DNA of 64,000 bases from positions 1,364,001-1,428,000 of the forward strand of contig NC_014759.1 of assembly GCF_000183425.1 (NCBI RefSeq), written 5' to 3'. The notes below the pieces were generated by a model that saw nothing but the letters and a program-made list of their open reading frames with translations, was not told where the DNA came from and ran no database searches. Source of the DNA: Marivirga tractuosa DSM 4126. Its GTDB lineage: Bacteria > Bacteroidota > Bacteroidia > Cytophagales > Cyclobacteriaceae. The position numbers and the translations under genes were made by a program. Positions 1 to 64,000 of this stretch are shown piece after piece; positions within the stretch are counted from its first letter, which is position 1; every line of letters begins with the position of its first letter.

Positions 1-463
1 CCTCTCCGAAAGCAAACATCAAACTATAGAATAGTACCCCAACTGTATACGAAAGGAGATAGTTGGGTATGAATACGAACCAAGGCTGAAAATCGGCACC
101 TAGCAGTAAAGCCGTACCTCTAATTGTTATATTCCCGTCCTCGATCAAAAGAAAACCTCCTTTTAACTCTGCAGCATTCAAAGAAAGGATGGCTAATAAT
201 GAAATTATTTCTATAGTAAAGGGTAGAAATATTGCTAACAAAACAAGCTTCCAATCTCTTAACGGATTCCAATTTAACCCTTTGAAAAGTCCCTCTCTGG
301 TAACCAGGCGCATTATAATACCTGCCAAAGCGGGCATCCACATCAACAGAAGTGTCCAACTACTATCTACATTCCTTTCTGAGATAATAAAAAAGTACGG
401 GATTGCGGATAGCAAAATTGTGAGTCCTACAAATTGCCATCCCTTATTATTTAAATTTTTCAT
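1..463 (-). CDS. CPBP-family intramembrane protease, partial (C-terminus beyond window)
   Basis: Reading from the ATG at 463 to the window edge gives 154 codons with no stop, beginning MKNLNNKGW. It has four hydrophobic stretches (about residues 10-27, 37-52, 72-95 and 127-151). The last codons visible read AFGE followed by a codon starting with G, which fits the start of the Glu-Glu motif (EExxxR) of CPBP/Abi membrane proteases; the second Glu is not seen. The segment MWMPALAGIIMR followed by a short 'NW' hairpin and a long helix is also usual for this family in Bacteroidota. The gene starts 3 bases after the stop of the serine hydrolase on the same strand, so the two are probably co-transcribed. 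The family assignment is from pattern recognition; the catalytic half is outside the window. Confidence 0.75.
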   Translation of the reverse strand, partial: MKNLNNKGWQFVGLTILLSAIPYFFIISERNVDSSWTLLLMWMPALAGIIMRLVTREGLFKGLNWNPLRDWKLVLLAIFLPFTIEIISLLAILSLNAAELKGGFLLIEDGNITIRGTALLLGADFQPWFVFIPNYLLSYTVGVLFYSLMFAFGE

Positions 464-466
464 AGT

Positions 467-2167
467 CTATTTTGTTAATTTTTGAAGTTGAATTCCGAAG
501 AATTGTAGTTGATCACCTTTGGTTTGAAGGCTTTGTCCTGAATAGCGACCTAATCCTGCAACTTTTGCATAAGAATCATCTACAATATCCAATGCCATTT
601 CAATTTTTTGCTCACCTTGTTTAAATAGCATGATCAGCAGACCATCTCTTTCAAGCAGTTCGAAGTCCTCAAAAAAATCAATCTCGCCTTCGAGCTTGTT
701 CACTGCCTTATATTTACCTAGGCGGTCCTTCCAACTATTGCTTATTTCATATGGCTCCATTTTGAGCGCAAGCAGTTCCTTACCTGATCCGATTTCCATT
801 TGAGTCATTACATTATAGCCCTCAATATTTTCGAACATGAATCTGTTTTCCTTCAGCTTTAGAGGAATAAATTTGAAAAGTAAAATCTTAGGAATGAATA
901 CATTATTCTCAACAGGAAGAAGTCTAACTTTCAATCCTTGTAAAGTAGAATAGAGTTTATCCTTCTTTTTATAGATCTTAAGAATAGCGCCTGGTGTGGC
1001 GTAAATTCCAACGTATTGATCCGTTACCTCATGTGGTAGATCTATCACCTCATCTGTCTCAAAAGATTCAATTTTTTCATCCTGCTTTGCTTCACGACCT
1101 AAATCTTCTGCCATTTTATCGATCAATGACATCATCTTACCAAAAGCACGTCCACCCTTTTCAGCATTTGTTAGCACTACCGCTGCCAAGCCTACTTCAG
1201 GAGCTACAGCAACAGCCGAATTAAAATACATTGTTGTGCCTGTATGCGTATAGATCTCACCAGTATGAGGCCTAGATGTTAAAGTCCAACCCAGTCCATA
1301 CCTATTCCCGAAATTGAGAGGGAGGTCTTTATACTGTTCTTGAAAAATCTGATCATAACTAGCTCGGCTAAGTAAATTTTCATCTTTGTTGAGGAAGGAA
1401 GTCAAAAATTTGACCATTTCTTCATTATTACTATCCATGCCTCCTGCAGGAATGTCTCTCAATAAGACATCCTGCTTTGCCTCACCTTTACTGTTAAAGG
1501 AAGCACTAGCTTGGTCTCTCAAATTGAATCCCGTTTGCTGCATATTGATTTTAGCCAGTACCTCATCTTTCATATAATCTGGATAGGATTTGCCTGAAAC
1601 TTCATCTACCATATGCCCTAGAAGTGTATATCCAGGATTAGAATAGGCTCTGATTTGATTGGGTTTACCCGCCAAATACTCTTCCTTCATATAGTCAACA
1701 ACTTTAGTGTAGTGCTCAGGATTTTGTGTAAACATCCCTTTAATCACATCAGAAGGCAGCCCTGAGTGATGAGTCATCACATTTCTCACCGTTACTTCCT
1801 TGCTATGCTCGCCTTTTATGTGAAATTGTGGCAAATATTCATTTAACGAATTATCTAGCCGCACTTTGTCTTGCTCTACAAGTTGCATCACCGCAACACC
1901 AGTAAAAACTTTTGTGACAGAGCCCAGCCCAAAAAGAGTTTGTGAGTTAACTACCTCAGTTGATTTTTCGTCAGAATACCCCAAGTTTAATTCCATTACG
2001 ACAGAATCTTTCGAAACCAACGAAAGGCTTAAACCTGGGATCTTACTCTTCTTCATTACTTGTTCAAATTCCTCTTTGTACTCTTGTTTTAGTTTCTCTA
2101 CATTCACCTGCGCCATTCCAGTCAGACTCGCAAGCGAAAGCAATAGGGTCATTAATAAATTTTTCAT
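467..2167 (-). CDS. Secreted serine hydrolase (beta-lactamase / class C PBP fold)
   Basis: A 566-residue protein with a signal peptide (MKNLLMTLLLSLASLTGMAQ). The beta-lactamase-type catalytic set is present: SVTK at residues 83-86 (nucleophile Ser83, Lys86), YSN at 175-177 and HTG at 308-310. The class C/esterase-like domain spans about residues 28-390, followed by a ~170-residue beta-rich C-terminal domain often found in these enzymes. It probably hydrolyses a peptide, ester or amide in the periplasm; the substrate cannot be told. The frame stays open upstream to 2329, but those 54 extra residues precede a good signal peptide, so the start at 2167 is preferred. It lies directly upstream of the CPBP protease gene and is transcribed with it. 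Confidence 0.88.
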   Translation of the reverse strand: MKNLLMTLLLSLASLTGMAQVNVEKLKQEYKEEFEQVMKKSKIPGLSLSLVSKDSVVMELNLGYSDEKSTEVVNSQTLFGLGSVTKVFTGVAVMQLVEQDKVRLDNSLNEYLPQFHIKGEHSKEVTVRNVMTHHSGLPSDVIKGMFTQNPEHYTKVVDYMKEEYLAGKPNQIRAYSNPGYTLLGHMVDEVSGKSYPDYMKDEVLAKINMQQTGFNLRDQASASFNSKGEAKQDVLLRDIPAGGMDSNNEEMVKFLTSFLNKDENLLSRASYDQIFQEQYKDLPLNFGNRYGLGWTLTSRPHTGEIYTHTGTTMYFNSAVAVAPEVGLAAVVLTNAEKGGRAFGKMMSLIDKMAEDLGREAKQDEKIESFETDEVIDLPHEVTDQYVGIYATPGAILKIYKKKDKLYSTLQGLKVRLLPVENNVFIPKILLFKFIPLKLKENRFMFENIEGYNVMTQMEIGSGKELLALKMEPYEISNSWKDRLGKYKAVNKLEGEIDFFEDFELLERDGLLIMLFKQGEQKIEMALDIVDDSYAKVAGLGRYSGQSLQTKGDQLQFFGIQLQKLTK

Positions 2168-2335
2168 ATGCGTATTTTTATTTTGAGCAATACTCCGCAT
2201 AATTTTCAGCTGTAGAAAAAGAATTACACTATCCATATTATATACTATGTGAATCGACCTTATTAGTGCTTGAAGGCTATTCATGTATGTTATAAGCCAA
2301 CTCGTCAAGTAATTGTAATAATTCATCAAGTGATA

Positions 2336-2366
2336 TTTAGCTCATAAGCTTTTACCGCTATATTTG
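2336..2366 (+). promoter_or_regulatory. Bacteroidota-type promoter of the LytS-like kinase gene
   Basis: A perfect -7 box TATATTTG (TAnnTTTG) is at 2359-2366, with TTTA (one mismatch to TTTG) at 2336-2339, exactly 19 bases upstream. Transcription would begin about 5-8 bases after the -7 box, that is at or next to the ATG at 2371, so the message may be leaderless. Inferred from sequence only. Confidence 0.55.
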
Positions 2367-2370
2367 ATAC

Positions 2371-3396
2371 ATGAGAAGCATTTCAACAAGGGAGATCTTT
2401 ATACACTTTAGCATTTTGACAATTGGTCTTCTTTTACTCAATTACCCAGAATTTGACTTAAGTATTGGAGTATTCAATTCTGGCAATGGAAGTCTTTTGT
2501 GGCCTTCTATTACAGGGACTATTATCAACATGGGAGTATTTTACAGCATCTCGTTTTATCTAATCCCGGAAGTCCTCCGCAAAAGAGGGATAATAGTATT
2601 TGTCATTCAACTAGTCATACTTTTCCTACTACTTTCCTTCATAGAGGTCATTACTGACCTTGCTTTCATCGGAGAAACTAAAGATCATTCGGAAACATTA
2701 TCAGAGATTATTATCACCGTAAGTATTTTTAATATGCTATTTGTGATGTTGGCACTCGCCTATCGTTTTTCCAAAGACTGGTTTATCAATGAAAAGCAAA
2801 GAATTTCGATGGGTGAATGGAAGGCGTTGAACGAACTTAATACCCTGAAAAATCAAATTAATCCTCACTTTCTGTTTAATTCCTTGAATAGCTTATTTTC
2901 CATGTCCCTGCAGAGTGGAGATGACAGAACAGCTGAAGGGATTAGAAAACTATCGGAAATGATGCGATATGTATTTGACAAAGCAAACCTGGAAAAAGTA
3001 GCGCTGTCAGATGAAATTCAATACATAGAAGATTATATCTATCTACAGAAACTGCGTTTTGAGGATTCAGTAATTGTCGAAACTGATTTTAGTGGGATAA
3101 ATGAAAATTCTTCCATAGCTCCCATGATCTTGATTCCCTTTATTGAGAACTCCTTTAAGTATGGAGTAAATTCAACGGAAAAGAATAAAATTATCTGTAA
3201 GCTGAGTTGCGAAAAAAAACAGCTCAGCGTTTATATTTCCAATAAGATTGTGGATCACATTGAACCAGTTCCCTCAAGCGGAATTGGATTTTTGAATGTT
3301 AAAAAGAGGCTAGAATTAATATACCCAGACCAACATAATCTCAATATTTATCAAAAAAATGGTTTATTTGTAGTAGAATTAAAGATTTCATTATGA
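2371..3396 (+). CDS. LytS/YehU-type sensor histidine kinase
   Basis: A 341-residue inner-membrane kinase. Four hydrophobic segments lie at about residues 12-25, 45-65, 74-100 and 113-131. The His_kinase domain (PF06580) follows, with the phospho-accepting His166 in NQINPHFLFNSLNSL, an N-box in PFIENSFKYGVN and a short G-box SSGIGFLNVKKR. The stop overlaps the start of the response regulator by four bases (ATGA at 3393-3396), so the two are translationally coupled. No extracellular sensor domain is present; the signal probably acts on the membrane helices. The next Met lies beyond the first helix, which supports the start at 2371 even though the promoter leaves almost no 5' leader. Confidence 0.92.
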   Translation: MRSISTREIFIHFSILTIGLLLLNYPEFDLSIGVFNSGNGSLLWPSITGTIINMGVFYSISFYLIPEVLRKRGIIVFVIQLVILFLLLSFIEVITDLAFIGETKDHSETLSEIIITVSIFNMLFVMLALAYRFSKDWFINEKQRISMGEWKALNELNTLKNQINPHFLFNSLNSLFSMSLQSGDDRTAEGIRKLSEMMRYVFDKANLEKVALSDEIQYIEDYIYLQKLRFEDSVIVETDFSGINENSSIAPMILIPFIENSFKYGVNSTEKNKIICKLSCEKKQLSVYISNKIVDHIEPVPSSGIGFLNVKKRLELIYPDQHNLNIYQKNGLFVVELKISL

Positions 3397-4079
3397 TCAA
3401 ATGCGTGGCGATAGATGATGAAAAAAAAGCATTAGAAGTAATCTCTCTGTATATTGGGCGGATTGATCAACTTGAATTAGTTGCCACATTTATTGATCCG
3501 ATTAAAGCAAGTTCATTTCTTCAAACTACCCCAGTCGACTTACTTTTCTTAGACATTAATATGCAAGGCTTAAATGGTTTTGAACTACTCGAAACCTTAA
3601 CCCAAAAGCCAAAAGTGATTTTCACCTCAGCTTACAGTGAATATGCGGTGAATAGTTATCAGGTAGATGCGCTGGACTATCTAGTTAAGCCTATTGAATT
3701 TACACGATTTTTGAAAGCTGTAAATAAATTGAAAAGTGAAATCAGCATCCCGAAGGAGGTTTCTGCAGATAATGTGGATGAAATTATATCGATCAAAAGT
3801 GGCACCGCTATCCATAGGGTGAAGCTCAATGATATTTGGTTTGTAGAAGCAGATGGCAATTATTGCAAATATGTTACTAAATCCGAAGTTATATTGGTAT
3901 TGGGCACACTAAAAGAAACTATGAGCAAGCTTGACGATACATTTATGCAAGTACATCGATCGTTTGTTGTCGCAATTCGACACATTGAAAAAGTAGAAGT
4001 ACATCAACTGCATATTCATGGGAAAACTATCCCTATCAGTAGTAGTTACAGAAAGGTTGTACTGAATGAACTAAGCTAA
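3393..4079 (+). CDS. LytTR-family response regulator
   Basis: A 228-residue DNA-binding regulator. The receiver domain (residues 1-115) has the acidic pair Asp8/Asp9, phospho-acceptor Asp54 in LLFLDINM, Thr78 and Lys99. The LytTR DNA-binding domain (about residues 128-225) carries typical signatures such as VEADGNYCKY and FMQVHRSFVVAI. It is the cognate partner of the overlapping kinase. Targets of such pairs in Bacteroidota are usually a few nearby membrane or secreted genes; the divergent serine hydrolase/CPBP pair is a possible target by position only. Confidence 0.93.
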   Translation: MIKCVAIDDEKKALEVISLYIGRIDQLELVATFIDPIKASSFLQTTPVDLLFLDINMQGLNGFELLETLTQKPKVIFTSAYSEYAVNSYQVDALDYLVKPIEFTRFLKAVNKLKSEISIPKEVSADNVDEIISIKSGTAIHRVKLNDIWFVEADGNYCKYVTKSEVILVLGTLKETMSKLDDTFMQVHRSFVVAIRHIEKVEVHQLHIHGKTIPISSSYRKVVLNELS

Positions 4080-4521
4080 AAAGAGCTTGCTTAAAAACGG
4101 CCTATATATAATAAGTATTGAAGGTAGTATTTTGAGAAGATTATTGGATAATAGTTGTTAAGCATGTGCAAGACTTTTTGAAATGAAAACTCATTTCTTT
4201 TACACTAGAAAATGAAAATTCTGATTTTTCAAGTGCTTATCTTAAGGCACGATATCCTTGCTTCCCTTTGAGTGGCACTTCCCAGAAGAAGCCTGCCTGC
4301 TGGCAAAGTCAGGATTGAGTTATAAGCATATATCTTTACTTTGGTCGCTTGTATCTGACTCACCCAAGGCTTTTTGGGCAGGTTCTTCTGTAAATAACAA
4401 CCAATGAATAGCAATTATAATAACACCGATTTTTCAAAAATCTGCAGATGAATTAAAATCCAATATAAATTTTCCCTGAACTATTTTTGTTTACTAATTA
4501 TAACATTCTATTACAATAATT
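4080..4521 (+). other. Intergenic region, no gene recognised
   Basis: A 442-base stretch between the response regulator and the convergent caspase gene. A minus-strand reading of 61 codons (4229-4414) has no recognisable family and no credible context. The segment around 4255-4310 (GAAGCCTGCCTGCTGGCAAA) is more GC-rich than its surroundings and resembles the GCCTGCC-type dispersed intergenic repeats of this phylum, but only one copy is seen here. No clear terminator was found. Confidence 0.5.
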
Positions 4522-5721
4522 CTAAAACTCCTGCCCTACAAAAACAAAATCACTTAGAGACTCATTGTCACCAAAAGTCCCAGTTCTTGGTGCAGGTTTT
4601 AATCTATCAAGGTAAGTATTGAGCTCGGTTAAGGTAAGAATTCGATCGGAGCCTCCTAAACTTTTCAAGGCCTCCAAAAGCTTTTTCGCAAAAGGAGAAT
4701 GTTCTCCAGGTATCCCATCTGAAACATACTCTTTACCTCCTGAAGTTAAATATCTTCTAGTTTTGTAGGAGAGCTTGCGTGCCAACATCTCTTTATCATC
4801 TTGTTCAAACGATTCTAAACCACGACTTGAAGCAACTCTTGGGTCAAAAGTTCCTCCGAAGCAAACATCCATTGCTAGAAAAATATGCTCGCAGGGAATA
4901 TTATTTATAACAGACCTTAATCGAGCATGAGATATGTAGGATGTTTTACTTTTATCACTAGCTAAAGAATTCTTTGCTACCACATAGCCCTCACCAAAAT
5001 CCTCATCAAAATGTCCATGTCCAGCAAAAAATATCATCAATTGGTCTTGTGGCTTATAATTTTTTCGATTATACTCCAAAATCTTTTCAAACACCTCATT
5101 CTGAGTTGGGTTTTCTACAACTTCCACTTCGAATCCATATAATTTCTTCAATTGCTCAGCAATCGTTTTTCCATCATTGACCGGATTGACCAAATCTGAC
5201 CAGTTATCATATTTATTCGTTGCAAAAACTAATGCATAATCTTTTCTATCGATAGCAACTGCATCTTTAATAGCATTCATTCCCACTAAAACTGAACGCT
5301 GAGATAAAATTGAACCTCCTGATATCGACGAAGCACGCACCTCGAAGATAATGTCGCCATCAGGCAGGAATAGCTCCTCTTCCAGTGTCATTTCTTTCTG
5401 ACCTGCAGCAATAGTGAACTGCTTTGAACCTAATTTAGTATGATCCTTCTTTTTAAATGCTTCCATTGAAACAGACTGTAATCCGTCAGAAGCCTTTATT
5501 TTTGCTTTAAAGACCACTTTATTTTCAGTACTATTAGTATATTCCAAATTAGGATTTATCCAACTGATGCTTGGCATCACCATTTTATCTCCTGTTTTGG
5601 CACTTTCATCAATTTTTATGGCGGCCGTCTTTGAAGAAACTGCTTGCGCAACCCCTCCCATAGCATGAAGCAGCACAATACTAAATGCTAGTATATATTT
5701 TGAAACTATTGAATTTTTCAT
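4522..5721 (-). CDS. Secreted caspase-family (peptidase C14) protein
   Basis: A 399-residue protein with an N-terminal signal peptide (residues 1-26), an Ig-like beta domain (about 50-148) and a caspase fold (about 160-395). The catalytic dyad is visible: His235 in FFAGHGHFD and Cys287 in AMDVCFGG. The spacing and the acidic DxCFGG context match bacterial metacaspase/orthocaspase-like enzymes, so it is probably an active cysteine peptidase in the periplasm or at the cell surface. It lacks a T9SS sorting domain. It starts 4 bases after the stop of the giant cadherin-repeat protein and forms one transcription unit with it and the Kre9-like protein. Whether it processes that protein is unknown. 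Confidence 0.9.
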   Translation of the reverse strand: MKNSIVSKYILAFSIVLLHAMGGVAQAVSSKTAAIKIDESAKTGDKMVMPSISWINPNLEYTNSTENKVVFKAKIKASDGLQSVSMEAFKKKDHTKLGSKQFTIAAGQKEMTLEEELFLPDGDIIFEVRASSISGGSILSQRSVLVGMNAIKDAVAIDRKDYALVFATNKYDNWSDLVNPVNDGKTIAEQLKKLYGFEVEVVENPTQNEVFEKILEYNRKNYKPQDQLMIFFAGHGHFDEDFGEGYVVAKNSLASDKSKTSYISHARLRSVINNIPCEHIFLAMDVCFGGTFDPRVASSRGLESFEQDDKEMLARKLSYKTRRYLTSGGKEYVSDGIPGEHSPFAKKLLEALKSLGGSDRILTLTELNTYLDRLKPAPRTGTFGDNESLSDFVFVGQEF

Positions 5722-5725
5722 TGTT

Positions 5726-8700
5726 TTAATGTTTTATGATTCTTCCCATCTTTTCTACAGTAGTACTGTTCTCTTTAATTGTTAACTGATATAAATAAAC
5801 TCCACCGCTTAATAAGGTAGGGTCATCAGTGCTTCCAAAAGACAACAATTGATAGCCATCTTTCAATTCACTATTCCACGATTTTTTTGCTACTATCTTT
5901 CCACTGAGGTCCATAACTTCAATGGTCACTTCTGAATTGTTTTGATCAGAAATATTTACAGGCACAAACAAATCAGTTTTAAAAGGATTTGGATACGGAA
6001 CTCCAATCATGGATGTACCTAAATCAAATCGACCTGTTGAAAAACGGTCATATACCAATTTAAACTGACGTTGTTTTCCACCTCTGAATTGGTAAACTGA
6101 TTGCTGCGTTAGATCAATTTTTTGCAAGCCTGCCAGATCAACCAAATAGAATTGGCCTTGGAGAAAATCACTAGCATCCCATGAAAGACTGCTAAACTGA
6201 TCTTTATTTTGCACATTAACTTTAAAGCTCCACACATGGTAGTCTTTTTCTCGCACAACATCCCATCGATAGTTATCCCAAATTGACTCTGGCTGTTTGA
6301 AACTAATTTCAACATGATTTCCTAAAGCGGGAGGATTAGCTTGGTCTAATCCATCTAATCCGTCACTTGCTTCTTTATGCATTGCTACTCCACCTACTGC
6401 ATTTAATTCTCCTTGCGTTAGTTTAAATGCTAATTCTAGAGATGCTGTTGAGCTTGAAGCTATGGGATTCTTCCTTTGTACTAAATTATTTGACACATCT
6501 GCGGTGATACTTATATCCTCTTGTGCCAAAACAAAAGCACCTTGGTGAGGAGCGAGCGTTGCCTGAGCAGTATAACCTTCAGAACCAAAACTATAAAGAT
6601 CACTGATCTCAGGGTAGGTACTTTGAATCAAATTCCAATCAATACTTACAGGATATGGGTTACCAATTTGATTCCATCCAGCTTTTAAGTTCCAAACTGC
6701 CTTATTACCGGTTTTGTAAGGAAACACATTTCCATCTCCAAAGTTAATGACTGGTTCCTCTAAGATTGTGCTAAACCAATAAGCTTCACCTGCTTCTATG
6801 TTACCTATTGAAAGAAACTCTTCGTAACTTTCACTTTCCGCATTCCAGTGATATACCTTGAAATTCCCATCCGAATAGGTTTCGCCTAAAGAAGTTTCAA
6901 AAATATCTCTAATTGATCTATTCTGTGTCTCAATATTATAGGGTACGGAGAACATTCTATAATCTGCACTCTTTTTTCCTTTGCCGATATTTTCTTGTGG
7001 CAAGGTTGCCAAAGCATTAGAAGAAGATATCTCCCGATAAAAATAAACGGTATCAGAAGCCGTGCTATTCCCTGAAGTATCAACTGCAATAATTCTAGCT
7101 TTGAGACCGAAAGCATCTCCTTGTTCAGTAGGTATGCTACTAGCAAATTGCCCCCCGTCCAATTCAACAATATCTTTCTTTGTAAATTCATTGCTAGTTA
7201 CGGGTCCATATTCTAGCTCTACGCTTTCAATGAAAATATCATCCGTTACGCTCCCACTTATTTCATAGCTATTCTTGTCGTCCTGAACCGAGCGATCACC
7301 TCCAGTAACTCCTGTAATTTGCGGAGGAGTTGAATCTTCAAATTCTTTTACATGTATAGTAATTTCCTCGACAAGACTTAAACCTCCGTTATCTTCACTG
7401 ATCACAGCAACAATAAAACTATCATTGGTACTGTCTTTTAAATTAGCCTCCAAAATTAGTCTGTCTGTAGCTATACTAAATAGTTCATTATCATTATTAG
7501 AATTATCGCTGGCAAGAGAATAGGTATGTGTGTCAGCTTCATCATCCTCCGAGCTTAATATTCCAATCTCAGTACCAACTGTAGCTACACTCAATACACT
7601 GTCATTAGAGATAGAAATTTCAGTAGGTGGTGTATTTGTCGATTCAGAAACTAATTCAATTGTAAAAGATTGTTCATAGCTGACATCCAAATTAATCACT
7701 TCCATCTTGATTTCATAAAGGTTATCGGCAGATACATCAAAAGTTAAGTCTGTTGCTGCTTCTAAGGCATATAATCCATCCTCCGTAAGATATGTTATCT
7801 GAAAATTTGAATTATCAGGAAAATTGCTATTGTCTACCAAAGACAAAACATAATCTTCTCTAGGATAAAAATTAGAAATATTATTTCCTAAGTCTTCATC
7901 TCTTAATTCAATATTAGATACTTTCTCTTCAAAAGAAAGCCCTCCTTTAATAATTGTTCTTTTCATTATCAAAGTGTCTACAGGATCATTTACATCTAAC
8001 AATTCAATTTCAAAGATTTTACCGAAAACTGCACCAGATATATCACTCACTTCTACATATATTTCATATAGCTGATCATCCACTTCGAAATTTAAGGGTG
8101 CTGAAAGCGCTAATTCATTGCCCGTCAAAATTTGGAATTTGTCATTGCACAGAGAGTCTTTAGGCAGACCGAAAGTGTGGTTATCTGAAACATCTTCATC
8201 TATCACAGTCAATTGACCAACAATAGCATTATTCACTTCTTCGTTAACAGTATTTTCTGATAAAGTAATATCGGCTGGAGCATCATTGATATCCACTACA
8301 TGTATCGTAAAAACACTGTCTATGCTTTCACCTTCTTTGTCAGTTAATTGTAATTTAATTTCATAAATGTTCTGATTTTCAAAATTTAGTCCTTCAGCAG
8401 ACTGTATTAACTCATTATTAGCGTTAATTGAAAATGCAGTATTATCTGGAAAATTAGCTTCATCAGTCAAAGTAAAGCTAAATTCTTCTATCTCATCAGG
8501 ATCCTCTCCATCAAGGACACCGACAACAGCTCCACTATTCAGGTTTTCGTCAATGCTATCGCTACTTAATACAATTCCAGTGGGAGGATCATTAGCATCT
8601 GTAACACTAATTCCTAACACTTTACTGAAGGTGGCCATATTAGGATCGGTAGTTTGAATGCGAATACTTAAATTAGGAGTAGCTTCAAAATCAAATGACT

Positions 8701-11083
8701 GTATTGCGTATAGAGAATCTGATGAAATTTCGAAGCTATCATTATGATCATCACCATTTCCCGAAACTAAAGCATAAGTAAAATCAACATCATCTGTATC
8801 GTCATTATCATCGTTAGCATCTGCATCTTCCGTATCTAAAGTTCCCACTAAAGTTCTTTCTGTGAGGTTTTCAGCTATGCTACTATTATCTAGTAAAATA
8901 TCGGTAGGAACCTCATTTTCTTCGGTAATATTAATAACAAAGGCTTGCTGATAGGTAGCCCCTCCTTTATCGCTTACCTCTAAAGTTATAAAATATTCCG
9001 ATTTCAAACTTATATCAAATGTAGTATTAGACACTAATACAGAATCAGATATACTAAAAGAAAGATTGTCAGCATCAGCAATCCCAGGATCAGTATTAGA
9101 GACAGCAAGTGAATAAGTGAAATTATCTGTTTCATCCTCATCTACCGTTTCTATACCAGCTACAGGATCTCCTATGGATAGATTTTCCGATACATATTCC
9201 GTGGTTAAATCCAACCCAGTAGGCGGATCATTGACATCATTAATATCAATAGTAATAGTTCTACTACGGCTATCACCATGAGGATCTTTTACCTGTACAC
9301 GGATTGTCCAGAGTGTATCAGTTTCATAATCGGGTATTTCAGCCAAAGTTAACTCACTTCCACTCAAAGTCACTTTGCTATTGTCTGTTGAGCCAGTTCC
9401 TGAAACTAATTGAAATGAAAGATTATCATCATCTTGATCAGTTGCAGAAATAGTCCCCAATACTGTGCCTGCTGCTGCATTTTCATCTACAGAGAAGGAT
9501 GATGGCGATGGAATTCCTGGTCTCCTATTAAGTTTATACAGAAAATTCATGTCCCTCACCGCTGTATTAAACCCTGCCTCTTGTGCTTCAGCGTTAGAAT
9601 AGGACTCCGGCATCTGCAAATGAGAAAGTGAATAAATTGTACCATTGAAATTCAAAATCCTTTTTGGATAAGTAGAGTATTCAGGCAATACCTCTAAAAT
9701 TTTCAATTGCTCTAGAACAGCTTGTTCATAGCCTGTATTAACTATTTCTTCCGCTACTTGAAACCCTTTTTCATTTTTTATAAACACTTCAAAGCCATTT
9801 TTCTTGTTCGCTGCAGCATGGTAAAATCCACTAGTTGTTTTGGCATAAGTGTCATGAACTGAATAACCAGCTACAGGCACTTCTAATTTAAATTGTAAAT
9901 CTGTCACACCTTTTGATATATCTAAAACACTTACCTCTTCAATAGGCGGATTTGTCAAACTTCGAGTTGAAAGGAATGCTAATTTATCTACTAATCCAAC
10001 ATTCAATAAAGGGAATTCTGAAGTAATAATATTATTTTCATTTAATTGATTTAATTCCGAATCAAATAATAAAACCTCCAAGTTCTCTGTTTCGAGAGCT
10101 ACTAAATTTGGGGTCAAATTCAACACATTATTCAATCCGTTTGTCAAAAACTTACCATCAGGCCCTAAGCCACTCACCTTTCGGATCAATTCAAATTTCG
10201 AATCAAAAACATAGATTTGCTGATCTCCTGGAATGAAAGAACAGAAAATATCCTCCCCGAAGGTGAAGAGATTCTTCATTCCCAGCCCTGATTCAATGAC
10301 TTTTACAGTTTCGCCCTTCTCGCCAGTTGCTGTGGTCAAATCTTTTGCGGCACTCACGAAGACTGCATTATCATTAAAAATAGTTAAATCATGACTATAT
10401 AATTCAGTAACACCCGAAACATTAGTGGGAGACTCTCCCATTGCAATTTTATATAAGATTGGGGTCTTCAAATCACTGGTTTTATAATCTACAAAAAACA
10501 AGACATTACTAGAAATAGTACCATGTTTGAATTCTCTCAATGAAAAAACATCTCGAACTATACTGTAGCTTGATTCTCCGATACCACCTGTAGCTAAGGC
10601 TGTTTTCCCATTCACTTTTTCTACATAATATCCTTGTCCTTCAGGGATAAATTCTAATATTTCACCTTTATTTTCGAAGTTAAAATGCTTTGGATCATTC
10701 AACACAGCATAGCCAGCACCTAAAATATCTCTGTTTTGGTCGTAAAAATTGTAGACTAAAACGTCAAATAGCTTTTCATTTATCATCATACTGTAGATCC
10801 CAACAAATTCGCCAGAACTTGCTACTTCTGCTTCCAATTCGATCTTATCAATCAAAATATTGATTTTTTCATCCACAGGGTTGTAGGTATAAATAGTTCC
10901 TTTCCCAAAAGCAAGAATCTTTCCCTTATATTCGATTACGTCAGAAATAAACTGTCCATCAAAATCAATGGCTCTGAATTTATTAGTTTCATCTGCATCT
11001 TGAGAGCCACCCTCAAGCTGAGCCGCTAAAGGAGTAACTCGAAGAAAACAAAGAGTTATAATTATAAGTATATATTTACTCAT
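5726..11083 (-). CDS. Giant secreted cadherin-repeat protein with T9SS sorting domain
   Basis: A 1785-residue secreted protein. It has a signal peptide (1-21), an N-terminal region of about 500 residues with repeated short strands that looks like a beta-propeller, then seven consecutive cadherin-like repeats (about 525-1250). These are recognisable from DxNDPP linkers (for example DVNDPPTG, DANDPPTG, DINDAPAD) and LSxxSIxEN starts. The sixth and seventh repeats are the most degenerate. An Ig-like domain (STPPQITGV onward), a ~300-residue C-terminal region and a type A T9SS sorting domain (from YPNPFKTDLF to GRIIKH) follow. The acidic linkers should bind calcium. It is likely exported through T9SS to the cell surface as an adhesin or scaffold. 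Neighbours on both sides are separated by 4 and 11 bases. Confidence 0.92.
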   Translation of the reverse strand: MSKYILIIITLCFLRVTPLAAQLEGGSQDADETNKFRAIDFDGQFISDVIEYKGKILAFGKGTIYTYNPVDEKINILIDKIELEAEVASSGEFVGIYSMMINEKLFDVLVYNFYDQNRDILGAGYAVLNDPKHFNFENKGEILEFIPEGQGYYVEKVNGKTALATGGIGESSYSIVRDVFSLREFKHGTISSNVLFFVDYKTSDLKTPILYKIAMGESPTNVSGVTELYSHDLTIFNDNAVFVSAAKDLTTATGEKGETVKVIESGLGMKNLFTFGEDIFCSFIPGDQQIYVFDSKFELIRKVSGLGPDGKFLTNGLNNVLNLTPNLVALETENLEVLLFDSELNQLNENNIITSEFPLLNVGLVDKLAFLSTRSLTNPPIEEVSVLDISKGVTDLQFKLEVPVAGYSVHDTYAKTTSGFYHAAANKKNGFEVFIKNEKGFQVAEEIVNTGYEQAVLEQLKILEVLPEYSTYPKRILNFNGTIYSLSHLQMPESYSNAEAQEAGFNTAVRDMNFLYKLNRRPGIPSPSSFSVDENAAAGTVLGTISATDQDDDNLSFQLVSGTGSTDNSKVTLSGSELTLAEIPDYETDTLWTIRVQVKDPHGDSRSRTITIDINDVNDPPTGLDLTTEYVSENLSIGDPVAGIETVDEDETDNFTYSLAVSNTDPGIADADNLSFSISDSVLVSNTTFDISLKSEYFITLEVSDKGGATYQQAFVINITEENEVPTDILLDNSSIAENLTERTLVGTLDTEDADANDDNDDTDDVDFTYALVSGNGDDHNDSFEISSDSLYAIQSFDFEATPNLSIRIQTTDPNMATFSKVLGISVTDANDPPTGIVLSSDSIDENLNSGAVVGVLDGEDPDEIEEFSFTLTDEANFPDNTAFSINANNELIQSAEGLNFENQNIYEIKLQLTDKEGESIDSVFTIHVVDINDAPADITLSENTVNEEVNNAIVGQLTVIDEDVSDNHTFGLPKDSLCNDKFQILTGNELALSAPLNFEVDDQLYEIYVEVSDISGAVFGKIFEIELLDVNDPVDTLIMKRTIIKGGLSFEEKVSNIELRDEDLGNNISNFYPREDYVLSLVDNSNFPDNSNFQITYLTEDGLYALEAATDLTFDVSADNLYEIKMEVINLDVSYEQSFTIELVSESTNTPPTEISISNDSVLSVATVGTEIGILSSEDDEADTHTYSLASDNSNNDNELFSIATDRLILEANLKDSTNDSFIVAVISEDNGGLSLVEEITIHVKEFEDSTPPQITGVTGGDRSVQDDKNSYEISGSVTDDIFIESVELEYGPVTSNEFTKKDIVELDGGQFASSIPTEQGDAFGLKARIIAVDTSGNSTASDTVYFYREISSSNALATLPQENIGKGKKSADYRMFSVPYNIETQNRSIRDIFETSLGETYSDGNFKVYHWNAESESYEEFLSIGNIEAGEAYWFSTILEEPVINFGDGNVFPYKTGNKAVWNLKAGWNQIGNPYPVSIDWNLIQSTYPEISDLYSFGSEGYTAQATLAPHQGAFVLAQEDISITADVSNNLVQRKNPIASSSTASLELAFKLTQGELNAVGGVAMHKEASDGLDGLDQANPPALGNHVEISFKQPESIWDNYRWDVVREKDYHVWSFKVNVQNKDQFSSLSWDASDFLQGQFYLVDLAGLQKIDLTQQSVYQFRGGKQRQFKLVYDRFSTGRFDLGTSMIGVPYPNPFKTDLFVPVNISDQNNSEVTIEVMDLSGKIVAKKSWNSELKDGYQLLSFGSTDDPTLLSGGVYLYQLTIKENSTTVEKMGRIIKH

Positions 11084-11094
11084 GATCTCATTAT

Positions 11095-11853
11095 TTAATT
11101 CTCATTCAAATTAGGTGGTCCTTGAGGATTATCGAAGCCGTCCTCTTCGCTTTGCAAAATGGGAAGGAGAAAATACACTCCAGCACCAACAAGAGCGACC
11201 GGTGCAATTTGTAATGCTAATGGTATTCTTCGTTTTACAGCAAATTCCTTAGAAAAAACCACATCATCTTTATTATTTTTATCCGAAATACGCAATCTAT
11301 AATCCTCTCCCACTTCCGTCTTTTTTGGAATATATAAAGTGTGCTCTCCAACATTAGCAATATTTGAAAAAACCGTTACTTTGGTATCTCCTTTATATAA
11401 AGCAATATTTAAAATATTACTTGAAGCTCCACCTGTCCAAGTAATTTCATAGCTTTTGCCTCTTTTTAAAGATTCGTAATTGAAATCATCCAGCTTTACA
11501 AAAGGAATATAGACCCTACCTCTTATTTCAATGTTAATATCATCACTGAAATCCTGCCCAAATTCTTCGAATGGATCCCACACAATTTCTTTGGTATCTC
11601 CCGGGTAAATCTCCACCCCTACATCACCATCCACCGCTTGCAAAGGGGAAATGAAATTGTCTTTGGAACTATAAATATTAATTTGATAAGCTCTATCATT
11701 TTTACTGTCCTCCAATTTGTAAAGAATGTGTATTTTGGCTTCTTCGAAATATATTTCCTTGATTTCAACTCGCTGTGCTTGAACAGAAATAGTCAAAAGC
11801 ACTCCAAAAAGTGTCAAAAAGAAGTATCTATTTACTGCAGGAATAATGCGCAT
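11095..11853 (-). CDS. Secreted Kre9-like domain protein with C-terminal membrane helix
   Basis: A 252-residue protein with a signal peptide (about 1-26), a central beta domain and a Kre9/KNH-type Ser-Thr-rich domain at about residues 125-205. The latter has the typical order of YEITWTGG, LNIALYKGD, GEHTLYIPKK and DYRLRISDK. A hydrophobic helix (about 212-231, IPLALQIAPVALVGAGVYFL) and a short acidic tail end the protein. In this phylum such proteins accompany large T9SS proteins and caspase-like proteins, but no biochemical role is established. First gene of the three-gene minus-strand unit. Confidence 0.75.
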   Translation of the reverse strand: MRIIPAVNRYFFLTLFGVLLTISVQAQRVEIKEIYFEEAKIHILYKLEDSKNDRAYQINIYSSKDNFISPLQAVDGDVGVEIYPGDTKEIVWDPFEEFGQDFSDDINIEIRGRVYIPFVKLDDFNYESLKRGKSYEITWTGGASSNILNIALYKGDTKVTVFSNIANVGEHTLYIPKKTEVGEDYRLRISDKNNKDDVVFSKEFAVKRRIPLALQIAPVALVGAGVYFLLPILQSEEDGFDNPQGPPNLNEN

Positions 11854-12438
11854 CTTGATAAATTTTAAGTTTTAGCCATGCTAAAAGTAAATAATAATAA
11901 AAAATTCACTAGCAAATTAAGCAATTTTTAGTATTATTTAATTATTAAATTTACTTTTTCTAACTATCTTATAAGTAAATACACTTTTTTTATATGAAAA
12001 AGTTCAAAATATTGATTTTTTTTTCATTGATTAAAAATAAAAATTCCAATTACTTCATAATCTCTGATCATAGCCTAATAATTTAAAACAATTGAATATT
12101 AAAAAGCCTAAATAAAGCGCTTTCTGATTTTGAAGATTTACATTTATCAAAAACAGAGATCAATTAAGTGTGAAGCCTCCAATTGTATTCTTATTATTTT
12201 TTTCGAATCCCTAAAAAGGAATCTTTCAGTTCTATCAAACTGCCTAATAAATCGGTATAGAATACTGAACTTTCTCCAAAATCGTAATTCAAAATATCAC
12301 TCACAATTACCGTTTCCTTCTGTTATACATTAATACTACCGTAACTAATAGGCATTCGAATGCTTCTCTCATCTTGCAGTAAGTTTTCCGTTCCTTACTT
12401 CCAGTTATTAAAAAATGTGAAATGTTGTCATTTATTCA
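11854..12438 (-). other. AT-rich intergenic stretch; possible decayed sensor gene
   Basis: 585 bases of very AT-rich sequence between the Kre9-like gene and the truncated membrane fragment. Reading the minus strand on from that fragment gives only short frames: one of about 22 codons, and one of 36 codons (12194-12304, from a GTG, beginning VSDILNYDF). Neither shows a histidine-kinase motif. It probably holds the promoter of the gene ending upstream of it and the eroded tail of the sensor fragment. Confidence 0.4.
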
Positions 12439-12663
12439 CTATTGAAATTCAGTAAAAGAAGTCCATAATATAGCGATATAGATACTGGTATGCTTTCCAG
12501 GTATAAGCCAACTATATAATATAACAATGGTATAAATACTAGCCACCGCCAAGGTACTATCTGTACGTAAATCGATTATAAAAATAACAGCAGTAATCAG
12601 TGCTGCAATCACAACCAAGACAGCATTTTGTAAAAGCAAAATGGACTTACGATCGGAAAGCAT
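12439..12663 (-). CDS. Truncated N-terminal membrane domain of a sensor protein
   Basis: 74 residues with two or three hydrophobic helices (about 8-31, 36-52 and 57-70) and the segment DLRTDSTLAVASIYTIVILYS. In full-length sensor proteins of this phylum that kind of segment precedes a PAS/histidine-kinase body. Here the frame stops (CAA TAG) in the middle of the membrane domain and nothing downstream encodes a kinase, so the gene is probably a remnant. Its ATG overlaps the stop of the ethylene-binding-type protein (TAATG at 12665-12661), which suggests the two were once a coupled sensor pair. It could also be a small functional membrane subunit; I consider this less likely. Confidence 0.6.
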   Translation of the reverse strand: MLSDRKSILLLQNAVLVVIAALITAVIFIIDLRTDSTLAVASIYTIVILYSWLIPGKHTSIYIAILWTSFTEFQ

Positions 12664-13106
12664 TACCCCTGTTGATTATCCAATTGCTGCTTAAGTGCTT
12701 CAATCTCTGCTTCATACTGTTTTACTTGTTTTTCTAACTGATAGGTTTTGAGTTTATCCTCAGGCTTAGTTTCTATTAACTTTGACAAATCCCGAATTAA
12801 AACAAAAGCTGTTGCCAAACTTACAAGAGCAGTCAACGCCCTTAATAATGCACTAAGTCTATAACCTGGCCAATAAAACATAATGGCATCAATTAAGTGC
12901 GTACTACCACACAAAATAATAAATGCACCGAACAACCAAAAAACAGGTAGGAATGGGAGATTATGCCTTTTTTGAATAAAGAAAATAATGATAGCAGGAA
13001 TAACAAAATAGGCCAACAAAATGGCAATATCACTTGTTATATATAGCCAACCATGAAATGATGACCATTCCCCACATACCCAACGAGCCGGCCAATCATC
13101 AGCCAA
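12663..13106 (-). CDS. Ethylene-binding (ETR1-type) membrane domain protein
   Basis: A 147-residue protein with three membrane helices (about 22-45, 53-74 and 84-106) and a C-terminal coiled coil (about 115-145). It matches the N-terminal sensor domain of plant ETR1. The residues known to matter for copper/ethylene binding in ETR1 (Asp25, Tyr32, Ile35, Pro36, Ile62, Cys65, His69) line up as Asp26, Tyr33, Ile36, Pro37, Ile63, Cys66 and His70 here, in SDIAILLAYFVIP and FIILCGSTHLI. In cyanobacteria and other bacteria this domain is normally fused to GAF and histidine-kinase domains; here it stops after the coiled coil. It may dimerise and signal through a partner protein. Ethylene binding is inferred from the residues only. 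Confidence 0.85.
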   Translation of the reverse strand: MADDWPARWVCGEWSSFHGWLYITSDIAILLAYFVIPAIIIFFIQKRHNLPFLPVFWLFGAFIILCGSTHLIDAIMFYWPGYRLSALLRALTALVSLATAFVLIRDLSKLIETKPEDKLKTYQLEKQVKQYEAEIEALKQQLDNQQG

Positions 13107-13358
13107 AAAAAGCTTATTAATAAATTCTATTATTTGTTCGATACACCATTTAAGTACTTACATAAGTAAATATAGGCTTTACTTTTTGTAAATAAAAACT
13201 CACATTTTACCATAACAGCACTTACAATATTTCTATATCTTTTATGAGCACTTAGAGTTTTTCTATCTTTTAATTACTTCATAATAATTAAAAAAAATAG
13301 CCAGAAAACCGAACTGATTTACCTTCTTTTAAGTACAATAAAACAGCCATCACATTCT

Positions 13359-15608
13359 ATGACAAAAAACTACTTCCAAAAGATTCAAAATTTTCTCAAA
13401 AGCCCAGATTTTCTTAAATCCGTTTTGGTCACTTTCGGTATTGTAGTGCCTGTTTTGATTGGGTTAAAAGTTGAACAACTCCCCTACTTCCTCAGTATTT
13501 CGATTGGTGTATTTTTAACTTCAAGTAGTGATGTTCCGGGTAGTCGCAAGCATAAAAGCATTGGGATTTTAATAGCATCAGCAATAGCGGTCTTATCGAC
13601 AATTATTGTCACATATGCGGCTGCAAACCTTTACTTATTGCTGCCTGTAATGGCTATACTCATTTTTGGAATATCCTATATCTCAGTTTATGGTTTCAGA
13701 GCTTCCTTAATTTCATTTGCTGGTTTGCTAGCTATTGTATTAAGCTTTGCCCATCAACAAATTGGGGCTACAATATTTATTAATGCCATGTTTATTGGGA
13801 TTGGAGGACTTTGGTATCTACTACTTTCCAGCCTTTTCCATCCATTCCTCCAAAAACGTCAAATCAATAATAATTTGACTGAATGTTTCCAGTTAACCGC
13901 AAGATATATTCAAATCAGGGGAAAATTAGCTATTGCCAAACAGGATGAGAAACAGTTGAAAAATGACTTGTATGATTTACAAGTCAACATTAATGCTATT
14001 CATGAATCTTTACGAGAGCTGCTACTGAATGAAAGACAGAGCTCCGGATTCTCCAATTACAAAAGAAAGCAGCTACTTATTTTTATTGAATTGATTGACA
14101 TACTGGAACTCTCAATGGCCAATCCGGCTAATTATGAAAAAATCAATACTCTATTTAAAAATCAATTGCATTTTGTCAGTCCATTTATTGACTTGGTTTT
14201 TAAATTATCCAACAGACTGGAAGAAATGGCAGTTACCTTGCAAAAAGGCAGAAAGCTCGAACATAGAGATGACTTAGAACCCATGATTCAAAAATGTAGG
14301 GATAGCATTCAAGTCTATGTTCAGGAAATAAAGCTCCCTAAAGCACGTGAAGGGGCACTCTTACTACATAATTTGCTAGACTATGAAGAAAATCAACTGC
14401 AAAAAATTCAATCGGTGGAAAGAATTTTTTATGATCTAGAAAATCGAGAAAGTGTTGGATTAAAAAGTAAGGAAGGCAAGCAATTTATCACTCAACAAGA
14501 TTATGATCCTAGTATTCTTAAAGAAAATTTCAGTTTCAAATCTCCAATATTTAAACACGCAGCACGATTAACAATAGCTATGTTATTAGGATTTGGGATA
14601 GGAACCTATTTTTCCCTTAATAATACCTACTGGATTCTACTTACCATTGTCGTCATCATGCGTCCAGGCTATACCTTGACCAAAGAACGATCGAAGCATA
14701 GATTATATGGAACATTAATTGGGGCAGCCATTGCTGCTGTCATCGTGTTGATTACACAAAACAGTTATGTCTATGCTGTTCTGTCCATATTATCGCTCAC
14801 CATGGCATTGAGCTTTATTCAGAAAAACTATAGAACCTCTTCCATATTTGTAACCACTAGTATTGTATTTATTTATGCACTTATCAATCCTGATGCTTTT
14901 GAGGTAATACAATATAGAGTGATTGACACTCTGATTGGTGCTTCCATTGCTTTTGGTGCTGGATCACTTCTTTGGCCAGCATGGGAATCAGATAGTATAA
15001 AAACAAGCATTATTCAAACCTTAAGAGCCAATCGTAAATACTTAAATGAAATCAATCGATTCTATCACCAATCGGAAGGCCTGACGGATTACAAACTGGC
15101 AAGAAAAGAGGCCTTTCTGGAAATGGGTAACTTAAATGCAGCTTTTCAAAGAATGAGCCAGGAGCCTAAATCACATCAAGAAAATTTAAGTCAGATCAAC
15201 GAAATCGTAGGCTTAAATCACACCTTTTTGGCTGCTAGTGCTGCATTAGGAACATTTATTTTGAATCGAAAGAACGATGAAGTATCAGAAGATTTTGAAA
15301 TCATTTTAAAAACTGTGGATACTAATTTGAGGCAAGGTCTACAGACTCTGCTTCAAAAAGCACAGACAGAAAATGTAGCCGCAGAAAAACTACAAGAAGC
15401 CTATCAACACCTGGAAGAAAGATTTGAAAATCTTGTAGCTATTCGAACAAAAGAGCTAGAAAAAGAAGAGCTTAAACCCATCGATCCTGAATTTAGAAAA
15501 AATTTGCAAGCAAGCCGTTTAATAACAGACCAATTGAAATGGTTAGTTACAATATCGGGGAATTTGAAGAGAGTGGTGAAGTCTCTTGAGGAAGACTCCT
15601 CACGCTAA
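13359..15608 (+). CDS. FUSC-family (YccS/YhfK-like) inner-membrane protein
   Basis: A 749-residue protein with the duplicated FUSC layout. A first block of about six helices (residues 18-165) is followed by a soluble helical region, a second membrane block (about 400-515, including WILLTIVVIMRPGYTLT and a KHRLYGTLIGA motif) and a cytosolic helical C-terminus. The motif 'RPGY..T...R...RL.GT..G' is the family signature of the aromatic-acid-exporter-like FUSC domain. The length is close to that of YccS-type proteins. The function of the group is not settled; export of aromatic or other organic acids is the usual suggestion. It is transcribed alone. Confidence 0.87.
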   Translation: MTKNYFQKIQNFLKSPDFLKSVLVTFGIVVPVLIGLKVEQLPYFLSISIGVFLTSSSDVPGSRKHKSIGILIASAIAVLSTIIVTYAAANLYLLLPVMAILIFGISYISVYGFRASLISFAGLLAIVLSFAHQQIGATIFINAMFIGIGGLWYLLLSSLFHPFLQKRQINNNLTECFQLTARYIQIRGKLAIAKQDEKQLKNDLYDLQVNINAIHESLRELLLNERQSSGFSNYKRKQLLIFIELIDILELSMANPANYEKINTLFKNQLHFVSPFIDLVFKLSNRLEEMAVTLQKGRKLEHRDDLEPMIQKCRDSIQVYVQEIKLPKAREGALLLHNLLDYEENQLQKIQSVERIFYDLENRESVGLKSKEGKQFITQQDYDPSILKENFSFKSPIFKHAARLTIAMLLGFGIGTYFSLNNTYWILLTIVVIMRPGYTLTKERSKHRLYGTLIGAAIAAVIVLITQNSYVYAVLSILSLTMALSFIQKNYRTSSIFVTTSIVFIYALINPDAFEVIQYRVIDTLIGASIAFGAGSLLWPAWESDSIKTSIIQTLRANRKYLNEINRFYHQSEGLTDYKLARKEAFLEMGNLNAAFQRMSQEPKSHQENLSQINEIVGLNHTFLAASAALGTFILNRKNDEVSEDFEIILKTVDTNLRQGLQTLLQKAQTENVAAEKLQEAYQHLEERFENLVAIRTKELEKEELKPIDPEFRKNLQASRLITDQLKWLVTISGNLKRVVKSLEEDSSR

Positions 15609-15641
15609 ATTATTTCTTCAACTGTGATTTGCTAAAACCGC

Positions 15642-16205
15642 TCACTTCCTGTACTTATCATTCAACCCTACCCCATCCAAAATCATAGGCTTAATTTTCT
15701 CTAATCTACTGATTTTTGTAGCTTCTCTTTTAGCTGAATCAATGTGTTCAATATATTCTTTTTGTTTAAATGGGGTAAGTTCATTAAAAGCATTTTTAAA
15801 TTCTTTATTAGAATTAAGGGCTTCTTGAAAAATCTCAGGGATTTCAATTTCATCGGATTTCTCTGGCTTCCATTTCAAGCCTTTCTTCTCGTTTTCAATT
15901 GCTTCTTGGATGTATTCCATGATTTTATTTTCCTCCATTTCTTCCACTGAAACGAATTGCCAATGGCGCATGGCTTTAGTTTTTCCGTCTTGTGCATTTC
16001 CTAAAACATCATAAGTATCTTTCAAAAACACACCGTTGAAAAACCATATACTGACATAATTTTTAAATGCCCCTATCATTAAAATATTTCCATTATTAAG
16101 AGTATAGACTTCCCCTCCCCATTTTTGGGTTTTCTCCAATTCTGTTTTATTGATAATAGCTCTTAAAAATTTCAGCTCCTGTTGCCATTTTTCATTTTTG
16201 TTCAT
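15642..16205 (-). CDS. YdeI-like DUF1801 / OmdA-domain protein
   Basis: 187 residues. The N-terminal DUF1801-type domain (about 10-115) shows WGGEVYTLNNGNILMIGAFKN and a conserved KTKAMRHWQF stretch. The C-terminal bacteriocin-protection OmdA-like part (about 120-185) contains FKNAFNELTPFKQKEYIEHI and SAKREATKISRLEKI. Such proteins are common small cytosolic proteins in Bacteroidota of unproven function. It converges on the FUSC gene with 33 bases between the stops. Confidence 0.8.
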   Translation of the reverse strand: MNKNEKWQQELKFLRAIINKTELEKTQKWGGEVYTLNNGNILMIGAFKNYVSIWFFNGVFLKDTYDVLGNAQDGKTKAMRHWQFVSVEEMEENKIMEYIQEAIENEKKGLKWKPEKSDEIEIPEIFQEALNSNKEFKNAFNELTPFKQKEYIEHIDSAKREATKISRLEKIKPMILDGVGLNDKYRK

Positions 16206-16323
16206 GAGTTGATTAATTTAAAAAGTAGTTCAATTTACTAAAAATCTAAAAATGAAAGTTCAATCTTAAACCATAATTAGATTTTACTTAAATTTATATT
16301 TCTCGAAATTTTAACTTAAAACT

Positions 16324-16608
16324 ATGAACTACTACCTCCTATTTTACAAAACCATTGAAAATTATGTTGAAAAAAGAGATCCCTATCGCTCCGAACATTT
16401 AAAAATAGCTGAGGATGCTCATCAAAATGGTAGCTTAGTTATGGCCGGTGCCATGGCAGAACCGGCTGATGGAGCAGTTTTGATTTTTAAAGGGGAAAGT
16501 CCTAAAATAGCAGAAGATTTTGCCAATAGTGATCCTTATGTAAAAAACGGCTTAATCAAAAGCTGGGAAGTAAGACCTTGGACGGTAGTGGTTGGTCAAA
16601 ATTTTTAA
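16324..16608 (+). CDS. YCII-domain protein
   Basis: 94 residues forming one YciI-like domain, with the family's conserved His (His25, in YRSEHLKIAED) and Asp (Asp70, in FANSDPYVKNGL). These small dimeric ferredoxin-fold proteins are thought to be enzymes or ligand-binding proteins, but the substrate is unknown. The gene is followed after 12 bases by an OsmC gene in the same direction, so the two are probably co-transcribed and may serve stress or detoxification. Confidence 0.88.
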   Translation: MNYYLLFYKTIENYVEKRDPYRSEHLKIAEDAHQNGSLVMAGAMAEPADGAVLIFKGESPKIAEDFANSDPYVKNGLIKSWEVRPWTVVVGQNF

Positions 16609-16620
16609 TAGCTTAAACTT

Positions 16621-17091
16621 ATGAAAGACCACCACTACCAATCCCTTTTAAAATGGACAGGAAATACTGGAAAAGGAACTAAATCCTATACTTCCTACGA
16701 AAGATCTTATGATATTATTATCGAAAATAAACCTACACTAAAAGGTAGCGCAGACCCCGGATTTAGAGGAGATGCTTCCCTCCATAATCCTGAAGACGTG
16801 TTTTTAGCTTCAATCTCCTCTTGTCATATGCTGTGGTATCTGCATTTATGTGCTGTCAATAAAATCACGGTAATTGATTATCAAGATAAAGCGAGCGCAA
16901 CAATGCAAGAGGATAGTCAAGGGAAAGGTCATTTCACTGGAGCCATTTTACATCCTGAAGTCATTATATTAGAAAAAGATAAAATTGAATTAGCTGAATC
17001 GCTTCATCAAAAAGCAAATGAGTATTGCTTCATTGCCAATTCCTGTAACTTTCCTATTCAACACGACCCTACTATCAAGCTCGCAGATTGA
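16621..17091 (+). CDS. OsmC-family protein
   Basis: 156 residues with an OsmC/Ohr fold. The redox cysteines are Cys68 (ISSCHMLWYLH) and Cys136 in ANEYCFIANSC, with a further Cys142. The family reduces organic hydroperoxides using thiol or lipoyl electron donors. It is distinct from the second OsmC protein at 25.2-25.7 kb, which has a different length and active-site context. It is the second gene of a two-gene unit with the YCII protein. Confidence 0.87.
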   Translation: MKDHHYQSLLKWTGNTGKGTKSYTSYERSYDIIIENKPTLKGSADPGFRGDASLHNPEDVFLASISSCHMLWYLHLCAVNKITVIDYQDKASATMQEDSQGKGHFTGAILHPEVIILEKDKIELAESLHQKANEYCFIANSCNFPIQHDPTIKLAD

Positions 17092-17199
17092 ATTATCACT
17101 TAAAATTTCAACCTCTAAAAAAAAAGTCTCAAGATTTAAAACTTTTTTGCAACTCCCATCATCATAGATTCAAATAAGTCATAAATTGAATTAAATGCG

Positions 17200-17811
17200 A
17201 TGTATGCGGTGCAAAAAGAAGATTTAATATCACAAGCTCAGACTGGAGACACTTACGCTCAAGGGGAGTTGGTAAGGGAATGGTACCCGCGTATCTACAA
17301 TTATGCATTCAAATATTTTGGTGAAGCTGATTTGGCTAATGAGGCAGCACAGCAGACTTTTATAGCCATGCATCATAAGATTGGGCAATTAAAAGAATGT
17401 GATAAGTTCAAACCCTGGATTTACACTATTGTCACTAATATTTGCAGGCAAGAAAGTAGAAAAGGCAAAAGACATAGATGGCTCAGTTTTGATCAGTTAC
17501 TACCCAAACAAGAGGAAGAAAGTAGCCCAGCTTGGGAAATTTCAAAACCGGGAGAAAGTAATCCTGAGCAAAGCTATTTGCAAGGAGAGCTAGGAGATAT
17601 TTTGACGAAATGTCTTCAGCAACTCAGCAAAGATCAGCGGGAAGTATTGATTATGAAAGAGTATGAAGGTTTGAAATTTAGAGAAATTGCAGAGGCGTTG
17701 AATACTTCTGAAAACACGGTTAAATCAAGATTGTACTATGCATTTTCTCACATGAGGAAACTATTAGCAAAAGAAAACATTACTGAAAAAAGTTTACAAT
17801 ATGAAAACTGA
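17200..17811 (+). CDS. ECF-type RNA polymerase sigma factor
   Basis: 203 residues with sigma-70 region 2 (about 30-85, NYAFKYFGEADLANEAAQQT) and region 4 (about 138-190, LSKDQREVLIMKEYEGLKFR followed by a helix-turn-helix EIAEALNTSENTVKSRLYYA). The linker of about 45 residues is normal for ECF factors. The coding sequence overlaps the next gene, a membrane protein with an anti-sigma layout, by 11 bases. A GCAAC word at 17149-17153 upstream resembles an ECF -35 element and may indicate autoregulation, but no matching -10 was found. Confidence 0.93.
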   Translation: MYAVQKEDLISQAQTGDTYAQGELVREWYPRIYNYAFKYFGEADLANEAAQQTFIAMHHKIGQLKECDKFKPWIYTIVTNICRQESRKGKRHRWLSFDQLLPKQEEESSPAWEISKPGESNPEQSYLQGELGDILTKCLQQLSKDQREVLIMKEYEGLKFREIAEALNTSENTVKSRLYYAFSHMRKLLAKENITEKSLQYEN

Positions 17812-18574
17812 AGATTGGAAAGCGAAAATGATGGATTATCTCTATAATGAGTTAAATCCTGAAGAAAGAAAAGCTTTTGAGGAGGAGATGGCTCAGAACC
17901 CTGAGTTAAAAGAAGAACTAGAAGCTTTTCAAAGTGGTAAAAATATATTGGGAAATTGGGAAGATGAAGAAGTCAGTGCACCTCCCTTTATCAATATTCA
18001 TAATAACCCTGAAAGGAATAATAGCCAAACAGGATTCAAATGGTTCCTTTCTGTTGCGGCCTCACTATTGATTTTGATGGTAGCAGCAAAGTTTACCGGT
18101 TTGGAAATCAGTAATCAAAAAGGTGAATTTAGAATAGCTTTCGGACAAGAAATCAATCCTGATCAACAAGCAGGAAAAGCAGAAATTGAACAGATGGTAA
18201 ATACTGCTTTGGCCAATTATGAGCAAAAGTTGGATGCTGAAAGAAAAGAAGATAAGCAGGAATTGGAAAGTTATCTTACTCAGCAAAGCAAGCAAAATAA
18301 GCAACTGATTAATAATTATCTAACTGGTTTGCAAGAAAATAATGTGGAAATGATGCAAGCCTATTGGCACAAAAGCAATGAACAACAGCAAATTTATACA
18401 GAAAACCTACTGACAAATTTTGCTGAATACATTGACCAACAACGTAAAGAAGATATGGATTATCTCTTCGCAAAAATGGAGTTGATGGAATCAGATAAGG
18501 ACTTATTTAAAATAGAAACAGGACAAATGATTAATAGTTTGGCAAGTAATCAACAGGAAGAATGGGCTTATTAA
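17801..18574 (+). CDS. Putative anti-sigma factor (single-pass membrane protein)
   Basis: 257 residues. The N-terminal acidic helical part (1-55, with MDYLYNELNPEERKAFEEEM) is like the zinc-free anti-sigma/zf-HC2-type N-terminus found beside ECF sigma genes. One membrane helix (about 79-98) and a long helical, Gln/Glu-rich periplasmic part follow. The overlap with the sigma gene supports the assignment. The periplasmic part is predicted coiled coil and may sense or bind an envelope protein such as the product of the next gene. Confidence 0.8.
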   Translation: MKTEDWKAKMMDYLYNELNPEERKAFEEEMAQNPELKEELEAFQSGKNILGNWEDEEVSAPPFINIHNNPERNNSQTGFKWFLSVAASLLILMVAAKFTGLEISNQKGEFRIAFGQEINPDQQAGKAEIEQMVNTALANYEQKLDAERKEDKQELESYLTQQSKQNKQLINNYLTGLQENNVEMMQAYWHKSNEQQQIYTENLLTNFAEYIDQQRKEDMDYLFAKMELMESDKDLFKIETGQMINSLASNQQEEWAY

Positions 18575-18588
18575 ATATGTAAAGCTAT

Positions 18589-18759
18589 CACAAGCGGACG
18601 CTTGCGCTATTGCAGCCTCTTTCCCACTGGTTCGCGTCCGCTTGGACCTTTCTAAAAGATTGCGTCAGTAAAACAATTGAACAAATTTCCTTTTCGACAG
18701 CTGGCGGAAAGGAAAAAAGATTAAGAATATAAAATCAAAGCACAAGCGGACGCTTGCGC
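18589..18759. repeat. REP-like palindromic intergenic repeat, three copies
   Basis: The 19-base word CACAAGCGGACGCTTGCGC occurs identically at 18589-18607 and 18741-18759, and an 11-base inverted copy (GCGTCCGCTTG) sits at 18634-18644. Each full copy contains the near-palindrome CAAGCG-GA-CGCTTG, able to form a small stem. The sequence is GC-rich compared with the AT-rich surroundings. It lies between the anti-sigma gene and the secreted protein gene. Confidence 0.8.
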
Positions 18760-18786
18760 CAGTAAAAAACTTAAAATAAAAGAACA

Positions 18787-20040
18787 ATGAAAAAATATAG
18801 TTTAATAATAGCATTATGCCTTGTAGCAGGGAGTGTTTTGGCTCAAGGAATTGATAACCAAAAGATGGATAAAGATTTAAAAGTAGCCCAAACCGTTTTA
18901 AACAGTTTGGTAAATGAAAATAGATCGATTCATTGGAGTAGTGATAGCAGAGATAAGCAAACCCAATACATCGAAGGATATGGTGTGATTTTATCCTTAC
19001 CTAAAAATCACGCTTTTGCATTCGGTTTTCCAGCTGAGATGCCACCCATGCCCCCGATGCCTGATATCTCTAATGCTATTGCCAAGAGCTACGAAATAAT
19101 TGAAGACATTCAAATTGATATTGATGAAGAAGAGCTAGAGGCAGAAGAAAGAGCTGAATTGGAACGAGAAAGAGCTGAAAGAAAAGAAGAATTAAGTAAG
19201 AGACAGGCGGAATTGGAAAAGAGAGTGGCTGTAGCCATGGAAAGAGCTCAAGTCAAAATCCACCAAATGGATAGCATGAGAGAAGAAAAGGCAGCTGAAA
19301 ATACAGATAATGTTATCGATTTTCTTTTGGACTACGGTCATCTCATCAGTCAATTAAAAGACTCAGATAAAATTTTGGTCATGGAAAAAGGCCAAGATAT
19401 AAGGTTCTATAGAGATGCCGGAAGAGTGGAACACTTGAAAATCAATAGATTATCAGTAGAGGCCAAAGTGAAAGATCTAAAAGCATTCCAGAAAGGGGAA
19501 ATTGATAGAGAAGAAGCTAAAAGTCGAATCGTGGTGAATGAGAAAAAGGAAGTAAAACCACTAGAAAAGGACATTACTCTATTTCAAACCATTTTAAAAA
19601 GGTTATATGCTCGTGATTTGTCTGACACTTACTATTTAAACGGAGGAATGCCTCATGAGCAAATAGACGGCTTAGGAATTATATTCTACATGGACATGGT
19701 TTCTTCAATCAGAGCAGAAAATGAAGGTTGGAAAATACCAACCCAAGACAAGGAAAACATATCGCAAGAAGAACGGGACGAATTAATTAAGAGCCTCTAC
19801 CCTAAATTTGAAGAGGAACTCAAAAACAATATCATTGAATATGGCAAAAATATAAAAAGCCTTGCTGACAATGAGCAGTTAATCTTCAAAGTTGGAATTA
19901 CTAAATGTAAAGGATGCAAAATCCCTGAAACGCTTGAATTGCAGGTGAAGGGCAAGACTCTAAATGAATTGAATGCGGGTAAATTAAATGAAAATCAAGC
20001 AGCAAAAAATATAAAAGTCTTAAAAGGTGATTTGCAATAA
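18787..20040 (+). CDS. Secreted protein of unknown function, sigma-operon partner
   Basis: 417 residues with a signal peptide (about 1-19, ending in SVLAQ). No enzyme family was recognised. A proline/methionine stretch (MPPMPPMPD, about 82-90) and a highly charged coiled coil (about 112-165) are flanked by two similar halves. Each half has a beta-helical segment: VLNSLVNENRSIHW at the start, and FQTILKRLYARDLSDTYYL later. This suggests an internal duplication. It follows the sigma/anti-sigma pair in the same direction and ends in a strong terminator, so it is probably the target or effector of that regulatory pair. Confidence 0.75.
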   Translation: MKKYSLIIALCLVAGSVLAQGIDNQKMDKDLKVAQTVLNSLVNENRSIHWSSDSRDKQTQYIEGYGVILSLPKNHAFAFGFPAEMPPMPPMPDISNAIAKSYEIIEDIQIDIDEEELEAEERAELERERAERKEELSKRQAELEKRVAVAMERAQVKIHQMDSMREEKAAENTDNVIDFLLDYGHLISQLKDSDKILVMEKGQDIRFYRDAGRVEHLKINRLSVEAKVKDLKAFQKGEIDREEAKSRIVVNEKKEVKPLEKDITLFQTILKRLYARDLSDTYYLNGGMPHEQIDGLGIIFYMDMVSSIRAENEGWKIPTQDKENISQEERDELIKSLYPKFEEELKNNIIEYGKNIKSLADNEQLIFKVGITKCKGCKIPETLELQVKGKTLNELNAGKLNENQAAKNIKVLKGDLQ

Positions 20041-20083
20041 TTAAATGATCTAATTACTATAGCTGATACCAGCACAATATTTT

Positions 20084-20125
20084 AAACCACCGATCCAAAA
20101 TATAATTTGGATCGGTGGTTTTTTC
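20084..20125 (+). terminator. Rho-independent terminator
   Basis: Perfect 16-base stem (AAACCACCGATCCAAA at 20084-20099 with its complement at 20106-20121), a six-base loop and a T-run. It ends the sigma-factor operon. Confidence 0.93.
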
Positions 20126-20220
20126 TGTAATTCAAAAAAAATATATCTTCCTGTTACAAATTTTAATTCCGCAAAAAATATCCACTATATTCACATTCCA
20201 TAAAAAATAAAACTATCAGT

Positions 20221-22725
20221 ATGAATAAATTTTTCTTTGGCCATGACCAAGCCATAGCAAGAAAAGAATCTTTTCAATCTTTTTTCGGGAGTGCATCAAT
20301 AGGATTTACTTTCATAATTCTACTCATATCAAATCATTCACTTTTAGCCCAATCTGCTCAAATCTATGGTACAGTAAAATCTGAAACTGGCGAAAATATG
20401 CCTTATACCAATGTGGTAATTTTAGGCAAAGCGATTGGAACCTCCACTAACTATGATGGTGAGTATTCCTTAAAACTCAACCCAGGGAATTATATGGTTA
20501 GCTATCAGTTTATTGGCTATAAAAGTGAAGTGAGAGAAGTTACTTTGAAAGCAAATCAGAAATTAGAGATTAATCCAACCCTTAGCATTGAAAAAGTACT
20601 CTTAAATGCTGTTGAGGTAAGTGCAAAAGCTGAAAATCCGGCTTATGAAATTATTCGGAATGCACAGGATAATCGAGAAAAACACCTAAAGGAAAATAAA
20701 GAAATAAGCTACAATATTTACACTAAACTATTTGGTAAGTCCGAAACAAATTCAGCCTCGTCCATTAATTTTTTCGGAACATTGCTTAGCCCTCAAAAAG
20801 GTATTTTTTATTTATCTGAATCTGTTAATAAAATATATCAGCATAGATTCGATAAAAAAACCCAAGTGCTGGAAGCCTCCTTGGTTCTTGGCGATAGTGT
20901 AAATGCCAGTAAGAACAATCCTATTTTTATTGATCTCTATCAAAATAGACCCATTTCAGTTGGTAACGAAATAGTGCAAAATCGAATAGTTTCACCAATA
21001 GCTTCTGATGCTTTTAGCTTTTACGATTATGACTATCTTGGTACGTTTGAAGAACAAGGGCAAACTATTCATAAAATCAAATTAATACCCAGAGGCACGA
21101 ATAGGACCGTTTTTAGGGGTGAAGTATATATTTCAGAAAATGGTTGGAGAGTTCACCAATCACATCTAAAATTAAAAAGCATTACAGGTGACGCAGAAAT
21201 CAACACACAATATATTCGAGATAGTGACACGGATTCTTATCTGCCTTTTTCATCCAGCTTTATTTTAAAGCAGAGTAGCAATAAAACAGAAATCTATTTT
21301 CATAATATCTGCTATGATTACGATTTAGAGGCTCTGCTACCAGAGGATTCTGAAGAATTGAACAGAAAAATCGACAAAACAGATTATGCTAAATCACCAT
21401 CTTGGTGGGAGGCAACCAGACCAATAGAACTGACAGAGGATGAAAAAAAAGCATATAAAATTGATAGAGCCATTAATAATAATTCGTGGGAATTTAAGAA
21501 ATCTGAGAATGACCCAATCTATCAAGGTTTAGCAGGAGAGAAGGAATCTACATTTTTTCAAAAATATCAAAGAGCAATGAATTCTGGTCAATGGGAACTT
21601 AATGAAAAGCTAGGATTGGATGTCAGTATTTTTACATTCAATACAGTAGAGGGGGGAGTTTTAAAACCTGAATTGACATTTGAAGATAAATTTAAAAATG
21701 ATCATCAATATTCAGCCTATGGATCAGTGAGGTACGGTTTTGCCAGTAAGAATTTTTATGCGAAGGGAGCATTTTCTTATGAATTAAATCCTGCAAATAT
21801 TAGTGAAATTAAAGTTGAAGGAGGCAGTTATGTAGAACAAATCTCAGGCAATCCTTCCATTTCTAATTATTGGAATTTGTTTTATTCTGTTTTTGAAAAG
21901 CTAAATTACCAAAAGCTTTTTCAAAAGGATTATATCTCATTAAAATGGAAACGTGAACTTATCAATGGATTGGACATCCAATTGGGCACTTCATTTAATA
22001 GAAGATCTCCTTTACAAAATAATTCAAATTTTAATTGGTATGACGAAGAGGAAGAGGCTAGAGATTTCACACCCAATCAAGCTTTTATTCAAGGAGAATA
22101 TCAGAATTTCCAGCAAAATGATTTAGTGGAAGCGAATGTATTATTAAGCTATCAGCCGAAACGTAAATACAATTTGATCAACGGAAGAAAAATACCACTA
22201 ACCTCAAAATACCCGATATTCAAAACTGGGTTTGATTTTGGAGCAGTGGATACTGAGTACAGCAGAATATGGACCAATGTTTCAGACAGATGGTCTATTA
22301 ACTCCCTTGGCTTTAGTGCTTTGAGTTTGAGTTACGGTCAATTTTTGAATTCAAGCAATATTACGCCAATAGACTACTTCCACTTTATGGGTAATAGAAC
22401 ATTTGTTTATCAAAGCCAAAAACAATTTGGCCTTGCCTATCAATTATTAGATTATTATCAATATAGTAATTCAGATTATTTCATTGGGGCTAATTTTGAT
22501 CATGATTTTGATGGGGCTATTTTAGGTAGAATTCCACTTTTGAAAAAAATTGGGTTGAAATCCTATCTTTTCGCCAATTACCTAAAAACTGAACAAAGCC
22601 CTCAATATTCTGAAATTGGTTTTGGCTTAACATCCTCCTACTTTCCAATAAGGTTTAATTATGCCTTTTCTTTCGAGGAGAATAACTTTCAAAGGAGTGG
22701 CTTTTTAATTAATCTTTCTTTCTAG
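20221..22725 (+). CDS. DUF5686 / carboxypeptidase-regulatory-like outer-membrane protein
   Basis: 834 residues. An N-terminal hydrophobic segment (about 27-44) precedes a CarboxypepD_reg-like domain (about 47-125, with GTVKSETGENMPYTNVVILG and a GTSTNYDGEYSL turn). The DUF5686 body follows (from NPAYEIIRNAQDNREKHL to the end), rich in alternating aromatic and polar strands typical of an outer-membrane beta barrel and ending in a hydrophobic strand FLINLSF. It is probably located in the outer membrane. Its role is unknown, but the family is abundant in Bacteroidota. The start at 20221 adds a polar stretch before the signal sequence; a later start may be real. Confidence 0.85.
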   Translation: MNKFFFGHDQAIARKESFQSFFGSASIGFTFIILLISNHSLLAQSAQIYGTVKSETGENMPYTNVVILGKAIGTSTNYDGEYSLKLNPGNYMVSYQFIGYKSEVREVTLKANQKLEINPTLSIEKVLLNAVEVSAKAENPAYEIIRNAQDNREKHLKENKEISYNIYTKLFGKSETNSASSINFFGTLLSPQKGIFYLSESVNKIYQHRFDKKTQVLEASLVLGDSVNASKNNPIFIDLYQNRPISVGNEIVQNRIVSPIASDAFSFYDYDYLGTFEEQGQTIHKIKLIPRGTNRTVFRGEVYISENGWRVHQSHLKLKSITGDAEINTQYIRDSDTDSYLPFSSSFILKQSSNKTEIYFHNICYDYDLEALLPEDSEELNRKIDKTDYAKSPSWWEATRPIELTEDEKKAYKIDRAINNNSWEFKKSENDPIYQGLAGEKESTFFQKYQRAMNSGQWELNEKLGLDVSIFTFNTVEGGVLKPELTFEDKFKNDHQYSAYGSVRYGFASKNFYAKGAFSYELNPANISEIKVEGGSYVEQISGNPSISNYWNLFYSVFEKLNYQKLFQKDYISLKWKRELINGLDIQLGTSFNRRSPLQNNSNFNWYDEEEEARDFTPNQAFIQGEYQNFQQNDLVEANVLLSYQPKRKYNLINGRKIPLTSKYPIFKTGFDFGAVDTEYSRIWTNVSDRWSINSLGFSALSLSYGQFLNSSNITPIDYFHFMGNRTFVYQSQKQFGLAYQLLDYYQYSNSDYFIGANFDHDFDGAILGRIPLLKKIGLKSYLFANYLKTEQSPQYSEIGFGLTSSYFPIRFNYAFSFEENNFQRSGFLINLSF

Positions 22726-22759
22726 ATTTAATAAGTGAAATTGCTTTTTTAATTAACGG

Positions 22760-23581
22760 ATGCAAATGAATTCTACCTTGTTATATTTAACTGATCTTTA
22801 CTACCCAGCAAAAGGCAGAAATTACTATGAGGAAGATGTATACATCACGTCTCAGTTGAAACAGCATTTTAATATCTTAATTGGCAATCCTCAGCAAGCC
22901 TTGGCTTTTTTGGATAAATCTGATTTTATAGTTTTCAGAAATACAGGGCCTGTTGCTTATTATCAGCAATATTTTGATGAATTTGTGGAAACCGTAAAGC
23001 AAAAAGGAATTCCCACTTTCAATTCATTTGATGGAAAAGCCGATATGAAAGGGAAGCAATACTTGCTGGATTTATTTGACCTCAATTTTCCAGTAATCCC
23101 TAGTGTAGATAGTACAAAAAAACTTCATTTACTTCCTAATTCTGATCAATACATCATTAAGTTAAAAAATGGGGCTGATTCCATCGGAATGGAAAAAGTC
23201 AGTAAAGAAGAAATAAATAACACAAAAATTGAGGACAAGTTGATTCAGCCATTTATAGATTTCGAATATGAAGTTTCTTTCTATTTCATAAATGATGAAT
23301 TTCAATATGCATTATATGCACCTGATAAAAGTAAAAGATGGGATTTAAGAACATATAAAGCCACTGAACAAGATTTGAAATTCGCCCAAAGATTTATCCA
23401 GTGGAACAATATGAAAAGAGGAATTCAAAGAGTGGATGCCTGTAAATTAAAAGATGGAAGCTTATTATTGGTTGAACTGGAAGATTTAAACCCATTTTTA
23501 TCTTTAGATTTGTTAAGTGAAAAAACAAAAAATGGATTCATTAACAAATTTGTATCAGCACTGAAGGAAATCACTTTCTAA
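22760..23581 (+). CDS. ATP-grasp-like protein of unknown substrate
   Basis: 273 residues with features of a RimK/glutathione-synthetase-like ATP-grasp enzyme. There is an N-terminal pre-ATP-grasp domain (1-95), an ATP-lid-like lysine segment (YIIKLKNGADSIGME, about 129-143), FIDFEYEVSFYFI, and a C-terminal metal-binding-like VELEDLNPFLSL (about 236-247). The match is weak over the rest, so the substrate is unknown. It is followed after 10 bases by an AroE-like gene and then a HAD phosphatase gene, all on the same strand, suggesting a small pathway. Confidence 0.6.
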   Translation: MQMNSTLLYLTDLYYPAKGRNYYEEDVYITSQLKQHFNILIGNPQQALAFLDKSDFIVFRNTGPVAYYQQYFDEFVETVKQKGIPTFNSFDGKADMKGKQYLLDLFDLNFPVIPSVDSTKKLHLLPNSDQYIIKLKNGADSIGMEKVSKEEINNTKIEDKLIQPFIDFEYEVSFYFINDEFQYALYAPDKSKRWDLRTYKATEQDLKFAQRFIQWNNMKRGIQRVDACKLKDGSLLLVELEDLNPFLSLDLLSEKTKNGFINKFVSALKEITF

Positions 23582-23591
23582 GTAAAACAGC

Positions 23592-24425
23592 ATGTCAGAA
23601 CAAGGATTTAAAGTATCATTAAAGCCCGAGTCAAAATTCATTTTCTCTACCTCAGGAAGTGCCAGCTCTATTGAAAAACATAATACTGCTTTGCAAAAGC
23701 TAGGTTTGAATTTGGTGTATTTTACTTTCCCGCACGATATTGCAGCGAAAGACTATGCTGATCTATTGCGTTCACGAATTTCAAGAGGCGGTGCTGTCAC
23801 AGGTAAAGACGGACTAAAATCCAAGATTATCCCTTTTCTGGATGAAGTGGAAGAGATTGCTAAAAAAACTTTGGCAGTGAATACGGTGGTGAATGAAAAT
23901 GGAAAACTTTATGGATACAATACGGATGCGATCGGATTGAAAACGGCTTTAGAAAATGCTTTGAAATCAACTACTCATTCCATTAAAACAGCAGCGATAT
24001 ATGGAAATGGCGGAGTATCGGGTGTAGCTTACCACATCTTGAAGGAATTGGGATTGAAAGTCAAACTGACTGGTAGAAATCCTGAAAAAGTGAAAGCTAA
24101 AAAAGAGGACTTAGGAATTGAAGATGATGAAATATCAGCACCTTATGATCTAATAGTAGATGCGACTCCTATTTCATCTCAGCCTAATTTCTTAGAAGCA
24201 AAAGGCTTTTCCGAATTGCTAAACAATTGTAAAATGCTTTTCTGTCACAATATGCCCGAAAAGGATAACAAACCTAATTACTTAAAAAGCTATTGCGAAG
24301 AAAACAATATTGAATTCATTCCAGGCAGTGCCATGTATAAAGCCCAATTGATTCGACAGTATCAGCTTTTTATTGGTGATATATCTGCGGAAGCAATAAT
24401 AGAGAAGTGGCACCTTAAGGACTAA
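23592..24425 (+). CDS. Shikimate dehydrogenase-family (AroE-like) oxidoreductase, divergent
   Basis: 277 residues with the two-domain AroE layout. The substrate domain has SGSASSIEKHN (like the SxS...HN motif), LNLVYFTFPHD and a divergent VTGKDGLKSK in place of the VTxPxK motif. AVNTVVNENGKLYGYNTDAIGL carries the conserved NTD. The NADP domain begins with AAIYGNGGVSGVAYHIL and ends with ATPISSQPN. Since the VTxPxK motif is altered, the substrate may not be shikimate. It is co-transcribed with the ATP-grasp-like gene. Confidence 0.75.
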   Translation: MSEQGFKVSLKPESKFIFSTSGSASSIEKHNTALQKLGLNLVYFTFPHDIAAKDYADLLRSRISRGGAVTGKDGLKSKIIPFLDEVEEIAKKTLAVNTVVNENGKLYGYNTDAIGLKTALENALKSTTHSIKTAAIYGNGGVSGVAYHILKELGLKVKLTGRNPEKVKAKKEDLGIEDDEISAPYDLIVDATPISSQPNFLEAKGFSELLNNCKMLFCHNMPEKDNKPNYLKSYCEENNIEFIPGSAMYKAQLIRQYQLFIGDISAEAIIEKWHLKD

Positions 24426-24503
24426 CATTTTCATTGTATTTACCATCTAAAATAGAAAACCGATAAGAATTAGTACTTTTACGGACTTGAATAAATAACA
24501 CCA

Positions 24504-25175
24504 ATGGATTTACTGAAAAGAAACATAGAAGCGTATCTAGCCAGAGAAAAAAAGCCAATAGCTGATTTTTTAGATGGTTTTAACATTCAAAGATTTGATC
24601 AACTTTCTCTCGGTGATTTTAAACTTTTTTGTGCTGAAAATGAATTAGATTATGCAAATATGCTTTGCAGACCAATGTTTGTTGATAAATCTAAAATTAA
24701 GGACATTAAACTTTTGATTTTGGATGTGGACGGTGTGATGACTGATGCGGGAATGTTCTTTACTGAAAATGGCGATCAGTTCAAAAAATACAATGCCAAA
24801 GATGGAATGGCTATTAAGGCTCTGGAGAAATTTGGTATTCAAACGGGTATTATTTCTTCCGCTCATAAAATCAAGATGGTGAAAGTCCGTGCTGAAATGC
24901 TGAATATCAAAAACCTTTATGTAGGAAGCGAGCCTAAAATTGATATCCTTTTAGATTGGTGTGAAAAACTAGACATAAAATTATCTGAAGTAGCCATTAT
25001 AGGCGATGACATCAACGACTTAGCGGTCATGAAAGCAGTAGGTTTTTCTGCATGTCCTGCTGATGCAGTTTTAAGGGTTAAAGAAACCGTGGATTTAGTT
25101 TTACATACTAAGGGCGGAAAAGGTTGTGTTAGAGAATTTATTGACTTTTATTTATTAGATGAACCAGTGGAATAA
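24504..25175 (+). CDS. HAD-family phosphatase (KdsC-like), with N-terminal extension
   Basis: 223 residues. The C-terminal 155 residues form a KdsC-type phosphatase: LLILDVDGVMTDAG (Asp74 and Asp76), GIISSAHKIK, and GDDINDLAVMKAVG for the Mg site. The first 68 residues are a helical extension not present in standard KdsC (about 170-180 residues). KdsC removes phosphate from Kdo-8-phosphate in lipopolysaccharide synthesis, but no other Kdo genes are nearby, so the exact substrate is uncertain. A bidirectional hairpin follows the stop. Confidence 0.82.
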   Translation: MDLLKRNIEAYLAREKKPIADFLDGFNIQRFDQLSLGDFKLFCAENELDYANMLCRPMFVDKSKIKDIKLLILDVDGVMTDAGMFFTENGDQFKKYNAKDGMAIKALEKFGIQTGIISSAHKIKMVKVRAEMLNIKNLYVGSEPKIDILLDWCEKLDIKLSEVAIIGDDINDLAVMKAVGFSACPADAVLRVKETVDLVLHTKGGKGCVREFIDFYLLDEPVE

Positions 25176-25183
25176 TAAAAAAG

Positions 25184-25210
25184 AAGGCATGACCTTAAGC
25201 CATGCCTTTT
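25184..25210. terminator. Bidirectional terminator between convergent genes
   Basis: AAGGCATG (25184-25191) pairs with CATGCCTT (25201-25208) across a nine-base loop, with A-rich and T-rich flanks on both strands. It serves the HAD gene on the plus strand and the OsmC gene on the minus strand. Confidence 0.85.
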
Positions 25211-25213
25211 GAA

Positions 25214-25657
25214 TTATGATTCAAAGCTTGCATTCAATGAAATAGGCACAGCACTTAATGCTTTCGAAATAGGGCATCCTTTTTTTGCGCCTTCAGCCAT
25301 TTCTAAAAATTCTTTTTCGGACAAACCACTGACCTTACCTTTTACGGTCAATTTAATCTCTTTAATGGCAAAGCCCTCTCCTTCTTTATCTAGGACTACT
25401 TCCGCTTGAGCATCAATTTCATCAGGTGTATGACCTGCTTGTGAAATAGCTACACTTAATGCCATAGCATAACAGCCCGAATGCGCAGCTGCTATCAATT
25501 CTTCTGGGTTTGTTCCTAAAGTTCCATCTTCATTTTCAAATCTACCTTTAAAAGAATAAGGAGTATTGTCAAAAAACTTATTAGAACTGCTTAAATGCCC
25601 TTTTCCATCTGTTGCAGTACCTTTCCAATTTGCTGTTACTTTTCTCTTAATTGCCAT
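25214..25657 (-). CDS. OsmC-family peroxiredoxin
   Basis: 147 residues with the OsmC signature: AAHSGCYAMALS (Cys62) and KKGCPISKAL (Cys128), spaced as in OsmC rather than Ohr. The enzyme would reduce organic hydroperoxides. Its start (MAIKRKVTANWKGT) is typical. Its stop lies 38 bases from that of the convergent HAD gene, across a shared terminator. It is a different OsmC subfamily from the one at 16.6 kb. Confidence 0.92.
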   Translation of the reverse strand: MAIKRKVTANWKGTATDGKGHLSSSNKFFDNTPYSFKGRFENEDGTLGTNPEELIAAAHSGCYAMALSVAISQAGHTPDEIDAQAEVVLDKEGEGFAIKEIKLTVKGKVSGLSEKEFLEMAEGAKKGCPISKALSAVPISLNASFES

Positions 25658-25807
25658 AGTTAAATTTTTAGTTTTAGTTTAATTCTTTAAACCTCTCTTA
25701 AATATATATGTTACATGGTAGGTTTTTAAAAATGACAGTATCTAATAGCAAATATCTAGTATTTAGAAAACTTCTAGCTGCACTTCCCTGAATAGAGTTG
25801 ACCGTTT

Positions 25808-26644
25808 TTAAACATTTATTTCATTATTGAATATAGTGATTGATTGTTGATGAAAAGTACTTTTCATCAACAATTTTTTCTCAAATTCTTCTGGACTCAT
25901 TTTTCCAATATGGTTATGTGGTCTTACATTATTGTAGTGCTGTACTGCTTTTTTCATTTTCCTTTTTAACTCATCAAAGCTGGAGGGCTGCCATAATTCG
26001 ATATAATCATTTTTGATTGTTCGATTGATTCGCTCTGCATAAGCATTATCCTGTGCAGTTTTAGCCATACTTATTTCACAATTTTCACTTCTTAGAAGAT
26101 CAATATACTGATGATAGATATACTGGCTACCTCGATCTGAATGATGGATCTTAGGTGGTTTATGATCTTTAAATGCCATTTTAAGCGCCTTAATATTGGC
26201 AGTCGCTCGCATATGATCACCTACATGATAGCCGACTATTTTCTTTGTATAAACATCAATGATAAATACAGCATAATAAAACTTTTCACCTATGCGGATA
26301 TAAGTGATGTCAGATTGCCAAATCAGAGAAGGACCTTTTATCTTCATTCCTTTGATGAGGTTAGGATAATACACATCTGAGGAATAAGTAGTCCTTCTGT
26401 AATTTCTTTTAGCTTTTAAACGGTAGCCTAGTGCCATGAACAGAGATACAAAGCGATCTCTTCCAATGAAATCAGGACGTAGTGTGTCATACATTTTCTC
26501 AACCCCACAACCGGGATGGGCTTCTCTTAACTGATCAGCCTCCATAACTAAATCTGCTACTTTCTTATCAAAGATAGCTTGACGCTTTGCATACTGATGT
26601 ACAGCCTGCTTGCTAATGCCTATGGTTTCATACAACTGGTTCAT
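25808..26644 (-). CDS. IS3-family transposase OrfB (DDE integrase core)
   Basis: 278 residues from its own ATG. The rve integrase core shows all three catalytic residues: Asp in LIWQSDITYIR, Asp in IHHSDRGSQY and Glu in NAYAERINRTIKNDY. The N-terminal HTH_21 region is CGVEKMYDTLRPDFIGRDRF. The OrfB frame is open upstream of the ATG through the last 60 bases of OrfA (encoding about LQHPTIEWFSNNQKKINFS). This allows a fused OrfAB transposase by a -1 frameshift in a run of eight A. Confidence 0.95.
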   Translation of the reverse strand: MNQLYETIGISKQAVHQYAKRQAIFDKKVADLVMEADQLREAHPGCGVEKMYDTLRPDFIGRDRFVSLFMALGYRLKAKRNYRRTTYSSDVYYPNLIKGMKIKGPSLIWQSDITYIRIGEKFYYAVFIIDVYTKKIVGYHVGDHMRATANIKALKMAFKDHKPPKIHHSDRGSQYIYHQYIDLLRSENCEISMAKTAQDNAYAERINRTIKNDYIELWQPSSFDELKRKMKKAVQHYNNVRPHNHIGKMSPEEFEKKLLMKSTFHQQSITIFNNEINV

Positions 26645-26652
26645 GGAAAAGT

Positions 26653-27051
26653 TTATTTTCTTCTGGTTGTTGCTGAACCACTCGATTGTGGGGTGTTGGA
26701 GTTTTTTTTGATGTCGATATCTAATTCAGTCTTGGCTACATCAATCATCTTTTCAAAATAATCAATCTGTATCTGCTTCTGACCAACTGTTTGCTCTAAC
26801 TCCTTGATGCGTTGCTCCAAAGCTTTCAATTTTTCTGTACTACTGTCTTTCATCTCTACTATGCGTTGACCACGTTCATTATGGTTCGAGTATTTATAAA
26901 TCCATTTATAGATACTCTGATTAGAAATCTTGTGTATGCGCTCCAATTGGCTCACACTAAATTTACCACTTTCAAAATCATCGACAATAGATTTTTTAAA
27001 GCCTTCCGAATACTTACGGTACTTCTCAATTAATTTTACCTTCGCTTTCAT
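26653..27051 (-). CDS. IS3-family OrfA (HTH DNA-binding protein)
   Basis: 132 residues with a helix-turn-helix (about 12-55, SEGFKKSIVDDFESGKFSVS then IHKISNQSIYKWIYKY) and a leucine-rich coiled coil (about 70-105). Its C-terminal codons contain C-AAA-AAA-AAC at about 26705-26713 (minus strand), a slippery run for -1 frameshifting into OrfB. Confidence 0.92.
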   Translation of the reverse strand: MKAKVKLIEKYRKYSEGFKKSIVDDFESGKFSVSQLERIHKISNQSIYKWIYKYSNHNERGQRIVEMKDSSTEKLKALEQRIKELEQTVGQKQIQIDYFEKMIDVAKTELDIDIKKNSNTPQSSGSATTRRK

Positions 27052-27096
27052 ATATATTGACTTATATGGTCAACCTATACCAGAGACGTACAAGCT

Positions 27097-27131
27097 TCTG
27101 ACTTCCAACTTCCTACTTCACACTTCCAACA
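27097..27131. repeat. Short tandem degenerate repeat (ACTTCCx)
   Basis: The flank of the insertion sequence contains CTTCTGACTTCCAACTTCC and further copies of the ACTTCC/ACTTCA word at a spacing of seven or eight bases. It has no coding potential. Confidence 0.55.
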
Positions 27132-27159
27132 TAATATTTCAATTCTCACCTAAAAACCC

Positions 27160-27167
27160 TAATTTTG
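27160..27167 (+). promoter_or_regulatory. Promoter -7 box of the acyl-CoA reductase gene
   Basis: TAATTTTG matches TAnnTTTG exactly and lies 30 bases before the ATG at 27197. No good -33 TTTG was found at the usual spacing. Confidence 0.45.
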
Positions 27168-27196
27168 CATTTCAATTTTCAAACCCTTAGTGATTC

Positions 27197-28201
27197 ATGC
27201 ATTTACAGCAAAGATTAGATGCCTTTAAAAAATTAGGCACTCAATTAAGAACTCTCAATGAGCAGGAATTAGATGAGTGGTATTTTCGTGCCACAGCCCA
27301 TAATAATTGGTTCACCCGGGAAAATGTGGTGCATGCTGTAAAAGCCTTGGGAAATATGCTAGATGCCGATAAGTTAGAAAAATGGGTATCTGATTATGAT
27401 TTAGCTGAAAATAGCGATAAAAAAGTAGCAATTATAATGGCTGGAAACATCCCTCTCGTGGGCTTCCATGATTTTTTATCTGTACTTATTTCAGGACATA
27501 AGGTTTTGGGAAAATTGAGTTCTCAAGACCCTTACCTTTTAAAGGAAGTCGTCAAATTACTATTGGAAATTGAACCTGATTTTGAAAATAAAATCGAGCT
27601 GACTCAAGAAACTATCAGTGGCTTCGATGGCGTGATAGCTACAGGAAGTAATAATTCTGCAAGATATTTTGAGCAATATTTTGGCAAATACCCTAACATT
27701 ATACGAAAAAACAGAAGCTCAGTAGCCGTTTTAACAGGAAAGGAAACTGAAGAGGAAATCCAAGCTTTGGGTAAAGATATATTTCAATATTACGGTTTAG
27801 GATGCCGAAATGTAAGCAAACTTTTAGTACCAGAAGGATTTGATTTTTCTCCATTCATCAAGGTCTTAGAAGACTTTAAATGGGTGGCAGATCATCACAA
27901 ATGGGTAAATAATTACGATTACAATAAATCTATCTATTTAGTAAATGACGAACCTCATTTAGATTCTGGCTTTTTCCTGATGAAAGAGGATGAAGCATTG
28001 GTCTCTCCAATTTCAGTATTGTTTTATGAATTTTACAAGAGTGATGAGGAATTAGAAGAAAAGCTCTCAAAACAAAAAGAGCAAATCCAATGCGTAGTGC
28101 AACAGGGCGCTGAAATAGAACCAGGAAAAGCACAACAACCAGAGCTATGGGATTATGCGGATGGGGTGGATACTTTGCAATTTCTTTCAGAGTTAAATTA
28201 A
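27197..28201 (+). CDS. Acyl-CoA reductase (LuxC-like, aldehyde dehydrogenase superfamily)
   Basis: 334 residues matching the LuxC-type acyl-CoA reductase family widespread in Bacteroidota. Signatures are IIMAGNIPLVGFHDF (about 79-93), DGVIATGSNNSARYF and YYGLGCRNVSKLLVP with the probable catalytic Cys203. It should reduce acyl-CoA or acyl-ACP to aldehyde with NADPH, though no fatty-aldehyde partner genes are nearby. The short-chain fatty-acid transporter gene follows 60 bases downstream, which suggests a link to fatty-acid handling. This is a context inference. Confidence 0.85.
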   Translation: MHLQQRLDAFKKLGTQLRTLNEQELDEWYFRATAHNNWFTRENVVHAVKALGNMLDADKLEKWVSDYDLAENSDKKVAIIMAGNIPLVGFHDFLSVLISGHKVLGKLSSQDPYLLKEVVKLLLEIEPDFENKIELTQETISGFDGVIATGSNNSARYFEQYFGKYPNIIRKNRSSVAVLTGKETEEEIQALGKDIFQYYGLGCRNVSKLLVPEGFDFSPFIKVLEDFKWVADHHKWVNNYDYNKSIYLVNDEPHLDSGFFLMKEDEALVSPISVLFYEFYKSDEELEEKLSKQKEQIQCVVQQGAEIEPGKAQQPELWDYADGVDTLQFLSELN

Positions 28202-28261
28202 TTGAAGGCTACATTTTTGGACAATTAGATCTAGGCGTGTAATTTTCAAGAAAACTACTGA

Positions 28262-29602
28262 ATGTCTTTTTCCAAATCCTATATCAAGCTAGTCGAACGA
28301 TTTCTTCCTTCACCTTTTGTGATAGCAATTCTATTAAGCGGAATTACCTTTTTTCTTGCTTTGCTATTTACAGATCAAGAGGGGAATGTACTTAAGCAAT
28401 CGCAAAGCATTTTAGGTTATTGGCAAACAGGATTTTGGGAGTTATTGGCTTTTACCATGCAAATGGTACTCATTCTACTTTTAGGCCATACGCTTGCCCT
28501 GACGCCTTTCTTTTCCAGAATTATTCACAAAATTGCTTCTATTCCCAACAACACTGCACAGGCAGGATTTTTAATTAGTTTTTTCACCATTATCATGAGT
28601 TTTCTAAACTGGGGGCTATGCCTAGTTTTTGGTGCCATTCTCAGTAGAAGAATTGGAGAGAATTTCACTGCTCAAAACAAAGCCTTCAATTACGGAATAT
28701 TAGGGGCAGCAGGTTATTCCGGCATGATGGTTTGGCATGGTGGACTTTCAGCATCAGCACCATTGAAAGTGGCAGAAGCAAAGCATTTTTTAATAGATAA
28801 AGTAGGCATAATCAGTATTTCTGAAACACTATTTTCTACTATGAATATCGTTATCAGTTTTGTGCTTTTGATTGCTGTGCCAGCTTTGTTTTACCTAGTA
28901 GGAAAATATTTTAAATCAAACTCTGATTATCAATTAATACTAACTCATAAAGAAGAGAAAGTTGAAGAAATCCAACCAAATGACAGTGAAAATAAGACTT
29001 GGATAGCTTATGTATTAGGAGGAGTCATGCTCTTAAGTGCAATCCTGTTTGCAGTAGATAAATGGCAATCCAATCAGGCTTTTATAGATTTGAATTTTGT
29101 CAATTTCTTATTCCTTACTTTTGGGATTTTATTGCATGGCAGCCTATCAAAATTTATGGCAGCTGTGAATTCCGGTATTCAGGGCGTGAGTGGAATTGTG
29201 ATTCAGTTTCCTCTATATTCTGGTATTATGGGCATCATGAAATATTCAGGCTTAGTGATTTTAATATCGGATTTTTTTGTTTCCATTTCTACTTCAACTT
29301 CATTTCCTATTTTAACTTTTTTCAGTGCTGGTCTTGTAAACTTTTTTGTCCCTTCTGGTGGCGGACAATGGGCAGTTCAAGGCCCAATAGTAGTAGAAGC
29401 AGCACAAGCTTTAAACATTCCAATTCCCAAAATTGTGATGGCACTGTCTTATGGCGACCAGATTACCAATATGCTGCAGCCATTTTGGGCCTTGCCTCTA
29501 TTGGGGATAACACAATTGAAAGCTAAAGATATCCTGCCTTACAGTCTATTTGCTTTGATTTTAGGTAGTTTGATTTTTATTGGCGGCTTGTTGGTTTTTT
29601 AG
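28262..29602 (+). CDS. atoE: AtoE-type short-chain fatty acid transporter
   Basis: 446 residues with about 11-12 membrane helices. It has the AtoE family patterns LVERFLPSPFVIAILLSGIT, SFLNWGLCLVFGAIL and VNFFVPSGGGQWAVQGPIV. The family imports short-chain fatty acids such as acetoacetate or butyrate. Its stop (TAG at 29600-29602) overlaps by two bases the convergent stop of the RelE/ParE toxin gene (TAA on the minus strand at 29601-29599). Confidence 0.92.
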   Translation: MSFSKSYIKLVERFLPSPFVIAILLSGITFFLALLFTDQEGNVLKQSQSILGYWQTGFWELLAFTMQMVLILLLGHTLALTPFFSRIIHKIASIPNNTAQAGFLISFFTIIMSFLNWGLCLVFGAILSRRIGENFTAQNKAFNYGILGAAGYSGMMVWHGGLSASAPLKVAEAKHFLIDKVGIISISETLFSTMNIVISFVLLIAVPALFYLVGKYFKSNSDYQLILTHKEEKVEEIQPNDSENKTWIAYVLGGVMLLSAILFAVDKWQSNQAFIDLNFVNFLFLTFGILLHGSLSKFMAAVNSGIQGVSGIVIQFPLYSGIMGIMKYSGLVILISDFFVSISTSTSFPILTFFSAGLVNFFVPSGGGQWAVQGPIVVEAAQALNIPIPKIVMALSYGDQITNMLQPFWALPLLGITQLKAKDILPYSLFALILGSLIFIGGLLVF

Positions 29603-29898
29603 TTTTCTAATCTGTTAACTGGATTTTGGCGGTTATCCCAAAAAGATAAAATTTCAAGCTTATCTTTCTTTATTTCGTAAAAAATAAGATAAACTTTCTT
29701 TACTAGGACTCTCGAATTTTTATCAGTAGTCTTTCTACCAAGCATTTCATTGATAGAAAGTAATTCTAATAAGCTTTCTATTTCCTCTAATAGTTTTGAG
29801 CTATAATCTGTGTTTCCGTTTCTTTCATTGTAAAAATCTAATGTATCTTGAAGTTCATTCAAAGCATTTTTAGACCAGATTATTTCTTTTTTAGCCAT
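29599..29898 (-). CDS. RelE/ParE-family toxin
   Basis: 99 residues with the RelE/ParE fold pattern: an N-terminal strand KEIIWSKNALNELQDTLDFY, a central GRKT and a C-terminal strand pair LVKKVYLIFYEIKKDKLEIL ending FWDNRQNP. These toxins inhibit gyrase (ParE) or cleave ribosome-bound mRNA (RelE); the target cannot be told. Its start overlaps the end of the antitoxin gene by 19 bases, so it is translated after it. Its stop collides with that of the convergent transporter gene. Confidence 0.9.
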   Translation of the reverse strand: MAKKEIIWSKNALNELQDTLDFYNERNGNTDYSSKLLEEIESLLELLSINEMLGRKTTDKNSRVLVKKVYLIFYEIKKDKLEILSFWDNRQNPVNRLEN

Positions 29899-30116
29899 TC
29901 CTGCAATTCTGAAATTACTTTATGATTTTCCATGTATTCTCCATTATGGATATTTTTTCTACCCTTTTCAATTGAAGCCTTTTGTAGATCATTTAATTCA
30001 AAAACAGATTTGTCAGAGCTCTCAAAAATAGTTTGAAGTGCCTTTAAAAAATCTAAATCATTAGAGTCCCTTATTCGGGAAATAAGATTGTTCTTTATTT
30101 GAATAGCTTCATCCAT
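29880..30116 (-). CDS. Antitoxin of the RelE/ParE module
   Basis: 78 residues, upstream of and overlapping the toxin. The N-terminal helix (MDEAIQIKNNLISRIRDSND) and the C-terminal helix (ENHKVISELQEWLKKK) with a central ELNDLQKASIEKGRKNI segment are typical of the small Bacteroidota antitoxins that neutralise RelE/ParE toxins. No DNA-binding motif is obvious. Confidence 0.85.
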   Translation of the reverse strand: MDEAIQIKNNLISRIRDSNDLDFLKALQTIFESSDKSVFELNDLQKASIEKGRKNIHNGEYMENHKVISELQEWLKKK

Positions 30117-30217
30117 CTTAATTATATTTAGATACTAAATTTAGAAATAATATTTGATTCAAAATAGATACAAATAAAAAGTAGTTATAATTCCTGTCTT
30201 TCAAGAAAAAATATTCT

Positions 30218-30838
30218 TTAAATACTAGCACTCAAATGCCCCCTATCATTATACTTCACCAACTGAAACATATTCTTAGTTGCTCTAATATGATACAAAG
30301 CTAAATTCGAGTGCTCGAAAATATCCATATCAGAAAGGGGATAATTGAACAACTGAGCCAATAAAATTCTCATAGCTCTGCCATGCATGCAAATCAACAC
30401 TTTCCGCTCTTCCTGTTTACTCATAATGTATTTCATAGCATCCAACTGACGCATAGCCACCTGATCAGGAGACTCACCCCCTTCAACAGGCAAAGAAGTT
30501 TCACCTTGTTTCCATCTTTCCAACATGGCGTAATAATACTTATTCTCTTCAGGAGTGAATGGCTGCCCTTCACGAGTACCCCAACTGATTTCATTTAAGC
30601 CTGATAGTTTCTCATAAGACAGTCCTTTATCAATAAATCCTTGCACTGATTCTTGAGTTCTTTTCAAATTCGAGATATATAATTTATCAAAAGGAAAGCC
30701 TCCGTAAGCTTTAAAAAACTCCTCAGCCTGTTTTCTTCCATTGTCATTCAAAGAAGCATCAACGCCACTGCCCTGTACTATTCCTCTGAGATTGTAATCC
30801 GTTTGTCCGTGACGAACTATGTATATGTCTTTTACCAT
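30218..30838 (-). CDS. Histidine phosphatase (phosphoglycerate mutase-like) family protein
   Basis: 206 residues with the RHG motif at residues 9-11 (IYIVRHGQTDYN, His10 as the phosphohistidine) and a second catalytic His in LICMHGRAMRIL (about residue 152). SNLKRTQES gives the conserved Arg. The family includes cofactor-dependent phosphoglycerate mutase-like enzymes and many phosphatases; the substrate here is not predictable. It is divergent from the hotdog thioesterase gene. Confidence 0.9.
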   Translation of the reverse strand: MVKDIYIVRHGQTDYNLRGIVQGSGVDASLNDNGRKQAEEFFKAYGGFPFDKLYISNLKRTQESVQGFIDKGLSYEKLSGLNEISWGTREGQPFTPEENKYYYAMLERWKQGETSLPVEGGESPDQVAMRQLDAMKYIMSKQEERKVLICMHGRAMRILLAQLFNYPLSDMDIFEHSNLALYHIRATKNMFQLVKYNDRGHLSASI

Positions 30839-30942
30839 ATCAATTTTCCAAAATCAATCAATTTGTAGAAAAAATGTTCAAAATTGAATGTGAATCCGTA
30901 ATTTTCGGCTCGAAATTACAAAACAGAATCACTGCAAGTACT

Positions 30943-31368
30943 ATGGAAAGGAAATTTCTTCAAAAACCAAGTGTAGAAGAACTTAATAAATTAGGAATAA
31001 ACACCATCTCTGAAGTTTTAGGGATGAGTTTTACGGAAATTGGGGATAACTATTTGATCGCCAAAATGCCAGTTGATAAAAGAACCCATCAACCTTATGG
31101 TCTATTGCATGGTGGTGCATCTGTAGTCTTAGCTGAAACTTTGGGCAGTGTGGCTGCAATGTTAATGGTTGATCCAGAAAAATTCTATTGTGTAGGATTA
31201 GACATTAATGCCAATCACATTCGTGGAATTAAAGAAGGATGGGTTTATGGAAAAACTACACCTGTCCATATTGGGAGAACCACACAGGTTTGGCACATAG
31301 AAATTAAGAATGAACGTGAACAATTGATATGTGTAAGTCGTATTACAATGGCAGTAGTGAAGAAATAA
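30943..31368 (+). CDS. Hotdog-fold thioesterase (PaaI/DHNA-CoA hydrolase-like)
   Basis: 141 residues if started at the ATG at 30943; the frame is open back to 30874 but the added 23 residues look unlike the family. The catalytic motif LLHGGASVVLAETLGSVAAM is that of EntH/PaaI/MenI-type thioesterases, and the C-terminal strand CVSRITMAVVKK is typical. The next gene is an isochorismate synthase, so a role in menaquinone synthesis as 1,4-dihydroxy-2-naphthoyl-CoA hydrolase is the best guess. Confidence 0.82.
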   Translation: MERKFLQKPSVEELNKLGINTISEVLGMSFTEIGDNYLIAKMPVDKRTHQPYGLLHGGASVVLAETLGSVAAMLMVDPEKFYCVGLDINANHIRGIKEGWVYGKTTPVHIGRTTQVWHIEIKNEREQLICVSRITMAVVKK

Positions 31369-32591
31369 TTTTGGAAAAAGCAACTCAAAACATAATCAAT
31401 ATTCAGCCAACAGCTGAAGCACACCTTAATAAGTTCTTATCATTTGCGCAACAGTACAATGCAGCGCTTGCTATATACAGATTACCAAATGATTCGAAAT
31501 TACAAATTCTTTGTGATCTCTCTGGAGGTCAGTATATAGAGGATTTTAACTTAGAAGACTTATCCTCTGGTTTTTTGCTGCACCCTTTTCAAACAAGCAG
31601 TGATAGAATCGTGCATTTTGATGCAGAGATTTTAGGTGAAATCGATCTAGAAGACAAAGCTCCTTCAAATGACCTAACTGAGTCTTTCGATTGGAAGAAG
31701 ATTCCAAGTGACAGTATTCAAGAGAAAATAGAAAATTCCAATTCTTCATTTGATTTTACCCATTTAAAAAACTATCCTCAGCTTAGCTCTACTTTAGCTT
31801 CCGATTATATCGATATGGTGGAGAAAGGAATTCAACTCATCAAGAGTGAAGAGTTTTACAAAGTGGTGCCTTCCAAAATCAAAAACATTCGAAGTAATAA
31901 TGATATAAATTTAGGCCAGGCTTTTGTTAAGGCTTGTGAAAAGTATCCTAACGCATTTGTCAATTTAACTTATTCTTCAAAAACAGGATTATGGTTTGGC
32001 GCAAGTCCTGAAACTTTAATTGAAGATAAAAAAGGAGAATATTTCAAAACCATGGCTTTGGCAGGAACACAAGCCAAGTCTGAAAAAAGTATAGCTGAAA
32101 CTACTTGGACACAGAAAGAAATTGAGGAACAAGCATACATCTCACGTTATATAATCAATTGCTTTAAGAAAATAAGGTTGAGGGAATTTGATGAAATCGG
32201 TCCTAAGACTATTCATGCTGGTAATCTACTGCATTTAAAAACTACTTTCAAAGTCCATACAGAATCTGTTAATTTCCCAGAATTGGGTTCAGTTATGTTA
32301 AAGCTATTGCATCCTACCTCTGCTGTTTGTGGAATGCCCAAAGAACCAGCTTTAAATTTCCTCTCAAAGGAAGAAAAACACAGCCGAGGGTACTTTAGTG
32401 GTTTCATGGGCCCTGTCCATCTAGATGGATTAAGCCATTTATTTGTAAATCTACGATGCTGTCAAATCAGTAACCAGTCAGTTGTCTTTTATGCAGGTGC
32501 TGGAATCACAGAAGATTCAAAAGCAGAGAAAGAATGGGAAGAAACTGAGATGAAATGTAAAGTTTTGTCGAACATAATTTTCGGAATATAG
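31329..32591 (+). CDS. menF: Isochorismate synthase (chorismate-binding family)
   Basis: 420 residues in the longest reading. The chorismate-binding domain occupies about 150-415 with the usual motifs: FYKVVPSKIKNIR, LTYSSKTGLWFGASPETL, MALAGTQ, the metal-binding VCGMPKEPAL, YFSGFMGPV and KAEKEWEETEMKCKVL. It would convert chorismate to isochorismate, the first step of menaquinone synthesis, fitting the upstream thioesterase. The ATG at 31329 lies inside the thioesterase gene (40-base overlap). An in-frame TTG at 31371, two bases after the thioesterase stop, is a plausible true start. Confidence 0.9.
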   Translation: MCKSYYNGSSEEIILEKATQNIINIQPTAEAHLNKFLSFAQQYNAALAIYRLPNDSKLQILCDLSGGQYIEDFNLEDLSSGFLLHPFQTSSDRIVHFDAEILGEIDLEDKAPSNDLTESFDWKKIPSDSIQEKIENSNSSFDFTHLKNYPQLSSTLASDYIDMVEKGIQLIKSEEFYKVVPSKIKNIRSNNDINLGQAFVKACEKYPNAFVNLTYSSKTGLWFGASPETLIEDKKGEYFKTMALAGTQAKSEKSIAETTWTQKEIEEQAYISRYIINCFKKIRLREFDEIGPKTIHAGNLLHLKTTFKVHTESVNFPELGSVMLKLLHPTSAVCGMPKEPALNFLSKEEKHSRGYFSGFMGPVHLDGLSHLFVNLRCCQISNQSVVFYAGAGITEDSKAEKEWEETEMKCKVLSNIIFGI

Positions 32592-32602
32592 AATTTAATC
32601 CT

Positions 32603-32610
32603 TACTTTTG
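32603..32610 (+). promoter_or_regulatory. Promoter -7 box of the MarR gene
   Basis: TACTTTTG matches TAnnTTTG exactly and lies 43 bases before the ATG at 32653. It falls just after the stop of the menF gene. The -33 region is poor. Confidence 0.5.
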
Positions 32611-32615
32611 ATGAG

Positions 32616-32645
32616 TTAATCGAAGATTAATTAACATTAATCGAA
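32616..32645 (+). promoter_or_regulatory. Probable MarR operator (palindrome plus direct repeat)
   Basis: TTAATC-GAA-GATTAA at 32616-32630 is a perfect six-base inverted repeat with a three-base spacer, and TTAATCGAA recurs at 32637-32645, 21 bases on (two helical turns). It sits at the predicted transcription start, just after the -7 box, which is where a MarR repressor would block its own gene. Inferred. Confidence 0.6.
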
Positions 32646-32652
32646 CAAAGGA

Positions 32653-33108
32653 ATGAAGAGCGGGACTGAAAACAATAATCCAAATCCATTAATAGGTCAA
32701 ACATTTTCTATACTACTGAACTGCCAACAGAAATTGTCCTACAGTATCTCTAAGGAAATGAAGACATTTGGCATTACACGTCAGCAATACGAAGTGCTTG
32801 CGATCCTGAATGAGAATTCATCTAAACCAATGAATCTGAACAAGGTGAAAAGTTATTTACGAGAAAATGTGCCAGACATATCCCGTATAGTACAGAGATT
32901 AGTAGAAAAAAGACTGATCAATAGATCACGTCAAGCAGATGATAAAAGAAACTCTGCCATTTCGATCAATAAAGAGGGAATAAGCCTTATTGAAAAAATT
33001 GAACCTATTCTAAAGAAAAAAATGGATGATTTTTTTGGTGTTTTAACGTTAGACGAACTAGCTGAACTCTCTAGGATTATCTCAAAAGTAAACCAAAACA
33101 AAGGCTAA
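32653..33108 (+). CDS. MarR-family transcriptional regulator
   Basis: 151 residues with the winged helix-turn-helix of the MarR family: FGITRQQYEVLAIL, an HTH in NLNKVKSYLRENVPDISRIV, and the wing DDKRNSAISINKEG. It is probably a dimeric repressor responding to a small ligand or oxidant. The gene is preceded by a palindrome that may be its operator. It sits between menF and an exonuclease gene on the same strand, with no obvious functional partner. Confidence 0.92.
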   Translation: MKSGTENNNPNPLIGQTFSILLNCQQKLSYSISKEMKTFGITRQQYEVLAILNENSSKPMNLNKVKSYLRENVPDISRIVQRLVEKRLINRSRQADDKRNSAISINKEGISLIEKIEPILKKKMDDFFGVLTLDELAELSRIISKVNQNKG

Positions 33109-33127
33109 TTATTAAAGTTAGTCATAC

Positions 33128-34132
33128 ATGCATTCTCTTCTTAAATTTACAGATAATGGAATATATTGCCCTGAAGGTGAATTTTACATTGATCCTTGGC
33201 GACCCGTTAAAAAAGCCTTAATCACACACGCTCATGCAGATCATTCTCGTCCAGGTCATCAGCATTATTTAGCTCATCTCCATTCCGAAACCATTATGCG
33301 ACAACGGTTAGGAGTAAATATTCAGATTGAAACCATAAACTACGATGAAAGCATAAACATAAACGGAGTAAAAGTGAGCTTTCATCCTGCAGGGCACATT
33401 CCGGGTTCAGCACAAATTAGAATAGAATATAAAGGAAAAATAGCAGTCGTTTCTGGGGATTATAAATTAGAAGATGACGGCTTATCCACTCCTTTTGAAT
33501 CCATTAATTGCCATGAATTTGTAACCGAAACCACCTTTGGTTTGCCTATTTACCAGTGGAAACCACAGTCCGAAACATTTAATGAAATCAACCATTGGTG
33601 GAAGAAGAATAAAGCAGATGGAAAAACTTCTGTGATTTTTGCCTATGCCTTAGGAAAAGCCCAAAGAATCATGAAAAATGTAGATACCAATATTGGCAAG
33701 ATTTATACTCATGGAGCTGTAGAAAGTGCAACTGAAGCATTAAGAAAAACAGGCTTAGATTTACCTGAGACCACAAAAATCACCAATGATATTCCTAAGA
33801 AGGAGTATCAGGGAAATTTAGTCATTGCCACACCTGCTTCAATTGGTACAACTTGGATGAAAAAATTAGCACCTTACAGTACTGGAATTGCCTCTGGCTG
33901 GATGATGCTAAGAGGAACCAGAAGAAGAAAAGCAGCAGACCGTGGCTTTGTGCTTTCCGATCATGCCGATTGGAATGGTCTCTTGGAAGCTGTGAAATTA
34001 TCCGAAGCGGAAACTATTTATTCCACCCATGGCTATTCTAATGTATTTACGAAATACTTGCAGGAACAAGGCTTAAATGCTATCAGCTTAGATACCCAAT
34101 TTGAGGGTGAGAGTTTGGATAGTGAGTTGTGA
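33128..34132 (+). CDS. MBL-fold DNA exonuclease (ligase-associated type)
   Basis: 334 residues with a metallo-beta-lactamase fold. The metal site is HAHADH (His34, His36, Asp38, His39), with further ligands in PAGHIPGSAQI and VSGDYKLEDDG, and VLSDHADW near the end. FVTETTFGLPIYQW and GWMMLRGTRRRKAADRGF are typical of the ligase-associated DNA exonuclease family. That family is usually next to an ATP-dependent DNA ligase and an Lhr-type helicase; neither is seen in this window. Confidence 0.9.
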   Translation: MHSLLKFTDNGIYCPEGEFYIDPWRPVKKALITHAHADHSRPGHQHYLAHLHSETIMRQRLGVNIQIETINYDESININGVKVSFHPAGHIPGSAQIRIEYKGKIAVVSGDYKLEDDGLSTPFESINCHEFVTETTFGLPIYQWKPQSETFNEINHWWKKNKADGKTSVIFAYALGKAQRIMKNVDTNIGKIYTHGAVESATEALRKTGLDLPETTKITNDIPKKEYQGNLVIATPASIGTTWMKKLAPYSTGIASGWMMLRGTRRRKAADRGFVLSDHADWNGLLEAVKLSEAETIYSTHGYSNVFTKYLQEQGLNAISLDTQFEGESLDSEL

Positions 34133-34216
34133 AGTTTGTAATAATTTACTTTGAGCATACCTAATGCTTTTCTAGTTTCGTTCTTAAGTCTACAAACTTT
34201 TAACCAACTTTCATAA

Positions 34217-34807
34217 ATGAAAAAACACCTAGTCCTCACCATTTCTGTTTTATTCATTGTTTCAATTCCTTCTTATTCCCAGAATCAATCTAAAACTGAT
34301 TTAAAAAAAGAAGCAAAAACTATAGAGGACCTCACAATCCAATCACTGAAACTAAGGCAACAAGTAAATCCTGAAATGAAAAATCAAGAATTGATCAATG
34401 AAATAAAAATCCTTGATTCAACCTTGCTAAATAAAGTGACTCTATTTTTGAATGAATATGGCTGGAAAAGCAAAAAAGAAATAGGGGAACTTGCTAATAT
34501 GGGCTTGTTCTTAGCTATTCAGCACTCCTCAACAGAAGAAATGGAAAGTTTTAAAGAAATAATAGAACAAGCCTACCACAATAATAAAATTGAAAAAAGT
34601 AAATACGCACTTTATAGGGATAGACTTAGAGTCAGAAATGATTTGCCACAAATTTATGGGACGCAATATTACTTTGATGAAGAATCTTCTTCTTTCCGAT
34701 TTAATAAAATTGAAGATTTTGAAAATATAAATAAAAGACGAAGAAAAATGGGATTACCTAAAATTGAAAAGTATGCAAAGCAAAATAATATTGCTTTGCA
34801 TCAGTAA
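34217..34807 (+). CDS. Secreted DUF6624-like protein
   Basis: 196 residues with a signal peptide (about 1-21, ending SYSQ) and a helical body. MGLFLAIQHSS followed by a helix, KIEKSKYALYRDRLRVRNDL and QIYGTQYYF match the DUF6624-type pattern seen in many Bacteroidota secreted proteins. The C-terminal NKRRRKMGLPKIEKY is also shared. The function is unknown. Confidence 0.72.
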   Translation: MKKHLVLTISVLFIVSIPSYSQNQSKTDLKKEAKTIEDLTIQSLKLRQQVNPEMKNQELINEIKILDSTLLNKVTLFLNEYGWKSKKEIGELANMGLFLAIQHSSTEEMESFKEIIEQAYHNNKIEKSKYALYRDRLRVRNDLPQIYGTQYYFDEESSSFRFNKIEDFENINKRRRKMGLPKIEKYAKQNNIALHQ

Positions 34808-34868
34808 ATTCAAGTAAAAACAGAAAATCAAGCACTTAGCTTCCTTATCTATTCTTAAATCTTAAAAT

Positions 34869-36140
34869 TTATTTCAAGATTGTCTGTGTCCTATCTGGCC
34901 CAACAGAAACCAAATTAATTGGTACTCCTAATTTCTCTTCTATGTAGAATATATAGTCTTTCAATGGCTGTGGCATTGCATCAAAAGAATTAATATCATC
35001 CAAGCTGCAATTCCAACCTTCCAATTCTTCGTAGATAGGTTTCACTTCTGAATCCACTATATCGTAGGGGAATTCATCCGTTGTGGTACCATCTTCCAAT
35101 TCATATTGAGTACACACTTTTATTTTTTTAAAACCAGATAACACATCTGCTTTCATCATAAATAATTCTGTGACCCCATTGATCATCACCACATATTTCA
35201 AGGCTGGGATATCTAACCATCCGCATCTTCGTGGGCGACCAGTAGTGGCGCCAAATTCATTTCCTACTTTTTGCAATTCTGTTCCGTCCTCGTCAAATAG
35301 CTCGGTCGGAAAAGGGCCACCCCCTACTCTAGTGCAATAGGCCTTGAATATACCATAGACTTTACTAATACTATTAGGTGCTACACCTAAACCTGTGCAA
35401 ACTCCGGCAGTCATCGTATTGGAACTTGTCACAAAAGGATAACTTCCAAAATCGACATCTAATAAAGAACCTTGAGCACCTTCAGCCAAAACAGATTTTC
35501 CTTCTTTCAATTCATTATTGATAAGGTACTCTGTAGAACTAACATTGAATGTTTTCAAATATTCCAAGGCTTCAAAAAATGTTTTTTCAGCTTCTTCTAG
35601 TTCATCATAATTATACTGATAAAAATCAAGTGTCATTTTATGAATGTCCACTAATTTCTTATACTTCTCAGGGAAATTTGGATAGAAAATATCTCCTACT
35701 CTTAATCCTAGTCTGGCTACTTTATCTTGGTAAGTCGGGCCTATCCCTTTCAATGTTGAGCCAATTTTTTCATTTCCTTTAGATTTTTCATAGGCCGCAT
35801 CCAAAAGTCGGTGGGTCGGCAAAATCAATTGGGCTTTATTGGAAATCCAAAGATTATCCTTGAAATTGATGTTAAATGGGTCTAATTTTTTGATTTCATT
35901 TCTGAAAATAACAGGGTCTAGAACCACTCCATTTCCAATTACATTTTTTATAGAGCTTCTAAATATTCCACTAGGGATTTGATGCAACACATGTTTAATA
36001 CCATCAAATTCTAAAGTATGACCAGCATTTGGACCACCTTGAAATCTAGCCACTGTATTGTATTTGGGCGCTAAAACATCTACTACTTTACCTTTTCCTT
36101 CATCCCCCCATTGCAAACCCAACAAAACATCCATTTTCAT
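34869..36140 (-). CDS. purA: Adenylosuccinate synthetase
   Basis: 423 residues, full length for the family. It has the GTP-binding loop QWGDEGKGK (Asp13), catalytic His41 in GPNAGHT, ATTGRPRRCGWLD and the C-terminal ISLVSVGPDRTQ-type signature (here INLVSVGPDRTQTI). It condenses IMP and aspartate using GTP in AMP synthesis. It is the last gene of the run RSH, Fur, STAS, purA. PurA is a known target of (p)ppGpp inhibition, which makes the linkage to an RSH gene meaningful. Confidence 0.98.
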   Translation of the reverse strand: MKMDVLLGLQWGDEGKGKVVDVLAPKYNTVARFQGGPNAGHTLEFDGIKHVLHQIPSGIFRSSIKNVIGNGVVLDPVIFRNEIKKLDPFNINFKDNLWISNKAQLILPTHRLLDAAYEKSKGNEKIGSTLKGIGPTYQDKVARLGLRVGDIFYPNFPEKYKKLVDIHKMTLDFYQYNYDELEEAEKTFFEALEYLKTFNVSSTEYLINNELKEGKSVLAEGAQGSLLDVDFGSYPFVTSSNTMTAGVCTGLGVAPNSISKVYGIFKAYCTRVGGGPFPTELFDEDGTELQKVGNEFGATTGRPRRCGWLDIPALKYVVMINGVTELFMMKADVLSGFKKIKVCTQYELEDGTTTDEFPYDIVDSEVKPIYEELEGWNCSLDDINSFDAMPQPLKDYIFYIEEKLGVPINLVSVGPDRTQTILK

Positions 36141-36229
36141 TTTTTATGATTTTAAATTATGACAGCCCTTAAGGATAAAGACTGAATCTGATAAATTTAT
36201 GAATTAATTATTTCTAGTACTTCTACCAC

Positions 36230-36568
36230 TTATTTCAAGCTCGCAATTGCCTCTTCTTTAGTGTCGTAGATGGTGAAAATATTATTAAGCTTGGTGATCA
36301 CCAATAATTTTTTCACTTGTTCAGATGGGTTTATTAACACAACCTCTCCGTCCTTATTTCTCAATTTAGTTAAAATGGTAATTAAAACTCCAATCCCGCT
36401 ACTGTTCATGTATCGAACACCAGATATGTCAATAATACATTTTGTGATACCTTTATTAATATGGTCATTCAATAATTCAACCAATCCTGGTCCGTTATTT
36501 TCTCCTATAAGGTCTCCTGAAATTTCTAAGTTTAGAATATTATCAACGACTTCTTTCTTGTAATCCAT
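36230..36568 (-). CDS. STAS-domain protein (anti-anti-sigma factor type)
   Basis: 112 residues forming one STAS domain. The phosphorylatable serine motif is MNSSGIGVLI (Ser56/Ser57), matching the DSSG motif of SpoIIAA-type antagonists with Asn in place of Asp. It would bind an anti-sigma kinase when unphosphorylated. No RsbW/SpoIIAB-like kinase is seen in this window. It lies 20 bases after the Fur-family gene and 89 bases before purA. Confidence 0.9.
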   Translation of the reverse strand: MDYKKEVVDNILNLEISGDLIGENNGPGLVELLNDHINKGITKCIIDISGVRYMNSSGIGVLITILTKLRNKDGEVVLINPSEQVKKLLVITKLNNIFTIYDTKEEAIASLK

Positions 36569-36588
36569 TTTATCTTTTAATTAAAAAA

Positions 36589-37062
36589 TTATTCCTGCTC
36601 TTCGGCTTTTTGCTTTGCTTGGCAATCCCCGCAAATCCCGTATAAATTTAAGGAATGATGCATGATTTTGAAATTCAGTAAATCTCCTATCATGGTTTTA
36701 ATGTTTTGGATTCTCGGATCACAAAACTCTACTACCTTATGACACTCCGCACAGATAACATGATCATGTTGCTTATAACCATAAGACTTTTCGTATTGAG
36801 CTAAGTTTCTACCGAATTGGTGCTTGCTTACCAAATCACATTCTACCAATAAATCCAAAGTATTATAAACAGTAGCACGGCTTACTCTATAATTTTTATT
36901 CTTCATACTGATGTAGAGTGATTCCACATCAAAATGACCAGTTCGAGTATAAATCTCTTCAAGGATTGCATAACGCTCGGGCGTTTTTCTCAATCCTTTA
37001 TTTTCTAAATAAGCCGTGAAAATTTGTTTTACTTCCTTATAAACCTTCTCGTTCAATGCCAT
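36589..37062 (-). CDS. Fur-family transcriptional repressor
   Basis: 157 residues with the Fur fold. The HTH region is [13 protein letters not shown] and [16 protein letters not shown]. The metal-binding core is [17 protein letters not shown], with a structural zinc site (CAEC and CGDC). It could be Fur, PerR or Zur; the sequence alone does not decide. It lies 47 bases after the RSH gene. Confidence 0.93.
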
Positions 37063-37109
37063 AATTTATTCATCTCCCTTCTTCAGTCGCAAATATAGGA
37101 AATCTACAA

Positions 37110-39320
37110 TTAATCGTAGCGGTTCACCTTCACTATCCCACGAACGGCTTTCAATTTTTCTATTAATTGCTCTAAATGCTTAGTATTCTGTACAAAAAGG
37201 TGAATTTTTCCTTCAAAAATTCCATCTTTGGTATCAACGGAAATCGATTGCATATTTACCTCCAATTCACTGGATATAATTTGTGTTACATCACTGATTA
37301 GTCCTACCCTATCGGTTCCAATAATTTGCAATCCAGCCAGAAAAGCAATTTCCTGCTGAGAAGTCCATCTAGCTTTAATCACTCTGTTACCATGGTTTGA
37401 AAGTAATTCAGGTGCATTAGGGCAAGAAGTTCTGTGAATTTTAATCCCTTCATTAACCGTAACAAAACCGAATACCTCGTCTCCAGGAATCGGATTACAA
37501 CAAGCCGCTATAACATAATCCACTACATCCATATCCTCTCCTATCAAGAGCATATCTTCTCCTTTGGCTTTTTTCAATTCCTGCTCAAAAGATTTAGCAT
37601 CTGCAGATGACCTAATTCGCTTAGTATTTTTCTGCGGACCTTCCAGCACTTCATCCTGAAATTTCTTGATATTTTTAGGGTCGTGTTTACCAGTTGCGAT
37701 CCCGTAGTATAAATCAAGTGGAGTTTTTTCTTCAAAATACGCTCTGATTTTATTGATTACCTCATCAGAAGGCGTAATCTTCATTTGCTTTAGTTTCCTG
37801 TAGACAATTTCTTTGCCTTCTACCGCTGCATATTTTTTATCCTCTTTTAATACATCCTTTATTTTGGATTTAGCTTTTGAGCTGACCACAAATCGTAACC
37901 AATCTTCACTTGGCTTTTGCTTATTGGAAGTCAGAATTTCCACCTGATCTCCATTTTTGAGCTCATAATTTAGCGGCACTAGTTTATTATTTACTTTTGC
38001 ACCAAGGCATTTCGCCCCAACTTCTGTATGGATATCAAAAGCGAAGTCCAAAGCCGTGGCACCATTCGGCAAAGTTTTTAATTCTCCTTTAGGAGTAAAA
38101 ACAAATACCTCATCAGAAAATAAATTAGACCTGAAATCATCTAGAAATTCTATCGCATTTGTATCATTGGACTCTAACATTTCTCTAACCCTTGCAATCC
38201 ATTGCTCAAGTCTAGTTTCCTCTGGCTTGGTATAATAATCTTTATATTTCCAATGTGCAGCGTAGCCTTTTTCCGCTATTTCATCCATTCTGCTTGTCCT
38301 GATTTGCACTTCTACCCAACTTCCATTATCACTCATAACCGTGGTGTGCAAGGACTCATAACCATTGGCTTTAGGAGTTGATATCCAATCACGGAGTCTA
38401 TCAGGGTTAGGCTTGTAGAAATCAGTAACTATGGAATACACTTCCCAACATGCTGCTTTTTCATGTTCGTCTGGAGCTTCGATGATAATTCTAATAGCAA
38501 ATAAATCATACACCTGTTCAAAAGGTATATTCTGTTTTTTCATTTTACTCCATATCGAATAAATTGATTTTGGTCTTCCTTTTATATAGTAATTCCATTT
38601 TAATTTATCCAATTCACCTTCAATTGGAGAGATGAAATTGTTGATAAAGCGCTTTCTGGCTGCTTTTGTATTATTGATCTTATTGGCAATATCTCTGTAA
38701 ACTTCTGATTCAGTATACTTTAAGTGTAGGTCTTCTAACTCAGACTTGATTGCATAGAGCCCTAAGCGATGGGCTAATGGTGCATAGAGGAAAATGGTTT
38801 CAGAAGCTATCTTGAGCTGCTTATTTCTCGGCATGCTTTCCAAGGTCCTCATATTGTGCAGTCGGTCAGCCAACTTAATTAAAATCACCCTTACGTCTTT
38901 TGAAAGGGTCAGCAGCATTTTTCTAAAATTCTCTGCTTGCTGAGAAGTACCATATTCAAATACTCCAGAAATTTTAGTCAAGCCATCTATGATAGGCGCT
39001 ACTTTAGGACCAAACTCTCTTTCAATATCTTCTAATTCCCAGTCCGTATCCTCTACCACATCATGCAATAAGGCTGAAATAATGGAAGTTGTACCCAAGC
39101 CTATTTCTTCTACACAAATAGTGGCAACTGCTATTGGGTGAAGAATATAAGGCTCTCCAGATTTTCGCCTCATTTCCTTATGGGCTTCCATAGAGGTAGT
39201 AAAGGCTTTCTTTATCAGCTTGGCATCGCCATCTTTCAAAAATGGCTTGGATTTCCTTAGCAATTTCCGATACTCTCTAAGGATGACTTTACGTTCTTCT
39301 TCTAAATCTATATTTTGCAT
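37110..39320 (-). CDS. RelA/SpoT-family (p)ppGpp synthetase/hydrolase
   Basis: 736 residues with the complete long RSH layout: HD hydrolase (about 45-200; HPIAVATICVEE, LLHDVVEDTDW), synthetase (about 250-370; GRPKSIYSIWSKM, YDLFAIRIII, ESLHTTVM), TGS (about 395-460), helical, zinc-finger/CC and C-terminal ACT domain (about 655-735). The HD site is intact, so it can both make and degrade (p)ppGpp (SpoT/Rel type). It is the first gene of the four-gene minus-strand run. Confidence 0.97.
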   Translation of the reverse strand: MQNIDLEEERKVILREYRKLLRKSKPFLKDGDAKLIKKAFTTSMEAHKEMRRKSGEPYILHPIAVATICVEEIGLGTTSIISALLHDVVEDTDWELEDIEREFGPKVAPIIDGLTKISGVFEYGTSQQAENFRKMLLTLSKDVRVILIKLADRLHNMRTLESMPRNKQLKIASETIFLYAPLAHRLGLYAIKSELEDLHLKYTESEVYRDIANKINNTKAARKRFINNFISPIEGELDKLKWNYYIKGRPKSIYSIWSKMKKQNIPFEQVYDLFAIRIIIEAPDEHEKAACWEVYSIVTDFYKPNPDRLRDWISTPKANGYESLHTTVMSDNGSWVEVQIRTSRMDEIAEKGYAAHWKYKDYYTKPEETRLEQWIARVREMLESNDTNAIEFLDDFRSNLFSDEVFVFTPKGELKTLPNGATALDFAFDIHTEVGAKCLGAKVNNKLVPLNYELKNGDQVEILTSNKQKPSEDWLRFVVSSKAKSKIKDVLKEDKKYAAVEGKEIVYRKLKQMKITPSDEVINKIRAYFEEKTPLDLYYGIATGKHDPKNIKKFQDEVLEGPQKNTKRIRSSADAKSFEQELKKAKGEDMLLIGEDMDVVDYVIAACCNPIPGDEVFGFVTVNEGIKIHRTSCPNAPELLSNHGNRVIKARWTSQQEIAFLAGLQIIGTDRVGLISDVTQIISSELEVNMQSISVDTKDGIFEGKIHLFVQNTKHLEQLIEKLKAVRGIVKVNRYD

Positions 39321-39374
39321 AAATGCTTTAAAAACTAAAATTCAAAATAACCAATAAAAAAACATTTCTGCGAC

Positions 39375-39404
39375 TTGCAGCAAAAATATTTTTCCGTACC
39401 TTTG
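39375..39404 (+). promoter_or_regulatory. Promoter of tRNA-Leu
   Basis: TTG at 39375-39377, a 19-base spacer and TACCTTTG at 39397-39404 match the Bacteroidota consensus exactly. The tRNA begins at 39423. Confidence 0.75.
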
Positions 39405-39422
39405 CCCTTCAAATTAATGAAT

Positions 39423-39504
39423 GCGGATGTGGCGAAATTGGTAGACGCACTAGACTTAGGATCTAGCGCCTCACGGCATGGGGGTTCGAGTCCCTTCATC
39501 CGCA
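39423..39504 (+). tRNA. tRNA-Leu (anticodon UAG)
   Basis: The acceptor stem GCGGATG pairs with CATCCGC at 39497-39503, followed by discriminator A504. The anticodon loop CTTAGGA gives UAG. A long variable arm (about CGCCTCACGGCATG) and the T-loop GTTCGAG are present. It is a type II tRNA of 82 bases with no encoded CCA. Confidence 0.96.
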
Positions 39505-39512
39505 CACTACTC

Positions 39513-39558
39513 AAACCCTTAGTTCCAGTAAAGTAATACGGGAGTGAAGGGTTTTTTT
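39513..39558 (+). terminator. Terminator after tRNA-Leu
   Basis: AAACCCTT (39513-39520) pairs with AAGGGTTT (39547-39554), followed by a T-run. It separates the tRNA from tig. Confidence 0.7.
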
Positions 39559-39590
39559 GTATATTGATAACACTATAAAATTTAATTGTT

Positions 39591-40934
39591 TTGGACATTA
39601 CACTCAACAAAAAGGACAACACTAATGCTTCTATTAAAATTATATTAAATGAAGCTGATTATCAACCTAATGTTGAACAAAAAATCAAAGAGTACAGGAA
39701 AAATGCTAATATTAAAGGTTTTCGTCCTGGAAAAGTGCCTGCTTCCTACATAAAGAAATTATATGGGAAGAGCGTTTTGGTTGAAGAAATCAACAGCTTG
39801 TTGTCAAAATCATTAACTGATTACATAAAAGAAAATGATTTGAGGATTTTGGGTGAGCCAATTCCTAATCAGGAAGATGCTGCTAAAATTGATTGGGATA
39901 ACCAAAAAGATTTTGAATTCGAATACACTCTTGGATTGGTTGATGAATTTAAAATTCCACTGGATGACAAATTCAAAGTGGAGAAACACAGCATTGAAGT
40001 TACCGACAAGGTAATGAAAGAAACCATGGACAACTTAACCAAACAACATGGTGACACTGAATCCGTAGAGGAAAGTAAATCTGAAGATACTTTAGAAGGT
40101 AAATTAAGCACTGCTGATGGAGAAGTTCAGGAGAAAGTTGTTCTTCCAATAGAAGATGCTGAGAAAAAGGCGCAAAAACAATTCGTAGGAGTTAAGAAAG
40201 GTGATGAAGTAAAATTTGATATCGAAAAAACCTTCAAATCTGCGGAAGCGAAATCAAGATTGTTAGGACAGAATGAAACGGATGCTGAAGCAGCTTCTGG
40301 CGAATATATTTTGAGTGTATCTGATATCAAAAGAACTAAGCCAGCTGAAATTAATCAGGAATTGTTCGATAAAGTATTCGGAAAAGATGCAGTAAAAACT
40401 AGAGAGGAATTTGAAAAAAAGGTTAAAGAAACTATCGCAGAAAACTACGATAGAGAAACTGAAAATCTTTTAAACAGAGACTTAGTAGATAGTTTGGTAG
40501 ACAAAACCAAATTTGATTTACCAGATGAGTTTTTGAAGAACTGGTTATTGTTAAGCAATGAAGGTAAAGTTACCCAAGAGCAAATTGATAAGGAGTACGA
40601 TCTATATACAAAAGATTTACGTTGGAACTTGATCAAAAACAAAATTGCTGACGCAAATCAGGACGATATCAAAGTTGAGCATACTGACGTGATGGATTAC
40701 ACCAAAAAAATGATTGCTGAGCAATTTGGTGCATACGGAATGGCAGATCAATTAGGCGAAAATATGGATAGTTTCGCTCAAAATTATCTTCAAGGCGAAA
40801 ACGGAGAAAACTACCGCAAAGTCTATGAAGAGATGCTTAACAAAAGAGTTTTGGACTTTATTAAGGACAAAATTACAATCAAAGAAAAGAAAGTTGATTT
40901 AGACGGCTTTAAAAAGGCTGTAGATAAGAACTAA
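39591..40934 (+). CDS. tig: Trigger factor (ribosome-associated chaperone)
   Basis: 447 residues with the N-terminal ribosome-binding domain (the GFRPGKVP signature, about 43-50) and a long helical C-terminal domain. The PPIase (FKBP-like) domain is degenerate, as usual in this phylum. The start is TTG (giving MDITLNKKDN), since no ATG is near and the family begins here. The gene ends with a strong terminator, so clpP has its own promoter. Confidence 0.95.
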   Translation: MDITLNKKDNTNASIKIILNEADYQPNVEQKIKEYRKNANIKGFRPGKVPASYIKKLYGKSVLVEEINSLLSKSLTDYIKENDLRILGEPIPNQEDAAKIDWDNQKDFEFEYTLGLVDEFKIPLDDKFKVEKHSIEVTDKVMKETMDNLTKQHGDTESVEESKSEDTLEGKLSTADGEVQEKVVLPIEDAEKKAQKQFVGVKKGDEVKFDIEKTFKSAEAKSRLLGQNETDAEAASGEYILSVSDIKRTKPAEINQELFDKVFGKDAVKTREEFEKKVKETIAENYDRETENLLNRDLVDSLVDKTKFDLPDEFLKNWLLLSNEGKVTQEQIDKEYDLYTKDLRWNLIKNKIADANQDDIKVEHTDVMDYTKKMIAEQFGAYGMADQLGENMDSFAQNYLQGENGENYRKVYEEMLNKRVLDFIKDKITIKEKKVDLDGFKKAVDKN

Positions 40935-40956
40935 AAGCTATTTTTACCGTTAATTG

Positions 40957-40987
40957 AAAAGTCCTTTTAAAGAAGGACTTTTTTTTT
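40957..40987 (+). terminator. Rho-independent terminator after tig
   Basis: A ten-base stem (AAAAGTCCTT at 40957-40966 with AAGGACTTTT at 40973-40982), a six-base loop and a T-run. Confidence 0.93.
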
Positions 40988-41015
40988 AAATTTGTACTTA
41001 TAACAAAATACTTAA

Positions 41016-41684
41016 ATGATTAATAAAGAGGAATTTAGGAAATTTGCCGTTAAAGGCGAAGGTTTATCAGGTAGTATGGTGGATTCATATGTGCAGCAGG
41101 TAGAAAATATGACCAGAGCTGTAATTGAAGAACGCCCCACCAATTTCAGGGAAATCGATGTTTTTTCCCGTTTAATCATGGATAGAATTATCTTCTTGGG
41201 AATGCAAGTGGATGATAATATTGCCAATGTGATTACCGCTCAATTATTATTCTTGCAATCAGTAGATGCTAAAAAAGACATTAGTCTTTACATTAATAGC
41301 CCAGGAGGTTCAGTTTATGCCGGTTTAGGCATCTATGATACTATGCATTACATCTCTCCTGATGTAGGAACAATCTGTACAGGATTGGCTGCAAGTATGG
41401 GAGCTGTATTATTGGCAGGTGGAGCGGAAAAGAAAAGATCCGCATTACCTCATGCAAGAATCATGATTCACCAACCTATGAGTGGAATGCAAGGACAAGC
41501 GTCTGACATGGAAATTTCCTTGAAGCAAACATTATCCGTTAAGGAAGATTTATATAATATCCTCTCCAAGCATAGCGGAAAAACTTATAAGCAAGTAGAA
41601 AAAGATTCTGACAGGGACTTCTGGATGAGAGCATCAGAAGCCAAGGAATATGGATTGATTGACGAAGTATTAGTGAGAAAATAG
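41016..41684 (+). CDS. clpP: ATP-dependent Clp protease proteolytic subunit
   Basis: 222 residues. The catalytic triad is Ser127 ([10 protein letters not shown]), His152 (IMIHQPMSG) and probably Asp201 (spacing 49 from His, as in E. coli). The oligomeric peptidase works with ClpX or another Clp ATPase. The clpX start is one base after the stop, so the two are translated together. Confidence 0.98.
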
Positions 41685-41685
41685 T

Positions 41686-42924
41686 ATGGCAGAAGACAAA
41701 ACACAAGTAACCTGTTCCTTTTGTGGACGCAACAAAAAAGATGTTGATTTGATGATCTCGGGTATACATGCGCACATTTGCGATAAATGTATAGCTCAAG
41801 CTCAGCAAATTCTGCAAGAGGAGGTTAAAACAAAATCTTCATCTAAAGACCCGAAATTCAACTTGATTCGTCCAATTGAAATGAAAACTCATTTGGATCA
41901 ATATGTTGTCGGACAGGATGAAGCCAAAAAGGTCATGTCAGTTGCCGTATACAATCATTACAAAAGATTGATGCAAAAGTCTACTAAAGATGATGTTACG
42001 ATTGAGAAATCAAATATTATCATGGTAGGAGAAACGGGTACTGGTAAAACTTACCTAGCTAAAACTTTAGCTAGGATTTTACAGGTTCCATTTTGTATTG
42101 CTGATGCTACTGTTTTAACTGAAGCAGGTTATGTAGGTGAAGATGTCGAAAGTATTCTGACCAGATTATTACAATCCGCTGATTATAATGTGGAAGCTGC
42201 CCAAAGGGGTATAGTTTACATAGACGAGATAGATAAAATTGCTCGTAAATCGGACAATCCATCCATTACAAGAGATGTGAGTGGTGAAGGCGTTCAGCAA
42301 GCCATGTTGAAATTATTGGAAGGTACTTCGGTGAATGTTCCGCCTCAAGGAGGAAGAAAGCATCCTGATCAGAAAATGATCAATGTGGATACTGAAAATA
42401 TCCTTTTCATTTGCGGAGGAGCTTTTGATGGGATCAGCAGAAGCATTGCTTCCCGATTAAACACTACTCCTTTAGGGTTTGCTAAGGCAGATACCAAAGA
42501 AGAAGAAATTGATAAGGAAAACCTTCTGCAATACATCACAGCTCAGGATTTGAAAAATTTTGGCTTGATTCCTGAATTAATTGGAAGATTACCAGTCTTA
42601 ACTCATTTGGATCCACTAAGTAAAGACACTTTAAAATTAATCCTAACTGAGCCTAAAAATGCTTTGGTCAAACAATACAACAAATTGTTTGATATGGAAG
42701 GCATTAACTTAGTAATTGAAGATTCTGCTTTAGACTATATTGTTCAAAAAGCAGTGGAATTCAAATTAGGGGCAAGAGGCTTAAGATCTATTTGTGAAGT
42801 AATCATGACAGATGCCATGTTCGAATTTGATGGGGAGTCATCTGGAACTGAATTGATCATTGATGAAAAATATGCTGCTTCTAAATTCGAGAAATCGAAA
42901 TATAAAAACCTGAGAGTAGCTTGA
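41686..42924 (+). CDS. clpX: ATP-dependent Clp protease ATPase subunit ClpX
   Basis: 412 residues with the N-terminal C4 zinc finger ([11 protein letters not shown]... ICDKC), Walker A (GETGTGKT), Walker B ([11 protein letters not shown]), the sensor/pore region [13 protein letters not shown] and [10 protein letters not shown] in the C-terminal domain. It unfolds substrates for ClpP. A terminator follows. Confidence 0.98.
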
Positions 42925-42930
42925 TAGAAT

Positions 42931-43098
42931 CTAGATACTAGAACCTAGACATTAGATTCTAGACCAAAAAAAGGAAATTTGTCAAATGATAAATTTCCTT
43001 TTTTTTTACGACTATTTTTAAAATTCTAGAGGTATGTGATAGACCGAAACCAAGCTTAAATAAGAGAATAATAGCTCCGTCTAGATTCTAGATTCTAG
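42931..43098. repeat. CTAG-rich intergenic repeat
   Basis: Eight CTAG words occur between 42931 and 43098, with TCTAGAT at a seven-base spacing near 43080-43098. Four copies in 35 bases follow clpX (42931, 42938, 42945, 42959), and three more lie upstream of the RimK-like gene stop. CTAG is normally rare in many bacterial genomes. Confidence 0.7.
42968..43007. terminator. Terminator between convergent clpX and the RimK-like gene
   Basis: AAAAAGGAAATTT (42968-42980) pairs with AAATTTCCTTTTT (42991-43003). A- and T-runs on both sides let it serve both strands. Confidence 0.88.
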
Positions 43099-43114
43099 AA
43101 TCCAACATCTCATA

Positions 43115-44026
43115 TCACGCTTTAACCTTATCTTTTGGCAATCTTTTTTTATCCAATCCTTTCTCTAAATATTCCACAATTTTTTGAGCAATATCTTTTC
43201 CAGTAGCTTTTTCAATGCCTTCCAAACCTGGTGAAGAATTCACTTCCAAAATTAATGGCCCTCGGGAAGATTGTAACATGTCAACACCAGCTATAGCCAA
43301 GCCCATTGCTTTAGCAGCTTTTAAGGCAGCCGCTTTTTCCGCACGGCTTAATTTGATAACATTTGCAGAACCACCTCTATGTAAATTCGAACGAAATTCT
43401 CCTTCTTTACCTTGACGTTTCATGGCGCCTACTACCTCACCATCTACCACAAAAACCCTTATATCAGCACCACCAGCCTCTTTTATAAATTCCTGCATAA
43501 TAATTCTGGCTTTCAAACCTTCAAAAGCCTCAATAACGGAAACGGCTGCTTTTCTAGTCTCCGCTAAGACAACTCCTAACCCTTGAGTTCCTTCCAACAA
43601 TTTCAAGACTACAGGCGCTTTACCCAAATGTTCTAAAATATATTCCCCTGCATTCTCAGATCGATTGGTAAAAGCAGTACGGGGCATAGCCAGACCAGAA
43701 CGTGATAAAATCTGAAGACTTCTTAATTTATCTCTTGATCTGGTAATCGCTAAGGAATCAACAGCACTAAAAGTTTTCATCATTTCAAACTGACGTACCA
43801 CAGCAGTCCCATAAAAAGTAACCGAAGCCCCAATTCTGGGAATAATAGCATCAATTTGCTCTAATTTTTCACCATGATAATAAATAGATGGTCCAGCCTC
43901 GTCCATAATAATATCACAATGCATGTGGTCAAGTCGAAGTGCCTGATGGCCTTTCTGCTCTATGGCTTCAATTAATCTCCTGGTGGAATATAAATTCGGG
44001 TTTCTTGACAGAACTGCAATTTTCAT
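43115..44026 (-). CDS. rimK: RimK-family ATP-grasp ligase (ribosomal protein S6-glutamate ligase type)
   Basis: 303 residues with the RimK layout: pre-ATP-grasp N-domain (1-95), [16 protein letters not shown] (ATP lid and lysine), [18 protein letters not shown], the [16 protein letters not shown] loop and the metal-binding [13 protein letters not shown]. RimK adds glutamates to ribosomal protein S6; close paralogues ligate other amino acids, so the exact substrate is likely but not certain. Confidence 0.9.
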
Positions 44027-44077
44027 CTCGGATGTTTATTTTTATAAAGCCAAAGTAAACTAAAAAAGATGGTATCC

Positions 44078-45263
44078 CTAAACCAATGCTTCTTGATTTA
44101 CTATTTCTTTAAAAATATTTTCTGAAAGCTGAACCCAATATAAATTCGGATTATCCTTTTTCAATTCTTCCAGTTGTTGAAATTGGCTTTTCGCTATCCT
44201 ATAACCTTCCTCTTTATGTAAAACATCTAAGCCTTGAATAGGGAGACTATTATCAAAACCAGCTATAAAATAAATATCCTCCGCAGAACTATTTGAATAG
44301 CTCTTGTCGTGTTTCTTCAATATTTTAGCAATTGACAAATTATATCTTGAATCTTTTAAATTTGATAAAACAGCTAGAGCGGTTGGAAAACTACCAGCTC
44401 CTTTCCCTTTTACAAACTGCTCCCCTGTATATTCTGCATCTACCAGTATTCCATTATATTCATTTTCAATATTATAGAAATCATGGCTCTCATTTACCAG
44501 TTGTGGTTCTACTTTAGCAGTGATTTCACCCGCTACTTCTTGCGCCTCTCCAATCAATTTTATTTTTAAATGATGTTTCTGAGCAAAGTCTTTTATGTAT
44601 TCATCTAAATAATTTATTCCCTGCAATGGGATTTCGTTTGGATGTACAAATACTCCAAAAGCATGATAAATCATAATGGATAATTTAAAGCGAGTGTCTT
44701 CTCCGCTTACATCAGAATACGGGTCCAATTCCGCAAAACCCAACGCTTGAGCCTCTTTCAATGCATCTTCATAGCCCTGATTTTCACTTACCATTTTAGA
44801 TAGAATGAAATTACAAGTCCCATTTGCAATGGCTTTAATCGACTTTACATGATCCGAATTGAAGTGCTGATCGAGTAATCTTAAAATAGGGACACTTCCG
44901 CAAACGGCTCCTTCATAAAAGAACTTAACCTGATGCTTTTCACGCAATTCCAGAATTTCCTTATGATAAAGTGCTACCATCTTTTTATTAGCACTCACTA
45001 CAGATTTCCCTTTTTCAAAAGCCTTTTTTACAATGTTAAAAGCTTCTTCAGGATCATTGATTAATTCTATAATGATATCTAAATCAGTATTATTTAGAAT
45101 TTCATCTGCCTGATTGGTAAGGATTCCATTGGGTAATTCTAATTCTCTATTTTTATTAATATTTTTAACGGATATTTTTTCAATTGAAATCCCGTATTTT
45201 TCATTTTGCTGTAATGCCTTATAAACTCCTGAGCCTACAACTCCCAGTCCGAATAAGCCTGCT

Positions 45264-45277
<14 letters not shown>
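44078..45277 (-). CDS. hom: Homoserine dehydrogenase
   Basis: 399 residues with the NAD(P) motif FGLGVVGSGVY (about 9-19), NKKMVALYHKEIL, ANGTCNFILSKM and FAELDPYSDVSGEDTRFKLS, the classic homoserine dehydrogenase signatures. It reduces aspartate semialdehyde to homoserine, feeding methionine and threonine. A C-terminal ACT domain is not obvious. It overlaps the end of metX by 14 bases and is the last gene of the metY-metX-hom operon. Confidence 0.95.
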
Positions 45278-47655
<2,378 letters not shown>

Positions 47656-47742
47656 TCAGGTTATCTGATTGAATCACTAAATTTTATTAAACAATTGATT
47701 TTTAGTGGATTAAAATTAATTCGAAAGGAATATTAAAACTGA

Positions 47743-47763
47743 AAAGGGTGTAATTTTCCCTTT
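47743..47763 (-). terminator. Weak terminator-like hairpin in the met leader
   Basis: On the minus strand AAAGGG (47763-47758) pairs with CCCTTT (47748-47743), followed by an interrupted T-run (TCAGTTTTAA). It lies between the leader peptide and metY and may act as an attenuator. Weak and unproven. Confidence 0.4.
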
Positions 47764-47794
47764 AGATTATCGAAATAAATCCAAATAGAATTGA

Positions 47795-47813
47795 GTTGTT
47801 GATTAACAACAAC
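47795..47813 (-). promoter_or_regulatory. Hairpin overlapping the Cys codons and stop of the leader peptide
   Basis: GTTGTTG pairs with CAACAAC across a five-base loop (TTAAT) that contains the stop codon. The TGT Cys codons of the leader peptide form the upstream arm. A ribosome waiting for charged Cys-tRNA, or terminating, would cover or disrupt the stem. Inferred role. Confidence 0.5.
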
Positions 47814-47949
47814 AGCACATACACATTCGCATGTATGCAATGGAAATAATAGGATTAAGCTTAGAAGCTCTTTTTGTTGATTTTGAATTCTTAGCCGAGT
47901 TGGCTGACTTGACGAGCTCGCTAAAACCGAAGAAATGTATGTTGTTCAT
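47803..47949 (-). CDS. Met/Cys-rich leader peptide of the metYX-hom operon
   Basis: 48 residues starting MNNIHFFGFS and ending MRMCMCCCC; eight of the last nine residues contain sulfur, encoded as ATG CGA ATG TGT ATG TGC TGT TGT TGT before TAA. The ATG is seven bases after the riboswitch P1 stem. The middle is Ser/Lys-rich and shows no known domain. The position, size and terminal codons fit an attenuation leader responding to charged Met- and Cys-tRNA. Not experimentally known as far as I can tell. Confidence 0.7.
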   Translation of the reverse strand: MNNIHFFGFSELVKSANSAKNSKSTKRASKLNPIISIAYMRMCMCCCC

Positions 47950-47956
47950 AATTATT

Positions 47957-48050
47957 AATTTATATTTCCCAAAATCGGGCAGGATTTGGCACCTTGATTC
48001 AGGTTGCCAGAGGGTCAACGAGCCTGTCTCTCACCTCTTCGTTATAAATT
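47957..48050 (-). ncRNA. SAM-I riboswitch (S-box) aptamer
   Basis: On the minus strand the conserved parts appear in order: GAGAGACAGGCTC, TTGACCCTCTGGCAACCTG (the GCAACC core), then AAGGTGCCAAATCC and a small P4 hairpin CCCGATTTTGGG. P1 is AATTTATA at 48050-48043 with TATAAATT at 47964-47957. The aptamer lies upstream of metY, a standard SAM-I target. Binding of SAM should lower expression. Confidence 0.93.
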
Positions 48051-48069
48051 GATTACCGAAATAACACCT

Positions 48070-48102
48070 CAAATGTAGAAAAACCTTTTTGATTTTAACA
48101 AA
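48070..48102 (-). promoter_or_regulatory. Promoter of the met leader and operon
   Basis: On the minus strand TACATTTG (48077-48070) matches TAnnTTTG exactly, and TTTG at 48102-48099 lies 21 bases upstream. The start of transcription would be at about 48063, just before the riboswitch. Confidence 0.6.
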
Positions 48103-48185
48103 CCAAAAAGCAAATAAAAGTTATATATATTGAAATTATTTTTTAAACAGAATATTATATCAAATAAACGTACATCACCGCTTAA

Positions 48186-48875
48186 TTATATGGCTTCTTT
48201 TTCCTTTTTCTTTTTATGCTGCAGTAAACCATTAACTATTAACCATTGCGCAACAATGTAGGTACTCATGATGGCAACACCAGAAAATGGAATGGTATGA
48301 GAGAATCTATTAATGGCTAATATAGAATCCGAAATTATAAATAAGGCGGCTCCTAACACTACCAACTGAAAACTCTCATCTGTAGTTTGTCCCTTCCTAT
48401 ACCAAGCAGCCAAGATCATTAGACACAAGACAATTCCATAAATAACCAAAGGAACTTGAATGACACTATCAACATAAGGCAAGGTTAAATAAGCCATAAG
48501 AAGAATATAAGCCAAAACGACAAAAGGAAATACTGACCATTTGATCTTCAACTTATCTTTATAAGTCGCTTTTTTATACGCTAAGATAAACACAACATGT
48601 GCAATCAAGAACGCACTTAATCCAGCAAAAAAGAACATAAAATGTTTAAAAGTGAAAAGCAACATTATATCGCCAATCCAGCTAAATGCCAATGCTAAAG
48701 TGACATAGCTCACCCATTTTTCATTTTTTAATTTATCTGATTTGTCCCAAAAGTAAATAAGAAGCGAAATCATCAACAGAGGCTTAGCAATTTGATGAAG
48801 AATATCAATTTCGAACGTCAAAGCTATAATTTCAACTATAGCCACGATCCAATAAAAATATAATTTGAGATTCAT
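48186..48875 (-). CDS. Lysoplasmalogenase (YhhN/TMEM86 family)
   Basis: 229 residues with about eight membrane helices. Family signatures are HQIAKPLLMISLL, AFSWIGDIMLLF, FLIAHVVFILAY and LGAALFIISDSILAINRF. The family hydrolyses the vinyl-ether bond of lysoplasmalogens, though the bacterial substrate is often unclear. It is transcribed toward the met leader region on the same strand. Confidence 0.88.
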   Translation of the reverse strand: MNLKLYFYWIVAIVEIIALTFEIDILHQIAKPLLMISLLIYFWDKSDKLKNEKWVSYVTLALAFSWIGDIMLLFTFKHFMFFFAGLSAFLIAHVVFILAYKKATYKDKLKIKWSVFPFVVLAYILLMAYLTLPYVDSVIQVPLVIYGIVLCLMILAAWYRKGQTTDESFQLVVLGAALFIISDSILAINRFSHTIPFSGVAIMSTYIVAQWLIVNGLLQHKKKKEKEAI

Positions 48876-48974
48876 TTTATTCCGTTTATCGAAAAGTAGT
48901 TAATATTGGCCGATAAAAAAAGGGAATATTGCGAAAGTAACTGACTTGCAAATGCAAGGGATTAATAATTCTAA

Positions 48975-49343
48975 TTACTTTTTCAGAAATTTCTTTAAAG
49001 ACTTTTCAGAATCAACAGTAAGCAAAAGGTAATAATGACCTGCAGGTATATTTGATAAGTCTATTTTGTAGAGACCTGAATCTATTTTTTCATGAGTAAC
49101 TTTCATCTTTGTACCGATGATGCTCATTACCTCTAATTTAATATTTGAAACCGACTTTATATCACTAATCTTTAAAAAGATGTGATCTTCAGCTGGATTA
49201 GGGTAAACATCTGCTTTATCCAGTATTTCAGCTACTTTAATGTCCTTAGCCACAATTTCTTTGTCTGCACTATTAGCCATTACTCCACTCATTTGAGTAA
49301 GCATAAAGAAAAAAATAGTCAATATGGATACAGCGTTTCTCAT
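48975..49343 (-). CDS. Small secreted protein consisting of a T9SS-type sorting domain
   Basis: 122 residues: a signal peptide (about 1-24) and a short linker, then a type A T9SS C-terminal domain (about 45-122, VYPNPAEDHIFLKI to LKKFLKK). No cargo domain lies between. Such stand-alone sorting domains are sometimes left by gene decay or may act as T9SS partners. The domain is close to full length, but its final strand is basic. Confidence 0.75.
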   Translation of the reverse strand: MRNAVSILTIFFFMLTQMSGVMANSADKEIVAKDIKVAEILDKADVYPNPAEDHIFLKISDIKSVSNIKLEVMSIIGTKMKVTHEKIDSGLYKIDLSNIPAGHYYLLLTVDSEKSLKKFLKK

Positions 49344-49401
49344 TCTTGGATTCTATACGTACAATGTTCGGTTAAAGTTTTTACTATTTTTACTACTTTT
49401 G

Positions 49402-50895
49402 CTACTTTTCTACGGTTCTAAAAGCCTTGCTTAGATTATTGATCATGGTAGATGGTGTCATATAATTCTCACCATACTCTTTAAGACTTATATCCCCAGC
49501 AACTCCATGCAAATATACTGCCAACTTTACCACTTTAAAAGGATTTTTTACTCTTGGCGAAATTCCAGCTATTATTCCACATAATAAATCTCCACTACCT
49601 CCTTTTGCCATCCCTGAATTTCCAGTAACATTGAAACTCACTTCTCCTTTTTCATTACAAACAGCAGTATGTTTCCCTTTTAAACCGACTACAACCTTAT
49701 GATGCTTACAAAAGGACTTTAGTTGCACCAATGCCTCAAAATTATTAGAATAATTTCCAACTAACCTTTTAAACTCTCCATGATGAGGAGTTAAGATGGT
49801 TCCCTTAGGCAAAAGCTGTAATAATTCTCTGTTTTCAGCTAAAATGGTAATAGCATCTGCATCTAAAATTAGTTGCCCTCTATAATTCTTTAATACTTCT
49901 TCCAAAAGCATTTTTGTCTTATTGGCAAAACCAACAGCAGGGCCAAATACTAAAGAATCCTGCTTTTCATAATTTAAGAAGCTTCCTAAAACATATTCAT
50001 TTTCGTCTTCCAATATCAAAGCCTCAGGAATTTGATTCTGAATGATATTGATACAATGCGGACAGGATTGAACTGATAATAAGCCAATTCCCGAATGCAG
50101 TGTACCCTTTGCTGCTAAAATTGCTGCCCCCATTTTAGCATGTCCTCCTGCTATTATAGCTGTCCTACCTCTGATCCCTTTATGGGCAATACTTTCCACT
50201 TTAAAAAGCTTTTTATCCTCCTCATTTAACTCGAAAATCGAATACTTGCTTATACAATTACTTATGAATTCAGATGAAAGTCCAATGTCTAGAATTTCAA
50301 ATTCACCAATAAATTCTTGATTTTCAGCAATCATGAATGCAAGTTTTGGCACTTGAAAACTAAGTGTATAATCAGCTTTAAAAATTGTCTCTCCAGAACT
50401 AGGCTCATCAGCAAAAACTCCAGAAGGTATATCCACTGCTAATTTAATTCCGTATGCAGAATTTACTTTATCTACAAATGTGGCAATTTCGCCAGTAATT
50501 GGACGAGAAAGTCCTGAACCGAAGATTGCATCAATGAAAATGGTTTTATCTGCAGATTTTGAGAGATCAAAATCTCCTAATATTTCAACCTCCTGAATTG
50601 ATTTCAATTTAGTTAAGTTTTGTTCGAAATCTTCTGACCCAGATTCACCCATGACTAAAACTACACTTACTTTATACCCATGATGTGAAAGTAGTCTAGC
50701 AATAGCCAATCCATCTCCACCATTATTCCCAGAACCAGCTAAAATGATTATCTCATGTTCATTAATAAACTTTTCACAAATCCAATTCACCACTTCTCTA
50801 CTAGCTCTTTCCATTAAATCAATGCTGGCTATAGGCTCATTTTTGATAGTATATTGGTCTGCTTCCCGAATTTGTTTGACATTAAGAATCTTCAT
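49402..50895 (-). CDS. nnr: Bifunctional NAD(P)HX epimerase/dehydratase
   Basis: 497 residues. The N-terminal YjeF_N epimerase domain (about 1-215; LAGSGNNGGDGLAIARLLS) is fused to the C-terminal ADP/ATP-dependent dehydratase (about 225-495; GGHAKMGAAILAAKGTLHSG and NVTGNSGMAKGGSGDLLCGI). It repairs hydrated NADH and NADPH. The length is normal for the fused family. Confidence 0.96.
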   Translation of the reverse strand: MKILNVKQIREADQYTIKNEPIASIDLMERASREVVNWICEKFINEHEIIILAGSGNNGGDGLAIARLLSHHGYKVSVVLVMGESGSEDFEQNLTKLKSIQEVEILGDFDLSKSADKTIFIDAIFGSGLSRPITGEIATFVDKVNSAYGIKLAVDIPSGVFADEPSSGETIFKADYTLSFQVPKLAFMIAENQEFIGEFEILDIGLSSEFISNCISKYSIFELNEEDKKLFKVESIAHKGIRGRTAIIAGGHAKMGAAILAAKGTLHSGIGLLSVQSCPHCINIIQNQIPEALILEDENEYVLGSFLNYEKQDSLVFGPAVGFANKTKMLLEEVLKNYRGQLILDADAITILAENRELLQLLPKGTILTPHHGEFKRLVGNYSNNFEALVQLKSFCKHHKVVVGLKGKHTAVCNEKGEVSFNVTGNSGMAKGGSGDLLCGIIAGISPRVKNPFKVVKLAVYLHGVAGDISLKEYGENYMTPSTMINNLSKAFRTVEK

Positions 50896-50933
50896 GAAAG
50901 TAAGATAAGGAAATTGGTTTTAATTACCAGAAT

Positions 50934-51092
50934 TTAGGTATAGGTATTACTTTTCGCCAACTTACTGCATTTGTGGCTACAATACTTAACATTCTGCCAA
51001 TCCTTTTTCCATTTTCTCCTCCAGCTAAATGGTCTTTTGCAAACGGGGCAAAGCTTAGAAGGCAGCTCACTTTTTTTAAGCATTTTTGACAT
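50934..51092 (-). CDS. DUF2256 zinc-ribbon protein (52 residues)
   Basis: A 52-residue ORF starting MSKMLKKSEL. The C-terminal part matches DUF2256: LCPVCKRPFSWRRKWKKDW then YCSHKCSKL, with four Cys (Cys15, Cys18, Cys38, Cys42) that could bind zinc. The conserved WRRKWxxxW core is diagnostic. These proteins often accompany DUF1289 or photolyase-related genes; here it stands alone. Its function is unknown. Confidence 0.88.
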   Translation of the reverse strand: MSKMLKKSELPSKLCPVCKRPFSWRRKWKKDWQNVKYCSHKCSKLAKSNTYT

Positions 51093-51285
51093 AACAAAAC
51101 CTAGCTCTACAATATTATTAAAACAATGAATCTAAAGATTGTTTATTGAATTTTTTCAATTTAGTTTGATTAAGCTTTTTCAAGACTTAGCCTGTCCCCG
51201 TCACCAATTAATGAAGGAAGTATGTCTTAACAAAACGAAATTGATTATCAATCTGTAACTAATTCGGAAACAAGCACGAAATTAC

Positions 51286-51316
51286 TTTGTGAATGAAGCC
51301 TTTTCTTCTATTTTTG
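51286..51316 (+). promoter_or_regulatory. Promoter of sucD
   Basis: TTTG at 51286-51289, exactly 19 bases, then TATTTTTG at 51309-51316: a full match to the Bacteroidota consensus. The ATG is at 51339. Confidence 0.8.
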
Positions 51317-51338
51317 CAAAAACTTTAAACAGAGCATA

Positions 51339-52214
51339 ATGAGCGTTTTAGTAAATAAAGATTCTAAAGTAATTGTACAAGGTTTCACAGGTTCAGAAGG
51401 AACATTCCATGCTGAGCAAATGATAGAATACGGCACCAATGTAGTAGGTGGTGTAACTCCTGGAAAAGGAGGTCAAAAACATTTAGACAGACCCGTTTTT
51501 AATACTGTTGAAGATGCTGTTAAAGAAGCTGGTGCAAATGTATCCATCATTTTTGTTCCACCTGCGTTTGCTGCAGACGCCATTATGGAGGCTGCCGATG
51601 CAGGAATCAAAGTTATCATTACTATCACAGAAGGAATTCCTGTGAAAGATATGATGAAAGCAAAAACTTATATTCAGGATAAAGATTTAACTTTAATTGG
51701 ACCGAATTGCCCAGGGGTTATTACTCCAGGTGAGGCTAAAGTGGGTATCATGCCAGGTTTCGTTTTCAAGAAAGGTAAAATTGGTATTGTTTCTAAATCA
51801 GGAACTTTAACTTATGAAGCTGCTGACCAAATCGTAAAAGCTGGTTTAGGTATTTCTACTGCAATTGGTATTGGTGGTGATCCAATCATTGGAACTCCTA
51901 CCAAAGAGGCAGTAAAAATGCTAATGGAAGATGATGAAACTGAGGCTATCGTCATGATAGGTGAAATTGGTGGAAATTATGAAGCGGAAGCTGCTCGGTG
52001 GATAAAAGAAAATGGCAATAAAAAACCTGTAGTTGGATTTATCGCTGGTAAAACTGCCCCAGCTGGAAGAAGAATGGGACATGCCGGTGCTATCATTGGT
52101 GGAAAAGACGATACAGCAGAAGCCAAAATGAAAATCATGGACGAATGTGGTATTTATGTAGTTCAGTCTCCAGCTGATATAGGAGAAACTATGAAAAAAG
52201 CATTATCTAAATAG
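51339..52214 (+). CDS. sucD: Succinate-CoA ligase subunit alpha
   Basis: 291 residues, normal length. CoA-binding domain and [28 protein letters not shown], and the phosphohistidine His248 in [15 protein letters not shown]. It carries out the substrate-level phosphorylation step of the TCA cycle with SucC; sucC is not adjacent in the window. It has its own promoter and terminator. Confidence 0.98.
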
Positions 52215-52259
52215 AATATAGAGTCTAGATTCAAAATCCTAGAAGAATCATATACTTAG

Positions 52260-52326
52260 AGACTGTTTCAAAATTTGAGATATACTTTCATACAGTGTAC
52301 ATATAAGTTTTGGAACAGTCTTTTTT
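52260..52326 (+). terminator. Terminator after sucD
   Basis: AGACTGTTTCAAAATTT (52260-52276) pairs, with two mismatches, with AAGTTTTGGAACAGTCT (52305-52321), followed by a T-run. The loop is about 28 bases. Confidence 0.75.
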
Positions 52327-52353
52327 ATTTTTAGCACAACAATGCAATAGAGT

Positions 52354-52824
52354 ATGACCAATAATGACATCATAAAACGAATCCGCTACACTTTTAATTA
52401 TAGTGATGATCAGATGATTGCCATTTTTGCGAGTGCAGATTATAAGGTAACCAGATCATTGATAACGGATTGGCTAAAAAACGATGAGCATGCAGAGTTC
52501 AAAGAAATTCATGATGATCAATTGGCTATATTTCTAAATGGCTTAATAAACGAGAAAAGAGGAAAAAGAGAAGGTGAACAACCTAAGCCCGAAAAGATCC
52601 TAGATAATAACACTATTCTTAAAAAGCTTAAAATCGCCCTTAAATTAAAAACGGAAGATATAACAGAGCTTTTTAAACTAGCCGGTAAACCTATTAGCCC
52701 ACATGAGGTCACAGCATTTCTTAGAAACCCAAAACAATCTCAATATCGCCCATTTTTAGATCAATATTTGAGGAATTTTCTAAACGGTTTACAAATAAAA
52801 TTCAGGGATCATAAAAAATCCTAA
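52354..52824 (+). CDS. DUF1456 (YehS-like) protein
   Basis: 156 residues made of two similar halves (about 1-70 and 82-150). Each contains a helix (NNDIIKRIRYTFNYSDDQM and NNTILKKLKIALKLKTEDI) and an 'FLNGL' ending. This is the DUF1456 repeat of YehS. Its function is unknown. Confidence 0.88.
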   Translation: MTNNDIIKRIRYTFNYSDDQMIAIFASADYKVTRSLITDWLKNDEHAEFKEIHDDQLAIFLNGLINEKRGKREGEQPKPEKILDNNTILKKLKIALKLKTEDITELFKLAGKPISPHEVTAFLRNPKQSQYRPFLDQYLRNFLNGLQIKFRDHKKS

Positions 52825-52828
52825 TTAA

Positions 52829-52855
52829 ACAAAAAAGGTGAACCAAACGCCCACC
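52829..52855 (-). terminator. Terminator-like hairpin for the MBL/rhodanese gene
   Basis: On the minus strand AGGTG and CACCT flank an 11-base loop and are followed by a T-run. It lies just beyond the stop of the minus-strand gene. Confidence 0.5.
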
Positions 52856-52895
52856 TCTTCTCATTAATCAATCTAAAAAAACACTAAACCACTAT

Positions 52896-54233
52896 TTACT
52901 TAAAATCATCTACTGCATCACTTAAATCATACACTTTTGCATTAGGTAATAAGCTTTTGATTATACTAAAGCCTGCAGAGGAACGATACCCTCCTGCGCA
53001 ATGTACCACTACTGGCTTTTGGATATCCACTTCTGCTGCTCTTTCCCTTAATTCTGGCAAAGGTATATTTTTAGCTGAATCAAAGAATTTACCATCTGCT
53101 ACCTCTGATTCATTTCTAATATCAATAATTGTGTAAGCATCAGGATTATTCTTAAAATCATCTATATTAATTAAAGGATCTGTCACTATTTCACCTTTTG
53201 GGTTAATAACTCCAGCTACCAAATTCGATTCATAGCCAATTTTAGCCACTCTGTAAATTGCAAATTCCAAGTCTTGCTGATTTTCAGCTACCAAATAATA
53301 TTTCTCACTTGGCCCGACTATAGAGCCTAACCAAGTCTCGAACTTATCAGCTTCCTTATTTTGAATATTGATAGCTCCTTTTAAATGTCCTTTCTTAAAC
53401 TCATGCTTATCCCTGGTGTCAATAATAATGGAGCCTTGAGGTATTTCAATACCTTCTTTTTTATCTGCATTTTTAACAGCATCTTCCAAGTACTTTGCAC
53501 CTTTTCTATTGACCTCTACACTGTTTGGGAAATATTTAGGAATGAACGATTGGCCTTCTAAGAAGGCATTAACAAACTTATCCTTTTCCTGTATTTGAAA
53601 TGCCCAGTTATTCGCTTTCTCATTGGAAATCGTACTACTTAAGTCGTTGCTCATATTTTTACCACATAATGAACCAGGACCATGTGCAGGATAAACTATA
53701 GTATCGTCAGCCAACTCGGAAAAAACACCGTTTACGGTATCATACATCATTCCAGCCAACTCTTTTCTGCTTACTTGAATATTTCCTGCACCTTCTCTTA
53801 AATCCGGTCTTCCTACATCTCCAACAAATAAAGAGTCCCCAGTGAATACCGCTTTCTCATTTCCATTTTCATCCAATAATAAATAAGAATTATGATCGGG
53901 TGAATGACCTGGCGTAAAAAGAGCTCTAAAAGTTACTTTACCCACTTTCACTTCATCTCCATGTCCGATATGTTTGAAATCATAGCTTACGCCTACTTTC
54001 TCGTTCACATATATTTTTGCTCCAAATTTCTCTTGAATCTCTAAGTGGCTACTAATAAAATCAGCATGTGGATGCGTTTCAAAAACAGCAATAATATCGG
54101 CATCGTGCTGTTTAGCAAAATCAATATAGGGTTGTATATCTCTAGATGGATCAACTAAAGCTACTTTTCCGTTACTTTCAATAGCAAAGGAGCCTTGAGC
54201 CAAAGCATGATCATAAAAATGTTTAATATGCAT
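52896..54233 (-). CDS. MBL-fold hydrolase with two rhodanese domains (persulfide dioxygenase-like)
   Basis: 445 residues. The N-terminal metallo-beta-lactamase domain (about 1-230) has THPHADF (His54, His56, Asp58), TPGHSPDH and FTGDSLFVGDVGRPDLR, as in ETHE1-like persulfide dioxygenases. Two rhodanese domains follow (about 255-345 and 355-445). Only the second has the catalytic Cys, in VVVHCAGGYRSS; the first has LVAENQQD in that place and is probably inactive. It should oxidise persulfides to sulfite. The TauE exporter gene lies upstream on the same strand, which fits sulfite removal. Confidence 0.92.
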   Translation of the reverse strand: MHIKHFYDHALAQGSFAIESNGKVALVDPSRDIQPYIDFAKQHDADIIAVFETHPHADFISSHLEIQEKFGAKIYVNEKVGVSYDFKHIGHGDEVKVGKVTFRALFTPGHSPDHNSYLLLDENGNEKAVFTGDSLFVGDVGRPDLREGAGNIQVSRKELAGMMYDTVNGVFSELADDTIVYPAHGPGSLCGKNMSNDLSSTISNEKANNWAFQIQEKDKFVNAFLEGQSFIPKYFPNSVEVNRKGAKYLEDAVKNADKKEGIEIPQGSIIIDTRDKHEFKKGHLKGAINIQNKEADKFETWLGSIVGPSEKYYLVAENQQDLEFAIYRVAKIGYESNLVAGVINPKGEIVTDPLINIDDFKNNPDAYTIIDIRNESEVADGKFFDSAKNIPLPELRERAAEVDIQKPVVVHCAGGYRSSAGFSIIKSLLPNAKVYDLSDAVDDFK

Positions 54234-54340
54234 AGTTGTTTCCTTTTAACTTCTATTACATAATTTACGAAAAGAAACAGTTTAGGATAGTAACAATGGT
54301 TACAGAAAAAAGCTAAATATTAGCAAGTTGATTTAGATTT

Positions 54341-54365
54341 AAATAAAAAAGGGTCTAGTGCCCTT
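54341..54365 (-). terminator. Terminator after the TauE gene
   Basis: On the minus strand AAGGG and CCCTT flank CACTAGA, followed by TTTTATTT. It separates the TauE gene from the MBL/rhodanese gene. Confidence 0.6.
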
Positions 54366-54390
54366 CTCATTATAATTTCCCTTAACTTAA

Positions 54391-55218
54391 TTAAGCAAAC
54401 AGTTCTTTATAGATCATTACCGAGCCCATTATTAGTACAAACCAACCAAATCCTTTTTTCAATTTCTGACCATCAATCAGATTGGAAAGATAAGTTCCAA
54501 TAAAGATTCCTGCACCGGCAATTGCTGTGAAAATAGTTAAGAACATCCAATCAATATCGCCACCTGATTGAATATCACCAATAAAACCGATCAAGGATTT
54601 TGCTGCAATGATCAAGAGTGAGGTTCCAACCGCTTCTTTCATCGGTAATTTAGCAAGAACAACTAATGCAGGAATAATTAAAAAACCTCCTCCTGCACCC
54701 ACTAAACCAGTTAAAGCCCCAACAACTACTCCTTCAACTATAATTAATGGATAATTAAACTTCTTAGAGCCTTTAACCTCCTTAAGTTCTTTCTTCAAAG
54801 CTTTTTTATCCTTTATCATAGAATAGGAAGCAGCAATCATGAGGACTGCAAAAATCACCATAATCCCAATAGATTTAGTGATTTCAAGTCCACCAACTAC
54901 AAACCATGTTTCTGGTAGAGCCGGAACCAAAAGCAATCGAGTAAGATATACTGAGATGAAAGCTGGAATGGTGAAAACAATACCTGTTTTATAATTTACC
55001 AATCCTTTCTTTGCATAACTCAACCCTCCAACAAGAGAACTAAATCCTACAATAAATAAAGAATAAGCCGTTGCGGTAACAGGACTAATACCTAAAAGAT
55101 ATACCAAAACCGGAACAGTAAGAATGGAACCTCCACCTCCTATTAGTCCTAATGAAATGCCTATAATGGCCGCACTTATAAATCCTATTATCTCTATCAA
55201 TGTCATAATATAAATCAA
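54391..55218 (-). CDS. TauE/SafE-family sulfite exporter
   Basis: 275 residues with about eight membrane helices. The two family repeats show LGLIGGGGSILTVPVLVYLL and GALTGLVGAGGGFLIIPALV. It exports sulfite or organosulfonates; with the adjacent persulfide-oxidising protein it likely removes the sulfite formed there. A second ATG four codons later (55206) is an equally good start. Confidence 0.92.
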   Translation of the reverse strand: MIYIMTLIEIIGFISAAIIGISLGLIGGGGSILTVPVLVYLLGISPVTATAYSLFIVGFSSLVGGLSYAKKGLVNYKTGIVFTIPAFISVYLTRLLLVPALPETWFVVGGLEITKSIGIMVIFAVLMIAASYSMIKDKKALKKELKEVKGSKKFNYPLIIVEGVVVGALTGLVGAGGGFLIIPALVVLAKLPMKEAVGTSLLIIAAKSLIGFIGDIQSGGDIDWMFLTIFTAIAGAGIFIGTYLSNLIDGQKLKKGFGWFVLIMGSVMIYKELFA

Positions 55219-55417
55219 TTTTTTGACAAAAGTAGAGCGTTCCCAATCCTAAAGGCGTAACAAATGTTACTGCAAAAGCCAAGAAGTATGATAAAAGTTA
55301 TCCTTTTAATGTTTTGAATTGACTTCATATTTAAATGGACATTCTCAAAAATATAGCTGTAAATTCCTTGGCCTTATTTTCAACTTATAAAACCTAACAA
55401 CATAAATTAAGACATTT

Positions 55418-56767
55418 CTAAGCTAATTCTGCCATTAATTTTTTAGACTTATTATTGAAACGGATAAAAAGTATAACAGCTGTTACACTTAGCCCAATCA
55501 ATAATCCATACCAAACGCCTTGCTCACCGAAATCTAAAATAAAAGCCAATAAATAGCCGCACGGCAATCCGATCACCCAATAGGCCATGAAAGTCACTAA
55601 TGTTGGTAATTTCACATCTCCCATCCCTCTTAATGCGCCTAAACCAACCACCTGAATCCCATCAGACAATTGAAATAGGGCTGCGATAATCAACAAAGAT
55701 GCTGCAATACTTATAACTGCTGGGTCAGAGGTATAAAAAGTTGGTAAGAGATGATTGAAAACCATGAAGACTAAGCCTGTAAATGCCATGAAAAATATAG
55801 CCATCAAAAAGCATGTGAAAGCTGCAATTCTCATCGTAGGAATGTCTCTTTGACCTAACTGATTGCCAACTCTAACGGTGGCCGCAGCAGAGATACCAGT
55901 TGCCATCATATAACTAATGGAAGCTAAATTCATAGCAACCTGATGAGAAGCTAATGGAACAGCTCCCATCCATCCGATCATGATGGCTGCCGAAGCGAAA
56001 GCTCCTACCTCAAATATGTACTGGAACCCCGTTGGAACCCCTAAATTGAGTAGTCTTTTGAAAGTAGCGGAATTCCAAACAGTGACTTTAAAATAATTCC
56101 AATAAACAGCAAATACTTTGAAGTACTTTACAAATAGCACCATTGCCACTGCCATGATTATTCTGGAGATCAAGGTTGCCCAACCAGCACCGACCAATCC
56201 CATAGGCTCAAACCCTAACTTCCCGAAAATCAAAACATAATTAAGCAGAATATTAATAACATTGGCACTTAATGTAATGTACATAGCCTGTTTGGTTAAT
56301 GATAAACCTTCCGCAAACTGTTTGAAGGTTTGAAAAACCATAAAAGGCAAAAGGGAGAAACCAACGATTGCTAAATAAGGTTTAGCAAGTGCCACTACAT
56401 CCTTAGGTTGATTTAAAATATCCAATATATACCCTCCAAACAGAAGGATACCAAAAAGCAATATGCCAAATAAGACATTTATAACAAAACTATGCTTTAA
56501 AAACCGCATTCCAGCCCTTTGATTTCCTTCCCCATCCGATTGAGCTATAAGCGGTGTTAAACCAAATGAAACTCCAATTCCGAACATCATGGCCACACTA
56601 AACACTGCATTGGCAACAGAAACAGCTGCCAATTCCTCAGTCCCTACTCTCCCAACCATAACAGAATCCGCAGTTCCGACTAAAACATGCCCCAACTGAC
56701 TTAAAACAACTGGATAAGCTAGTTGATAATTACGCTTAAAATGTTCCCGGAAATCAGTTGTTTTCAT
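55418..56767 (-). CDS. MATE-family efflux transporter (NorM-like)
   Basis: 449 residues with twelve predicted membrane helices in two six-helix halves. The start of each half carries a MATE pattern: AYPVVLSQLGHVLVGTADS and LGVPTGFQYIFEVGAFA. It would export cationic drugs or metabolites in exchange for H+ or Na+. It is transcribed alone. Confidence 0.93.
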   Translation of the reverse strand: MKTTDFREHFKRNYQLAYPVVLSQLGHVLVGTADSVMVGRVGTEELAAVSVANAVFSVAMMFGIGVSFGLTPLIAQSDGEGNQRAGMRFLKHSFVINVLFGILLFGILLFGGYILDILNQPKDVVALAKPYLAIVGFSLLPFMVFQTFKQFAEGLSLTKQAMYITLSANVINILLNYVLIFGKLGFEPMGLVGAGWATLISRIIMAVAMVLFVKYFKVFAVYWNYFKVTVWNSATFKRLLNLGVPTGFQYIFEVGAFASAAIMIGWMGAVPLASHQVAMNLASISYMMATGISAAATVRVGNQLGQRDIPTMRIAAFTCFLMAIFFMAFTGLVFMVFNHLLPTFYTSDPAVISIAASLLIIAALFQLSDGIQVVGLGALRGMGDVKLPTLVTFMAYWVIGLPCGYLLAFILDFGEQGVWYGLLIGLSVTAVILFIRFNNKSKKLMAELA

Positions 56768-57136
56768 TTGCTTTATTTGATTTTAATTGCAACCATAATG
56801 TGCTGAGACTAATTAATTCTATGCTTTTTATAGATATATGCCATTAAAATAGCTTTTGCATACACTATTCAGAGTTCTTCAAAAGAATTTTTTATCACTA
56901 CGATTTACGTAACACTGCAAAACTAATTATTAAAATGAAGGGAAGATAATTATCATTATTTAATTGACCTTTGAAACAAAAATGAATTCAAAAACAAGAA
57001 ACTGATTAATACGGCCATTCTCACCAATCTAACCTCACATTTTGGATAAAAGCATATATAAACTTTTGTAAATAAATTAATCAACTCAATTTTTTTCATT
57101 ATCTTTATCTCATATAAAATTGTAATAATTTAATTG
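56768..57136 (+). other. AT-rich intergenic region between divergent genes
   Basis: 369 bases between the MATE gene (minus) and the TPR-CHAT gene (plus). A TATCTTTA word at 57100-57107 is a 7/8 match to a -7 box but lacks a -33 partner. I see no gene or repeat. Confidence 0.5.
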
Positions 57137-60100
57137 ATGAAAGCTGTAAGAAAGATATTGGGTTTAGTATTTTTTGTTTCCCTTTTATTTGCAATAGGTC
57201 AGTCCAATTTGAATGCGCAAAATATCAAGAAATTCAATAAGTATGTTGAAAAAGCTGAGAAGCATTTTGGAAAGGGGAATTACGATAAGGCAATAAAATT
57301 CACGGATAAACTCATTAAAAAAAGCACCAAAAAATTTGGTGCTGAAAACCGGTTTGTGGCTGTGGCAAATTTAAAGAGAGCTAAATACAACTGGGCTTTA
57401 GGACAATTTAATAACTATTACCAACTCCATGAAGGTGCTATTGCAATCAGTGAAAAACTAAATGGAGAAAACACCATTAGCCACGGAATCAACTTGATTG
57501 ATGCAGCACAAAACATGATGAATTATGGCAATTATGTGAAAGCTGATTACTATTTGAATAAAGCCATAGCAATATTCAGCGATGCATCAAACATAGATGA
57601 AATCTATATGGCAGACCTTAAACTAAGGAAAGCTGAAATCCTAATTGCAATTGGGGACTACAATAGTGCCTTAAGACTTATAAATGAAGAGGAAAGTTTT
57701 TATTTGCAAAGAACCTTAGAAAAAGACAAAAAACTTGACAAAAATGAATTAGAGCGAAGATATGAAGATGCAGCAAGACTTATTACTTTAAAAAGCAATG
57801 TCTTGAGGCATAAAGGAGAAATCAGACGAGCTGACTCAGCATTTTCTACTGGTGAGAATTGGATCAAGGACAAACTCAACAGGCGCAATAAATATTACGC
57901 AAATCATTTATTCCTCTTCGCCCAAATGTTGGAGGAAAATGGAACACGAGACCTGCCATTCAGCTATTATAGTGATGCATATGTTTATTCAATCTCAGCC
58001 AATGGACAAAACCATCCGAATACACTAAAGTACTTAGAGAAACTAATTATCAATACTATTAACGAAAACAATATTAATAAAGCCTTAGCCTTTTATAAAG
58101 ATTTAGAAAAAATATTGAAATCGAACTTTGAAAAAAATAGCTCCCATTTTGTTAAGCTAGCAACCATCTCATTTGAATCAAACCTGAGGAAAGGAGATAT
58201 CAAAAAAGTAGAAAAAGCAGCCGCTAAATTATCAGAAGATAAAAACCTGTTACCAGCTGATCACCCCATAAGAATTGACCTTTTAAACACTTTGGTTAAA
58301 GTTGCTGGGGCTAAAAATCAATTTCAAAACTCAGAACGATACATTGGTGAAATCATAAAAATAAAAAGCAAATTATATGGTGACACTAGCGTCACAACTG
58401 CACTGAGCAGATTAGACTTAGCTCACCACTGGGTAGATTTTACTGATAAATTTAATGAGGCGGTTGAAATATACAACTCTGAATTTTTTGGGAAAGTCGA
58501 GCATCAAATAAGCAACAAACATTATCGATATGTAAATCTCTTAAACCATTTAGCTACTACTTATCAAATTGATGATGATTATAAGAAAGCTTCATCCATT
58601 CTAGATGAGGCACTATTAGTCACAAGACAAAAATATGATAACCGAGATATAGATTTTGGTAAAGAATTAAACCTAATAGCTGATCTACAAATCAAAATTG
58701 GAGAATACGAAAAAGCTGAGGGCAATGTAAAAGAAGCCTTAAGCATTTTAGAAAATTTTGATAATGACAAGACTGTCATTTATTACATCATGGCATTAGA
58801 AACCTATGCAAAACTATTATCCATACAGGGCTTCTTTGATGAAGCAGAAGATGCCTTAGAATTATCTCAGGATTTATTTAAACAATCCATCCCAAGTGCA
58901 GAATATAATCCATTGATAGCATCCCAAGAACTGGCTTCTGTTTATTTAAAAGTGGGTAAATATGGTGAAACAGAAGAAATTCTTAACCAATCCATCAAAA
59001 GAAATGTGGAGCTTTTTGGCAATGACAGCAGGAAGATCATTATACCACTTGTGGATTTTGGAAAACTACAGCTGATTAAAGGCGATTATACACAAACCGA
59101 GGAATATGCTAGAAGAGCGTTAGAAATTTCTGAAAGAATATTTGGCGAACAATCCACTAAAAACGCTCCTGCCATACTCTTACTTGGGGAATTATATGAA
59201 ACGATAGGTGACTACGAAAAATCGGAAGAATTTTACAGGCGAGCAATCACTATTCTTGAAAATCAGTTTGGAAGAACTCATGTAGATGTAGCCACCTCAA
59301 TTTCTAGGTTAGCCATTGTAATGTTCTATAAAGGAAATGAGGATGCTCAAGAAATAGAAAAGCTTCTATTTGAAGCTAAAAATACAATTAGCAAAAGATT
59401 TTCTAGCAAAAGCCCATTATATGCAGATTTATTAAAAGATATGGCTAGATTTTTCATCTCTCAAAATAAGCTTGAAGATGCATTTAGTTTCTTACAACAA
59501 TCTGAAGACATTTGGAAAGAAAAAGCTGGGAGAAGAAATAATATCAAAGCAGCCGACATTCATATTTTGCGAGGTGATATCTATTATAAGCAAAGGAATT
59601 GGAATGATGCCGAAAGTGAATATAAGGACAGCCAGAAACTCAATGAGAAATTTTTTAACGACAAACACCCTGAATATGTAAAAGCCACTTCAAGATTGAG
59701 TAAAGTCTATTATATGGACGGAAACCAAAGAAGAGCAAAACAATACATTGAAGAAGTTATGGAAAATTACACTCAATATATTGAAGAATATTTCCCTGCA
59801 TTGAGTGAAAGAGAAAAAACTAAATATTGGAATACTATAAAAAATGATTTTGACTACTTTAATACCCTTGCTTTAAGCATGAATGACCGTTTTCCCGAAT
59901 TAATAGAAACAGTTTATAACAACGCCTTAAGAATTAAAGGTTTGCTCTTGAGCAGCTCAATCAAAATGAGAGAGCGAATATTGAATAGTAATGATAGCAC
60001 CCTAAAATCACAGTATTTCGAATGGTTGGATAAAAAGGAATTGCTATCGAATGCTATTTCTATGAGCAGTGAGCAATTGCAAGCTGAAAATATTGACCTA

Positions 60101-61366
60101 AATGAATTATCAAGAAACGTTGAACTAATTGAGAAATCCTTGAGTCAACAATCAGAATTATTCAGTCAGGATATTAGCTCAAAGACTTATACTTGGGAGC
60201 AAATAAAAAACACATTGCAACCAAATGAAGTAGCTATAGAAATGGTGAGGTTTAGATATTTTGATCATTACATTACGGATTCTGTTGTTTATATTATGCT
60301 AATTCTTAAAAATGATAAGCGTAGTAAGCCGGAATTTGTAGTCATGGAAAATGGAAATGATATGGAATCAAAGTATTTCAATAACTATAGAAATGCCATT
60401 AAATATAGGATTGAAGATACTTACTCCTACAACAATTTCTGGAAACCGATTGAGGACAAAATTGGTCAAAGCAAAACAATTTACTTATCGCCAGATGGAG
60501 TTTATAATCAAATCAATTTGGAAGCAATCCCTATTGGAGATGGTAAATATTTACTCGACAATTCGAATATTGTACTGCTAAGCAATACAAAGGATTTGTA
60601 TATCAACAAGATAAGCACCAAACAGTATCAAGAAGAAAAAACTGCCTTGCTATTTGGCGATCCTAAATTTTATTTGGCTTCAAGAAAAGACTACATTAGT
60701 GAATTTAGGTCAGGCGCAACCCAAATCAGTGATTTACCAGGCACTAAAAAAGAAATAAATGAACTTACTGCGCTCTTTAATCAATATGGCTGGAAAACTA
60801 GCAATTTCCTAGACACAACGGCTGCAGAAGAAACCGTTAAAGAAATCAAAAGTCCTAAAGTATTTCATATAGCAACGCACGGCTTTTTTACTGAGAAGGA
60901 AGACAGAAGACCAAGTCAAACCAATGTCCAAGGTAGCGATATGTCTGATAACCCACTGCTTAATACTGGCTTAATGTTAAAAGGAGCTGGAGATTTACTA
61001 GCTAAAACACGCTACAATTACAATGTTGAGCCTGGGATTTTAACTGCATATGAAGCCATGAATCTGAATTTAGATCAAACAGATTTAGTAGTGCTTTCGG
61101 CTTGTGAAACAGGTTTAGGTGAAGTGCATGGTGGTGAAGGCGTATTTGGTTTGCAAAGATCGTTCCTCGTGGCAGGTGCCAAAACCCTTATTATGAGTTT
61201 ATTCAAAGTTTCAGATGAAGCTACTCAAAAACTGATGGTTTCATTCTATGAAAAATGGCTGGAAACCGGAGATAAAAGACAAGCCTTTATTGATGCCAAA
61301 AAAGAAATCCGAAATGAATACAAAGATCCAATTTATTGGGGAGCATTTGTAATGATCGGGATTTAA
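57137..61366 (+). CDS. Secreted TPR-CHAT protein (caspase-clan protease-like)
   Basis: 1409 residues with a signal peptide (about 1-27). Residues 30-900 are helical repeats of TPR type, recognisable from repeated GDYEKAEEFYRRAI-like blocks (for example GDYEKSEEFYRRAITILE and GKYGETEEILNQSIKRN). A coiled linker follows, then a C-terminal CHAT domain (about 1065-1409). Its caspase-like dyad is His1248 (HIATHGFF) and Cys1323 (LSACETGLGE), with GGEGVFGLQRSFLVAGA downstream. It is the periplasmic or surface counterpart of TPR-CHAT proteases; its targets are unknown. A TTG precedes the ATG by one codon; the ATG was chosen. Confidence 0.93.
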   Translation: MKAVRKILGLVFFVSLLFAIGQSNLNAQNIKKFNKYVEKAEKHFGKGNYDKAIKFTDKLIKKSTKKFGAENRFVAVANLKRAKYNWALGQFNNYYQLHEGAIAISEKLNGENTISHGINLIDAAQNMMNYGNYVKADYYLNKAIAIFSDASNIDEIYMADLKLRKAEILIAIGDYNSALRLINEEESFYLQRTLEKDKKLDKNELERRYEDAARLITLKSNVLRHKGEIRRADSAFSTGENWIKDKLNRRNKYYANHLFLFAQMLEENGTRDLPFSYYSDAYVYSISANGQNHPNTLKYLEKLIINTINENNINKALAFYKDLEKILKSNFEKNSSHFVKLATISFESNLRKGDIKKVEKAAAKLSEDKNLLPADHPIRIDLLNTLVKVAGAKNQFQNSERYIGEIIKIKSKLYGDTSVTTALSRLDLAHHWVDFTDKFNEAVEIYNSEFFGKVEHQISNKHYRYVNLLNHLATTYQIDDDYKKASSILDEALLVTRQKYDNRDIDFGKELNLIADLQIKIGEYEKAEGNVKEALSILENFDNDKTVIYYIMALETYAKLLSIQGFFDEAEDALELSQDLFKQSIPSAEYNPLIASQELASVYLKVGKYGETEEILNQSIKRNVELFGNDSRKIIIPLVDFGKLQLIKGDYTQTEEYARRALEISERIFGEQSTKNAPAILLLGELYETIGDYEKSEEFYRRAITILENQFGRTHVDVATSISRLAIVMFYKGNEDAQEIEKLLFEAKNTISKRFSSKSPLYADLLKDMARFFISQNKLEDAFSFLQQSEDIWKEKAGRRNNIKAADIHILRGDIYYKQRNWNDAESEYKDSQKLNEKFFNDKHPEYVKATSRLSKVYYMDGNQRRAKQYIEEVMENYTQYIEEYFPALSEREKTKYWNTIKNDFDYFNTLALSMNDRFPELIETVYNNALRIKGLLLSSSIKMRERILNSNDSTLKSQYFEWLDKKELLSNAISMSSEQLQAENIDLNELSRNVELIEKSLSQQSELFSQDISSKTYTWEQIKNTLQPNEVAIEMVRFRYFDHYITDSVVYIMLILKNDKRSKPEFVVMENGNDMESKYFNNYRNAIKYRIEDTYSYNNFWKPIEDKIGQSKTIYLSPDGVYNQINLEAIPIGDGKYLLDNSNIVLLSNTKDLYINKISTKQYQEEKTALLFGDPKFYLASRKDYISEFRSGATQISDLPGTKKEINELTALFNQYGWKTSNFLDTTAAEETVKEIKSPKVFHIATHGFFTEKEDRRPSQTNVQGSDMSDNPLLNTGLMLKGAGDLLAKTRYNYNVEPGILTAYEAMNLNLDQTDLVVLSACETGLGEVHGGEGVFGLQRSFLVAGAKTLIMSLFKVSDEATQKLMVSFYEKWLETGDKRQAFIDAKKEIRNEYKDPIYWGAFVMIGI

Positions 61367-61504
61367 GTGTTGAAGTGTAAAGGTATTTGTGTTTGTAGGT
61401 TTTGATCTAGGTCAGTACCGAAGATCAGACCGGAACTAGCTCTATATAACAGTTGGGATTTAGAAGTGAGAAGTTTGGTGTTGAATGATGGATTGAAATT
61501 TAAA

Positions 61505-61545
61505 GACCTTCCAGTTTTTTAAAAACTGGAAGATCATATTTTTTG
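61505..61545 (+). terminator. Terminator-like hairpin after the TPR-CHAT gene
   Basis: CTTCCAGTTTTT at 61508-61519 and AAAAACTGGAAG at 61521-61532 are perfect complements, followed by a T-run at about 61539-61544. It lies 139 bases after the stop. Confidence 0.7.
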
Positions 61546-61561
61546 AACTGGGCATAAAAAA

Positions 61562-62167
61562 TTATTTCTCGCTGTCCTTCTTCCAATCTCTAATAAAATT
61601 AGACCAAGTCATAGGATTCAAGAAATTATTAGGGGGAACAATTCCTGTCATATCATAAAGGCGAGCATATCTCCACTGGTCGTAATATGGGCTGTTCTGA
61701 TCGTATTGTTTTTCTAATAAGTTGTTTAAATCTCTCTTAAAATCCTGCAATTGCCTTTTCTGAATATCAGTTAATTCTTTTTTTACAATAGTACTGGTAA
61801 AATAATCCGCATCAGGTAAAGGATAAACTTTCACTTCCTCTAAAAGGACATTTTCCTGCACCATTAACTCAATTAAAGAATACGTTTTGCCTTCCAATAA
61901 TTTAGGAATTATAAAATTTGAAGTTCTATACCCAACACTTCTAAACGTGATAGTATCTCCAGGGTAAGCAAGAAATGAAAAATACCCAGAATTATCGGCT
62001 ACCGTTCCACTTTTACCTTCCCCAATTAATACGGTTGTAAAAGGTACAGGCTCCATATTTTCTGCATCTAAAATCACACCAGTAATGTTGATAGGATCTT
62101 CCTGCTGCGCTGCAGCTGAAAAGCCAAATAAAAAAATGGAAGCGAATAAAATCAGACTATTTTTCAT
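61562..62167 (-). CDS. Secreted carboxypeptidase-regulatory-like domain protein
   Basis: 201 residues with a signal peptide (about 1-20, FGFSAAAQ) and a CarboxypepD_reg-like domain (about 27-108: ITGVILDAENMEPVPFTTVL, GTVADNSGYFSF, SVGYRTSNFIIP). The C-terminal ~80 residues are helical and end near PPNNFLNPMTWSNFIRDW. It is likely periplasmic or outer-membrane bound. Its function is unknown. It is 10 bases after the M42 peptidase gene and probably co-transcribed. Confidence 0.82.
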   Translation of the reverse strand: MKNSLILFASIFLFGFSAAAQQEDPINITGVILDAENMEPVPFTTVLIGEGKSGTVADNSGYFSFLAYPGDTITFRSVGYRTSNFIIPKLLEGKTYSLIELMVQENVLLEEVKVYPLPDADYFTSTIVKKELTDIQKRQLQDFKRDLNNLLEKQYDQNSPYYDQWRYARLYDMTGIVPPNNFLNPMTWSNFIRDWKKDSEK

Positions 62168-62177
62168 ATTTAATAAT

Positions 62178-63233
62178 TTAGTGATCCCAATTATATTTAT
62201 CTAAAGTTTCTATACAAGCATTCAATAATTGAACGGAATCCAATATATCTTGTTTGTGTGCCATTTCAATTACTTGATGCATGTTCCTTGTAGGAATAGA
62301 AATTGCTCCTGCTATTGCCCCATTTTTACCCATTCTTTGTAAGCCTGCGGTGTCCGTTCCTCCAGCGGTTAAAATTTCAGGTTGCCATTTGATTGAATTT
62401 CTATCAGCAGTTTGCTTCATAAATTCTACCATTCTGTAATCGCAAATAGTCATGGCATCTAAAACCTTAATTGCGGTTCCTCCACCTAGAGAAGTCACTT
62501 TTTCATGGGCTTGCGCTCCTGGTAAATCAAATGCAATGGTAGTATCTAAGGCAATTCCGAAATCAGGATTGATTTTATGGGAAGCCACGTTTGCACCTCG
62601 AAGTCCTACTTCCTCTTGTACAGTAAATACAGCATAAACATCATAAGGGTGATCTCTTAAAGTCTTTAAAGCTTCAATCAAAACAAATACAGACACTCTG
62701 TTATCAATTGATTTGCAGTTAACACAATCTCCCATCTCAATTAAGCCTCTTTCTCGGGTAACCGCATCACCAACTGATACTATTTTTTCTACCTCTTCCT
62801 TCTTCATTCCTAGGTCAATAAAATAGTCGGTTGTTTTACTTACTTTATTTCTTTCCTCCGTTGTCATCACATGAATAGGCTTAGAACCCATCACTCCTAT
62901 CACATCTTTTTTACCATGTACAATTACACGTTGAGCGGTCAATGTTTTAGGATCAAAACCGCCAAGGGTTGTGAATCTAAGGAAGCCATTTTCGTCTATA
63001 TGAGTGACCATGAAACCGATTTCATCCATATGAGCAGCTACCATTACCTTTTTGCCTTCCGGATTGCTCTTAGCTTTTTTAATGGCATGTACGTTTCCAA
63101 GATTATCAACCTCTACTTCATCTACCAAAGATTTTACTTCGCTGATTACTAAGTCACGAATCCTCTTTTCGTGCCCCGGAGCACCTGGAGTTTCACAAAT
63201 TTTTGAAAGTAGTTCTATATTAAAATTTTCCAT
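62178..63233 (-). CDS. M42-family aminopeptidase
   Basis: 351 residues. The di-zinc site motifs are VMVAAHMDEIGFMV (His68 and Asp70), FTVQEEVGLRGA (catalytic Glu pair), LDTTIAFDLPG and a C-terminal HQVIEMAHKQD. GGTDTAGLQRM is also typical. Such tetrahedral peptidases trim amino acids from short peptides; related family members have been annotated as endoglucanases in error. Confidence 0.95.
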   Translation of the reverse strand: MENFNIELLSKICETPGAPGHEKRIRDLVISEVKSLVDEVEVDNLGNVHAIKKAKSNPEGKKVMVAAHMDEIGFMVTHIDENGFLRFTTLGGFDPKTLTAQRVIVHGKKDVIGVMGSKPIHVMTTEERNKVSKTTDYFIDLGMKKEEVEKIVSVGDAVTRERGLIEMGDCVNCKSIDNRVSVFVLIEALKTLRDHPYDVYAVFTVQEEVGLRGANVASHKINPDFGIALDTTIAFDLPGAQAHEKVTSLGGGTAIKVLDAMTICDYRMVEFMKQTADRNSIKWQPEILTAGGTDTAGLQRMGKNGAIAGAISIPTRNMHQVIEMAHKQDILDSVQLLNACIETLDKYNWDH

Positions 63234-63253
63234 TCTAGCTTATTTAATTTTTT

Positions 63254-63283
63254 CAAAATTAATTGAATTCGGTAGTTATCAAT
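63254..63283 (-). promoter_or_regulatory. Promoter of the M42 peptidase gene
   Basis: On the minus strand TAATTTTG (63261-63254) is a full match to TAnnTTTG, with ATTG (3/4 to TTTG) 18 bases upstream. The start codon is 20 bases downstream. Confidence 0.45.
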
Positions 63284-63635
63284 AATTGTGGGGGAAAAGA
63301 TTCACAGAAAACAAACGGAAAGCCAGAGCCTTTTTTCTTTTAACCACAAAGCTTCTCCAAGAATTTCACAAAGCACAAAAGAATACAATAGAAAATAACT
63401 AGGGTTATTTTCTTAAGATTGCAGTAATGTGTGAGTCTTCAAATCATGACAAAAAAAGAAACGGACACAAATAATGGCTATCTAAGCTGAATAATGATCT
63501 CTTGTACTCACAACTGCTCTGTGCCAGACTTAGAGATAACTTTCGCTTTAGCGAAAATCCTTTTGTTTCCTTTTGCTTCTATTGTTGTGAAAAAGTATGG
63601 TTTTGAGTGTGAAATAAGGTTAGTTACTTTCTGCT
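63284..63635. other. Intergenic region, no gene
   Basis: About 350 bases without coding potential. TTTCGCTTTAGCGAAA at 63541-63556 is a perfect seven-base inverted repeat with a two-base loop. ACCACAAAGCTTCTCCAAG near 63343 resembles dispersed CACAAAG-type intergenic sequence of this phylum. Confidence 0.5.
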
Positions 63636-63850
63636 AAACCATAAGGTCGTTCCTACGGAACTTGGAGGAGTGCTAAGATTTAAGTTACCATATGGTCGTC
63701 CCTCTGGGACTTGTAATGAGGTATTATTAACATGTTATTTTTAAAAGGCTAATTTCAAAATCTACTGCCCTACAGCCCCAGAGGGGCTAACTTATGGTAA
63801 CAATTGTACTAAACTGTTTATCAAAGCTCCAGAGGAGCGACCTTACAGCT
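63636..63850. repeat. Cluster of four palindromic dispersed repeats in alternating orientation
   Basis: Two direct copies (63636-63663 and 63687-63712, CCATA(A/T)GGTCGT-CCTCTGGGACTT type) and two inverted copies (63774-63799 and 63825-63850, CCAGAGG-type) share a core whose best form is ACCATAAGGTCGTCCCTCTG plus a GGACTT end. The internal CCCTCTGGG/TCCAGAGGA parts are themselves near-palindromic. Confidence 0.8.
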
Positions 63851-63881
63851 TTTTAGTAGGGGAAATATAATCATTAGGCAC

Positions 63882-63912
63882 AAAAAAAGCCGATTGGCGA
63901 CCAATCAGCTTT
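63882..63912 (-). terminator. Terminator of the cold-shock gene
   Basis: On the minus strand AAAGCTGATTGG pairs with CCAATCGGCTTT (one G-T pair), a three-base loop, followed by a T-run. Confidence 0.88.
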
Positions 63913-63941
63913 ACACTTCAGAATCTATAAATTATTTAAAA

Positions 63942-64000
63942 TTATACTCTTCTGACACCAATGGCATTTAAGCCTTTTTTACCATCTGTAGTTTCAAAAG
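63942..64000 (-). CDS. Cold-shock domain protein, partial (C-terminus only)
   Basis: Only the last 18 full codons are in the window: FETTDGKKGLNAIGVRRV and a stop TAA at 63944-63942. The segment F-E-x-x-x-GKKGLNA is the characteristic end of CspA-type cold-shock proteins, which bind single-stranded RNA. The rest lies beyond the window. Confidence 0.82.
   Translation of the reverse strand, partial: FETTDGKKGLNAIGVRRV

Follow-up and report, generated by a model that had tools for sequence, protein, structure and literature searches.

In known SAM-I (S-box, RF00162) systems the expression platform targets either a terminator or the structural gene itself. The locus described here lies in a 64,000-nt stretch of DNA from the marine bacterium Marivirga tractuosa (the window). 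It resembles those systems in having an aptamer above the gathering threshold before methionine genes. It differs in its first downstream element, which is a leader ORF carrying Cys and Met codons. Polycysteine small ORFs (sORFs) serve mycobacteria as attenuators that are reported to respond to cysteine (Canestrari 2020, as cited in excerpts of PMC9094748 and PMC13236596), and an excerpt of PMC1262725 presents candidate Cys leaders in Actinobacteria. As far as these excerpts go, the likeness extends to a short ORF, a run of Cys codons near its stop and a position before sulfur genes. The mycobacterial sORFs are leaderless according to the title of the cited paper, whereas the ORF in the window follows a 94-nt aptamer, belongs to another phylum and has Met codons mixed in. 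Judged from sequence, the aptamer ahead of it should keep it away from the 5′ end of its mRNA.

Other described systems share single parts of the arrangement. In Rhodobacterales, uORFC-8-2 precedes cysS and combines tandem Cys codons, a terminator and a proposed ribosome-mediated attenuation (PMC8632094, excerpt). Its two Cys codons are usually at positions 14 and 15, it is tied to cysS only, and the excerpt mentions no riboswitch. The leader in the window falls outside this family, with metY as its gene, nearest named records in Bacteroidota and five Cys codons at its end. The ubiG operon of Clostridium acetobutylicum has a Cys-specific T-box together with an S-box and antisense RNA (Andre 2008, in an excerpt of PMC2940859), and likewise puts one sulfur operon under sensors for both SAM and tRNA-Cys. 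There, cysteine would be sensed by the T-box, said not to be fully functional, and SAM acts via antisense RNAs; the excerpt mentions no leader peptide. The metA gene of Sinorhizobium is similar in that a SAM riboswitch comes with an upstream AUG and with a terminator ahead of the working start (PMC9373788, abstract). In that abstract, however, the riboswitch is SAM-II, the two AUGs share a frame and there is no amino-acid-specific leader.

No description of a SAM-I aptamer with a Cys leader was found in open-licence PMC full texts, which leaves novelty unproven. An excerpt on a Flavobacterium mentions clues, in general terms, for leader-peptide attenuation before amino-acid operons (PMC9723704), and another describes a Bacteroides whose long 5′ UTRs contain sORFs (PMC7366714); a related leader may already be on record in one or the other. 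As far as the open-licence literature goes, the parts are of known kinds, and their combination and its spread are new.

The metY leader region in the window

All features of the window given here lie on the minus strand. The aptamer (48050-47957; 94 nt; RF00162, 76 bits against a gathering threshold of 44.4, E 4.6e-16) is complete, covering model positions 1-108. A 7-nt spacer (47956-47950) leads to the ATG of a 48-codon ORF ending in TAA (47949-47803), translated as MNNIHFFGFSELVKSANSAKNSKSTKRASKLNPIISIAYMRMCMCCCC. Its 3′ end reads ATG CGA ATG TGT ATG TGC TGT TGT TGT TAA. The last nine codons, M-R-M-C-M-C-C-C-C (47806..47832), include three Met and five Cys, eight of nine being sulfur amino acids, and form the proposed stall site. 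The next gene, 204 nt past the stop, is metY, encoding O-acetylhomoserine sulfhydrylase (46267..47598; TIGR01326, 680 bits, cut-off 495, E 1.1e-204). It is followed by a metX-like homoserine O-acyltransferase gene (45264..46352 as listed; TIGR01392, E 4.8e-88, under the curated NCBIfam cut-offs), whose real start is probably further inside, and by hom, encoding homoserine dehydrogenase (44078..45277; PRK06349 above cut-off; PF00742). The initial annotation had described this ORF with its Met/Cys ending and had placed it between a SAM-I aptamer and these three genes. The ORF reading and the family matches (RF00162, TIGR01326) agree on both points. Cys and Met thus belong to the same pathway as the operon, as they do for the sulfite reductase and PAPS reductase of a second operon described below. 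No T-box was matched in Rfam; run over the full window with gathering thresholds, cmscan gave SAM and one tRNA only.

An open leader stands behind the aptamer in all ten genomes of the genus group (G000-G009; Marivirga and near it). The gene after it is metY in seven, a gene followed by metY in two, and a contig end in one; the intervening gene we take to be OsmC-like, from our own recognition of its sequence rather than from a profile. In G003 and G004 the leader ATG overlaps the last aptamer base, and these two were therefore missed by the automatic leader count. Among four close species with leaders of equal length, each pair shows 15 to 25 nt differences within body codons whose amino acid changes. 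The last 11 codons show synonymous changes only, with no amino-acid-changing difference. The expectation that the terminal run would be conserved and the middle variable was thus borne out at this range. The second leader of the genus, before a metZ-like gene, differs by 0 to 2 nt in its tail and by 6 to 21 nt in its body (changing codons, four species). Across the wider genus the metY tails vary (CCSC, MRMRMCCCC, CMHCCC, CCCRCMRMCK). Among the matches listed, from which records of the genome itself may be excluded, the nearest named metY records are one Bacteroidetes MAG and two Marivirga species.

The spacer and the 3′ strand of helix P1 together form the leader start region, with P1 spanning -8 to -15 relative to the leader ATG in the window. 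An excerpt of PMC9976891 names adenines at -3, -6, -12 and -13, with low structure, as initiation determinants of Bacteroidia. Upstream of the AUG of 96 distinct leaders, adenine frequencies are 65% at -3, 65% at -6, 75% at -12 and 69% at -13. Positions -12 and -13 fall within P1; because the adenines from -12 to -14 are part of the aptamer, they give no independent evidence. The spacing of the AUG is independent. For 91 of the 96, the distance from the aptamer to the chosen AUG is 7 to 11 nt, where 0 to 20 was allowed and the in-frame ATG nearest 9 nt was taken, a choice that favours tight spacing. From this geometry, a P1 stabilised by SAM should mask the leader start.

Downstream of the leader, the terminator scan found no intrinsic terminator before metY in the window. 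A predicted hairpin, GUUGUUG-UUAAU-CAACAAC (47795..47813; region fold z -2.23), is made of parts of three Cys codons and the sequence just past the stop, with 87% of cells paired in eight genus sequences and no covariation. A weak candidate antiterminator-like helix, UUUGGAUU/AAUCUAAA (47761..47785; 95% of cells paired, no double changes in the same number of genus sequences), competes with AAAGGG/CCCUUU (47743..47763; 83% of cells paired), a weak candidate for a terminator-like hairpin, whose U tract is broken. A slid control was equally good for this hairpin, and the terminator scan does not call it. None of these structures covaries in the eight genus sequences. Folding was modelled for the RNA not covered by a ribosome, placed either on the first Cys codon (stalled) or at the stop. 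In the window the weak hairpin formed with P 0.51 in the stalled state and 0.39 at the stop, against the expected direction. The scan, the absent covariation and the lack of a clear switch in folding speak against an intrinsic terminator at this metY.

Spread of the leader among relatives

We searched 59 related genomes for SAM-I and inspected every one of the 120 places that turned up; they are spread over 52 genomes and include the one in the window. A named metY set was drawn from the best 80 of at least 585 MetY relatives; a covariance model built from 27 aptamers found an aptamer upstream in 75 of these 80, and two of the five without one have short upstream sequence. The two sets partly overlap through shared genomes and yield the 96 distinct leaders. 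To count as a leader, an ORF had to begin with an ATG no more than 20 nt from the aptamer and to carry three or more Cys among its last 12 residues. Such an ORF follows the aptamer in 52 of the 75 named metY loci (from the best 80 of at least 585), against 0.3% of shuffles. For the relatives' metY leaders, a Cys-rich ORF is in place in 24 of 35, against 0.29% of dinucleotide shuffles. The counts are 11 of 21 for metB/metZ/MGL-like genes and 13 of 20 for other genes, with shuffles at 0 to 0.29% over all gene classes. None of 40 metH SAM-I loci and none of four metX loci has such a leader. The metH loci serve as an internal control: the aptamer class is the same, the gene follows at a median of 54 nt and there is no leader.

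Carriers among the matches listed include Chryseosolibacter, Fulvivirga, Pontibacter, Pedobacter, Mucilaginibacter and Solitalea. The other 23 of the 75 named loci (from the best 80 of at least 585) fall short of the Cys count as defined, in several ways. A Cys run is present in two (L121, L187), with an ATG that overlaps the aptamer, and one locus (L192) has four Cys in mid-peptide. Four more have a Cys leader that is separated from the aptamer by 172 to 358 nt (L172, L186, L193, L196). In eight, which are Algoriphagus, Cyclobacterium or Echinicola, the ORF is in place and the Cys run is missing. The four distant leaders each end in CCMP; by their titles they come from two Chitinophagaceae, one Chitinophagales and one Bacteroidota.

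Within our samples of the matches listed, the leader is scarce outside the group of Marivirga's relatives. In the phylum-wide best 30 among the matches listed, several of which precede metY-like genes, no Cys run adjoins the aptamer. Two match loosely: L229 has an ORF with scattered Cys 26 nt away, and the ORF of L224 is 369 nt away and inside the gene. Forty further loci of the class, among the matches listed, include three with a leader adjoining the aptamer, all from family f22 and all before metY. In the same family, a Met/Cys-rich ORF lies 132 nt from the aptamer at L261. A 13-aa ORF lies 172 nt away at L265. No locus of family f25 among these 40 has such a leader. One of its metY SAM-I loci (L264) carries a leader richer in Met than in Cys, ending SMRMRMPMSCFSYMCA. 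Elsewhere, SAM-I aptamers with Cys-rich leaders precede genes that are presumably TonB-receptor-like, transporter-like and ATP-grasp-like, names that we gave from sequence rather than from profiles (L109, L094, L095, L053, L075, L082).

The distance from leader stop to gene has a median of 134 nt over the 96 leaders. Strong terminators, below -10 kcal/mol, follow 8.3% of them against 2.1% of shuffles, a slight enrichment. The Cys run pairs with sequence up to 70 nt past the stop better than in shuffles (Fisher p 6e-4); the signal is modest, with p<0.05 reached in 11 of 96, against 4 of 96 (p 0.80) for a control segment. One group of metY loci (L123:1384-1434, L124, L125, L127, L129-L132, L138, L140-L142, L147) shares a hairpin without an Rfam match after the leader stop, consisting of a CAACA segment and then a three-part hairpin with a conserved GUGAC loop. 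In eight gapless sequences 97.7% of its cells pair, and five pairs have double changes. For a structure drawn from these same sequences, the covariation score exceeds all 500 shuffles and the number of pair types does not. At a relaxed Rfam threshold, nine of these loci gave SAM and sub-gathering matches only.

Cysteine leaders before sulfite reductase

The genome of the window has a second SAM-I aptamer with a Cys leader (MNKLKIYISHNLQIDLHDQSLEYMSISKSNNQISICCCSNCCC; G000:C2:3520991-3526834, L047 and L310). The operon behind it runs metZ-like gene (just under cut-off), sulfite reductase, tetrapyrrole methylase, NAD-binding protein and PAPS reductase. A third SAM-I aptamer, before metH, has no leader. 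CysM is found in the genome above cut-off. For a second enzyme, of which the Pfam-matched piece alone was scored, the closest families are cysteate synthase and cystathionine beta-synthase, both under their cut-offs.

Among relatives, Cys leaders with SAM-I precede sulfite reductase in L072 and L083. We also read 30 of 71 sulfite reductase places, which occur in 69 of 146 genomes; two of the 30 have little upstream sequence, and one is the window genome's own, inside its operon. No SAM-I was found in these 30 loci of the order at E up to 0.1. A loose Cys criterion picked out six of them, and in three (L273, L294, L296) a run of at least three Cys lies within 320 nt of sulfite reductase, with no SAM-I found. 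As read from these positions, behind SAM-I in the second operon and alone before sulfite reductase in relatives, the leader appears to be a separable cysteine module. Two Cys leaders stand in tandem before sulfite reductase in L083 and L296.

U-tract hairpins follow the Cys leaders before sulfite reductase. Folded by ribosome position, L294 gave a terminator probability of 0.00 when stalled versus 0.96 at the stop, and leader 1 of L296 gave 0.15 versus 0.85. These two are predicted to act as a textbook switch, in which a ribosome at the Cys codons would lead to antitermination and one at the stop to termination. In L072, L083 leader 2, L273 and L296 leader 2 the terminator was kept in every modelled state. 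A switch was thus predicted in two of the seven modules folded, and the window is among the other five. Folding gave no support to an antiterminator drawn by eye for leader 2 of L083.

Frame of the leader and its proposed role

Loci were also picked by a tandem UGY run irrespective of its frame. In 80 of the 81 distinct ones, the run shares an open frame with the aptamer-proximal AUG; over the same span the +1 frame is open in 3 of 81 and the +2 frame in 24 of 81. The conserved frame suggests that the leader is translated. The UGY repeat might instead be an RNA motif only, untranslated, as its ability to pair with downstream CAACA segments would allow. Against this stand the frame test and the mixed codon usage of the 96 leaders (UGU 328, UGC 179), and we reject this reading, whose probability is next to negligible. 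In the window genome itself, Cys-Cys-Cys-Cys-stop occurs twice in 4.5 Mb, once at this leader and once out of frame within a cation-transporter-like gene, and the reversed control pattern does not occur in the same 4.5 Mb. The last 12 residues of the 96 leaders are 44% Cys and 9.7% Met, against 1.9% and 1.3% in the remainder; these leaders were picked for Cys, not for Met. The initial description of the leader as Met/Cys-rich therefore holds, with Cys foremost and Met secondary. A peptide that is itself a small functional product, binding metals or acting in redox chemistry rather than serving as a translation sensor, is very improbable. Cys clusters could bind metals, and the end of the peptide is conserved. 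The body, however, is unconstrained within the genus, the number and spacing of Cys differ between leaders (longest runs 1 to 7), and the identified gene neighbours are mostly sulfur genes.

We consider it likely that the metY 5′ region is a SAM-I riboswitch and a Cys (and Met) leader attenuator, two sensors in series. With SAM low, P1 would be loose and the leader start region open, so that the leader is translated; with SAM high, P1 would mask the start, as the geometry suggests. When Cys-tRNA (and Met-tRNA) is scarce, the ribosome would slow in the terminal run and the downstream RNA would stay 'on'. A ribosome that finishes and leaves would let an 'off' structure form or Rho act, a step for which the folding support comes from relatives. 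The metY operon would be fully on only with SAM low and cysteine short. The position of the Cys leader behind SAM-I, its spread, the in-frame run and the Cys leaders with a predicted switch together make it very probable that SAM-I gates a Cys (and Met) attenuator here. The initial proposal of attenuation stacked on SAM sensing thus stands as regards a widespread, in-frame Met/Cys leader directly behind SAM-I with its tail kept. Its wording as classic attenuation is not supported for the window, where neither a good intrinsic terminator nor a covarying antiterminator turned up ahead of metY; the switch is predicted only in relatives' Cys leaders before sulfite reductase. For the broader idea we see an even chance: SAM-I would govern the sensor and not the enzyme, forming a nested two-metabolite logic gate in much of Bacteroidia that balances methionine and cysteine synthesis, with a movable leader that also works alone or in tandem.

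The two sensors could also work in parallel and independently, SAM-I through transcription or mRNA decay and the leader through Rho access or a terminator, with P1 not controlling leader translation. The SAM-I-less leaders before sulfite reductase (L273, L294, L296) and those 172 to 358 nt from the aptamer show that the two can be uncoupled. Independence does not require the AUG spacing seen in 91 of 96 leaders, and two AUGs of the genus even overlap the last aptamer base; we regard this alternative as rather doubtful. Compatible with sensors in series, and a tentative but quite real possibility, is a Rho-dependent polarity in which leader translation sets Rho loading before metY and no hairpin switch is involved. 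The long median distance from leader stop to gene and the few strong intrinsic terminators after the leaders favour it, and an excerpt of PMC1262725 offers the same for actinobacterial Cys leaders without hairpins. The intrinsic terminators of the sulfite reductase modules speak against it, as does the covarying hairpin that one set of metY loci carries past the leader. The sign could also be reversed: plentiful cysteine, with the run completed, would turn metY on and homocysteine would be made only when sulfur suffices. MetY competes with cysteine synthesis for sulfide, which counts in favour, and the weak hairpin in the window leans slightly this way (0.51 stalled, 0.39 at the stop). A leader before sulfite reductase and PAPS reductase, however, is most readily understood as induced when cysteine runs short, and both predicted switches (L294, L296 leader 1) have that sign, which makes the reversed sign unlikely.

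Should two sensors in series be correct, they would bring amino-acid leader-peptide control of sulfur metabolism to Bacteroidota and would place a riboswitch for a small molecule and an amino-acid sensor that works through translation on the same transcript. They would also hint at how these bacteria split sulfide between methionine and cysteine. Pedobacter carries the arrangement and is genetically tractable according to the title of PMC12181424; the idea is therefore directly testable. In four Pedobacter loci (L188, L189, L194, L195), two similar hairpins are seen by eye after the leader, one CUUCC/GGAAG-like and one GC-rich before UACGC.
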